Shown piece after piece: positions 1-52,102 of a stretch of DNA of 52,102 nt (position 1 is its first letter; each line of letters opens with the position of its first letter). This DNA is from Candidatus Omnitrophota bacterium (lineage in GTDB: Bacteria; Omnitrophota; Gorgyraeia; Gygaellales; Profunditerraquicolaceae). A program made the translations under genes and the position numbers. The notes beneath the pieces were generated by a model that saw nothing but the letters and a program-made list of their open reading frames with translations, searched no databases and was not told the origin of the DNA. The DNA is taken from positions 1 through 52,102 of the forward strand of contig JAPLLS010000094.1 of assembly GCA_026387435.1 (NCBI GenBank), in the 5' to 3' direction.

Positions 1-447
1 GACGTGATTTTCTTTATCGCCCAGCTGATCAAAACCAATATCCGGGAGCTGGAAGGAGCGCTGATCAGGATCATTGCCTATTCTTTGCTGGAGGAAAAAA
101 CCATAAATATAGAACTGGCCAAAGAGGTCCTGCGGGACTTGCTTAAAGAACCTAAAAAATTGATAACCGTGGATTTTATCCAGCGCTGCGTGGCCGAGGA
201 ATACGGAGTGTCCACGGCGGACCTGAAACTCAAGCGCCGGAACAAAACAATTGTCTTGCCCCGGCAGGTAGCCATGTATTTAAGCCGGGAATTGACCGAT
301 TTGTCTTTTCCGGAGATCGGGAATTATTTTGGAGGCAAAGACCATACCACGGTATTGCATTCTTATAATAAGATTAAACAAGAATTATGCAGCGACGATC
401 TTTTAAAAGACAAGGTCCAGAGGATTATACAGATCATCCAACAGTAA
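1..447 (+). CDS. dnaA: DnaA, C-terminal part (5' truncated by window start)
   Basis: Frame open from base 1; C-terminal DnaA DNA-binding domain: LPRQVAMYLSRELTDLSFPEIGNYFGGKDHTTVLHSYNKI; followed by dnaN. Confidence 0.97.
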   Translation, partial: DVIFFIAQLIKTNIRELEGALIRIIAYSLLEEKTINIELAKEVLRDLLKEPKKLITVDFIQRCVAEEYGVSTADLKLKRRNKTIVLPRQVAMYLSRELTDLSFPEIGNYFGGKDHTTVLHSYNKIKQELCSDDLLKDKVQRIIQIIQQ

Positions 448-450
448 TCC

Positions 451-477
451 ACCGCTTATTAAGTGGTTAGTTTTTTT
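451..477 (+). terminator. Rho-independent-like terminator after dnaA
   Basis: ACCGCTT-att-AAGTGGT stem (one G.T) followed by TTAGTTTTTTT. Confidence 0.55.
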
Positions 478-593
478 ATAACTTTCGAGAAATATTACGG
501 ATAAAGTTTTTTCAACAGAAACCAAACTCCTTTACTATTAAGACTATCTTTAGTTTTTATTATAATAAATAATAACAATAGGAGGATCTAAAA

Positions 594-1685
594 ATGAAGT
601 TTACCGTGGATAAAAACATTTTAGCCAAAGGGATCGATACCATTCAAAACGTTATCAGCGCTAAAGCAACCTTACCTATACTATCTAACTTTTTATTGGA
701 AACTCAAAAGAATAATTTAAGGTTGACCGCTACCGACCTTAATATAGGGATAAGTTGTGTAATACCTGTGGATATCCAGGAACCAGGGTCGATAACTATT
801 CCGGCTCGGAGATTTAGCAGTATTATAAAAGAATTATCGGACAAGGAAGTAGTGATAAATTCTAAAAAGAATAATATTGTGATCATTGAAACTTCTTCCT
901 GCCAGTTTAAAATAATCGGTTTGGCTTCCGAGGAATTCCCCAAACTTCCGGAGTTTAAAGATAAAGAGGTAATTGAGCTGGAGCAGGCTTTTTTAAAGCA
1001 AATGCTTAACCACACATCTTTCGCGGTATCAATGGATGAAACCCGCTATATTTTAAACGGGATAATGTTTAAAATAAGCCAGAGCAACCTAACCCTGGTG
1101 GCCACTGACGGCAAGCGTCTGGCTATCGACACCAAAAAACTCTCTAAAGCCGCCAGCAAAGAAATAAGCATGATTGTCCCGATCAAAACCATCCAGGAAT
1201 TGCAAAGGAATTTGCAGGACGAGGGAGTATTATCTATGATCATCGGAGCCAATCAGGTTTTATTCGACCTGGGGAGCGCTACGGTCATCTCTCGGCTTAT
1301 CGAGGGAGAGTTTCCGGATTATCAACAGGTCATTCCCGCTGCGGCTGAAAGCAAGATCAAGATTAACCGCGAGCAGTTTTTGCTGGCGATCCGCCGGGCG
1401 TCTTTGTTGTCCACTCCGGATTACCAGGCGGTTAAGTTCGAGGTTTTCAAAAACAAGCTGGTACTTTCCAAATCCACTCCCGACGTCGGAGAGTCAAGGG
1501 AAGAAATAGCCATGGAATATTCCGGAAAAGAGCTTTTGATCGGCTTTAACCCGAATTATCTCAGTGATGTTTTGAAGAATCTCGATGTCGAGACCGCGGA
1601 ATTAGAAATATCCGGCAGCGAAAAGCCCGGAGTAATTCGTAATGACGGGTATATTTATATAGTTTTACCGATGCGCTTAAGTTAG
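594..1685 (+). CDS. dnaN: DNA polymerase III beta sliding clamp
   Basis: MKFTVDKNILAKGIDTIQNVISAKATLPILSNFLLE...; ends YIYIVLPMRLS (typical clamp C-terminus PMRL); AGGAGG upstream. Confidence 0.98.
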   Translation: MKFTVDKNILAKGIDTIQNVISAKATLPILSNFLLETQKNNLRLTATDLNIGISCVIPVDIQEPGSITIPARRFSSIIKELSDKEVVINSKKNNIVIIETSSCQFKIIGLASEEFPKLPEFKDKEVIELEQAFLKQMLNHTSFAVSMDETRYILNGIMFKISQSNLTLVATDGKRLAIDTKKLSKAASKEISMIVPIKTIQELQRNLQDEGVLSMIIGANQVLFDLGSATVISRLIEGEFPDYQQVIPAAAESKIKINREQFLLAIRRASLLSTPDYQAVKFEVFKNKLVLSKSTPDVGESREEIAMEYSGKELLIGFNPNYLSDVLKNLDVETAELEISGSEKPGVIRNDGYIYIVLPMRLS

Positions 1686-1694
1686 GATCGAGCC

Positions 1695-4509
<2,815 letters not shown>

Positions 4510-4510
4510 A

Positions 4511-6949
4511 ATGTATACTCGCAATGAAAAAGTAAATCTCGTTTCCATCGAGTCCGAAGTAAAGGACGCGTATTTAAATTACTCGATGAGCGTTATTGTC
4601 GGCCGCGCGCTTCCCGATGTGCGCGACGGTTTGAAACCGGTGCATCGCCGGGTTCTTTTCGCGATGCAGGAATTAAATCTCGACCACACTAAGCCTTATA
4701 AAAAATGCGCCCGTATCGTCGGAGAGGTTTTGGGTAAATATCATCCTCACGGCGATACCGCGGTATACGACACCCTGGTCAGGATGGCCCAGGATTTTTC
4801 CCTGCGCTATCCTCTGGTGGAAGGCCAGGGCAACTTCGGTTCGGTCGACGGAGATAATGCCGCGGCCATGCGTTATACCGAAGCCCGCATGGCTTCCATC
4901 GCCGACGCGATGCTTTCGGATATCGATAAAGATACGGTCAATTTCGGCCCCAACTTCGACGGTTCGCTGCAAGAGCCTTTGCTTTTACCGGCCGCATTGC
5001 CCAACCTTTTAGTTAACGGTTCCAGCGGTATTGCCGTTGGAATGGCTACTAATATCCCTCCGCACAACTTGATAGAAGTAGCGGACGCGATCATCTATAT
5101 TCTGGGTAATCCTGACTCCGAGATTAAGGATCTGCTTCGTTACGTCAAAGGGCCGGATTTTCCCACGGGAGGGGTGATCTGCGGCAAGGGTGGGATTAAA
5201 GAAGCTTATAATACCGGCCGCGGCAAGGTTACAGTGCGGGCCAGAGCGATGGTCGAGCATCAGAAGAACGGCAAAGACCTGATCGTGGTCAATGAAATAC
5301 CTTACCAGGTCCAAAAAGCCGGATTGATCGAAGCCATTGCCGGCCTTGTGGACGATAAAAAGATCGAGGGGATCTCGGATATCCGCGACGAATCGGATAA
5401 AGACGGAATGCGCATTGTCATCGAGCTCAAGCGTGACGTCGAGCCGCAGATAATTTTAAACCAGCTTTTCAAACACACCCAGATGGAAACCACCTTTGGG
5501 ATAATCATGCTCGCCTTGGTGGAAAACCGCCCCCGGGTGCTGAATCTCCGCCAGATCCTGGATTGCTATATCGGTCATCGCAAGGTGATCATCCGCCGGA
5601 GAACCCAGTTCGAGCTGGACAAAGCTTTAAAGAGGGCGCATATCCTGGAGGGCTTAAAGATCGCCCTGAAGTTCATCGACCGGATCATTAAGGTGATCAA
5701 GACCTCCAAGACCGTTCCGGTGGCCAAGGAAAACCTGATGAAGGAATTCGGCCTTTCCGATGTTCAGTCCCAGGCGATCCTGGAAATGCAGCTGCAGCGG
5801 CTGACCGCTTTGGAACGCGACAAGATCGATGCCGAATACCTGGAACTTTTAAAGAAAATAGAATTATGCCGCTCTATACTTGCTTCCGAGAAGAAGATCG
5901 AAGCGATCATTAAAGAAGAGCTTGAGGAATTAAAGAAAAAATATGGGGACGAGCGCCGGACTGATATCGTGGGCGAGGTGGAAGAGTTGGAGATCGACGA
6001 TCTGATCGCCGACGAGGACGTGGTGGTGACTATCAGCCACGGCGGGTATATTAAGCGGCTGCCGGTAAGCGCCTACCGCAAACAGAAACGCGGGGGCAAG
6101 GGCGCGACCGGAGCGGAAGTAAAAGAAGAAGATTTTATCGAGCATCTTTTTGTGGCTTCCACCAAGGATTACCTTCTGGTTTTTACCGATAAAGGCCAGG
6201 TTTACTGGGTCAAAGTTTATGAGATACCTCAGGCCGGCAAGGTTTCCAAGGGCAAGGCTATCGTCAACCTTCTGGAATTAAAAGCCGGAGAGAAGGTCAG
6301 TTCGACTATCCCGGTGCGGGAATTTACCCCGGATAAATTTTTAGTTATGGTGACCAAGCTGGGCTCGATCAAAAAGACAAGCCTGGAAGCTTACGGCAAC
6401 CCGCGCAAAGGCGGGATCATCGGCATAACCCTGGAAGAAAAAGATGAGCTGATCGGCGTGGAATTGACCGACGGCAAACAGGAACTTTTGATCGGAACCC
6501 GGGAAGGAAAAGCCATCCGTTTTCCCGAAAACCAGGTGCGCGACATGGGCCGGGCTGCCCGGGGAGTTAAAGGCATATCCTTGGGCAAAAAGGATGAAGT
6601 CATTTCCATGGTCCTGGTCCAGAAGGACGCCACGATTTTGACCGTTACCGAATTAGGTTTTGCCAAGCGTACTCTGGCTAAAGAATATCGCTTGACCCGT
6701 AGAGGGGGCAAGGGTATTATTAATATAAAGGTAACCGACAAAAACGGCCCGGCGGTTAGCCTCAAGACCGTCAATGATAACGACGAGTTGATGGTCATCA
6801 CTCAGAACGGGATGTTCCTGCGTTGTTCGATCAAAGATATCCGGGAGACCGGCAGGGCTTCTCAGGGTGTGCATCTGATCAAGCTGGACAGCAAGGATAA
6901 AGATCGCGTTTCCTGCGTGGCGCCGGTGATCGCCGAAGAGGAAGAATAA
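4511..6949 (+). CDS. gyrA: DNA gyrase subunit A
   Basis: YLNYSMSVIVGRALPDVRDGLKPVHRRVLFAM, ARIVGEVLGKYHPHGDTAVYD; start ATG 4511 just after the gyrB stop. Confidence 0.98.
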   Translation: MYTRNEKVNLVSIESEVKDAYLNYSMSVIVGRALPDVRDGLKPVHRRVLFAMQELNLDHTKPYKKCARIVGEVLGKYHPHGDTAVYDTLVRMAQDFSLRYPLVEGQGNFGSVDGDNAAAMRYTEARMASIADAMLSDIDKDTVNFGPNFDGSLQEPLLLPAALPNLLVNGSSGIAVGMATNIPPHNLIEVADAIIYILGNPDSEIKDLLRYVKGPDFPTGGVICGKGGIKEAYNTGRGKVTVRARAMVEHQKNGKDLIVVNEIPYQVQKAGLIEAIAGLVDDKKIEGISDIRDESDKDGMRIVIELKRDVEPQIILNQLFKHTQMETTFGIIMLALVENRPRVLNLRQILDCYIGHRKVIIRRRTQFELDKALKRAHILEGLKIALKFIDRIIKVIKTSKTVPVAKENLMKEFGLSDVQSQAILEMQLQRLTALERDKIDAEYLELLKKIELCRSILASEKKIEAIIKEELEELKKKYGDERRTDIVGEVEELEIDDLIADEDVVVTISHGGYIKRLPVSAYRKQKRGGKGATGAEVKEEDFIEHLFVASTKDYLLVFTDKGQVYWVKVYEIPQAGKVSKGKAIVNLLELKAGEKVSSTIPVREFTPDKFLVMVTKLGSIKKTSLEAYGNPRKGGIIGITLEEKDELIGVELTDGKQELLIGTREGKAIRFPENQVRDMGRAARGVKGISLGKKDEVISMVLVQKDATILTVTELGFAKRTLAKEYRLTRRGGKGIINIKVTDKNGPAVSLKTVNDNDELMVITQNGMFLRCSIKDIRETGRASQGVHLIKLDSKDKDRVSCVAPVIAEEEE

Positions 6950-6973
6950 ATCACGGCTCTTAATACTAAATTA

Positions 6974-7048
6974 GTCCCCATCGTCTAGCCTGGTCTAGGA
7001 CAAAAGCTTTTCAAGCTTTCGACACCGGTTCAAATCCGGTTGGGGACG
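6974..7048 (+). tRNA. tRNA-Glu (anticodon TTC)
   Basis: Acceptor GTCCCCA/TGGGGAC, anticodon arm AAAGC-TTTTCAA-GCTTT, T arm ACCGGTTCAAATCCGGT. Confidence 0.96.
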
Positions 7049-7057
7049 TATAAATTT

Positions 7058-8896
7058 ATGTGCGGAATAGTCGGATACATTGGATTTAGGCCGGCACAGC
7101 CGATTCTTTTAAACGGCCTGAAATCCCTGGAATATCGCGGATACGATTCCAGCGGTATCGCTACAATCCTCTCCAACAAAAATTCCATTTCCATCCGAAA
7201 ATCTCCGGGCAAAATCATCGCCCTGGATAATATCTTAAAGAAAAAACCTCTTTCTGGCACCATAGGCATAGCGCATACCCGCTGGGCTACCCACGGCGCG
7301 CCGACCCAGGAAAACGCCCATCCGCATCTGGATTGCCAGAGCGAGATCGCGGTGGTGCACAACGGGATCATCGAGAATTACGTCAGCCTTAAAGCCGAGC
7401 TGATCAAAGAGGGTCATCAATTTGTTTCCCAGACTGATACCGAAGTTATCGTTCATTTGATCGAGAAGTTTTTTAAAAACAACAGCCTGGAAGAAGCAAT
7501 AAGGAAAACCATTGCCCGGCTGGAAGGGTCTTTTGCCATCAGCGTGATTTCCAGCAAGGAGCCGGGAGTTCTTATCGGCGCCCGGATGGGCAGCCCTTTG
7601 ATCGTCGGGGTCGGCAAGGGGGAGAATTTTCTGGCTTCCGACGCTCCGGCGATCTTGGATTCAACCCGGGATATAATTTTCTTGAACGAAAAAGAGATCG
7701 TGGTCCTGACTAAAGATAAAGTCCGGGTCACGGATTTCTCCGGCAAAGAAATTCCCAAAACACCTTCCAAGATCAACTGGGACGTGGAAAGCGCCCAGAA
7801 AGCCGGCTACCCGCACTTTATGCTCAAGGAGATCAACGAACAGCCTAAAAATCTGGAAAACTTTTTAAAAGCCAGGATCAATAAAGAGACCAACCGGATA
7901 GCTTTCCAAGAACAGAATATACCCGAAGAAACCCTTAAGAACATCACTAATATCTCCGTAGTCGCCTGCGGAACAGCCTATCACGCGGGGTTTGTGGGCA
8001 AATATATCATCGAATCTTTGTGCGCGATACCCGTGGCGGTGGATGTTTCCAGCGAGTTCCGTTACCGGGACCTGTTGATCGACAAAAATACTTTAGTCGT
8101 CGCTATCAGCCAGTCTGGAGAAACCGCGGATACCCTGGCCGGGGTAAAAGAGGCTAAGCGCCGGGGGGCCTCGGTCCTGGCCATCTGCAATGTTTTGGGC
8201 TCGACTTTGACCCGCGAGGCGGACGGGGTAATTTATACTCATGCCGGTCCGGAGATCGGGGTGGCTTCGACCAAAGCTTATACCGCGCAGCTGGCGGCTT
8301 TGTACATCTTCGCTTTTTATCTGGCTGAGATCAGAAAGATTTTACCGCAGGAACAGATCAATAAATATATTTCCCAGCTGCGCTTGATTCCGCATTTGCA
8401 GCAGGAAGTTTTGAAGGACCAGCAATCCATAGCTGATCTCGCCCATAAGCATTCCCATTTCGGCTCGTTCTTGTATCTGGGCCGCAACATCAATTACCCT
8501 TCGGCATTAGAGGGGGCTTTGAAACTCAAGGAAATTTCTTATATTCCCGCCGAAGGCTATGCTGCCGGAGAGATGAAGCATGGACCCATCGCGTTAATTG
8601 ATGAGTATCGCGCTGTGGTCTGTATTGCCTGCGAATCCAAAGTATACGAAAAGATGGTTTCTAACCTCCAGGAGATCAAAGCCCGCAAAGGCAAGATCAT
8701 TACCATCGCCACTCAGGGTGACGAAAAGATCCGGGAGCATACCGAAGAAGTCATTTACGTGCCGAAATGCAATGAGTTATTTTCTCCCCTGGTGGTCGCT
8801 CTTCCTTTGCAATTGATCGCCTATCACGTTGCGGTAAAACGCGGCTGTGATGTGGACCAGCCGCGCAATTTGGCGAAATCAGTTACTGTGGAATAA
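7058..8896 (+). CDS. glmS: Glutamine--fructose-6-phosphate aminotransferase (isomerizing)
   Basis: Starts MCGIVGYIG (N-terminal Cys nucleophile), SIS domains, ends CDVDQPRNLAKSVTVE; true ATG 7058, not the TTG at 7040 inside the tRNA. Confidence 0.98.
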   Translation: MCGIVGYIGFRPAQPILLNGLKSLEYRGYDSSGIATILSNKNSISIRKSPGKIIALDNILKKKPLSGTIGIAHTRWATHGAPTQENAHPHLDCQSEIAVVHNGIIENYVSLKAELIKEGHQFVSQTDTEVIVHLIEKFFKNNSLEEAIRKTIARLEGSFAISVISSKEPGVLIGARMGSPLIVGVGKGENFLASDAPAILDSTRDIIFLNEKEIVVLTKDKVRVTDFSGKEIPKTPSKINWDVESAQKAGYPHFMLKEINEQPKNLENFLKARINKETNRIAFQEQNIPEETLKNITNISVVACGTAYHAGFVGKYIIESLCAIPVAVDVSSEFRYRDLLIDKNTLVVAISQSGETADTLAGVKEAKRRGASVLAICNVLGSTLTREADGVIYTHAGPEIGVASTKAYTAQLAALYIFAFYLAEIRKILPQEQINKYISQLRLIPHLQQEVLKDQQSIADLAHKHSHFGSFLYLGRNINYPSALEGALKLKEISYIPAEGYAAGEMKHGPIALIDEYRAVVCIACESKVYEKMVSNLQEIKARKGKIITIATQGDEKIREHTEEVIYVPKCNELFSPLVVALPLQLIAYHVAVKRGCDVDQPRNLAKSVTVE

Positions 8897-8900
8897 AACT

Positions 8901-9518
8901 ATGAAAAAAAATTCCGGACTGACCATCTTAGAAGTACTGATCGCCTCAATGATCTTCGTTATTGTGGTAAGCGGTGCCGTAACGACCCTTGTTTCCATCC
9001 GCTCGCTCTCCCGGGAGTTTGAGTACCGCTATACCGCCTTGAACTTGGCCAGGGAGACTCTTGAATTCGGCGAAGGCCATCTGTTCGGCCACGAGTTTAG
9101 AATGAAGTATTATTATCCCGGAGCTACAGTATGCACGCTTCCTGTGAGCCCTTTACCTACTGCCGATAATCCCGGACCGTGCGATCCCTTTACAGGCTGC
9201 CGGGCAGGTTTGAACAATTCCGTAGGTTACGGGTTGAAAGAATCGTACTATTTTTGCACTAACTATCTTCAGGCCTTTACGTTGCTGGGTGACATAAAGG
9301 CCAGAGGGCTTGTTCCCAAGAGGGCGCCTGATAGCGTGACGATTTATCATGCGGCGGAAAAAGACCCCGATTTTTCTAACCACTACAAGGAAACGGTAGA
9401 AGTCACTTGGCAGGAAGATGTGGGCGGAGAGACGAAGAAAGAAACGATATCCGTTATTCCTCTGCGCCAGGTAAATGATGTGCTTCAGCTCAATACGGCG
9501 GAGTTTTGGTGGGAATAA
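8901..9518 (+). CDS. Prepilin-type N-terminal methylation protein (minor pseudopilin)
   Basis: MKKNSGLTILEVLIASMIFVIVVSGAVTTL: type IV prepilin cleavage motif plus hydrophobic helix. Confidence 0.85.
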   Translation: MKKNSGLTILEVLIASMIFVIVVSGAVTTLVSIRSLSREFEYRYTALNLARETLEFGEGHLFGHEFRMKYYYPGATVCTLPVSPLPTADNPGPCDPFTGCRAGLNNSVGYGLKESYYFCTNYLQAFTLLGDIKARGLVPKRAPDSVTIYHAAEKDPDFSNHYKETVEVTWQEDVGGETKKETISVIPLRQVNDVLQLNTAEFWWE

Positions 9519-9540
9519 TAACTTGAAGGAGGGCAGTAGC

Positions 9541-10029
9541 ATGAAAAGTAAAAAGGGGATCACGCTTGTCGAATTGATCGTGGCGGTCGTGCTGGTCGCG
9601 GTGCTTATTTTCGGAGTCAGCGTAGTTGAAAGCTCTTTTTACAAAATGAAGACCGGGACGCTGGATAAACAGCTTCCTGCGATCCAGGGGAACCTCGCGC
9701 TGGCGACAATATTCGAACGCGTACTTCGTTCTGGAAGCCCGAATAATACCCTCCCGGCGTTCACCATTTCCGCTGACAGCAAAACTCTTGAATTTAAACG
9801 GGGGGGTGTCACGGAATCATTTTATCTGGATGGCGGCGATCTCAAATACAACGACGGAAAGACGGTAAAAGTGATTTTGCGTAACGTTAAGTCCGTGCAG
9901 TTTAGCAAAGACGTTATCAAAGCCAACACCTTTCGGCTGATCGCGGAAATAGACTTGGCCAGCGGCGATAATTTCCGGACCAGTGTCATGCCGCGAAACC
10001 AGTTTACCCCGGGGACGGTTATTAATTAA
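9541..10029 (+). CDS. Prepilin-type N-terminal methylation protein
   Basis: MKSKKGITLVELIVAVVLVAVLIFGVSVVESSF prepilin motif; AAGGAGG upstream. Confidence 0.85.
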   Translation: MKSKKGITLVELIVAVVLVAVLIFGVSVVESSFYKMKTGTLDKQLPAIQGNLALATIFERVLRSGSPNNTLPAFTISADSKTLEFKRGGVTESFYLDGGDLKYNDGKTVKVILRNVKSVQFSKDVIKANTFRLIAEIDLASGDNFRTSVMPRNQFTPGTVIN

Positions 10030-10043
10030 GACCGACATACGCT

Positions 10044-10451
10044 ATGCGAAAAACATCTTCCCAAAAAGGCGTCGCCTTGCTCCTGGTCATATGCTTTAGC
10101 ATGGTCATATTCATGAGCATTATTGCCCTTTTGTTCACGCTGCGCGCCAATTTGCGTAACCTGGCGTCTTTCAAAGAGCGGACGGAAGCCTATTATCTTT
10201 GCGAAACCGGGGCATCAGTGGCGCTCATTCTAATCTCCAACGGTAAAATTAAGCCGCAGGATTCTTTTGACTATAAGATGGGAGGTAAAATTTATAATAT
10301 AAGCTATGAGGCGAAGAAGTCAAATGGCGGCCTATGGGATATTGTTTCTTCGGTCGGCCCAGCGTCGGGATTTTCTTATACCTATAAATTGCGTGTCGGC
10401 GGTCGCCGGGCTTTCCCGTGGTTTATCAGGGGATGGCCGGGAGGGGCATAA
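10044..10451 (+). CDS. PilX/GspK-like minor pseudopilin-associated protein
   Basis: MRKTSSQKGVALLLVICFSMVIFMSIIALLF ... EAYYLCETGASVAL, pattern of PilX/GspK-like proteins; neighbours are pilins. Confidence 0.6.
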   Translation: MRKTSSQKGVALLLVICFSMVIFMSIIALLFTLRANLRNLASFKERTEAYYLCETGASVALILISNGKIKPQDSFDYKMGGKIYNISYEAKKSNGGLWDIVSSVGPASGFSYTYKLRVGGRRAFPWFIRGWPGGA

Positions 10452-10463
10452 TCAGGAGGGTGT

Positions 10464-10778
10464 ATGACAAGAAACAAAGCGTATTTGCTTTTTTTGATCA
10501 TCGGCGTAGCGGCGGGAGTTTCTTTCGGGATTATAAAAGCCCGGGCGGATAGTCCTGAGCCCCCGGAAGTGTCGAAAGAGGTGGCCACTGTTTTTTATGA
10601 TGAAATGTGGAACTGCACAAGCGCGGTCGTAAGCAGCGAAACTGGCTACAAGAATTTTGATCCTCATGCGCAGCCTCAGACGGGGACCGCGGCAAAATTC
10701 GAAGATGACAAAATTAAAGTTTTTCCTAAATTCGTGGTGAGAGAATGGACAGTGCACGGCCATATTCATTTCGAATAA
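10464..10778 (+). CDS. Small exported/membrane-anchored protein, family A copy 1
   Basis: Signal/TM N-terminus; FYDEMW and C-terminal VVREWTVHGHIHFE shared with ORF 11002..11436. Confidence 0.65.
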   Translation: MTRNKAYLLFLIIGVAAGVSFGIIKARADSPEPPEVSKEVATVFYDEMWNCTSAVVSSETGYKNFDPHAQPQTGTAAKFEDDKIKVFPKFVVREWTVHGHIHFE

Positions 10779-10993
10779 TTTTTATTTCAGCGGCGATATT
10801 TATTGCCGGATTTTTCGCCGGGACCAAGGGGGCCGAATTGTTTTTGCCCTCCCGGAAGGATAGCCCGCGTTTAGTTTCGGCGGATTCCATTATGGTCAAA
10901 AGGATGCAGGCTATACAGGCCAGTAAAAAGTCGGGTAACTACGCTTATGAATTCAAAGTTAAAGCCCCTTATCCGGTTTTGGGAAATCAATAG
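10745..10993 (+). CDS. Small single-TM protein
   Basis: ORF with N-terminal TM helix, overlaps upstream stop; GGAGG follows before the next gene. Confidence 0.5.
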   Translation: MDSARPYSFRIIFISAAIFIAGFFAGTKGAELFLPSRKDSPRLVSADSIMVKRMQAIQASKKSGNYAYEFKVKAPYPVLGNQ

Positions 10994-11001
10994 GAGGATT
11001 A

Positions 11002-11436
11002 ATGGTGCGTACAAATAAGGTTATCTGGTTGGCGATTTCGGTTTGCGCGGTGATTGTCTGCTGGGCAGGCACTAAGAGCCTGGGGGATTCCGCGGGTTTC
11101 GTGGTGGACCCCATCACTAAAGAAAATTTATATAGTGGTAAACCCGACGCCAGCGTCGGAGCCTGGTATGACGAGCTTTGGCGGGCGAAGGGTTATTTTC
11201 TTTTACAGGAAGCTTCTGGCCCTTGCGGCGGTCCTGGCCCGTGCACCAAGGAGTATCGGTATGAACGCATCCCCACGCTCGGTCCCAACCCTAACCTTGA
11301 TCCCGACCCCGTTGCTTTTACTAATAATAAACCCTCGATTTTTCCTTCTAAAACAGGTAGTTCTGCGATCCCGCAGGATTTAGTGGTTACTGACTGGAGG
11401 GTCACCGGACATGTGCATTTTGCAGCCGGCATGTAA
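11002..11436 (+). CDS. Small exported/membrane-anchored protein, family A copy 2
   Basis: N-terminal TM; WYDELW and VVTDWRVTGHVHF match copy 1; AGGAGG upstream. Confidence 0.65.
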   Translation: MVRTNKVIWLAISVCAVIVCWAGTKSLGDSAGFVVDPITKENLYSGKPDASVGAWYDELWRAKGYFLLQEASGPCGGPGPCTKEYRYERIPTLGPNPNLDPDPVAFTNNKPSIFPSKTGSSAIPQDLVVTDWRVTGHVHFAAGM

Positions 11437-11794
11437 GAAAAATAAAGATCGCGGGGTAACGCTCACCGAGATCCTTGTCGTTTTGGTCATCACGGTCATT
11501 CTAATTACCCTGGCCGGAGCGAGCTTTTCCTGGCGGATGGAGCGCGAGGCTGAGAAAAATGCCAAGATTTATTTAAATCTTTCCTGGCAGGCCGAGCAGA
11601 ACTATTTCGCCTGGAAAAATGGATACACGTTAGACTGGAAGTCCTTGGATGCCGAAAATCCCAACAGGATAGATACTTTCTACGTCTATACTATAGATAA
11701 AGCGACTTCAGATGAGTTGTTCATAAATGCGACCCGCCGAAACAAAAACAGAGGGTTCGCCATAAACGAATCAGGGAACATCACGAATTTTTAG
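11411..11794 (+). CDS. Prepilin-type N-terminal methylation protein
   Basis: KDRGVTLTEILVVLVITVILITLAGASF prepilin motif; overlaps the upstream gene by 26 nt. Confidence 0.75.
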   Translation: MCILQPACKKNKDRGVTLTEILVVLVITVILITLAGASFSWRMEREAEKNAKIYLNLSWQAEQNYFAWKNGYTLDWKSLDAENPNRIDTFYVYTIDKATSDELFINATRRNKNRGFAINESGNITNF

Positions 11795-11811
11795 CCCCCA
11801 AGGAGGTGGAT

Positions 11812-12198
11812 GTGAAAAATCGCAGGCAATTCTGGAAGATAGAAACCACGATAATTTTTTTGAATGTAGCGTTGATTATCGCGACGACCCTTACTATTGT
11901 CAGCTTTTTCGCGTTGATTAAAATCATTACTGCGCCTCAGGATTCCCTGATGTGGCGGATCAACCTGGTGATTTTGCAGCTGTGCTTCGCCGGAGTGATT
12001 TTTACCTTCGTGCTTTCTATTTTCTGGCTGGTGCAGCGCGGCCTTGGCCCCTTGACCCGCATTGAGCAGGTTCTGGATAAAGTCCTTGAAGGAGATTATA
12101 AAGTGCGCTTGGGAGTCCGCGAAAAAGATCTCCTCTATACTTTTATTAATAAAGTAAATAGAGTAATCGAACTTCTGGAGAAAAAAGGAAACAAATAA
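11812..12198 (+). CDS. Two-TM protein with HAMP-like cytoplasmic segment
   Basis: Two hydrophobic helices, then LVQRGLGPLTRIEQVLDKVLEGDYKVRLGVREKDLLYTFINKVNRVIELL; AAGGAGG 5 nt before GTG 11812. Confidence 0.55.
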   Translation: MKNRRQFWKIETTIIFLNVALIIATTLTIVSFFALIKIITAPQDSLMWRINLVILQLCFAGVIFTFVLSIFWLVQRGLGPLTRIEQVLDKVLEGDYKVRLGVREKDLLYTFINKVNRVIELLEKKGNK

Positions 12199-12204
12199 TC
12201 CCCA

Positions 12205-12858
12205 ATGCTTTATATTGTTTCGACCCCCATCGGCAACCTGGCAGACATAACCCTGCGGGCAATTGAAGTATTAAAAACCGTTGACTTGATTGCCTGTGAA
12301 GATACCCGGCACACCAAGATCCTTTTAGATCATTACGCCATTAAAACCCCGACTACCAGCTTTTTTCAGCACAACCGGTTTACTAAAGGCGAGTATCTGT
12401 TAAAGCTTTTGAAAGAAGGAAAGAACGTTGCTTTAGTCTCTGACGCGGGAACTCCGGGGATCCTCGACCCGGGGTATAACCTGATCAATTTGGCCATAAC
12501 TAATTCTATCCCAATGACTTTAATCCCAGGACCAACCGCATTGATCAATGGCCTGGTCCTTTCCGGAAAGCCGGCCTATAAATTCATCTTTGAAGGATTC
12601 CTTCCCAATAAGCCTATTGCCCGCAGGAACCGGCTGAAGGAGTTGTCTAAACTGGAGCACACGATTATCCTATATGAATCCTGCCATAGGATCCTGGATA
12701 CGTTATCCGCAATTCAAGAGATCTGGCCGGGCAAAGATGTGGCTATCTGCCGGGAACTGACCAAGAAGTTCGAAGAAACCCTCCGCGCCAAACCCGAAAC
12801 AATCATTGAGCATCTCAAAACCCACTCCTATAAAGGCGAATTCGTGGTAATCATTTAG
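12205..12858 (+). CDS. rsmI: 16S rRNA (cytidine 1402-2'-O)-methyltransferase
   Basis: MLYIVSTPIGNLADITLRAIEVLKTVDLIACEDTRHTKILLDHY, VSDAGTPGILDPGY. Confidence 0.96.
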   Translation: MLYIVSTPIGNLADITLRAIEVLKTVDLIACEDTRHTKILLDHYAIKTPTTSFFQHNRFTKGEYLLKLLKEGKNVALVSDAGTPGILDPGYNLINLAITNSIPMTLIPGPTALINGLVLSGKPAYKFIFEGFLPNKPIARRNRLKELSKLEHTIILYESCHRILDTLSAIQEIWPGKDVAICRELTKKFEETLRAKPETIIEHLKTHSYKGEFVVII

Positions 12859-12920
12859 CTAAACCCTTGTAATTAAACGATTAATCATGAAAGCGCTTTC
12901 AGATTTTTTTAGGTTTATCC

Positions 12921-12949
12921 TTGAAAATTTTCTATATATAAGGCATACT
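12921..12949 (+). promoter_or_regulatory. Candidate sigma70-type promoter for giant ORF
   Basis: TTGAAA - 17 nt - CATACT. Confidence 0.35.
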
Positions 12950-12973
12950 TTATTAAGGCTGATAAATCAGAAC

Positions 12974-13012
12974 TCTCTCAATCTTAATTACTTAACGAGT
13001 GAGAGAATATTT
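12974..13012 (+). promoter_or_regulatory. Terminator-like hairpin in the leader of the giant ORF
   Basis: TCTCTCA (12974-12980) pairs with TGAGAGA (13000-13006), followed by ATATTTTTT. Confidence 0.35.
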
Positions 13013-13051
13013 TTTGTCCACTTTTAAAATACTTTTCAAAAAGCTAAAACT

Positions 13052-16000
13052 ATGTTTAAGAAAATCATCGCCTTTTTTATATCTTTTTGTTTTGCCTTTG
13101 AGCAAATAGGCTTTGCCCAGATCGCCGGACAATTGGATATCTCCGCCAGAATGTCCAGCTTGATCGGCTCAGTAGTCTACGAAAACTACCGGCCAGTGCA
13201 TTTGCGCTATCTTTCCTATGACCAGCTGAATAATGATTTCAAGCTTTTGCTGGATAAGGGCAGCGTCAAGGATACCAAGCCCGCAACCCTGGAAACAACC
13301 GCGAGTGATCTTCTTCGCCACTTCTTCGTGGGAATCGCCCTTCCTAATGACTTTTTCTGGGTAAACTTGAGGCCGGATTCGCCAAAAGAGATGATCGATG
13401 ACGATTTGGCCAAGACCGACATGGGCAAGGTCATGTTGGAAGCCGACCTGCAGCTTAAAAAAGATACCGCTAAATACACTTCGCCCGAGACCTTTGAAGG
13501 CCGGGAATACTGGGATAAGCTCTATAAAAGAGCGGAAGAACTTTACGGCAGCGAAAACGTAACCATCCCGACTTTAACCCGGCCCTGGATAGTGCCGGAT
13601 GAGATCATTGTCCGCGAAGCTCAGGGAAAGGGAAGCGCCTACATCTACAAGGCGACCTTAAAGGTAATGTTGGAGCAGGATTATCTCAAGGGAGATGCTA
13701 ATTACAGTTTCCCGGATGAAAAGTCCAAGATTTTAAACGAATATTCTAGCCAGATCATCAGAGAAACCATAATTCCCAAGCTGACAAGAGAAGTAAATTC
13801 CAGCAAAAGATACGCTCCCTTAAGACAGGTTTACTATTCTTTGATCTTAGCTCAGTGGTTTAAAAAGAGCCACAAGGATATAAAGTCGAAAGTCGCCAGA
13901 AAGATAGACGCTAAAAACCTGAGCAACCTCACCTCTAAGACCAAATGGGATAAAAATGTTTACTTTAAAGCCTACCAGAAATCTTTCAAAGACGGAGAAT
14001 ACAACATCAGAGAGAACCACCAGAGCGCTTATGGCCAGACCATCAGGACCTATTTCTCGGGAGGCGTGGAATTTAATAAAATTAGCGCCAATTTGGATGG
14101 TGGCACGTTCCAGGGCGCCGGTGAGTTGTCCAAAGCGCTATTGAGCAAATTGCTATCTTTGGAGGGGGATGATGGCGGGGTTAAAATATCCGATCTGGGT
14201 CCCTCGGTGCAAGAGGATGGGGGGGTTAGTGTAGACAGTTGGTTATACGATCATACCAGGAATTCTCCAGTAGGGTCAACAGCAAAACAAAAGAAAATTG
14301 TTTTTGGCCAAGCGGGATATAGGATTACAGATATAGAAAAAGATAATGACTATGGAAAGAATGGCGGCTGGAAGCTGCATTTGACCGTAAAACCAGAAAA
14401 TTATGCCGCGGTGGACAAGTGGTTATTTAATAACCATGAAAGACAATATGGGCAATATAAATTGCTTAGGGGAGGAGACCGGGGAGAGAAAGATTTTACA
14501 ATATATATAGGCAGTTGGGAAAATGCCAAACGGGTTGCTGATAAGATAGAATCTGAAATTGGTCACTTCTTGGAAAAGTCAAAAGCTTCTGGCGATAAGA
14601 TGTTTTCAAACAAAGGGCTTGTCGCTGGGAGGTTTGATATACAACACATAGAACTTTACAAAGAATACAAGAACGAAGGAAGGAATGGTGTTCCATTTGA
14701 TGACCGGGCCGTGACTGATAGGAATTGGGCTCCAGTCGGCGAAAGAGAAGCGCTTATTACTAAGCACGTCGATAGAATAGATGCTTTTTTACGAGATACC
14801 TTTGGCGAATACTACACGGGTCCTGAGAACCAAAATAGCGTCAATAACGGTAAGAACTTCGGAAAGAATAATTGGATAAAAGACCACTTACCAGCGGAGA
14901 AAAAAGACGGAGGGGCGATCGGCGAAAAGATGGATATCGGCAAGATTCGAACGATCGTTGGTTTGCTCCGCACACGCATAGACAAGTTGGTTGTCTTATT
15001 GGTATCGAGTGGAAATGTCAGGTTAACGGATGCGCCCCTGCCTGCTGCGCCGGCTTTGCCGGATGAGTCAGTCTTAAAGGGCGCCGAGCTTAATTCCGCT
15101 ATTGACCAAGTAATAAAGGACCTATTGCCGCATAAGAGCAAATACCAGTTATACCGCCAACTTTCAAAAACAGGCAGTTTTGTTTTTGGATCTTATGACG
15201 GGTATTTAAACGAGAAAGGGCTTGAAGCAAAGAAATTTTTTGATGAAATAGCCGCCCGCAGCGAAGAAGACAACTTTAATTGGTTCGGACATTTCGGAGA
15301 ATTCAAAGAACAGCTAAAACTTATTCCGAGGATAGGCAACGAACTGGGAGATTTGCATTTGGAGCTGTTCAGAGAGGCTTTTGAGGGAATGAATGCATAT
15401 CAGATTCAGGCCTTCTGCGATGTGGGGAGGGGTTCGGGTAAGAACTTTTTGCCCCGCCGGAGTGTAACGCTTCTCCTGACCCAGGGTTGTAGCAACATGT
15501 GTCTGATTTGCGGTATTCGCGGCCTTGAACAGCCACATTTTGGCGGGCAGATGCCTTTCCCTGTTGCGGTGAAAATAATGCAGAAACTCAAATCCTCCAC
15601 CGATGACATTGCGCCTTACCGTGATAGCGATCCGCTGGATTATTATGATGAGGCTTCCGGAGCAACGATTGTCGATATAGTTGATGTAGCGCAAAAGCTG
15701 GGTTTCAAAGATATCAGCATTGTTACGCATGGGACGAATTATAACAGAAAGAAGGCTCCGGCTATCGCCAGAGAGCTTAACCGCATGGTCAGGATGGACG
15801 TTAGCGTCCATGTTTATCATGGCGATGTAATGGGATACGCGCTAGACGTGTTGGATGCTTCAAAGGACAAAGATGAATTATTGAAAAGAAGGGAAAGGAT
15901 AGTAAACAAGTATGTTGATAAATACGCAGCGCTGGTTGAGGCCGCGCAATCAGGCAAAGGCGGAGAACTCCGGGTTTTTCGCCAGGGGCCTGTTCTGAAA

Positions 16001-19000
16001 CAGATTCTTGATTCTTCCCTGTATGCGGAAGCCATGAAAGGCCTTGGCAGGACTCCGAGAGTTTTGAACGAACAGGAGAAAAAAGGTTTAGCGAGAGCGC
16101 TTATTGTAATACGCCAGATGGAATTAATCCAGGATGAGGTTTGGGAAAAAGTCCAGAAACGCGTTAACGTGGCGCCAGACAAGATTTTCGATTTCAGGGT
16201 GCTTTGGATAGGGAGAGCCTCGCAGCTGCTTAAAAAATTAGGGGTTCCGGAAGATATTATCTCCGCCATACAGGAGGCGGACAAACAAAAAACCAATTTA
16301 AGCGATAACGTTTTTGATCCGGTGGTGGAAACCGACGGTCATCTGTCCGTAGCGATATCCGAAGATGCCACGCGGATTTTCCGGCCAGTGGGTGAGATAT
16401 TCAAAGATTATAGATCGCGGGAATTTAAATTATTCGTCGAGCTTTTACGAGCGAGCGTGACGGCCAAGTATAACAGGGTAGATGACGCTTTTGGCCCGCG
16501 GCTGGAAGACGTTAATTTTAAACAAGAGGTGCTTCAAGACATGAAGCGTTTCTTGGAAGCGAAAGGGCTAAGCGCCGAAGGTATAACAGTCGATGATTTT
16601 GAGGTTCGCCTGCGGTACTTTAATTATATCAATTCACTTATTTCCCTTTCCTTCCCGCAAGCCAATAAGTTGCTCATGGGGTTAACAGAGTCAAGAGAAG
16701 AGGTTAGCGACGCCAAGGCGCAGGAAATATACCAGGCGGTCAGAGATATGCCGTTTAATGTAGCTTCCCCATTCCAGGTAATTTTTCACAACTGGGACAA
16801 ATTTACTAATCTAGAGTCAGTGTTGGATAGTGGTTACTTGAATGAATATAGATTCATTTATTCATTCGCGCCCGGTGGCGATAATTTGGCGTCCAAGAGG
16901 CATATTCTCGAGCCGTACAACAAATTTGAGTTGAAAGGATGGAGCGCTTTTTCCCGGGCAGAACCTAATGATGCCGCGCCAGGAGACGGCGGAAGCAGTG
17001 ACCAGAAACAGTCTCTATGGACATTCCGTGATACCCATCAGACTAATGATGACTTGCGGTGGAGAACGTTCTCCAATCGTGAAAAATTACCCGCCAGCCA
17101 ATCCGAAGATAGGTATTATAAGGCGTATTTCAATCCGCGATCCGAATCGTTCGATGACGCTGTCGAATTAGCAAAAAGCGTATTGTCGCTTCTCAAATGG
17201 CCGGCTTCGTTCAAGCATATCGAAGAAAAAGGGGAGGATGTCAATGATATTGCCAGGAAAGATGGCTGGGATAAAAAGAACGACTCCGATTACTCTAAAA
17301 TTGTCTTTTATGCACGGACAGCAGAGGAATTATTGGATTTGGTCAAGGTGTTCAATGGCCTCTTCTCCAGGGCTCCGGGAAGGATTAAGACCTACCCCGG
17401 AGGACTTTCTTATACTCTGAAGATTAACGATCTGCTTCAGGTGGGATTTGGGAGCAGGGAATTGTACCAGCAGGCAAAAGACGAAGTCGTTGTCGAGAAC
17501 AAGAACCTGGTAAATGTTTTTGCGCGAGCGGGGATAATTCTGCAAGAACGGAACCAGCTTGCGCTAAAGTCGCGGAAAGTCGGAGGCGATTCTTTAGCTA
17601 AAAGCTTTGCCCGGGAGTTTGGTGAAACTGTCCGGGTGCAAGCTAATGGGGCCTCTTGGGAATTTCGGATTTTTCAGAATAAAGTTAATTGGCAAGGTTT
17701 TAAAACCGAAGGTAAGGCGGAATCTTCGCTGCGCGGCGAATTTTCCATGGGTGATTTCCAGGATATTGTTTTGAGGAAAGATTCATTCGCGATCAAAATA
17801 GAAAAAAAGGATAACCGCAAGGTTTTCAATATAAAAAATATCAGTTTTCCTGACGGTGTGACGGTGGAGTGGGACTCCGAGCAAAAAGACGGCGGGAAAA
17901 ACAGCCTTGCTGGTGAATTGTCGGGAGTGGAATCGGAATTTGACAACGACATTCGGATGTATAAATACGCAAATGAAGCATACTCGCTTCCTCCAGACAT
18001 TGTTGTACGGATTAAACAAGGCAATGGCAATAAGGAGACCATGAAGGCGCTGATGGACGAGAAGTATGAACAAATTCTCGCCTCGATAGCCGGTTTGTCT
18101 GAGGAGCAACGCTTAGTTCAGGAAAATAAGCTGGGAGAGATGAAAAGTCTGCTCGATTCTGTCTGGGAATCAGCGGATAAAACTAAGACGCTTGAGTCGT
18201 TGTTCGCGATATTGTCGGCCTGGGTGACTTTGGTCCGCCAGCAAAAGAAAGACTATCACCGTTTGTACCTTCTGCGGGACGCCGGGCTGTTCAAAGAAAT
18301 GGAAGACGTCATCAGCGCAGATGAAGCTGAGGCTTCGGCAGGGTTTCTCGGTTCGCTCGCCGGGTTGCTTAAGCTCGGCCGCCTGCCGGCTTCCAGTCGA
18401 AATGACGCCGGTTCATCGGCGTATTATCTTAGCCGTGATCAGATATCGGGAGAGGACTACCGGAATATGCACTCGAACGCTGATCAGATGACCTCACTGC
18501 TGGTAAGAGCAAGATATAAAGTCAGGGATGAACTGAAGAGTGGAACTTCGCCGGATCTCGGGCGGTTATATGTCGCGGCGCGCGGGTTATTCGAAGAGCA
18601 ATATGAAAATAACGAGAAATTTAAGTTGAGAGTCGATAATATCTTTTTCAAGCTGGTGAATGCAGGATACGACAAAAAAGATAAGCTGCTTATTGTAGAT
18701 ACCGGTATCCGCGGAACCGCGGCTTTTTTTGTGAAAAACGTTCTTGATTTGCACATGCGAAAACAGGGCCGGGAGATTTTCGACAAAGACGGCAAAGAAA
18801 AGATCCAGGTGGCCCTCCTGGAAGTTTCTAGTGAATTTGATGATTTGCCGAAAATCAAAGAATCACTGTTTGCTTATGACCTGGCGCCATTTGCTGCCGA
18901 AGAGCGAGACCGGCTGGAGAAGTTGGTGGCGAAATTCAGGCATGAAACGACCGGCGCTACTGCTTTTGGGATAGCGCTGGAACATAACGTGAACGCACAC

Positions 19001-22000
19001 CCAATTCGTTTTAACCTCAAAAACTTATTAGTAGAGGAATCCAGCCCGGAGGCAAAACTGGCGTTCTTTTTTGAACAGATCCTGGCCGCGGAAATGGCGT
19101 TGGCCTGGCGGGGCCGGATTAGCGGTAAGAATGTCGGGCCATCGGGCGAGACAACAGATAGCAGAGAGTTTAATAAAGCGCTCATCCAAGTGCTGCAGGA
19201 AAAAGATAGGGCAACGGAAGAGCGTCCTGGGGAACAAGGAGACGGCGGAGAGAAGGAGCAGGTTAATGAAATCTTGGATCAACTGGCAGGTGTCTTGGTT
19301 AAGCAAGACACCGGAAGCAGCGAACAAAAACAAAAGCAGATAAATCCAATTCTAGAGAAACTGAATAATTTCTCTCCGGAGAAAGTTAGCAAGGAAATAG
19401 TCCAGCGTCTTATTAGCGGGCAGGTCATTATAATAAAAGGAGAAAATACGTTCTCGTTTGGAGGAGAATATGATCCCGATGAAGCCCTGGCCATCCTTTT
19501 TGATAATTATATCCAGGGATACCTGCCAAAACAGATAAGCCGGGAAATATTTCACCAATTAATGGCGGCGTTTGATGCCAGCAGTCGAAATGCTGAATTG
19601 GTTCCTGAAGCTCTTGTTTTTGCCCAGCTTATTAACAAAAGTATTCGGAAATTGTCTGAAGATCCGGAAGCTTTTAGTTATGCGCGGCAAGCGGCACTAA
19701 AAGAGTTTAAAGAAAGAATAATCTTATTGCCCCATCGCATAGGCGTAATCCCGGGCTATCAGGAATATTTTGATCCGATTTTCTCTAAGGAAGAAGGATT
19801 TAAGTTTAAAGCCGGCGGTGCGGATAAATTAATGGCAGATGTTTTGCTAAAGATTAAGAACGATCCCGCTAATAGGAATAATATAAAATTTTTAATGGAA
19901 TGTCGAAGTTTGATAACAAAAGGTGAAAGGCTTTCAATCGAGGACATACAGTTTATCCCGAATTACAAAGATTACTTAGAGACCGCTGAATTTTCGACGG
20001 TGGTGGGATTCGATTTTAAACCGTATTTTTTCAAAAAGACAAGTAATATCCGGGACGTGTTGCTTAGGAAACGGATTCTTGCTTTAGAGCAAGAGGCGCT
20101 GTTAAGGCGCAAGATGCTAAGAAATATTTTGCAGGCATTCTTAGGTAGTGAAGATTCTTTCGGTGTATTTTCCGGGCTTTTAGAGGACATGGAAAGGGAG
20201 GAACTTGCGCCTGATGCTCAACTGATCCTGCTTTCAACGCTTTTAAATAGTTGGCAGAAAACCGAGTATGGAAAAAATCATATCTACGAACGGATGGTTG
20301 CTGTAACAATTAAAGTTATCCGGGCCAGCCAGAATGACGAGCAAAAAATAAATGCTTTGAGTATTTTAGTAAAGTTAACCAACAGACATAGACCTGGGCA
20401 ATCGTCGGAAACCGTTATAAATCTAGTATCCGAGAGATTGCCTGTTTTGGCTAAGAGTATTCTGGCGGAAGAAGAGGCTATCCGGAAGGATTCGGCCAAA
20501 AAGCAAGACATCCTGAAGGCGAATATGGAAGAGTTGGAATATCTTCTTCAGGCGCTCGCGGGCATAGCCGGGAGGACAATAAATTCTTCCGAGCCTCTGG
20601 ACCGGGATCTGACCACAAAGATCATTAAGATATTTATTGAAACGGCAGACAGCAAAGTTTTCGGCAGGAATATTGCTGCGGAATCCGCATCTAATCTGAG
20701 TCCTTTTATCGCCAGAGGCAATCCGGCCGTGCTTGAATGGTTTGCCGGGCAGTTAGCCGGAGGGAATCAGCAAAAGCAGAATCTGATGGCTTTATTGACT
20801 GGCATGCCCAGCGATAAGGAATTGCGGGAGATATTAAAAAGCGGGATCGTCGATCAAGAGCGCAAGATCGGATATTTGCTTTTATTGCGCTTTCAGGATC
20901 GACGGGAATTGTTGCGTCAGATAATCAGGGATGAGAAAACAGATATTAGCCTGAGGCTATACGCGTTCACTCTTTATTGCGGCCAGGGATTCGGATATTT
21001 AGATATAAGCGAAAGGGGAGATGTCGAAAGCGCTTTTGATGAGGGAGAATTAACCCGGCTCATGGATTATCTTGCTCCGGAAGTAAATACTTTTGTCCGG
21101 GGAGTATTTTTCCAGAACAAAGAAGCTTACGAGGGCTTATTAAATAATATTGTTTTGCAGGATGAGGTGTTGAAAACTTATGCCGCCGCGGTCCTGCTTG
21201 TCGCCAGACAGCAGGTTCCCAAGGCCAATTCCAAGGACATAGCGGATACAATATACAAAATTAGAAATGCCCGTTTGCAGCCTTATTGGAATAACGCAAA
21301 TTCCGATTTTGTGGTCGGAGGGTTTAACTTGGTGGGATTGCGCAGGCCCGGCGCGGTTTTTTTACAGATACTGGCCCACGAAATAATGCATGATCTTTTG
21401 TTGGCCCGGTATCCCGTAAAAGATCTGTCTTCGGGCATCATGCATGAAGCGCTGGCCGATCTTTACGCGAAGGTTTTTTTCAATTCATTTGCCGAACCGG
21501 GGGAGCTTGACAGCCAGGAGTTCGAGAAAGAACTGTTTTATCAGAAAGATTTCGAAGCAGTGATCAATTCTAATGGAAATGCCATAGAATCTCACGAAGG
21601 CGCCAGAGCGCAACTTCAGTTGATCCGCAATTTTTTTAACAATCATTTGATCGACCTGGATGTTAATAGATTGATGCAGATAGGGTTTAAAGCGCTAATT
21701 GCCCGGGGTCCGTTTTCCGAAGAGGGTATATCCGAAATATTCTCCGATATTTTGCAAAGATATATCAAAGAGGAATCCGGAGGATCTTCCTCGTCAGAAT
21801 ACGGGTTTGGAGGCTTTCTTGTAAAATTCGGGATGTTTTCCAAGAGCGGATTTAAGAACGTATGGCTGGAATCAAGCGCTAATTTCGCCCAACCCGTTCT
21901 CCCTTATGGCCGCATACAGGAAATGTTCGGCTATCCGTCTTTCCCGGGGGTGTATGGAGCAAATCAGGATAAATCGCCCCAGTCCGGTGATAATCCAGCG

Positions 22001-25000
22001 GCGCAAAAAGACGGCGGCGGGCTCGATGTCGAATTCTTTAAGACGGAAATAGCGGTAGTCGAAAAGCAGCTGGAAAAAATAGCCGGTTTTGAACTGGGAG
22101 AATTAACGAGCATACCCGGATGCGAAATGCTGGGGAGCCTCCTCAAATATTTGGGGGCCAAGAAAGATCAAAACAACAAGACTGTAAGCCAGGTGTTAGA
22201 AACGATCAGAAAGTTGGTTGATGAAGCGGAAGCTCAGGGGAAAATCAGAGAAGCGGCGGATTTAAACCTAAACTCCTTCGTTGAAAAAATAAAGCTGGAT
22301 ATGGATAAACCGGCCGGTAACGGCGATGTGCGCATCGAAAATGTCGAGTTTCAAATAAACGGTCAGCAGGCTTTCGGGCAGTCAATAAATTTAAAGACTT
22401 ACCCTGTTGTTCTGGAGCTGATAATCCGCGAATTTGTTTTAAACGCTATCAAGAAATCTTATTCGGAAGATGAGATAAATGCCGGGAGGAATAAGCAGGA
22501 CTTAAAACAGATCCGGATCGTAGTTAATCTTTTGTCCCAAGAAAACAAGGTGCAAATAAGGATTATTGATCAAGGGGTGGGCATGGATGAGGAAACAAAA
22601 AAGAGAATCTTTGCTGCCGGCTCAACTGTCGACTCAAAGCCGGATGTAAAACTACGGGCAATTTTCCAGAGCACGAACTTGGGGTTATCTTTTGTCCGGG
22701 ATTTCAGCGCTAATATACTGGAAGGCGAAGTTTACGCTTCTAGCTCAGGATTGGGCCAGGGCAGCGAATTCGGCATTACTCTTCCTTTGGTGAATACGAA
22801 ACCGCTGGCGGATAAATATGCCGAACCGATAAGCCAGGCTATCCGGCATGATATCCGCAACAACTTAATGGCCCCCTATGCGGTTTTAACCTTTATGCAA
22901 GATAGCGAGCTTCAGGCTTATAAAAAGAAGAAATCCGAGACGAATGAATTAAAGCCCGACACTGCGGAAGCAATAGATACCTTGCTGAAAATGCGGGATA
23001 TTTGGGTAGAGATGTATAAGAAGACGCTGCAGCAAAAAACCATAAAGATCATCGATAAGGAAAAATTCGGGACAGTCGAGCTGGATGGCGCGAACGCGGG
23101 ACTAGTGGGTAAAATTGGGGTATTCGCCGAAAAGATCCTCGATGTGGAGCAATTCCGGGAAGAAGTTCTGGCTTTGTACGGCCAGGAAAAAGACGGCAAG
23201 ATTATTATTACCGACGCGGAAGAAATCACCGGGCAATCAGCCAACGAAATAGAGTCTGTTCCCGATGAGGCGCGCCTTCAGGAGCTGAACGATATTCATA
23301 AGCAAAAAAACAAGATCCTGGTCGGTTTTCTGCACAACCACCCGTTGTTCACCGAAATGGATTCGCAGGGGGTAGATAGGAACGTGAAAAAAGGCCCGAG
23401 CAGCCAGGACCTGGATGATCTGTATCTGCGGGAACAGGATTATAACCGAAGCCTTTTGGGAATAGTGATGGAATGTAAATTCGGGGAAGACATTTCTCCC
23501 GCGCAAGTGGACGAGATTATGCAAGACCATAAGAAGATCGGCTTGGAAAACATTTTCCTTTATTTTTATCAGCACGACCCGAAGCTCAATAAATTCAAAG
23601 CCGCGGAAGGGATAAGTGTCGGTGAGTTGATGAAAAAGTACAATGATGTGTCAGGTGCACAAAAAGACGGCGGCAAGCAGACAACTCTGGATCAGTTCGA
23701 TGCTCAGGACATGATCGATAGGCTCGAAGTTATACCCCTGACCGGCAAGATGGAGCTGATTTCCAAAACCGGGGAGGTGTTGGCGATAATCGAGTCCAGG
23801 AAAGGAAGATTAAAAAATGCGCTTCGCCTCGAGTTTAACGGATACGATCCGCAGTTTATTATTGATAACAAGTCCGGTTTGCTGGAACAGGTGCTGAAAA
23901 TCGCGGCTTTAGTGGATATTCGGCATTTGGCATTAAAGGGCGGAGAAGAATACAATCGGAATTTTACTAAGGATGTTCTTAAGATATCAGCCGAAGAAAA
24001 TATAAGAACGATCATAAGCGGAAATCTTATCTTTATAAGCGGCAGAAGGCTCGATGTCGATAGCAAAGGGGGACTTGTTCTTCAGGCGGACGGCGGAAAA
24101 CCCAAAGGTCCGGGCATAGGCGAATGGTTGAATCCCGCACAGAGAAAGATTTATTTAAGAAATGCGGCAAAAAGTATAGATATGATCACATCAAGCGAGA
24201 TAATGCAGCCCGTAGTTTTGCCGCCTTCTTTACCCCAGAAACCGCTCACTCCGGAAGAACAGGAAGAATACGACAAAGAATATAACGATCTTCTTCGGAT
24301 GCAGGCAGAAATATTCGCCGCCCAAGCGGGCAAGGAAAAAGGCCTGATTTATCAGGACGGCGGGAATATTGAGCGGGCCGCGGATGCCTCCGGGGTTCCG
24401 ATTGTCCTGCAAGACGGATTCGAAATTTCTTCTGCGGAAATGAAAACTTATGGCGCGGGGAAAGGCATTATAGTGGTCATCTGGGATCAAACCAACAAAA
24501 AAGGAGCTCTTTTGAATTTTACTGATACCGGGGTTATCCCGGTCGCGATAAAGAGCGCATTAAGCGAGTTTAATGTTGCGCCCAGAACTTTGGAATTTCG
24601 CATCATTGCCGGAAAGGATAGGGATCGTAAATTAGCGGGTTTTCTTCCGGATTTTCTTAAATTGCAGTCGCCTAAGGACATTAAAAGGGATATTTCAGAT
24701 AACAGCTTGAGGAATATTCTTTTTGACCCCAAGACCGGCAAACATTTCGAACTGAAAGATGTTCTTTCCGGGGAGCAGAGGTTAGCTGAACAGAAGATCC
24801 AGGAAGATCCTTTTATGCCCGGAACCCGCGGCCATCTTGAGGAAAACAGGGCGGAATGGAAATATGTCCGTCCGCAATTACCCCAAAAAGCAATGCCTGA
24901 TCTGGGGAAGATGACCGATGAGGACATCAGGAAGATTATCGGAACATGGGAGTTAAAAGGAGCTGATTGGCTGGGAGAACTGTCTCAAAAAATTGAGCAG

Positions 25001-26026
25001 GAGTACAATCAGGGCCAGTCCGAAGGAAGAAAGTACGTTTATTTTGCCAGAAACGAAGTGCGCAAGATCGGGGTGCCGGCTGATCTGGTTGAAGCCCCGG
25101 GAACCGAAAGCAGGGACAAAAACGGAAGATTCATTGAAGCGGAGGCGTATATATTCAACGCGGTAGTGGCCAAGAAGAATTCTTTGGAGAAAGCGATCAA
25201 GGCCAGCGTATTAGAAATATCCCGAGGAAAGGTTGATGGCCTGTTCAGCTTTAAATTTACCATCCAGCGCCTTCCGGGACGGCCTTTCATCAATATTTCC
25301 TGGGATAAAGTGGCGATTTCCAGAGAACTGGAGGGTAATCAGTACGGCGTGAAAGCTGTCGAGAATTTCGCCAAAGTGCTGGCCAAATATTTTGGAGGAG
25401 CATCCATAACTACTGAAGTTATCCATGATAAAGCCCTGGAATCTTTCCAGAGAAATTTTGAGGCTGCCATCTGTACAAGGCCAAGGTTAAAGTCTGGACC
25501 ATTGTCCGCAGACAATAGCGAGACGTGGAAAGCCGTTGTTCCCGGACAACCTTTGACTGCGGAAACCAGCGGTTCTCTAGACGGCGGAATACCGGTGGCT
25601 AAGGAGCAAGAAGGAGAAGCTGATTCTCAAGGTCCCTTGGGCGGCATAGATTTCCGCGGGCTGCCGATTGTCAATCAACCGGGGGCCATCCCGGCGGGGA
25701 TAAATCAATTCCCCTCGGTAAATATCGCCGACCTGGACGGAGAATGGCAGCAGATCGAGAGAATGGCGGCAACCGAAATGGTTCCCTCGACCCAGCGGCT
25801 CAAGGAGTTCCTGGGTGCTTGCTGCAGTAAAGGAGCTTTGGATAAATACGCCGGCAATGTTCTGGCTTGCATCGCGGATATTCTGCGCCTGGAAGAAGAA
25901 CAGGCTAAATCCACAGAGCCGGCTTTAAGGGACATTTTGATTTTGCTGGAATCTAACCGGCCGGAGAACGAACTCCAGCAATCATTAAGCTTTATCACGG
26001 TTACTGCGGGCCAACCGCAGGCTTAG
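13052..26026 (+). CDS. Giant (4324 aa) multidomain protein with signal-peptide-like N-terminus; radical-SAM-like, HExxH, HATPase-like and JAMM-like signatures
   Basis: Uninterrupted ORF; MFKKIIAFFISFCFAFEQIGFAQIAG; CSNMCLICG; HEIMHD...EALAD; EFVLNAIKKS...IDQGVGMD...GQGSEFGITLPL; GFLHNHP...SSQD. Confidence 0.95.
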   Translation: MFKKIIAFFISFCFAFEQIGFAQIAGQLDISARMSSLIGSVVYENYRPVHLRYLSYDQLNNDFKLLLDKGSVKDTKPATLETTASDLLRHFFVGIALPNDFFWVNLRPDSPKEMIDDDLAKTDMGKVMLEADLQLKKDTAKYTSPETFEGREYWDKLYKRAEELYGSENVTIPTLTRPWIVPDEIIVREAQGKGSAYIYKATLKVMLEQDYLKGDANYSFPDEKSKILNEYSSQIIRETIIPKLTREVNSSKRYAPLRQVYYSLILAQWFKKSHKDIKSKVARKIDAKNLSNLTSKTKWDKNVYFKAYQKSFKDGEYNIRENHQSAYGQTIRTYFSGGVEFNKISANLDGGTFQGAGELSKALLSKLLSLEGDDGGVKISDLGPSVQEDGGVSVDSWLYDHTRNSPVGSTAKQKKIVFGQAGYRITDIEKDNDYGKNGGWKLHLTVKPENYAAVDKWLFNNHERQYGQYKLLRGGDRGEKDFTIYIGSWENAKRVADKIESEIGHFLEKSKASGDKMFSNKGLVAGRFDIQHIELYKEYKNEGRNGVPFDDRAVTDRNWAPVGEREALITKHVDRIDAFLRDTFGEYYTGPENQNSVNNGKNFGKNNWIKDHLPAEKKDGGAIGEKMDIGKIRTIVGLLRTRIDKLVVLLVSSGNVRLTDAPLPAAPALPDESVLKGAELNSAIDQVIKDLLPHKSKYQLYRQLSKTGSFVFGSYDGYLNEKGLEAKKFFDEIAARSEEDNFNWFGHFGEFKEQLKLIPRIGNELGDLHLELFREAFEGMNAYQIQAFCDVGRGSGKNFLPRRSVTLLLTQGCSNMCLICGIRGLEQPHFGGQMPFPVAVKIMQKLKSSTDDIAPYRDSDPLDYYDEASGATIVDIVDVAQKLGFKDISIVTHGTNYNRKKAPAIARELNRMVRMDVSVHVYHGDVMGYALDVLDASKDKDELLKRRERIVNKYVDKYAALVEAAQSGKGGELRVFRQGPVLKQILDSSLYAEAMKGLGRTPRVLNEQEKKGLARALIVIRQMELIQDEVWEKVQKRVNVAPDKIFDFRVLWIGRASQLLKKLGVPEDIISAIQEADKQKTNLSDNVFDPVVETDGHLSVAISEDATRIFRPVGEIFKDYRSREFKLFVELLRASVTAKYNRVDDAFGPRLEDVNFKQEVLQDMKRFLEAKGLSAEGITVDDFEVRLRYFNYINSLISLSFPQANKLLMGLTESREEVSDAKAQEIYQAVRDMPFNVASPFQVIFHNWDKFTNLESVLDSGYLNEYRFIYSFAPGGDNLASKRHILEPYNKFELKGWSAFSRAEPNDAAPGDGGSSDQKQSLWTFRDTHQTNDDLRWRTFSNREKLPASQSEDRYYKAYFNPRSESFDDAVELAKSVLSLLKWPASFKHIEEKGEDVNDIARKDGWDKKNDSDYSKIVFYARTAEELLDLVKVFNGLFSRAPGRIKTYPGGLSYTLKINDLLQVGFGSRELYQQAKDEVVVENKNLVNVFARAGIILQERNQLALKSRKVGGDSLAKSFAREFGETVRVQANGASWEFRIFQNKVNWQGFKTEGKAESSLRGEFSMGDFQDIVLRKDSFAIKIEKKDNRKVFNIKNISFPDGVTVEWDSEQKDGGKNSLAGELSGVESEFDNDIRMYKYANEAYSLPPDIVVRIKQGNGNKETMKALMDEKYEQILASIAGLSEEQRLVQENKLGEMKSLLDSVWESADKTKTLESLFAILSAWVTLVRQQKKDYHRLYLLRDAGLFKEMEDVISADEAEASAGFLGSLAGLLKLGRLPASSRNDAGSSAYYLSRDQISGEDYRNMHSNADQMTSLLVRARYKVRDELKSGTSPDLGRLYVAARGLFEEQYENNEKFKLRVDNIFFKLVNAGYDKKDKLLIVDTGIRGTAAFFVKNVLDLHMRKQGREIFDKDGKEKIQVALLEVSSEFDDLPKIKESLFAYDLAPFAAEERDRLEKLVAKFRHETTGATAFGIALEHNVNAHPIRFNLKNLLVEESSPEAKLAFFFEQILAAEMALAWRGRISGKNVGPSGETTDSREFNKALIQVLQEKDRATEERPGEQGDGGEKEQVNEILDQLAGVLVKQDTGSSEQKQKQINPILEKLNNFSPEKVSKEIVQRLISGQVIIIKGENTFSFGGEYDPDEALAILFDNYIQGYLPKQISREIFHQLMAAFDASSRNAELVPEALVFAQLINKSIRKLSEDPEAFSYARQAALKEFKERIILLPHRIGVIPGYQEYFDPIFSKEEGFKFKAGGADKLMADVLLKIKNDPANRNNIKFLMECRSLITKGERLSIEDIQFIPNYKDYLETAEFSTVVGFDFKPYFFKKTSNIRDVLLRKRILALEQEALLRRKMLRNILQAFLGSEDSFGVFSGLLEDMEREELAPDAQLILLSTLLNSWQKTEYGKNHIYERMVAVTIKVIRASQNDEQKINALSILVKLTNRHRPGQSSETVINLVSERLPVLAKSILAEEEAIRKDSAKKQDILKANMEELEYLLQALAGIAGRTINSSEPLDRDLTTKIIKIFIETADSKVFGRNIAAESASNLSPFIARGNPAVLEWFAGQLAGGNQQKQNLMALLTGMPSDKELREILKSGIVDQERKIGYLLLLRFQDRRELLRQIIRDEKTDISLRLYAFTLYCGQGFGYLDISERGDVESAFDEGELTRLMDYLAPEVNTFVRGVFFQNKEAYEGLLNNIVLQDEVLKTYAAAVLLVARQQVPKANSKDIADTIYKIRNARLQPYWNNANSDFVVGGFNLVGLRRPGAVFLQILAHEIMHDLLLARYPVKDLSSGIMHEALADLYAKVFFNSFAEPGELDSQEFEKELFYQKDFEAVINSNGNAIESHEGARAQLQLIRNFFNNHLIDLDVNRLMQIGFKALIARGPFSEEGISEIFSDILQRYIKEESGGSSSSEYGFGGFLVKFGMFSKSGFKNVWLESSANFAQPVLPYGRIQEMFGYPSFPGVYGANQDKSPQSGDNPAAQKDGGGLDVEFFKTEIAVVEKQLEKIAGFELGELTSIPGCEMLGSLLKYLGAKKDQNNKTVSQVLETIRKLVDEAEAQGKIREAADLNLNSFVEKIKLDMDKPAGNGDVRIENVEFQINGQQAFGQSINLKTYPVVLELIIREFVLNAIKKSYSEDEINAGRNKQDLKQIRIVVNLLSQENKVQIRIIDQGVGMDEETKKRIFAAGSTVDSKPDVKLRAIFQSTNLGLSFVRDFSANILEGEVYASSSGLGQGSEFGITLPLVNTKPLADKYAEPISQAIRHDIRNNLMAPYAVLTFMQDSELQAYKKKKSETNELKPDTAEAIDTLLKMRDIWVEMYKKTLQQKTIKIIDKEKFGTVELDGANAGLVGKIGVFAEKILDVEQFREEVLALYGQEKDGKIIITDAEEITGQSANEIESVPDEARLQELNDIHKQKNKILVGFLHNHPLFTEMDSQGVDRNVKKGPSSQDLDDLYLREQDYNRSLLGIVMECKFGEDISPAQVDEIMQDHKKIGLENIFLYFYQHDPKLNKFKAAEGISVGELMKKYNDVSGAQKDGGKQTTLDQFDAQDMIDRLEVIPLTGKMELISKTGEVLAIIESRKGRLKNALRLEFNGYDPQFIIDNKSGLLEQVLKIAALVDIRHLALKGGEEYNRNFTKDVLKISAEENIRTIISGNLIFISGRRLDVDSKGGLVLQADGGKPKGPGIGEWLNPAQRKIYLRNAAKSIDMITSSEIMQPVVLPPSLPQKPLTPEEQEEYDKEYNDLLRMQAEIFAAQAGKEKGLIYQDGGNIERAADASGVPIVLQDGFEISSAEMKTYGAGKGIIVVIWDQTNKKGALLNFTDTGVIPVAIKSALSEFNVAPRTLEFRIIAGKDRDRKLAGFLPDFLKLQSPKDIKRDISDNSLRNILFDPKTGKHFELKDVLSGEQRLAEQKIQEDPFMPGTRGHLEENRAEWKYVRPQLPQKAMPDLGKMTDEDIRKIIGTWELKGADWLGELSQKIEQEYNQGQSEGRKYVYFARNEVRKIGVPADLVEAPGTESRDKNGRFIEAEAYIFNAVVAKKNSLEKAIKASVLEISRGKVDGLFSFKFTIQRLPGRPFINISWDKVAISRELEGNQYGVKAVENFAKVLAKYFGGASITTEVIHDKALESFQRNFEAAICTRPRLKSGPLSADNSETWKAVVPGQPLTAETSGSLDGGIPVAKEQEGEADSQGPLGGIDFRGLPIVNQPGAIPAGINQFPSVNIADLDGEWQQIERMAATEMVPSTQRLKEFLGACCSKGALDKYAGNVLACIADILRLEEEQAKSTEPALRDILILLESNRPENELQQSLSFITVTAGQPQA

Positions 26027-26038
26027 ATTAACTAGACT

Positions 26039-26114
26039 AAAAAGGGCGCCTAGGAAACTGGTTTATCAGCCAAAAGTAAGCCAGCCCACTCATCCCAAAC
26101 CTAGCGCCCTTTTT
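26039..26114 (+). terminator. Branched terminator-like structure after giant ORF
   Basis: AAAAAGGGCGC(c)TAGG pairs with CCTAGCGCCCTTTTT; inner hairpin CTGGTTTA/TAAGCCAG; U-rich 3' end. Confidence 0.65.
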
Positions 26115-26185
26115 ATTTATTTGGGCCATATCTTATTTGCTAGCAAACACTTGAGTCAAATATTCCGGCCTTTTTAAATTCTTTC

Positions 26186-26214
26186 TTGACAAAAGGGGGT
26201 TGGAATGTTATATT
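26186..26214 (+). promoter_or_regulatory. Sigma70-type promoter of the pyr operon
   Basis: TTGACA (26186-26191) - 17 nt - TATATT (26209-26214). Confidence 0.75.
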
Positions 26215-26230
26215 ATTTGAAATAACCAAG

Positions 26231-26264
26231 GACCTTTAAGCAGGCCCTGCGAGGCTTGAAAGGT
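26231..26264 (+). promoter_or_regulatory. PyrR-binding leader hairpin
   Basis: ACCTTTAAGC / GCTTgAAAGGT stem presenting CCTGCGAGGCTTG, matching CCNGNGAGGYU of the PyrR-binding consensus; upstream of pyrR. Confidence 0.8.
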
Positions 26265-26301
26265 AGGAAAAATGTCCGGTAAAATCCTAGAAAATACCAA
26301 G

Positions 26302-26336
26302 ACCCAACTGCAAAATACGCAGTTGGGTATTTTTTT
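26302..26336 (+). terminator. pyr operon attenuator/terminator
   Basis: ACCCAACTGC-aaaatac-GCAGTTGGGT then ATTTTTTT. Confidence 0.85.
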
Positions 26337-26347
26337 AAATGAGGCCT

Positions 26348-26380
26348 TAACTTATGGAGCACATAGTGCGACATAAGTTA
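26348..26380 (+). repeat. Inverted repeat between attenuator and pyrR
   Basis: TAACTTATG / CATAAGTTA with inner GCAC-ata-GTGC. Confidence 0.6.
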
Positions 26381-26408
26381 TTGGGCCGAATTTATCCCGA
26401 GGCGACGA

Positions 26409-26429
26409 GCAGATTTTAACAAAATCTGC
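26409..26429 (+). repeat. Inverted repeat upstream of pyrR
   Basis: GCAGATTTT-aac-AAAATCTGC, perfect 9-bp stem. Confidence 0.65.
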
Positions 26430-26462
26430 GAGTGTTAGCCGAGGGAACAATGTTCGATTAAG

Positions 26463-27005
26463 ATGAAAGAAAAAGCCAAACTATTAGACCAGGAAACCAT
26501 GAATCGCAGCCTGGTGCGCATTGCCCATGAGATCGTGGAAAAGAATAAGGGCATCCAGGATGTCTGCATTGTCGGTATCAGGACCCGGGGGGTACATCTG
26601 GCCGCCCGCCTTGCGGCTTTTATTAAAAATATCGAGAATAAAGACGTGCCGGTGGGCATCCTTGATATTACTCTTTACCGGGATGATCTGACCATGATTT
26701 CCTCCCAGCCCGTTGTTCATAAAACCGAGATAGATTTTGATATGGAAGGCAAAAACATTATCCTTGTCGACGATGTCTTATATTCTGGCCGGACTATCCG
26801 GGCGGCGATGGACGCTTTAATAGACCTGGGTCGTCCCAGGTCTATCCAGCTGGCCGTTCTTATCGACCGCGGCCACCGAGAGCTTCCCATTCGGCCGGAT
26901 TACGTCGGGAAAAACATTCCTACCGCCAAGAACGAGACCGTTGAAGTTCATCTTGTGGAAGTGGAAGGCGTCGATGAAGTAGTTATCGTGGAGAAAGATG
27001 GCTGA
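26463..27005 (+). CDS. pyrR: Bifunctional pyr operon regulator / uracil phosphoribosyltransferase
   Basis: [43 protein letters not shown]. Confidence 0.97.
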
Positions 27006-27951
27006 GGTTATCTGGAACAAGAAAGATCTGTTGGGGCTGGAATATTTAACTCAAGAAGAAATCGAACTTATTTTAAATACCGCGGATTCATTCAAAGAAG
27101 TCACTTCCCGTGAGATCAAGAAAGTCCCCGCCTTGCGCGGAAAAACCGTGGTCAACCTTTTCTATGAGCCTTCCACCCGCACCCGCGTTTCGTTCGAATT
27201 AGCCGCTAAAAGATTGTCCGCGGATGTGATCAATATCGCCGCGGAAACTTCCAGCGTCAAAAAAGGCGAGACCTTGATCGACACCGGAAAGAATATCGAG
27301 GCTTTAAAAGCGGATATTATCGTCATGCGCCACAATTATTCGGGCGCAGCGATGATGTTGGCCAGGCACTTGAATATCAGCGTGGTCAATGCCGGAGACG
27401 GCTGGCACGAGCACCCGACCCAGGCATTGCTGGATATGTTCACTCTCAAAGAAAAACTCGGCAAGCTCGAGGGGATAAGGGTGAGCATTATCGGGGACAT
27501 CGCCCATTCGCGGGTTGCCCGCTCGAACATTTGGGGTTTGACTAAATTAGGGGCCAAGGTCACGGTTTGCGCTCCCAGAATGCTGATCCCTCCGGGGATC
27601 GAAGAAATGGGCGCGGCAGTGACTACGGATATCGACGTCGCCCTGCGCGATGCGGATGCGGTAAATGTGCTGCGTATGCAGTTCGAGCGCGACCAGAACA
27701 GCGCGTTCCCCCAGCAGATGGAATATTTCATGAAGTACGGGATTACCGAAGAGCGGTTAGCCAAGGCTAAAAAGAATCTGATCGTCATGCATCCCGGCCC
27801 AATCAACCGGGGGATCGAGATGTCCAGCGAAGTCGCGGATTGCCCGCAATCGGTGATCTTAGAGCAGGTTACTAACGGCATTGCCGTGCGCATGGCGGTA
27901 TTATTCCTGGTTTCCCAGGCCAGAGAAGGAAAAAATGAAGCTGCTAATTAA
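26998..27951 (+). CDS. pyrB: Aspartate carbamoyltransferase catalytic subunit
   Basis: [41 protein letters not shown]. Confidence 0.98.
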
Positions 27952-29221
27952 AAACGGGCGGGTCGTCGACCCGGCGAACAATTTAGATGAGCCCCGGGAT
28001 ATCCTGGTGGAAAACGGCAAGATCAATCGGATCGCCAAGGTTATTAATAACGGCGCTGATAAAACCATCGATGCTGCCGGTAAAATAGTTTTACCGGGGT
28101 TAGTGGATATGCACGTGCATTTGCGCCAGCCCGGCCGCGAGGATAAAGAAACTATTGCCTCCGGCACTAAGGCAGCTTTAAAAGGCGGGGTGACTACTCT
28201 TCTGGCCATGGCTAATACCAGCCCGGCGATCGATTCCGTGGAAAACATCCGGATGCTTAAAGATATTATCGCGGAGACTGCGGTTAACAATGTGCTGATT
28301 TGCGCGGCGATCACCGAGGCAAGGTCAGGTAAAGAGCTTACCCAGATCGCCAAATTACGCAAAGAATCAATAGTCGCGATCAGCGATGACGGCGCATCCG
28401 TGGATTCTACGGAGCTAATGTATAAGGCCATGCGCAAGGCCCGGGAGAATAAAATTCCGGTTATCTGCCACTGCGAGGACAAATTGCTTTCCGGCGGCGG
28501 AGTGATGAATCTGGGTTCGATTTCCACCCGCCTGGGATTAAAAGGAATTTCCCCGGAATCCGAATATAAAAGGGTGCAGCGCGATATAAGCCTCGCGGAA
28601 AAAGCTAAATGCCGGGTGCATATCTGTCATGTGAGCTGTGCGGAAACAGTAGAGATCATCGCTAAGGCTAAGAAGAAGGGCGTAAAAGTGACTTGTGAAA
28701 CCGCCCCGCATTATTTCAGCCTTTGCGAGGAAGCTTTGTTGGAGTACGATACCAATAAAAAAATGAACCCTCCGCTGCGCAGCCGCAAAGATCTCGAAGC
28801 GATCAAGGAGGGGCTGGCTAAAGGGGTCATCGACGCCATCGCCTCCGATCACGCCCCGCATACGATCAGCGATAAAGATATCGAATTCGACCGGGCGGAA
28901 TTCGGGGTGATCGGCCTGGAAACCGAACTGGCCGCAGCGATCACCTATCTTGTTTTGCCGAGGGTGCTAAGCTGGGCGGAATTGGCCAAGAAAATGTCCT
29001 GGAATCCGGCCAGGATCCTGGGCATCGACAAAGGAACGCTGACGCCCGGCAGAGATGCTGACTTGATCATTGTTGACCCCGAAAAGTCCTGGCTGGTCAA
29101 GAAAGAAGATTTTGTCTCCAAGTCGAAGAACTCGGCTTTTATCGGCGTAGATTTAAAGGGGGTTGTGGAAACCACGATCCTGGATGGGAAAATAGCATAT
29201 AAGCAGGAGATCAAAGACTGA
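27935..29221 (+). CDS. pyrC: Dihydroorotase
   Basis: LPGLVDMHVHLRQPGREDKETI, AIASDHAPHT; start ATG 27935. Confidence 0.97.
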   Translation: MKLLIKNGRVVDPANNLDEPRDILVENGKINRIAKVINNGADKTIDAAGKIVLPGLVDMHVHLRQPGREDKETIASGTKAALKGGVTTLLAMANTSPAIDSVENIRMLKDIIAETAVNNVLICAAITEARSGKELTQIAKLRKESIVAISDDGASVDSTELMYKAMRKARENKIPVICHCEDKLLSGGGVMNLGSISTRLGLKGISPESEYKRVQRDISLAEKAKCRVHICHVSCAETVEIIAKAKKKGVKVTCETAPHYFSLCEEALLEYDTNKKMNPPLRSRKDLEAIKEGLAKGVIDAIASDHAPHTISDKDIEFDRAEFGVIGLETELAAAITYLVLPRVLSWAELAKKMSWNPARILGIDKGTLTPGRDADLIIVDPEKSWLVKKEDFVSKSKNSAFIGVDLKGVVETTILDGKIAYKQEIKD

Positions 29222-30459
29222 TGGAGTTTGTCGCGGATTTTCATATCCACTCTAAATATTCCCGGGCTACCTCCCGGGACATGGACGTCAAGCACATCGC
29301 GGAATGGGCGAAATTAAAAGGGGTAACTTTGATGGGCACCGGAGACTTTACCCATCATCTCTGGCTTCAGGAATTAAAGAACAATCTTGAAGACCTGGGC
29401 AACGGCCTGTATAAGCATAAAGATATCCGCTTTGTTTTGAGCGCGGAGATTAGCAGTATCTATTCCAAGAACAACCGCACTTACCGCATCCATAACGTGA
29501 TCTTGAGCCCGTCTTTTAAGACTACGGAAAAGATCAATGAGACGCTTTCGCGCTGCGGGAATTTGGCCAGCGACGGCCGGCCGATCCTGGGTTTAGACGC
29601 GGAAGAGCTGGCCCGGATCGTCTTTGACATCGACGAAAATTGTATTTTTATCCCCGGGCATATCTGGACCCCCTGGTTCAGCCTTTTTGGTTCGATGTCC
29701 GGATTTGACCGGATCGAGGACTGTTTTGGAAAGCAGACCGAAAAAATATTTACCCTGGAAACCGGGCTCTCCAGCGATCCGGCGATGAACTGGCGGATCT
29801 CGGCCCTGGATAGATTCAGCCTGGTTAGCAACTCCGACAGCCATAGTCCTTCCAAGATCGCCAGAGAAGCAAATGTATTCGACTGCGAGCTGGATTACCA
29901 GGCGATCCGCGAAGCGCTTAAAACTAAAGACAAGAAAAGATTTTTATATACCATAGAATTTTTCCCCGAAGAAGGCAAATACCATTTTGACGGCCATCGG
30001 GATTGCGGAGTGCGTTTTTCTCCGGAAGAAACCAAAGCCAATAAAGGGATTTGTCCGAAGTGCAAAAAACGTCTAACTGTGGGAGTAATGAACCGGGTGG
30101 ATCAGCTGGCAGACCGGCCTGACGGTTTTAAGCCGGAAAACGCCATACCTTTTAAAAGCCTGATCCCGCTGGAGGAAATCATTGCCGAGTCTAAAGGATT
30201 AAAAAAAGGTTCGGTAGCCGTGGAAAAAGAATATTTCGCTGTTTTAGCCAAATTTGGCACGGAACTGGATATTCTCTTGCGGGCTAACCGCGCCGAGCTG
30301 GAAAAAGGGCTTGCCCCCAAGGTTGCGCAAGGGGTTTTGCGGATGCGTGAAGGTAAAGTCACCCGGCTTGCCGGTTTTGACGGAGAGTACGGAGTAATTA
30401 AAGTTTTCGGGCAAGATGATCAGCAGCAAACCGGGGAAAAACAATTGAGTTTATTTTAA
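29221..30459 (+). CDS. PHP-domain endonuclease, EndoQ-like
   Basis: MEFVADFHIHSKYSRATSRDMDVKHIAEWAKLKGVTLMGTGDFTHHLW; Cys-rich segment CGV...CPKCKK; C-terminal QLSLF. Confidence 0.85.
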   Translation: MEFVADFHIHSKYSRATSRDMDVKHIAEWAKLKGVTLMGTGDFTHHLWLQELKNNLEDLGNGLYKHKDIRFVLSAEISSIYSKNNRTYRIHNVILSPSFKTTEKINETLSRCGNLASDGRPILGLDAEELARIVFDIDENCIFIPGHIWTPWFSLFGSMSGFDRIEDCFGKQTEKIFTLETGLSSDPAMNWRISALDRFSLVSNSDSHSPSKIAREANVFDCELDYQAIREALKTKDKKRFLYTIEFFPEEGKYHFDGHRDCGVRFSPEETKANKGICPKCKKRLTVGVMNRVDQLADRPDGFKPENAIPFKSLIPLEEIIAESKGLKKGSVAVEKEYFAVLAKFGTELDILLRANRAELEKGLAPKVAQGVLRMREGKVTRLAGFDGEYGVIKVFGQDDQQQTGEKQLSLF

Positions 30460-30464
30460 ATTAT

Positions 30465-30536
30465 GCGCCTGTAGCGCAATGGATAGCGCATTAGCCTCCG
30501 GAGCTAGTGGTACAGGTTCGACTCCTGTCAGGCGCA
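30465..30536 (+). tRNA. tRNA-Arg (anticodon CCG)
   Basis: Acceptor GCGCCTG/CAGGCGC, anticodon arm TTAGC-CTCCGGA-GCTAG, T arm ACAGGTTCGACTCCTGT. Confidence 0.95.
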
Positions 30537-30556
30537 CTAAATATCTCTCTAATAAG

Positions 30557-31012
30557 ATGTTACGAAAAAAGGTGGTTGGAGTCATTGGTGGACATACCTG
30601 TTCGAGTAAAGTGGAGCAAATTGCCCAAAATTTAGGCAAAAAATTGGCAAAAGTGGTTAATATTCTAGTTTCTGGCGGTTTGAGTGGCACAATGAAGGCG
30701 GTTTGTTCTGGTTTCAAGGTTGGAGGCGGGACAACAATCGGGATCATCCCCAGCTATAATAAAGAAGATGCCAATCTTTTTGTGGATATGGTTATACCTA
30801 CGGGAATGGGATTAGCCAGGAATCTGCTGGTAGTTAAAAGTGCGGATGTGGTAGTTGCTCTTCCCGGAGCTGCAGGAACATTGTCGGAAATAGCTTACTG
30901 TCTGCAATTCGGCATTCCGGTTATCAGTTTGAATTCCTGGGATATCCCGGGAGTGATTAAAGTTAAAACAGTTGAAGAGGCTGTACGAAAGGTCAAAAAA
31001 ATCCTGCATTAA
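30557..31012 (+). CDS. LOG/SLOG-like (TIGR00725-type) nucleotide-binding protein
   Basis: KVVGVIGGH..., LVSGGLSGTMKAVCSGFKVGGGTTIGIIPS, ALPGAAGTLSEIAY; start ATG 30557 (the ORF-track start lies inside the tRNA). Confidence 0.75.
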   Translation: MLRKKVVGVIGGHTCSSKVEQIAQNLGKKLAKVVNILVSGGLSGTMKAVCSGFKVGGGTTIGIIPSYNKEDANLFVDMVIPTGMGLARNLLVVKSADVVVALPGAAGTLSEIAYCLQFGIPVISLNSWDIPGVIKVKTVEEAVRKVKKILH

Positions 31013-31033
31013 ACAAGTACTGAAGGAGAAAAT

Positions 31034-32119
31034 ATGAAGGCAGTTTTGATGCTGGAAGACGGAAAGAGTTTCACTGGCGAAGTTGTTCCTGGCGCCGGTC
31101 AAGAGGCAATCGGAGAAGTGAGTTTTAATACCGCGGTAGTGGGTTATCAGGAAATGCTTACTGATCCCAGCAATGCCGGAAAGATCCTGACTTTTACCTA
31201 CCCGCTGATCGGTAATTATGGGGTGGCTCCTCAGTTCAATGAGTCTTCAAATGTTTGGGTCCAGGCTGCGGTGATCAAAGAAAAAACCCGGATCTATTCC
31301 AATTGGCAGGCAACTTCCAGCTTTGATGATTTTGTCAAGAAGAACAAGCTCCTGGTAATTTCCGGAGTGGACACCCGTTCCCTGGCCGTGCATTTAAGGC
31401 AAAAAGGCCAGATGCTGGGGATCATCTCCGCAAACTGTTTCGATACCAAGGAGCTGTTGAAAAAATTAGACGACCACCGCAAGAAAGCGCCGAGAAACTT
31501 TTTAGCTGAAGTATCGGTCAAGAAGATCATCGAGGTCGGAAAACCCAAGCCTAAACAAAAAAGGCTGGCTATACTGGATTTGGGCATGGCCCAAAACTTG
31601 AGGCGCCAACTGGAAGCTTTGGGTGTTCATTTGACTTTTTTGCCTTTCAACACCCCGGCGCAGGAAATTCTCAAACTCAAACCTCATGGTCTGATCGTTT
31701 CCAGCGGCCCGGAACAAGATCCGGATGCCGGGCAAGTCAAGGATACTCTTCAGGCCTTGATCGGTAAAGTCCCCATCCTGGCGATTTCATCCGGCCACGA
31801 GATCCTGGCTGATTGCCTGGGAGCTAAGGTAGTAAAAATGAAGCTCGGCCATCACGGAGTGAATTATCCAATGCATAGCCCGGCTTCCTATAAAGGAGAG
31901 ATAACCTGCCAGAACCATTCTTATGTGGTAGATGCGGAGTCGATATCAAAAATCAAGGATGTCAAGATTACGGCCTATAACTTGAATGACCGTTCTGTCG
32001 AGGAGATCGAAAGCAAGAAGCGCAAGTTTATCGGAGTCCAATACGATCCTAAGAGCCCGGGATTATCCGAGGTCAATCCGGTTTTTATCCGTTTTTTAAA
32101 AATGCTTCAAAGGAGTTAA
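31034..32119 (+). CDS. carA: Carbamoyl-phosphate synthase small subunit, glutaminase residues apparently lost
   Basis: LMLEDGKSFTGEVVPGAGQEAIGEVSFNTAVVGYQEMLTDPSNAGKILTFTYPLIGNYG; adjacent carB; AISSGHE where GICLGHQ is expected. Confidence 0.93.
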   Translation: MKAVLMLEDGKSFTGEVVPGAGQEAIGEVSFNTAVVGYQEMLTDPSNAGKILTFTYPLIGNYGVAPQFNESSNVWVQAAVIKEKTRIYSNWQATSSFDDFVKKNKLLVISGVDTRSLAVHLRQKGQMLGIISANCFDTKELLKKLDDHRKKAPRNFLAEVSVKKIIEVGKPKPKQKRLAILDLGMAQNLRRQLEALGVHLTFLPFNTPAQEILKLKPHGLIVSSGPEQDPDAGQVKDTLQALIGKVPILAISSGHEILADCLGAKVVKMKLGHHGVNYPMHSPASYKGEITCQNHSYVVDAESISKIKDVKITAYNLNDRSVEEIESKKRKFIGVQYDPKSPGLSEVNPVFIRFLKMLQRS

Positions 32120-32122
32120 ATT

Positions 32123-35100
32123 ATGCCACGACGAAGAGATATCAAGAAAGTTTTAATGATCGGCTCGGGGCCGATAATCATCGGACAAGCCTGCGAATTC
32201 GATTATTCCGGTTCCCAGGCCTGCAAGGCTTTACGCGAGGAAGGGTATTACACCATCCTGGTAAATTCCAACCCGGCAACGATCATGACCGACCCCAATA
32301 TGGCCAATGTCACTTATATTGAGCCGTTGACCGTGGAGTTTCTAACTAAGATTATTGCCAAGGAACGGCCGGACGCGATCCTCCCTACTTTGGGGGGACA
32401 GAACGGATTGAACCTGGCATTCTTCCTGATGAAACAGGGGATTTTAAAGAAATACGGAGTAGAGTCCATTGGTGCTTCGGTTACCGCCATTTCCTGCGCT
32501 GAGGATCGCGAGCTTTTCAAAAAGGCCATGCAGGAGATCGGAATGGATGTTCCCAAGAGCGGGATCGCTAATTCCGTCGAAGAAGGGATGAGGATCGGCC
32601 TGGGCATCGGATTTCCCCTGATCCTGCGCCCGGCGTATTGCATGGGCGGATTGGGCGGCTCGATCGCTTACAATAAAGAAGAACTGGAAAATAATCTGGC
32701 TAAAGGGCTGGAGACCAGCCCGGTGCGCCAGGTTCTGGTGGAACAGTCGGTTCTAGGCTGGAAGGAGATCGAATTCGAAGTGATGCGCGACTGCGTGGAT
32801 AACGTGATCATGATCACTTCCATGGAAAACGTGGACCCGATGGGCGTACATACCGGCGACAGTATGGTGGTCGCTCCGGCGCAGAGCCTGACTACCGAAG
32901 AATACACTAATTTCGTCAATCTTTCCAAAAAAATAATCAGGCGGGTGGGGATCACCGGCGGCGGAGCGAATATCCAGTTCGGCCAGAATCCGGTAAACGG
33001 CAAAATCGTGATCATCGAGGTCAATCCCCGGCTTTCGCGCTCTTCGGCGCTGGCTTCCAAGGCCACGGGATTTCCTATTGCCCGGGTGGCGACTAAACTC
33101 GCCGTCGGGCTGACTTTGCCGGAAGTCATGAATCAGATCACCGGTAAGACCACCTCATTTTTTGAGCCGACAGTGGATTACTGCGTATTTAAAATTTGCC
33201 GCTTTACTTTTGAGAAATTCCCCGGGGCGGAGCGCACTTTGAACACCTCAATGAAGGCGGTGGGCGAAGCAATGTCCATCGGCAGGAACTTTAAGGAGGC
33301 GCTGCAAAAAGGGATCCGTTCCCTGGAAAATTCGCGTTTTGGTTTCGGCGCGGACGGCAAAGATAAATATAATGACGATGAACTGGCCAAGCCCGATAGC
33401 GTGCTCCTGAAGGAGATCAAGGATAAGATCAGGATCCCCAACGACGAAAGAATATTTTATTTAAGGTATGCTATAAAAGCCGGATTGTCCATCGACGAGA
33501 TTTACGAGCTTTCCAGGATCGACCGCTGGTTCCTGGATAACATGAAAGAACTGGTGGAGATCGAAGAAAAGATCATGCAGCACAGAAACAGCCGTATAGA
33601 AGAAGCGATCAAGATCCCGCTGGAAATTTTGGATGAGGCCAAGAAAAACGGATTTTCCGACCGGCAGCTGGCCTATCTTTTAAATGCTAAGGAGGAGTTG
33701 GTGCGCGAATTCAGGAAGAAGAACAATAAAAAAGCGGTGTTTAAATTAGTAGATACCTGCGCCGGGGAATTTAATGCTAAACAGCCCTATTTCTATTCCA
33801 CTCAGGAAATTCAGGAAGAGGGGCGGCCGACCAAGAACAAGAAAGTGGTCATCCTTGGCGGCGGGCCGAACCGCATCGGCCAGGGTATCGAGTTCGATTA
33901 CTGCTGCTGTCACGCGGCCTACGCGCTGAAAGAAGAAGGGATCGAGAGCATCATGGTTAACTGTAACCCCGAGACGGTTTCTACGGATTACGATACTTCC
34001 GACCGCCTTTATTTTGAGCCGCTGACTATCGAGGATATTTTAAATATCATCGACCTGGAAAAACCGATGGGGGTCATTGTCCAGTTCGGAGGCCAGACTC
34101 CGATCAACCTGGCGGTATCTTTGCGTAAATTCGGAGTGAACATCCTGGGAACCAGCTCCGACAGTATCGATATCGCCGAGGACCGCAAAAGGTTCAAGGA
34201 GATGCTGGATAAGCTTAATCTCTTGCAGCCGGATAACGGTACGGCTTTCAATTTCGAAGAAGCCAAGGTAGTAGCCAGAAAGATCGGCTATCCTGTGCTG
34301 GTAAGGCCTTCTTATGTCCTGGGCGGCCGGGCAATGGAGATCGTTTACGAGGAGTCATTGCTGGAGAGGTTTATAACCGAAGCGGCTAAAGTTTCCGGAG
34401 AGCATCCGATACTCATCGATAAATTCCTTGAGGATGCCATTGAAGTGGATGTGGACGTGCTCGGAGACGGCAGCGCTTATGTCATCGGCGGGATCATGGA
34501 ACATATTGAGGAGGCCGGCATTCATTCCGGAGATTCGGCAATGGTTTTGCCCTCCTACACTTTGTCACCGGCGATTTTGAATAAGATCCGCGAAGCCACC
34601 TATAAGATGGCCAGAGAGCTTAATATCGTAGGGCTGATGAACGTGCAATACGCAGTCAAGGACGAGAAGGTTTATGTGCTGGAAGTCAATCCCCGGGCGT
34701 CGCGCACGGTTCCTTTCGTTTCCAAGGTTATCGGAGTGCCTTTAGCGAAGCTGGCGACCAAGGTTATTCTGGGCAAGAAACTCAAAGATCTGGGATTCAC
34801 CGAGGAAGTTATCCCGCAGCATGTTGCGGTCAAAGAATCGGTATTTCCTTTTAACCGCTTTCCGGGCGTCGACGTTATCCTGGGGCCGGAAATGAAGTCT
34901 ACCGGAGAAGTTATGGGCATAGATCGTGATTTCGGCCGGGCTTATCTCAAAAGCCAGATCGCCGCGGGCCAGAATTTGCCGACCAAGGGCAATGTTTTTA
35001 TCTCGGTACGCGACCGGGACAAGCGGGCAGTGGTCTTTATCGCCAAGAAGCTCAATGATCTGGGTTTCCATATCTATGCTTCCTCGGGTACTGCCGCGGC

Positions 35101-35404
35101 GCTTGAGAAGAATGACATCAGCGTTAAAGTTCTTCCTAAGTTGGGAGAAGGCCGGCCCAATGTCCTGGACTTGATGAAGGATGGCAAGATCCAGCTGGTG
35201 ATCAATACTCCTTCCGGCCGGATCCCCCGCCTGGATGAGACAAAGATCAGGTCGCATGTGGTCATGTATAATATACCTTACACTACCACTATCTCCGGGG
35301 CTCAGGCCACGGTTAACGGGATCGAGACTTTGCTCAAGAAAGACCTGGATGTCAGGTCGCTCCAGGATTACCAAAAAAAGCCAAAGGTTAAAGCCAAGAA
35401 ATAG
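32123..35404 (+). CDS. carB: Carbamoyl-phosphate synthase large subunit
   Basis: [42 protein letters not shown]; duplicated ATP-grasp halves; full length. Confidence 0.98.
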
Positions 35405-35422
35405 ATCAGTAAAGGATCCGAC

Positions 35423-36223
35423 ATGCCGGAACTGCCGGAAGTAGAGACGATCAAGAGGGATCTGGAAAAAATTATTCTGGGTAAGAAGATCATCGAGGTC
35501 CGGGTGAACAATCCCAGGGTTATCCGCGAGCCGCAAGCCTTAAAATTCAAACAGGGGCTGGAAGGCCAGACCGTCAAAAATGTCCTGCGCCGGGCCAAAG
35601 TTTTGATCCTGGAATTGTCCAGCGGTAAATCCCTGGTTATCCATTTGAAGATGACCGGCCAGTTGGTCTATCCCGGCGGCGGAGATAAGAGCAGGGTCGC
35701 TTTCAAGTTTTCCGACGGCAAGATCCTGGATTTTAACGATCAGAGATTGTTTGCCGAATTGCGGCTTTTAAATGACTGGAGAGCTTTTAAATTCATCCGG
35801 GAACTTGGCCCCGAGCCTTTTGAGATAACCCCGGAAAAGTTCAAGGTCATGCTCGCTTCCAAGAAGTCCAAGATCAAGTCGCTTTTATTGGACCAGACTT
35901 TTATTTCCGGGATCGGAAATCTCTATGCCGCGGAAGTTTTATTCCGGGCTAAAATTAACCCTTTACGGCCGGCCAACAGCTTAAGCGACAAGGAAAAAGG
36001 GCTGTTGTTACAACAGATTCAGGAAGTCCTCAAGGAAGCGATCAAGTCCGGCGGTTCTTCGATTGATGATTATGTACGCCTTTCCGGGGAGAAAGGCGAT
36101 TATGTCCGGCATCACCGGGTCTATGGGCGGCAAGCTAAACCCTGCCTGGTCTGTAAGACTCCGATAACCAGAACGGTTGTGGGAGGAAGAGGAACATTCT
36201 TCTGCTCCCAGTGCCAAAAATAA
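35423..36223 (+). CDS. mutM: Formamidopyrimidine-DNA glycosylase
   Basis: N-terminal MPELPEVETI; C-terminal zinc finger YGRQAKPCLVCKTPITRTVVGGRGTFFCSQCQK. Confidence 0.97.
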   Translation: MPELPEVETIKRDLEKIILGKKIIEVRVNNPRVIREPQALKFKQGLEGQTVKNVLRRAKVLILELSSGKSLVIHLKMTGQLVYPGGGDKSRVAFKFSDGKILDFNDQRLFAELRLLNDWRAFKFIRELGPEPFEITPEKFKVMLASKKSKIKSLLLDQTFISGIGNLYAAEVLFRAKINPLRPANSLSDKEKGLLLQQIQEVLKEAIKSGGSSIDDYVRLSGEKGDYVRHHRVYGRQAKPCLVCKTPITRTVVGGRGTFFCSQCQK

Positions 36224-36793
36224 ATGAAGAACCGGATTAGAATAAACGGCATAGCTATAGCGTTATCGATCGTTTTTATTTTGTTATTTTCTCAAAAATT
36301 ACTGCGCGGACCCGGTTACTTCGCGGATGAACTATGGGAAGTATCGGGAATAGCCTTGATCTTCTTCGGCCAGCTTTTACGGGTCTCCAGCCGCGGCTAT
36401 AAATCCGAATGCTCTAAAAACGGCAATTCCCTGGTCACCTCCGGCCCCTATTCCATGGTCAGAAACCCGATGTATCTGGGGATCCTTTTGATCGGAGCCG
36501 GAGTAGTGCTTTTTCTTTTTCACTGGTGGGTATTTTTGATCTTCCTGGCAGTTTTTATTACCCGCTACCTGGGGCTTTTCGCCAAAGAAGAGGGTGTTGG
36601 CTGGTTTAAAAGAGAGATTCCCAGTATCGTCGCGGTGCTGGCAATTGTTTTAGTGGTTGAATCCTGGGAAGAGTTGAAAAGCGGCAACTGGCAGGAAGCG
36701 ATCCACGAATTTGTTTTGTATCTGGCAATTTTTCTCTGCTATTCTTTTTTAGTGATTTTTTTATCCCGACAATATGAGAATAAGACAAAATAG
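36224..36793 (+). CDS. Isoprenylcysteine carboxyl methyltransferase-like membrane protein
   Basis: TM helices; TSGPYSMVRNPMYLGILLIGAG and ITRYLGLFAKEE typical of the ICMT/PEMT family. Confidence 0.8.
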   Translation: MKNRIRINGIAIALSIVFILLFSQKLLRGPGYFADELWEVSGIALIFFGQLLRVSSRGYKSECSKNGNSLVTSGPYSMVRNPMYLGILLIGAGVVLFLFHWWVFLIFLAVFITRYLGLFAKEEGVGWFKREIPSIVAVLAIVLVVESWEELKSGNWQEAIHEFVLYLAIFLCYSFLVIFLSRQYENKTK

Positions 36794-37571
36794 AGCGGAA
36801 ATTTTAACCAACGCAAAGATTTGCGGGAAGTATCATAAGCTTATTATTAAAGACGCAAAGATCTCCCGCAATTCCCGGCCCGGACAGTTTTTGATGCTTA
36901 AAGTAGGCGATTCCCAGGGACCGTTATTGCGCCGCCCGTTAAGTATTCACCGGGTTGATAAAGAAAAGATCGAAATGCTTTATGAACGGATAGGCCCAGG
37001 CACCGAGATTCTTGCGCAGCGCAAAGCCGGAGAATTCTTAGATGTGATTGGGCCTTTGGGCAACGGATTTACTTTGCCGCCCGAAAGCCGGGAGTCCGAA
37101 GCAGTTTTACTGGCCGGAGGCATGGGAGTAGCCCCGTTAGTTTTTTGGGCCCAGCGTTTGGTAGCCGGAAAACGTAAATCGGCTGGCGATAGAATTCAGG
37201 TATTTATCGGAGCCAGGACTAAAGAACAGATACTCTGCGAAAAAGAGTTTAAAAAACTCGGCTGCGATGTTAAAATAGCCACAGACGATGGTTCCGCGGG
37301 ATTTTTCGGCCGGGTCACCGGGTTATTAGAGGCGGCTTTGCAAACTATGGATTGTCAGCGAATTATTGTTTATGCTTGCGGCCCCCAGCCGATGCTTCGG
37401 GAATTAGTCAGGATCTGCCGGAAAAAACTTATTTCTTCCCAGGTATCTTTAGAGGAACATATGGCCTGCGGCATAGGCGCGTGTCTGGGCTGCGTGGTCA
37501 ATACCATAGACGGCTATAAGAGAGTTTGCAAAGAAGGCCCGGTTTTTGAAGCGAAGAAATTGATCTACTAA
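36774..37571 (+). CDS. pyrK: Dihydroorotate dehydrogenase electron-transfer subunit
   Basis: RRPLSIHRVD, GPLGNGF, LLAGGMGVAPLVF; C-terminal 2Fe-2S motif ACGIGACLGCVV...C. Confidence 0.93.
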   Translation: MRIRQNRAEILTNAKICGKYHKLIIKDAKISRNSRPGQFLMLKVGDSQGPLLRRPLSIHRVDKEKIEMLYERIGPGTEILAQRKAGEFLDVIGPLGNGFTLPPESRESEAVLLAGGMGVAPLVFWAQRLVAGKRKSAGDRIQVFIGARTKEQILCEKEFKKLGCDVKIATDDGSAGFFGRVTGLLEAALQTMDCQRIIVYACGPQPMLRELVRICRKKLISSQVSLEEHMACGIGACLGCVVNTIDGYKRVCKEGPVFEAKKLIY

Positions 37572-37586
37572 AACAGGAGGACAACG

Positions 37587-38735
37587 ATGTCCAAGGTTCC
37601 GTTTGTTTCAATCATCATTCCGATCAAGAATTTCGAAAGGACCATCGAGACGTCTTTCGATTATCTGCTCAAAGTGGATTACCCTCATGATTCCTGGGAA
37701 TGGATCATTGCCGACGGCGGCTCGACCGACAAGACCATCCCGATCATCAAGGATTGGCAGAAAAAATACCCTTTTATAAAATTAGTGAATGTGCCGAATT
37801 GCCCTTCCCCGGGGTTTGCCCGCAACAAAGCGCTGGAGGTGGTCAAAGGAGAATTTCTTTTCTTTACCGACGGCGACTGTGCTCCGGATAAGAACTGGAT
37901 CAATGAAATGCTCAAGCATTTCAGCCGCGACCCCAAGATCGCCGCGGTAGGCGGAGAGGTTTATACCCTTAAGGTTGACCCTAAGAATATGGTGGAAGCC
38001 TGGTGCCAGCACTTCCGTTTTAATATGGTTGCGCCCCGCTACGGTTTTATCAAGGAAGGATATTATCCGGATTTTCCCAGGGATCCTTTGCCCTGCGATA
38101 TCGGCGGGCACAAGGCATATTTTTTCGGAACCTGCAATGTGGCTTACCGCAGGTCGGCGATGAAAGAGATCGGGGCCAGGTTCTGGGACCGGCCTACGGG
38201 CGAGGACATGGATTTGAGTTATCAGCACCGCGGCAAGGGCTGGAAATTCTATTTCGCGCCTCTGGCTAAAGTCGACCATATGCACCGGGCCGACCTTAAA
38301 GCCTTGCGTAAAGTCTGGGTTACCTATGGCCAGGCGCATCTGCCGTTGATCGAGAAATACGTCAAGAAAAACACCATGCAGATCCTGTTCCAGAACCTCC
38401 CGGGCTGCCCATCAGTCAAGATCCCGTTCCCCTATAAGGGTTTTATCTATATCGGGAATTTGCATCTGATGCTTTTTTTCGCCGCGGTCACTTTGATCAG
38501 CGCTGTAGTCAGCTTTTTCGTCAGATCTCTGGACGCCTGGACCTTGACCGCGCTGTTTTTTGTCCTGACTTTTAAATTCGCCTACCAGTTTGTGCGCTGG
38601 AATTTCGATATGGAGCCTAAATCCGAATTCTGGACCTGGGCTAAGTTAAAATATCTGACCAATATGAGTTTTATCGAGGGCGGATTAAAGGATTTTAAGA
38701 AATATAAGATCTTTTGCATCGAGCCGAGCTTCTAG
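37587..38735 (+). CDS. Family 2 glycosyltransferase
   Basis: FVSIIIPIKNFERTIETSFDYLL...WIIADGGSTDKT; FFTDGDCAPDKNWINEML. Confidence 0.88.
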   Translation: MSKVPFVSIIIPIKNFERTIETSFDYLLKVDYPHDSWEWIIADGGSTDKTIPIIKDWQKKYPFIKLVNVPNCPSPGFARNKALEVVKGEFLFFTDGDCAPDKNWINEMLKHFSRDPKIAAVGGEVYTLKVDPKNMVEAWCQHFRFNMVAPRYGFIKEGYYPDFPRDPLPCDIGGHKAYFFGTCNVAYRRSAMKEIGARFWDRPTGEDMDLSYQHRGKGWKFYFAPLAKVDHMHRADLKALRKVWVTYGQAHLPLIEKYVKKNTMQILFQNLPGCPSVKIPFPYKGFIYIGNLHLMLFFAAVTLISAVVSFFVRSLDAWTLTALFFVLTFKFAYQFVRWNFDMEPKSEFWTWAKLKYLTNMSFIEGGLKDFKKYKIFCIEPSF

Positions 38736-38780
38736 ATCAGCGGCTTGCGCCGGCAGTTCTTAAAAGCAGGAGGGATAAAG

Positions 38781-39140
38781 ATGATCTATCTTTTATACGT
38801 CGCCCTGGGATTGGTTGCGGGAGTGCTTGGCGGCATGTTCGGCATAGGCGGAGGGTCGATCCTTATCCCGGCGATGGTTTTTTTGTTCGGTCTGACCCAG
38901 CACCAGGCCCAAGGGACGAGCCTGGCGATAATGGTCCCTCCGATCGGGATCCTGGCGGCGATGCGCTATTATCAAGCCGGCAACGTCAAGCTCGGAATGG
39001 CCGGGTTTATTTGCGCGGGGTTTCTGGTGGGAGGGCTGATCGGCGCGCAGCTTATCCAGAACGTGCCCGACGTTTTACTTAAAAGATTGTTCGGAATATT
39101 TTTACTGATTATTTCCGTGAGGATGATCTTAACCAAATAA
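38781..39140 (+). CDS. TauE/SafE-like transporter, half-size
   Basis: LVAGVLGGMFGIGGGSILIPAMVFLFGLTQHQAQGTSLAIMVP; about 120 aa. Confidence 0.85.
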   Translation: MIYLLYVALGLVAGVLGGMFGIGGGSILIPAMVFLFGLTQHQAQGTSLAIMVPPIGILAAMRYYQAGNVKLGMAGFICAGFLVGGLIGAQLIQNVPDVLLKRLFGIFLLIISVRMILTK

Positions 39141-39141
39141 A

Positions 39142-40080
39142 ATGACCCCTGACTTAAAAATAAAAATCGGCAGAACACACTTTAAGAATCCGGTAATGGT
39201 CGCCTCCGGAACTTTCGGGTATGCCGAGGAGTTTGCGGATTTACTGGATTTAAAAAAGCTGGGGGCGATAGTTTCTAAAACCATTACCGTCAAGCCCCGC
39301 CAGGGAAACATTCCTCCGCGCACCTGCGAGACTCCTGCCGGGCTTATCAATTCCATCGGCCTGGAAAATCCGGGGATAGATGGTTTTATTGAAAACAAAC
39401 TCCCGGTTTTGAAAAAATTCGGCCCCCCGATAATCGTAAGCATCGCTTCTGAGGGGGATCCCGGGGAATTCGTTATCCTGGCTAAGCGTCTGGATAAGCT
39501 TAGCGCGGTAACGGCGCTGGAAATCAATATTTCCTGCCCGAATGTCAAAGACGCCGGAAAGAACTTAAAGACAAAATTAATTTCTCAGGACCCTAAAGCC
39601 ACCTACGCGGTGGTGAAAGCGGTGCGTCGGGTTACGGGAAAAACTTTGATCACCAAGCTTTCTCCCAATGTTACGGATATAGTAGAGATCGCTCAGGCGG
39701 CCCAGGATGCAGGCAGCGATGCTTTGGCTTTGATCAATACCGTCCAAGGGATGGCTATTGATATCAAGACCCGCCAGCCGAAAATTGCCATGGTAGTCGG
39801 CGGCCTAAGCGGCCCGGCGATCCGGCCTATTGCCTTGCGCATGGTCTGGGAAGTTTACCGGAAAGTCGGGATCCCCATTATCGGCATGGGCGGGATAGCC
39901 GATACGGAAAGCGCTTTGGAGTTTTTTATCGCCGGCGCGAGTGCCATCAGCGTGGGCACGCAGAATTTCATCGATCCCGGGGTATCCGTGAAGATCGTCT
40001 CCGGGATCTCTAAATATTTGCAGAAAAATAAAATTAATTCTCTTAAAAAATTAGTTGGGACATTAGAATGCAAAATATAA
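39142..40080 (+). CDS. pyrD: Dihydroorotate dehydrogenase B catalytic subunit
   Basis: FKNPVMVASGTFGYAEEF, EINISCPNVKDAGK, GMGGIADTESALEFFIAGASAISVGT. Confidence 0.96.
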   Translation: MTPDLKIKIGRTHFKNPVMVASGTFGYAEEFADLLDLKKLGAIVSKTITVKPRQGNIPPRTCETPAGLINSIGLENPGIDGFIENKLPVLKKFGPPIIVSIASEGDPGEFVILAKRLDKLSAVTALEINISCPNVKDAGKNLKTKLISQDPKATYAVVKAVRRVTGKTLITKLSPNVTDIVEIAQAAQDAGSDALALINTVQGMAIDIKTRQPKIAMVVGGLSGPAIRPIALRMVWEVYRKVGIPIIGMGGIADTESALEFFIAGASAISVGTQNFIDPGVSVKIVSGISKYLQKNKINSLKKLVGTLECKI

Positions 40081-40745
40081 GCAATAAACTTATTGTCGCC
40101 CTGGATGTAAATAGCTGTAAGGAGGCAAAACGTTTTGTTGATCGTCTTTTTCCCAGGGTCAAGATCTTCAAGATCGGCCCGATACTTTTTACCGCTTACG
40201 GCCCGCAAGTCGTGGAATTGATCCGTAAAAAAGGCGCCGGGGTTTTTCTGGATCTCAAATTCCACGATATTCCCAATACCGTAGCCCTTGCTGTCCGGCA
40301 AGCTGTCAGGTTAAAAGTGAAGATGCTGACATTGCATACTTCCGGCGGAGAAGAGATGCTTAAACGTGCAGCGGAAGCCGCAAAAAAAGAAGCGGCCGGA
40401 TTAAGGATCAAGAAACCGATCTTGTTGGGGATCACGGTTTTGACCAGCGATAGATCAAAAACAAATACGAAGGCTGAAGTCATTCGCCGGGCAAAGTTGG
40501 CTAAAAAATCAGGATTGGACGGCGTAGTTTGTTCGGTTCAGGAAGCGGCCGTGGTAAGAAAGGTCTGCGGGAAGAATTTCGTTATTGTCACTCCGGGCAT
40601 CCGTCCAAAAGGGTCTGATGCCGGGGATCAAAAAAGAGTAGCTACAGCAGCCCAAGCTTTTAAGGCCGGAGCTGATTATATTGTTGTCGGTCGGCCCATA
40701 CTGGAAGCAAAAGATCCGCTTGAGGCGGTTCGCAATCTTTTATAA
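40068..40745 (+). CDS. pyrF: Orotidine 5'-phosphate decarboxylase
   Basis: LIVALDVNSCKEAKRFVDRL, FLDLKFHDIPNTV, VTPGIRPKGSDAGDQKR, VVGRPI. Confidence 0.97.
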   Translation: MQNISNKLIVALDVNSCKEAKRFVDRLFPRVKIFKIGPILFTAYGPQVVELIRKKGAGVFLDLKFHDIPNTVALAVRQAVRLKVKMLTLHTSGGEEMLKRAAEAAKKEAAGLRIKKPILLGITVLTSDRSKTNTKAEVIRRAKLAKKSGLDGVVCSVQEAAVVRKVCGKNFVIVTPGIRPKGSDAGDQKRVATAAQAFKAGADYIVVGRPILEAKDPLEAVRNLL

Positions 40746-40763
40746 AATTCAGCGAGGTGTTTG

Positions 40764-41369
40764 ATGGCAGACCAGATCAAGGAATTAATAGAGAAAATTA
40801 ATCAGGAGGGTGTTGCGGCGGCCGAGGAAAAAGCCCGGCAGATCGAAAACCAGGCTAAGGCCCAGGCCGAGATGATCTTGCAAAAGGCCAATAACCAGGC
40901 CAAGAAGCTGATTGAAGAAGCGCAGGAAAAAGTCCAGCGCATGCAGGAAAGTTCGCAAGCCAGCCTAAAGCAGGCAGCCAGGGACGTAATGCTTGCCCTT
41001 AAAAGCCAGGTCAATCAGACTCTTCAAAACCTCATTTCCGCGGAAGTTTCCACTGCTCTTAATCCTGAAGAGCTGGGGAAAATCATTGAAGGGCTGGTTA
41101 AAGAATATTGCGTCAAAGAGAATAAAGGGGTCATAGTTTATTTGTCCGCTGAGGATAAAAATAAATTGGAAGGCCTTTTCCTGAAAAGACTTAAGGATGA
41201 GCTTAAAAAAGGGATAGAGCTGCGCTCTCAGGATGATATTCAATCGGGATTTATTATCAGTTTTGACTCCGGCAAATCCAGTTTTGACTTTTCCAATAAA
41301 GCGCTCTGCGATTATATCGGGTTATCGCTGAAATCCAAAGTAGCGGAATTACTCAAGGATACCAAGTAA
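40764..41369 (+). CDS. V-type ATP synthase subunit E
   Basis: Coiled-coil Ala/Gln/Lys-rich N-terminus, subunit E-like; first gene of V-ATPase cluster. Confidence 0.8.
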   Translation: MADQIKELIEKINQEGVAAAEEKARQIENQAKAQAEMILQKANNQAKKLIEEAQEKVQRMQESSQASLKQAARDVMLALKSQVNQTLQNLISAEVSTALNPEELGKIIEGLVKEYCVKENKGVIVYLSAEDKNKLEGLFLKRLKDELKKGIELRSQDDIQSGFIISFDSGKSSFDFSNKALCDYIGLSLKSKVAELLKDTK

Positions 41370-41370
41370 T

Positions 41371-41901
41371 ATGGCATCTTCTTATCCGTATTTAATATCC
41401 AGTTTGCCGATGCTTCATTTCGGGGCCAAGCCGCCTTTTTCATCCGAAGCTTTTCTGGAGACCTGCAAAGGCTTGATCCCGGATAAAGACTTTGATATTC
41501 TCAGCTTTTGCGCAAATGAAGCTCTCTGGGAACAGGTCGTCAGCCAGGAAACTCTCAAGGCCTGGATCGCTTTTGAGGTCGGCTTGCGCAATGAGCTGGT
41601 CAAGATTCGTTCCAGCCGCAAGAAGATCGAACCGGCCAGATATCTGCGCCGCGACGGCTCCGACGACACAACGCTTTACCACATTGCCATGAACAGCCAT
41701 CGGATCTTATCCTTGATCGAATCCGAGAAATTTTTGGATCAGGCCAGGTGGCACAGGCTTGATGAACTTTGTTTTGGCCATTATTTTGATCTGGACGCGC
41801 TGATCGTCTACGCGCTTAAGCTGCAGATCCTCTGGCGCTGGGAAAAGGTCGCCAGAATAGATAAGCTGGAAGTATTAGAAAGAGTTTTATCAATCAATTA
41901 A
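41371..41901 (+). CDS. DUF2764-like protein of V-ATPase operon
   Basis: MASSYPYLISSLPMLHFGAKPPFSSEAFL; position between E and A matches Chlamydia/Omnitrophota-type V-ATPase clusters. Confidence 0.65.
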   Translation: MASSYPYLISSLPMLHFGAKPPFSSEAFLETCKGLIPDKDFDILSFCANEALWEQVVSQETLKAWIAFEVGLRNELVKIRSSRKKIEPARYLRRDGSDDTTLYHIAMNSHRILSLIESEKFLDQARWHRLDELCFGHYFDLDALIVYALKLQILWRWEKVARIDKLEVLERVLSIN

Positions 41902-41928
41902 AGGCAATAATATAGGTGAGGAATAAGC

Positions 41929-43683
41929 ATGCAAGCAAAGAGGATCGGTAAAGTCACTAAGATCAGCGGCAATATGGTCACCGCGGCAGTGGATGCGGCT
42001 ATCATCCAGAATGAAGTCGCTTACATAAGACACGGCAAAGAGTCTCTTAAGGCCGAGGTTATCCGGGTCAGAGGGAATAAAGCCGAAACCCAGGTTTATG
42101 AAAGCACTATCAGTTTGCAGGTCGGGGATATCGCGGAATTCACCGGAGAGCTTCTTTCGGTAGAGCTCGGCCCCGGGCTTTTAGGCCAGATCTTCGACGG
42201 GCTGCAGAATCCTCTGCCCAGCCTGGCCAAGAAGCACGGATTTTTCTTAAATCGGGGCGAGTATTTGCCCGCTTTGGCCGAAGAGACGATCTGGGAATTC
42301 ACCCCTCTGGTTAAGATCGGCGACAAAGTAAAAGCCGGATCGCGGCTGGGATTTGTCCCGGAAAAGATCTTCAAACATTTTATTATGGTCCCTTTTGGTT
42401 TGAACGGGATCTGGGAAGTTATCCGCATTGCCAGCCTCGGCAGGTACGATTTAAAAACTCCGGTGGCCCGCTTACGCGATCAGTCCGGCAAAGAAGAGGA
42501 TGTTTATTTGAAACAGAGCTGGCCGGTAAAGATCGCTATTAAAGCTTATAGCGAGAAGCTCAAGCCCCAGCAGCCCTTGGTTACCAAGATGCGCCTTATA
42601 GATTCTTTGTTCCCGGTGGCCTTGGGAGGCACTTATTGTATTCCCGGGCCGTTCGGCGCCGGTAAAACAGTATTGCAGCAATTGACCAGCCGCCATGCCG
42701 AAATCGATATCGTGATCATCGCCGCTTGCGGGGAACGCGCGGGAGAAGTCGTGGAGACTTTAAAGACATTTCCGGAATTGATCGATTCCAAAACCCGTAA
42801 GCCTTTAAGCGATCGCACGGTTATTATTTGCAATACCAGCTCTATGCCTGTTGCGGCCAGAGAATCCAGCGTTTATACCGCGGTGACCATTGCCGAATAT
42901 TACCGCCAGATGGGTTTGAACGTTTTGCTTTTGGCGGATTCTACCTCACGCTGGGCCCAGGCCATGAGAGAGATGTCCGGAAGGCTGGAAGAGATCCCCG
43001 GTGAAGAAGCGTTTCCGGCCTACCTGGAATCCCGCATCGCTTCATTCTATGAGCGGGCGGGAGTTGTCCGGCTGCATGACGGCTCGACGGGATCAGTGAC
43101 TATCGGTGGAACGGTCAGTCCCGCCGGCGGAAATTTCGAAGAGCCGGTGACCCAGGCCACTTTAAAAGTTGTCGGCGCCTTTCACGGCCTTTCCCGCGAG
43201 CGATCAGATGCCCGGCGGTATCCGGCGATCGACCCGCTGATCAGCTGGAGCAAATACCCGAGCATTATCCCGCAGGCTTACCGGGACCGGGGCCATGAAA
43301 TTATGCGCAAGAGCCACGAGATCTTCCAGATGATGAAAGTTATCGGCGAAGAAGGTACCGCCCTTGGCGATTATGTGGATTATTTAAAAGGCGAATTCTT
43401 TGATTCTGTTTATCTGCAGCAGAACGCTTTTGATCCGGTCGACGAGGCCTGTTCGGCGGACCGCCAGCAATATATTTTCGCGTTTATCTATGGGATACTG
43501 GAAACAGAGTTTATTTTCGAGAACAAAGAGGATGCCTTAAAAATTTTCCAGCAGCTCCGACAGCTATTCCGCGGTTGGAATTCCAGCGAATTTAAAACCA
43601 AAGAATTTGAGAATTTCGAATCCGAGGTGGCTTTGTTGATCGAGCAAAAACGCAGTCCTAAAAAAGAGACCAGCAATGCATAA
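41929..43683 (+). CDS. atpA: V-type ATP synthase subunit A
   Basis: [13 protein letters not shown] Walker [44 protein letters not shown]. Confidence 0.97.
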
Positions 43684-44971
43684 AATATACACCAGTATTG
43701 TCCAGATAGCAGGAGATGTTATTACGGTTGAAGCCGAAGGCGTAGGTTACATGGAGATCGCCGAAATTTCCACGTCCCGCGGGGTATCTTTGGCCCAGGT
43801 CATCCGTCTCGACGGCAACCGGGTGTCTTTACAGGTTTTTGCCGGCAGTAAAGGGATCTCTACCGGAGATAAAGTCAGGTTCCTGGGTCACCCGATGCGC
43901 GTTTCCAGCGGAGAGGACCTGATGGGCAGGATCTTTAACGGAAGCGGAACACCTTTGGATAAAGGCCCGGTTTTATCGGAAAACCTGGTGGATATCAACG
44001 GTCCGCCGGTTAATCCGGTTAAGAGGGTTATCCCTAATAAAATGATCCGCACCGGCATCCCGATGATCGACGTATTCAATTCCTTGGTTGAATCGCAGAA
44101 ATTGCCGATTTTCTCAATTGCCGGAGAGCCGTATAATGAGCTCCTGGCCAGGATCGCTATCCAGGCCGAAGTAGATATCATTATCCTCGGGGGCATGGGA
44201 TTAAAGCACGACGATTATCTGTTTTTCCGGGATACCCTGGAAGCTGCGGGGGTCTTGTCCCGTTCGATTTTCTTCATGCACACAGCCAGCGACCCGACCG
44301 TGGAATGCCTGCTGGTCCCGGATATCTCTCTGGCGGTGGCCGAGCATTTTGCCTTGAACGGCAAACGGGTGCTGGTGCTTCTTTCGGACATGACCAATTT
44401 TGCCGACGCGCTCAAGGAAATATCCATTACCATGGAGCAGGTGCCTTCTAACCGCGGCTATCCCGGCGACCTGTACAGCCAGCTGGCCAGCCGCTATGAA
44501 AAAGCAGTGGATTTCGATGCCGCCGGCTCGATAACCATCCTCGCGGTTACCACCATGCCCGGAGACGATGTCACCCATCCTGTTCCCGACAATACCGGAT
44601 ATATTACCGAAGGTCAGTTCTATTTAAAGAACGCGGTGATCGAACCCTTTGGCTCTTTAAGCCGCTTGAAGCAGCAGGTGAACGGCAAGACCAGGAATGA
44701 CCATCGCGCGATCATGGACACCATGATCCAGCTTTTTGCCAATTACCGGGAAACTCTGGAGAAACAGGCTATGGGTTTTCAAATGAGCGCCTGGGATAAA
44801 AAGCTGCTTAAATACGGCAAGCTTTTCGAGACGGAAATGATGTCTCTTAAAGTAAATATTCCTCTGGAGAGAGCTCTTTCCCGCGGCTGGGAGATCCTTA
44901 AAGAATGTTTTGCTCCTGAAGAGACCGGGATTAAAAGATCACTGATCGAACAATACTGGCCGAAAACCTGA
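43676..44971 (+). CDS. atpB: V-type ATP synthase subunit B
   Basis: [55 protein letters not shown]. Confidence 0.97.
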
Positions 44972-44976
44972 AGGCT

Positions 44977-45594
44977 ATGGCTAAAATAAAATTAACTAAA
45001 GGCGAGTTAAAAAAACAAAGGGACGCTTTAAAGCAGTTCCAGCGGTATTTGCCGACGTTACAATTGAAAAAACAGCAGCTGCAGATGGAGATTTTGCGCT
45101 GGAACGCCGTGCTTCAGGAAAAAATCCGTTTAGTTAATACCAAGAAGCTGGCCGCGTCAGGTTGGGCCGGGCTTTTGGTAGAAGCGGGTCCGACGATCAA
45201 AAATTGTATTACTCCCTCGCGGATAGTTCTGGGCTCTAAGAATATTGCCGGAGTTGATTTGGTGGTTTTTGAACAGGCCCAATTTCCTTTGCCGGAATAC
45301 GACCTATTCGCAGTTCCGGCCTGGGTGGATGGCGCTATTGATTTTTTGCGGGAGCTGGTATCTTTGCGCGAGGAGATCAAAGTCATCGAGGCAGCGATAC
45401 TCAGCTTAAGATATGAACTTCGCATCACCTCGCAAAGGGTGAATCTTTTTGAGAAGGTAAAAATTCCCGAGGCGCTGGAGGCGATCCGCCGGATCAAGAT
45501 ATATATCGGCGACCAAATGGCTAACGCCGTAGGCAGATGCAAGATCGCCAAACGAAAGATCGAAGAGTTGGAAGCTTTTGAGGTGGCGGTATGA
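44977..45594 (+). CDS. atpD: V-type ATP synthase subunit D
   Basis: KLTKGELKKQRDALKQFQRYLPTLQLKKQQLQMEI; typical subunit D N-terminus. Confidence 0.92.
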   Translation: MAKIKLTKGELKKQRDALKQFQRYLPTLQLKKQQLQMEILRWNAVLQEKIRLVNTKKLAASGWAGLLVEAGPTIKNCITPSRIVLGSKNIAGVDLVVFEQAQFPLPEYDLFAVPAWVDGAIDFLRELVSLREEIKVIEAAILSLRYELRITSQRVNLFEKVKIPEALEAIRRIKIYIGDQMANAVGRCKIAKRKIEELEAFEVAV

Positions 45595-47336
45595 TCGTTA
45601 AGATGAAAAAAGTCTGGCTGGTCTGCCAGTCTAAAGACGCGCAAAGCACTGTCAGCCAATTACGCAAACTTGGGCTGGTGCACGTAGAGCATCAGCAGCC
45701 GCCGCAGAGTAAAGATATCGCCGCTCTTGAGGAGGATATCAACGTGTGTTCCGGCGCTCTGGATGTTTTGTCGCGCTACTGCTTGGGGCAGGAAAAACCA
45801 CCTCAAAAGCCTGTGTCCGACTGGAAGCTGGCCAGCCGGCATATCATTGATCTGGATAAACGGCTGGACCAATTGCGGGAATATTCTTTTCTAGTTAAAA
45901 ATAGGATATTCAAGTGGGAGCTTTGGGGGGACTTTGAGCCCGCGGCAATACTTTCTCTGGCCGCAAAACATATCTTTATCCGTTTTTATGAGATCCCTGT
46001 AAATGAAATTAAGAATTTGCCGGCAGAGCTTATCGTTAAGAAGATTTCTGTCCGGGGAAATATCGCCAATTGTGTTATTGTTTCCCGGGAGAAAAGAGAT
46101 ATCGCCTGGAAGGAAATACCTGCGCCCAAGGCATCCTTAAGCGCTATGCGCCACAAACTGCAACAGGATAGTTTGGTCGAGGATGCTCTTATCAAGGATT
46201 TGTGCAAGCACAGCGACCATTACGAGGATATCCTTAAGCATAAGGTTCTGCTGGAAAAAGAGCTTGCCTTTCAAAAGGCCTTGCAAGGCATGGGCCAATC
46301 GGGCGGGTTGGTTTATTTGGTCGGTTACACGCCGGTTGAAGCGGTCGCTACGTTGGAAGAGACTGCCCGGGCTTATCAGTGGGGTATTTCAATTCAGGAT
46401 CCTGCTGATGAAGATGTAGTCCCGACTTTACTGCGTCAGCCAAGATGGGTTTCAGTGGTCAGGCCGTTACTAAGCTTTTTGGGCATAACTCCTGGTTACC
46501 GGGAGCTGGATGTCAGTTGGACATTTTTGATATTCTTCAGCATATTCTTCGGCATCCTCATCGGAGACGCCGGATACGGGGTGGTATATTTACTTCTGAC
46601 CCGGTTCGTTTTAAAACGCAAATTAGGCCTTAAACAGGCTAAGGCCACGCTGTTGTTATACGTGTTGAGCAGTTCAGCAATTATCTGGGGCATGCTCAGC
46701 GGAACTTTCTTTGGCCAACAGTGGTTAAGCGGGGTTAAGGTCAGCGCGCTTGTTCCACAGCTCAATGACGCCAAGTTCTTCCAGGCGCTCTGTTTTTTCC
46801 TGGGCGCGGTGCATTTATCCATCGCGCATTCCTGGAGAACGATCTTGAAGCTGCCGTCTTTGTCCGCTCTGGCGGATATAGGTTGGCTGTTGATCGTCTG
46901 GGCGGCATTTTTTCTGGCTCGGACGCTCATCCTGGACGATCCTTTCCCGTGGTTTGGCAAGCCGCTTCTTTTTAGCGGGATCAGCCTGGTGGTTTTATTC
47001 ACTAACCCGCAGAGAAATATGCTTAAGGCGATCGGAGAAGGGTTGGGCACTATTGCTTTGAGTTTAGTGAACAGCTTCACAGATGTGGTTTCTTATATCA
47101 GGTTATTTGCCGTGGGCATGGCCGGGGTCGCCATCGCCGACGCGACCAATGCCATGGCAAGTTCCAGCGGCAATGCTGTTGCCGCGGTAGTGATCGTATC
47201 GATCGGCCACGCGCTGAATCTGGTTATGGGCCCGATGTCCGTGCTGGTGCACGGAGTAAGGCTTAATATACTTGAGTTTTCCGGCCACGCCGGCGTATCC
47301 TGGAGCGGCGAGACATATGAGCCGCTTGCGGAATAG
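45591..47336 (+). CDS. atpI: V-type ATP synthase subunit I
   Basis: C-terminal multi-TM: FGILIGDAGYGVVYLLLTRF, SFTDVVSYIRLFAVGMAGVAIADA, HALNLVMGPMSVLVHGVRLNILEF. Confidence 0.95.
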   Translation: MIVKMKKVWLVCQSKDAQSTVSQLRKLGLVHVEHQQPPQSKDIAALEEDINVCSGALDVLSRYCLGQEKPPQKPVSDWKLASRHIIDLDKRLDQLREYSFLVKNRIFKWELWGDFEPAAILSLAAKHIFIRFYEIPVNEIKNLPAELIVKKISVRGNIANCVIVSREKRDIAWKEIPAPKASLSAMRHKLQQDSLVEDALIKDLCKHSDHYEDILKHKVLLEKELAFQKALQGMGQSGGLVYLVGYTPVEAVATLEETARAYQWGISIQDPADEDVVPTLLRQPRWVSVVRPLLSFLGITPGYRELDVSWTFLIFFSIFFGILIGDAGYGVVYLLLTRFVLKRKLGLKQAKATLLLYVLSSSAIIWGMLSGTFFGQQWLSGVKVSALVPQLNDAKFFQALCFFLGAVHLSIAHSWRTILKLPSLSALADIGWLLIVWAAFFLARTLILDDPFPWFGKPLLFSGISLVVLFTNPQRNMLKAIGEGLGTIALSLVNSFTDVVSYIRLFAVGMAGVAIADATNAMASSSGNAVAAVVIVSIGHALNLVMGPMSVLVHGVRLNILEFSGHAGVSWSGETYEPLAE

Positions 47337-47356
47337 AGAGGGATTTCGGACAGAAG

Positions 47357-47425
47357 TTCTTCCCCTCGCGCTATCTGCGCTCGGGGTCAATTTTTCCTTC
47401 TACAGTAATGTTTTGGAAAAATTGA
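47357..47425 (+). repeat. Structured duplicated element, copy 1
   Basis: TTCTTCCCCTCGCGCTATCTGCGCTCGGGG then 11-bp inverted repeat TCAATTTTTCC/GGAAAAATTGA; shared with copy 2. Confidence 0.9.
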
Positions 47426-47486
47426 GGACTGCGGAACTCGCGGCGAACAGTGCCCAAAATCTCCGTAAATACTAGAGGAGGCTTAC

Positions 47487-47948
47487 ATGGAGTCAAATGT
47501 TTTAATGCAGTTTAAGGATCTGGGGCTGGGGATGGTTTTGGCGTTGTCGGCTTTAGGGTCGGGATCAGGGGCCGGGATCGCCGGCATGGCCGCCATCGGA
47601 GCCTGGAAAAAGAATTACAGTCAGAATAAGGCGGCGTCTATGCTTTTGGTTGCTTTTGTCGGCGCGCCCTTGACGCAAACGGTTTATGGTTATATTGTCA
47701 TGACCAAGCTCTATGAATTAGCTAGCCGCGGCCAGTATCTTTGGGGTATCGGCGCTTTTGCCGGTGCGGCCATCGGGCTTTCCGCGTATTGGCAGGGCAA
47801 GTGCGCTGCCAGCGCCTGCGACGCTATGGGCGAAACCAATAAAGGGTTTACCAACTACCTGATCGTTCTGGGGATGACCGAAACCGTAGCTTTGCTGGTT
47901 ATGGTTTTTACCCTGACTATCCTGGGCAAGCTGTCGGCCGCGGGATAA
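47487..47948 (+). CDS. atpK: V-type ATP synthase subunit K (proteolipid, two hairpins)
   Basis: Gly/Ala-rich four-TM protein; PLTQTVYGYIV and GMTETVALLVM. Confidence 0.94.
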   Translation: MESNVLMQFKDLGLGMVLALSALGSGSGAGIAGMAAIGAWKKNYSQNKAASMLLVAFVGAPLTQTVYGYIVMTKLYELASRGQYLWGIGAFAGAAIGLSAYWQGKCAASACDAMGETNKGFTNYLIVLGMTETVALLVMVFTLTILGKLSAAG

Positions 47949-47990
47949 CCCGGGTTGAAATAGCGCAGGTTTTGTGGTGGCATTGAATGA

Positions 47991-48062
47991 TTCTTGCCCC
48001 CTCGCGCTATCTGCGCTCGGGGTCAAAAAATTCTTCTATAGTTAATGTTGGGAATTTTTTGA
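47991..48062 (+). repeat. Structured duplicated element, copy 2
   Basis: TTCTTGCCCCCTCGCGCTATCTGCGCTCGGGG then 11-bp inverted repeat TCAAAAAATTC/GAATTTTTTGA; shared with copy 1. Confidence 0.9.
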
Positions 48063-48063
48063 G

Positions 48064-48140
48064 GGGCGCTTAGCTCAGCTGGTTAGAGCATCTGCTTTAC
48101 ACGCAGAGGGTCAGGGGTTCAAGTCCTCTAGCGCCCACCA
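48064..48140 (+). tRNA. tRNA-Val (anticodon TAC), CCA encoded
   Basis: Acceptor GGGCGCT/AGCGCCC, anticodon arm TCTGC-TTTACAC-GCAGA, 3' ACCA. Confidence 0.96.
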
Positions 48141-48223
48141 TAAATTCGCCCGCGAAGCGCGAGATATGAAAAAACTGTTGCAATTAAGCGGTTTTTAGCT
48201 TAAAATTAAAATCCTGTTCTTGT

Positions 48224-48302
48224 GGGGTCGTAGTGTAGTCTGGTTTAACACGTCGCCCTGTCACGGCGAAGATCGCGAGTTCAAATCTCGTCGACCCCGC
48301 CA
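48224..48302 (+). tRNA. tRNA-Asp (anticodon GTC), CCA encoded
   Basis: Acceptor GGGGTCG/CGACCCC, anticodon arm TCGCC-CTGTCAC-GGCGA, 3' GCCA. Confidence 0.96.
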
Positions 48303-48424
48303 AATCTGCTGGCTGGATTTGGCTCCCCACCTCAAAAGCATTGATTTTGTTTTTATTCTATGATACTTTATAATCTGAAGCAACAGCCCTTTTTCGATAA
48401 CCATTATTATAAAAGGAGTATCCG

Positions 48425-49033
48425 ATGAAAGACGAGATGGATATTTTAAGAGAAGTTTCCAGCATTGCCGCGGGACACGGCAGCGTCGCTCTTTCCGAGA
48501 TTCTGGGCCGTAAAATTACCATGGAGATGCCGGCGCTGGACATTATTTCTTCGCAGGGGATGTTGGGCAAGATCAATAACGAGCAGATCGTGATCTGTGT
48601 TTTTAGCAATATATTAAGCGGCTTAAAAGGCGAGATCCTTTTTATCCTGGACGAAAAAAGCGCTTTTAAGCTCATTGATATGTGTTATCGTTCCCAGACG
48701 GGGGATAAGAAGAGCAGCTTGTTCACCGAAATGGGGTTTTCTGTCATCAAAGAGATCGGGAATGTGATCATTTCTTCTTATGCCGGAGCACTGAGCATGA
48801 TATTGCATACGGTTATAATCCCATCGATTCCGACCCTGGTCAGCGGTTCTATTCATCAAGCTATGAGCATGGTCGCTTCCCCTTATGTCGGCGAAAAACA
48901 TATTCTCTTGGCCGAGGCGGTATTTGCCGAGCCGCAAGAAAAGATCCTGGGTACTTTTTATTTGATCTTAAACGACGAAGCGATGCGTTACGTTCAGGAT
49001 GGCTGCAAGAAGATTTTGGAATCTTTAAAGTGA
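48425..49033 (+). CDS. CheC-like phosphatase family protein
   Basis: MDILREVSSIAAGHGSVALSEILGRKITM...VIKEIGNVIISSYAGALS; CheC fold pattern with second ExxN kept. Confidence 0.8.
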   Translation: MKDEMDILREVSSIAAGHGSVALSEILGRKITMEMPALDIISSQGMLGKINNEQIVICVFSNILSGLKGEILFILDEKSAFKLIDMCYRSQTGDKKSSLFTEMGFSVIKEIGNVIISSYAGALSMILHTVIIPSIPTLVSGSIHQAMSMVASPYVGEKHILLAEAVFAEPQEKILGTFYLILNDEAMRYVQDGCKKILESLK

Positions 49034-49171
49034 GACAACGATTATGAGTTTTAGGACGCGCAGACCCGGGATCTTCTCTCCCAGCTTTTAACCGGAGAAG
49101 GATACCTGGTTTATTCCTGCAGCACCGAGGTCCAGGCTCTGGAAGTCCTGGAAAGCCAGCTTTTTAACCTG

Positions 49172-49957
49172 GTGGTCTGCGATTTTGTTTCTCCGACCGT
49201 AAGAGGAATAGAAGTAGCCAAATATATCCGCGCAAAATTCAATCTTCGCCACCTCAGTATAATTATGATCATCGACAGCAAGGATCCGATAAGTAAAATA
49301 AAATGTATTTACGCCGGGGCCGACGATTATGTGGAAAAGCCTTTTGAGCCTGCTGAATTTCTGGCCCGGGTTAAAGCTTCTTTTGTCCGGATGACCCGCG
49401 ATCTGGACGCGAACCCGCTGACGAAACTCCCGGGGAATATTTCCGTTTTTAAAGAGCTGGAGAACCGGATAAAGTCGCATGTTTTATTCGCCGTCGGCTA
49501 TGTCGATCTGAACAAATTCAAGGAGTTCAACGATAACTACGGCTTTGATATGGGGGACAAGATCATTTATTTCACCGCCCAGATCATTATTAGGGCCCTT
49601 AAGAAATTCGGAGAAACTGATGATTTTCTCGGCCATATCGGCGGCGACGATTTTATCTTTATAACCTCCGTAGACCGGTGGGAGGGGCTTTCCAAGGATA
49701 TCGTTGTCGAATTCGATAAGGGCAAGCTTGAGTTTATGAACCAGGAAGATATTACCCGGGGTTATCTGGTGGCCAAGAACCGCAAAGGCGAAGTTACTCA
49801 AATCCCGCTTTTAGGGATCTCCGTAGCCGTGCTTACCAACGAGTACCGGAATTTCTCCCACGTGGCCCAGTTAAGCCAGATCGCCGCGGACTTAAAACAT
49901 TACGTCAAGGGGTTGGGGGGCAGCGCTTATGCCAAAGACCGGCGGACGGAGGTATAA
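49172..49957 (+). CDS. N-terminally truncated response regulator receiver plus GGDEF-like (GGDDF) protein
   Basis: VVCDFVSPTVRGIEVAKYIR, AGADDYVEKPFEPAEFLARV (REC); HIGGDDFIFITS (GGDEF); receiver homology continues in frame back to 49055 without a start codon. Confidence 0.8.
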   Translation: MVCDFVSPTVRGIEVAKYIRAKFNLRHLSIIMIIDSKDPISKIKCIYAGADDYVEKPFEPAEFLARVKASFVRMTRDLDANPLTKLPGNISVFKELENRIKSHVLFAVGYVDLNKFKEFNDNYGFDMGDKIIYFTAQIIIRALKKFGETDDFLGHIGGDDFIFITSVDRWEGLSKDIVVEFDKGKLEFMNQEDITRGYLVAKNRKGEVTQIPLLGISVAVLTNEYRNFSHVAQLSQIAADLKHYVKGLGGSAYAKDRRTEV

Positions 49958-50008
49958 AAAGACAGCTGTTAAGAAATAGTTAAGGATGAGGTTTGTTTAA
50001 GAACCTGG

Positions 50009-50039
50009 GCACCTTTTGCGGTTAAGGTGCATTTTTTTT
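50009..50039 (+). terminator. Rho-independent terminator
   Basis: GCACCTT-ttgcggtt-AAGGTGC followed by ATTTTTTTT. Confidence 0.8.
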
Positions 50040-50059
50040 AAAATACTTGAGGAGCGAGA

Positions 50060-50380
50060 ATGGTGAACATCGAGGAATTCAAAAAATTAGAACTTAAGAT
50101 CGCCAGGATCAAGGAAGTCACGGATCATCCTAATGCGGACAAATTATATGTGCTTACCCTGGATCTGGGGGATAAAACCAAGCAGGTAGTCGCCGGCATC
50201 AAGAAATCCTATGCCAGCCAGGATCTTGTCAACAGGCTGGTGGTGGTGGTGGATAATCTGGAACCGGTAGTGTTGCGGGGCGTGGAAAGCCAGGGGATGA
50301 TCCTGGCTGCTTCAGACGAGAACGGAATCGCGGTTTTAAGCCCGGATAAAGAAGTCAAGCTCGGCAGCATAGTTAAATGA
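50060..50380 (+). CDS. Stand-alone tRNA-binding (Trbp111/MetG C-terminal-like) protein
   Basis: LELKIARIKEVTDHPNADKLYVLTLDLGDKTKQVVAGIKKSY...VVDNLEPVVLRGVESQGMILAA. Confidence 0.92.
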   Translation: MVNIEEFKKLELKIARIKEVTDHPNADKLYVLTLDLGDKTKQVVAGIKKSYASQDLVNRLVVVVDNLEPVVLRGVESQGMILAASDENGIAVLSPDKEVKLGSIVK

Positions 50381-50838
50381 GAGTATCTTTTAAGCAAATG
50401 ATCCCGCAGGAGTTTTGTTTGAAATGCCGGGGCTGCTGCCGGTTCAGCCGGCAAGACAGCGTTTGGCAGCCGCATCTTTTGGAAGAGGAAAAATCCGAGG
50501 TGGCCAAGATCCAGATCGTCCCGGCTCCCGGGGGAAATGATTTTATCTGCGGCAATCTTTCTTCCGGCGACAATAAATGCAAGATCTACGCGAATCGTCC
50601 TTTTGAATGCCGGTTTTATCCGTTTCTTTTTGACCGCAAGAAAAAAAAGGTGTTTCTGGCTTTGGATCCCAACTGCGCTTTTGTCCGGGAAAACAATAAA
50701 AACCTGGAATTTGAAGAATATACCCGCAGCTTAATTGAGCTGGTCCAGAACAAGGGGTACCTGGATATCCTTAAAAATAACCCTTTTCTGGCTCAGGAGT
50801 ACGAAGGGGTAAAGGATCTTATCGAACTTAAAGTATAG
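50377..50838 (+). CDS. YkgJ-family cysteine-cluster protein
   Basis: FCLKCRGCCRFSRQD...CKIYANRPFECRFYPF. Confidence 0.88.
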   Translation: MRVSFKQMIPQEFCLKCRGCCRFSRQDSVWQPHLLEEEKSEVAKIQIVPAPGGNDFICGNLSSGDNKCKIYANRPFECRFYPFLFDRKKKKVFLALDPNCAFVRENNKNLEFEEYTRSLIELVQNKGYLDILKNNPFLAQEYEGVKDLIELKV

Positions 50839-50841
50839 TCT

Positions 50842-51544
50842 ATGGGACTTAAGAACTTATCACTTGCCGACCGAAAGCTTTTCCGGGAATTCCTCGGCCT
50901 GCAAGCCCACGAACTTTCCGTTTACTCCTTTGCCAATATTTATATCTGGCGCAGCATCTTTGACATCCAATGGGAAATAATCGATAAAAACCTGTGCGTT
51001 TTTTTCTTTGATCCAACCGGATGTTTTCTTTATCTTCCTCCTCTCGGGCAGAATTTGAGTTTGAAAGCTTCCGGAGAAGCTTTTAAGCTTATGGACAAAA
51101 AAAATAAATGCCCGGCAGTGTCATTTTAAAAAAGATTGCCTGGATCTGTATAAGCTTTGGGCCCAGGAACGTTCTTCCGGCAATAACGACACGGTATATA
51201 AAGGCATGCTTAACGACGGACTCCTTTGCCTGGAGGGGATTTTTGAGCCTTTTGCCGAGCTGGGGCTTAAGGCCAGGGTCGTGCAGATCGATGGAAAGAT
51301 CAAGGCTTTTACCGTTGGTTTTGAAATGAGCCCGGGAACTTTCTGCATTTTATACGAATTTGCCGATCTATCGGTTAAAGGGGTAAGCCAGTATATCTTC
51401 CGCAGGTTTTGCCAGGAACTGGAGGCTTATAAATATATCAACATCATGGATGATTCCGGGTTAAAGAATCTTAAGGCCGTAAAAGAGTCATACCGGCCTC
51501 TCAGGCTGATCCCTGCTTTTATCGCGGACAGAAAAAATGGATAG
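50842..51544 (+). pseudogene. DUF2156-like protein gene disrupted by frameshift/internal deletion
   Basis: N-terminal half in frame 50842..51129, C-terminal half in another frame (from about 51122 to 51544: HFKKDCLDLYKLWAQERSSGNNDTVYKGMLNDGLLCLEG...). Confidence 0.75.
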
Positions 51545-52102
51545 AAAAATAGATGAGGTAGAATTTGTAATCTTTGACACCGAGACAACCGGGCTCGATC
51601 CTAAAAGCGGCGACCGGATCGTAGAGATCGCCGCTTTGAGGTTCAAGGGAGAGCAAAATCTGGGGCAATTCCATAGCTTGGTAAATCCGGACCGCCAGGT
51701 TTCTCCCCGGGCTTTTGAAGTCAACCAGATTAGTTCCGAGATGCTCAAAAACGCCCCTAAAATGGAGGATATCCTGCCTGATTTTCTGAATTTTATTAAA
51801 GGCGGCTGTTTATGCGCTTACAATATGCCCTTTGACCTGGGATTTCTTAATAACGAACTGGCTCTGGCTGGAAAGGCCCCGCTTGAGGATTTTGCCATGG
51901 TGGATATTTTGACGATGTCCAGGAAGTTGTTCCCCGGTCTGGAAAGACACGCTTTGTGGTTCGTGGCTAAAACTTTAGGAATAGAGAATATTCAGAAGCA
52001 CCGGGCATTCTCGGACGTAGAAATGACCTGGGAGCTGTTCCGGCGCATGAAAAGTTCGCTTCAGGAAAAAGGCGTAAACGAGTTCAAGAATTTTCTGACC
52101 CT
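51537..52102 (+). CDS. DnaQ-like 3'-5' exonuclease domain (3' truncated by window end)
   Basis: Own translation: MDRKIDEVEFVIFDTETTGLDPKSGDRIVEIAAL...CAYNMPFDLGFL...HRAFSDVEMTW; DEDDh signature; no stop before the window end. Confidence 0.92.
   Translation, partial: MDRKIDEVEFVIFDTETTGLDPKSGDRIVEIAALRFKGEQNLGQFHSLVNPDRQVSPRAFEVNQISSEMLKNAPKMEDILPDFLNFIKGGCLCAYNMPFDLGFLNNELALAGKAPLEDFAMVDILTMSRKLFPGLERHALWFVAKTLGIENIQKHRAFSDVEMTWELFRRMKSSLQEKGVNEFKNFLT

Follow-up and report, generated by a model that had tools for sequence, protein, structure and literature searches.

Mobile elements as a rule spare essential genes or use "safe" places, e.g., tRNA 3′ ends. Very small mobile palindromes are known from Rickettsia (palindromic elements) and from cyanobacteria (small dispersed repeats); they extend to essential genes and RNA genes, entering coding sequence or other repeats. 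IS200/IS605-derived palindromic elements (PATE-like) have subterminal hairpins and a fixed orientation to the target, and they show no target duplication. REP/REPIN elements are mobilized by TnpA-REP (RAYT, Y1 HUH) (PMC8266576, PMC6006769, PMC3733652). In the open-access literature searched, neither an RNA motif or repeat from Omnitrophota nor a mobile element targeting Shine-Dalgarno (SD) sequences was found. In this study, a stretch of 52,102 nucleotides from an Omnitrophota genome (the window) was analyzed. The two repeats at its atpK gene very probably represent a miniature palindromic DNA element that is mobile but non-autonomous and restricted to Omnitrophota. It inserts precisely, without duplication or deletion, and would move as folded single-stranded DNA.

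The two duplicated elements bracketing atpK were placed exactly as the original prediction had claimed. Copy 1 (47362..47427, + strand; covariance model 94.6 bits) lay in the intergenic region between atpI (45591-47336) and atpK. Copy 2 (47998..48064, + strand; 90 bits) abutted its target neighbor, tRNA-Val (tac; 48064..48140, + strand), with one base between its second hairpin and the tRNA start at 48064. The atpK gene (V-type ATPase proteolipid; 47487..47948, + strand) lay between the copies, and its own SD, AGAGGAGG, was ~50 nt downstream of copy 1. Both elements were ~66 nt long and consisted of a GC-rich hairpin, P1, followed directly by an AT-rich hairpin, P2. P1 of copy 1 (47362..47386, + strand) read CCCC-TC-GCGC-TATCT-GCGC-TC-GGGG, and its TC/TC internal loop (UC/UC; GA/GA on the other strand) was conserved in both copies. 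The shared imperfect hairpin was confirmed as a 25-nt box, CCCCTCGCGCTATCTGCGCTCGGGG, identical in P1 of copy 2 (47998..48022, + strand); the number expected in shuffled windows was 0. The P2 arms differed between the copies yet paired, also as claimed. P2 of copy 1 (47387..47425, + strand) comprised TCAATTTTTCC (47387-47397), a loop (47398-47414) and GGAAAAATTGA (47415-47425), followed by GG (47426-47427). P2 of copy 2 (48023..48062, + strand) comprised TCAAAAAATTC (48023-48033), a loop (48034-48051) and GAATTTTTTGA (48052-48062). Both copies folded better than all of 200 shuffles (z −5.8 for copy 1 and −3.4 for copy 2). As single-stranded DNA, both strands folded about equally well, with P1 slightly better on the GA/GA strand. 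No match was found at the element in Rfam, also at a relaxed threshold.

The genome, in which the window is contig C7, is 1.78 Mb. A pattern search of this genome gave 7 boxes, and the reversed control gave 0 matches. A covariance model built from six copies gave 22 matches, 14 full-length and strong and 8 weaker or partial, a count in which weak copies may be missed. The family was larger than originally noted, and the arms of the further copies paired. The 14 full copies were at unrelated loci and had P1 and the P2 loop in common. Copies preceded tRNA-Val, tRNA-Ala, tmRNA, 5S rRNA, dnaK, rpsK, and other ORFs (gene names were read from N-termini). Across P2 of six copies, 6 of the 11 pairs were changed on both sides and 0 on one side only. 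P1 variation in further copies was also paired (GCGC/GCGC, GCCG/CGGC, and GGCG/CGCC). Degenerate or tandem copies were also present, and C108 (L045:4164-4365) had three tandem units of 68 nt. Several solo copies had upstream flanks that were complementary to the left arm of P2, like remnants of tandem arrays. A weak model match (E 0.001) in C49 (L055:3458-3521) lay within the RNase P RNA gene (3341-3734); it may be a chance match or an insertion in a variable rnpB helix.

The spread of the element was investigated in other genomes. A strict pattern matched in 20 of the 128 genomes from the order and in 41 of the 384 from the phylum, and its reversed form gave 0. When 84,980 species genomes were scanned, 44 matches were obtained, 43 of them labeled Omnitrophota. 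The other match, labeled Nitrospirae, was in a MAG (L094, JACROO010000054.1) and may reflect a mislabeled bin or horizontal transfer. Elements of other genera had the same plan, NNNN-TC-G..C-TC-N'N'N'N'-TCAA(W)TTT..loop..AAA(W)TTG, in which the invariance of the TC/TC loop is partly built in by the search patterns. The apices and loops were unrelated, being wholly different between clades. The outer P1 stem pairs covaried: of 147, 73 were TCCC/GGGA, 30 CCCC/GGGG, 27 TCCT/AGGA, and 2 TCTC/GAGA. Some low-scoring R1 matches in relatives (e.g., L019, L039, and L040) were not elements. Spread by phage was rejected, as a first viral scan gave 0 matches and a second gave 2 chance matches without the P1 box.

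Genes with the element in one genome, G297, were compared with their orthologues in nine relatives. Most orthologues had no element at the corresponding place. For rplT, the site was empty in G374, G210, and G391 (TACGGCTAAAGAG^GAGGTTTTAA-ATG) and filled in G297 (TACGGCTAAAGAG[element]GAGGCAATCAA-ATG). For rpsS, the empty site of G264 was GCGTAAAAAGAG^GAGAAAA-ATG and the filled site was GCGTAAAAAGAG[element]GAGAATATCA-ATG; for glnA, CAAAAG^GAGG (G264) corresponded to CAAAAG[element]GAGG. G210 was filled at gapA (AAAGG[element]GAGG versus AAAGG^GAGG in G391) and at ribH (AAAAGG[element]GAGGTGTAG versus AAAAGG^GAGGTGTAG in G374). When the element (YCCC...TTTGG) was removed, the alignments of these five genes were gapless at the junction, with no target duplication or deletion. 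The agreement was less exact for amt, glnB, and rpsG. Because empty and filled sites join exactly and most relatives are empty, the element is identified as a miniature mobile palindrome (REP/MITE-like). Among the readings put forward in the original prediction, namely a repeat ncRNA, a transcription/processing signal, or a MITE-like element, the clean empty sites strongly supported the last, and the element is not in the first place a conserved ncRNA. Once inserted, it may also act as a signal. A scar-like sequence, AAATTTGAGAGG, was seen at rpmA of G374.

The family conserves the order of atpK followed by tRNA-Val, often with tRNA-Asp. Over the 30 loci compared, the ~170 nt upstream of atpK held the element only in the genome of the window; the 29 family relatives had none there. 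The 5′ end of tRNA-Val was filled only in the genome of the window and in G109, G124, and G125, and it was empty in, e.g., G120, G111, G119, and G090. The site was TAAATTTAC^GGGCGATTAG in G120 and TAAATTTGC[element]GGGCGATTAG in G109. The filled sites had three different P1 types, those of the three relatives belonging to other subfamilies. Since three P1 types and empty relatives occur at this site, more than one insertion event took place there. At ribH, 5 of 8 genomes were filled, with differing P1 apices. The yebC SD was filled in several genera (L037, L073, L147, and L249, leaders in four genomes). The recurrence at yebC and ribH may reflect hot spots or host use. Some observations count against a mobile element: copy 1 is not at an SD, no movement within one species was seen, and the recurrence at ribH, yebC, and tRNA-Val could be use by the host.

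The commonest target was a gene's SD, of the form R-rich G^GAG(G); next were tRNA, tmRNA, and 5S 5′ ends and, for antisense insertions, tRNA 3′-CCA and 16S 3′ ends. Among 156 elements with context, 109 preceded an ORF, and the ATG was mostly 9–14 nt past the P2 arm. Another 17 adjoined tRNA or tmRNA 5′ ends; at tRNA 5′ ends, the insertions abutted within 0–2 nt. At tRNA 3′ ends, 13 elements were antisense and ended at CCA, of which the flank TGG is the complement. Two elements abutted the 16S 3′ end exactly, starting at the next base, with the flank AAAGGAGGTGATCC. These were L137 and L138 (G351 and G418), inserted at position 1501 beside the anti-SD sequence. P2 faced the G-rich side of the target. 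GAGG/GGAG was found at the right flank of 125 of the 156 elements, versus a 3.1% background of random 8-mers from the same loci, a figure partly forced since some loci were found by the 84,980-genome scan with a pattern ending in GAG. The 36 copies of G297 were found without any flank requirement, so they give a cleaner target figure: 27 of the 30 read were at ORF SDs, and their orientation was uniform. The affected genes were housekeeping genes (rpmA, rplT, rpsS, tuf, recA, rho, and dnaK). The cut position within the SD was AAAGAG^GAGG, and a usable GGAGG stayed beside the start codon after insertion. Comparison of the genome sequences demonstrated the dispersal, precise insertion, target preference, and fixed orientation of the element.

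The element resembles REP/REPIN elements, since both are short imperfect palindromes with many copies per genome, intergenic and non-coding. A two-base mismatch is conserved in its stem, as in E. coli REPs, and Y1_Tnp genes occur in most of these Omnitrophota genomes. However, the element has no GTAG/GT[AG]G or CGTC tag, the sequence 5′ of P1 being AAGG or variable (plus) and TTGA (minus). It always carries a second, perfect AT-rich hairpin, it inserts precisely in SD sites, and it does not flank Y1 genes as expected of a cognate tnpA-REP. Of the 128 genomes of the order, 105 had Y1_Tnp genes, whether or not they carried the element. Among 30 Y1 loci from 13 genomes, none was flanked by the element, except for one incidental copy near a Y1 gene of G125. 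RAYT/REP pairing was rejected on these grounds, and the presence of Y1 is uninformative. MITEs and pneumococcal BOX/RUP (PMC3049150) are likewise small, non-autonomous, hairpin-forming insertions by genes, dispersed and with empty sites in relatives. Unlike MITEs, the element has no target-site duplication and no matching transposon ends, and it has a strong SD/RNA-end target. It shares with IS200/IS605-derived (PATE-like) elements the lack of target duplication, the hairpins near the ends, and the fixed target orientation, but no tnpA-carrying element with these ends was seen, and the left flank has no consistent tetranucleotide across clades. In contrast to the Rickettsia and cyanobacterial palindromes, it inserts at SDs and at the ends of RNA genes. 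As it lacks the REP tag and flanking transposase as well as the MITE duplication and shared ends, it is classified as miniature palindromic mobile DNA set apart by its SD/RNA-end target.

From the lack of target duplication and the likeness of P1 to REPs, whose stem also holds a conserved mismatch (PMC8266576, PMC6006769), the route of movement was inferred to be the single-stranded, hairpin-guided one of IS200/IS605 and REP elements. In this route, the element would move as folded single-stranded DNA, with P1 and its conserved 2 × 2 mismatch as the recognized foot and P2 as the end hairpin. An HUH/Y1-type enzyme encoded elsewhere may cut and join, a step given a likelihood of about one third from the analysis. 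The search for an autonomous partner or a transposon with matching ends found none. The complementary changes in P2 would then reflect maintenance of the palindrome in the DNA and not an RNA function.

The very regular placement directly 5′ of SDs and tRNA/tmRNA/5S ends, the housekeeping targets, and the covariation in the P1 and P2 helices would also fit a conserved 5′-leader RNA (attenuator, antitermination or processing signal) controlling highly expressed genes, with two stacked hairpins ending at the SD or the mature RNA end. Such an RNA is unlikely. The element is missing from most orthologues (ribH being a partial exception) and the joins are clean; it is also found, in reversed orientation, past the 3′ ends of tRNA and 16S genes, its loops and P1 apices are wholly clade-specific, and Rfam has no match. 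Departures from pairing were counted in P1b, the only helix that the search patterns did not force, where 11 G-T and 9 A-C were found in 543 cells. The control, tRNA acceptor and T stems at the same loci, had 59 G-T versus 19 A-C. The balanced departures, unlike those of tRNA stems, appear to fit a DNA palindrome without a favored strand better than an RNA helix, though they are suggestive only. The arm changes were almost all Watson-Crick and G-U was not clearly in excess, which points to a DNA hairpin. Strand assignment by G-T versus A-C was rejected, as no strand was clearly favored. The original prediction had taken the compensated changes as selection on structure; the paired changes are real, but they do not call for selection on RNA structure, as G-T and A-C were about equal in P1b. 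Perfectly compensated hairpin changes can thus stem from DNA palindromes, which calls for caution in covariation-based ncRNA discovery.

The exact abutment at tRNA 5′ ends, CCA, and the 16S 3′ end is what would be expected if a retro- or RNA-linked mechanism directed insertion to RNA ends (tRNA 5′/3′, 16S 3′, and SD-proximal mRNA ends) and not to a DNA motif. This mechanism is very unlikely, as most sites are SDs and not known RNA ends, and a G-rich right flank (GAGG, TGG, GGG, and AAAGGAGG) is common to all sites, for which a DNA motif is simpler. A promoter module, suggested by the −10-like TATAAT in the P2 loop TTCTATAATAATGTT of own-genome copies just upstream of each gene, is hardly credible and was rejected, since TATAAT is limited to own-genome loops, the loops of relatives are short (TTC) or longer and unrelated, and no −35 was seen at a fixed distance.

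As a mobile palindrome, the 65-nt element enters the SDs of core genes, among them those for ribosomal proteins and elongation factors, and the site still works afterwards; this provides a route through the gene-dense parts of a small genome. The core genes of Omnitrophota gain removable 5′-leader hairpins, and these offer natural with/without comparisons for translation studies. It is tentatively proposed, as a somewhat doubtful extension, that the element represents a phylum-specific class of mobile DNA that has the SD motif as its very target, along with the complementary sequence at the 16S 3′ end, remakes the motif so that essential genes tolerate insertion, and is moved by a not-yet-described transposition system.

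Other repeats were found nested in the element. In the gapA leader of G378 (L313) and the rplT leader of G357 (L304), a second hairpin repeat family (GTCCCGCC..TTTT..GGGCGGGGC) was nested in the P2 loop. At five loci of G297 (L221, L235, L236, L247, and L250), the P1 apex contained a nested inverted box (TCCCTCG-TCCCGAG..CGAGGGA-CTCGGGA).
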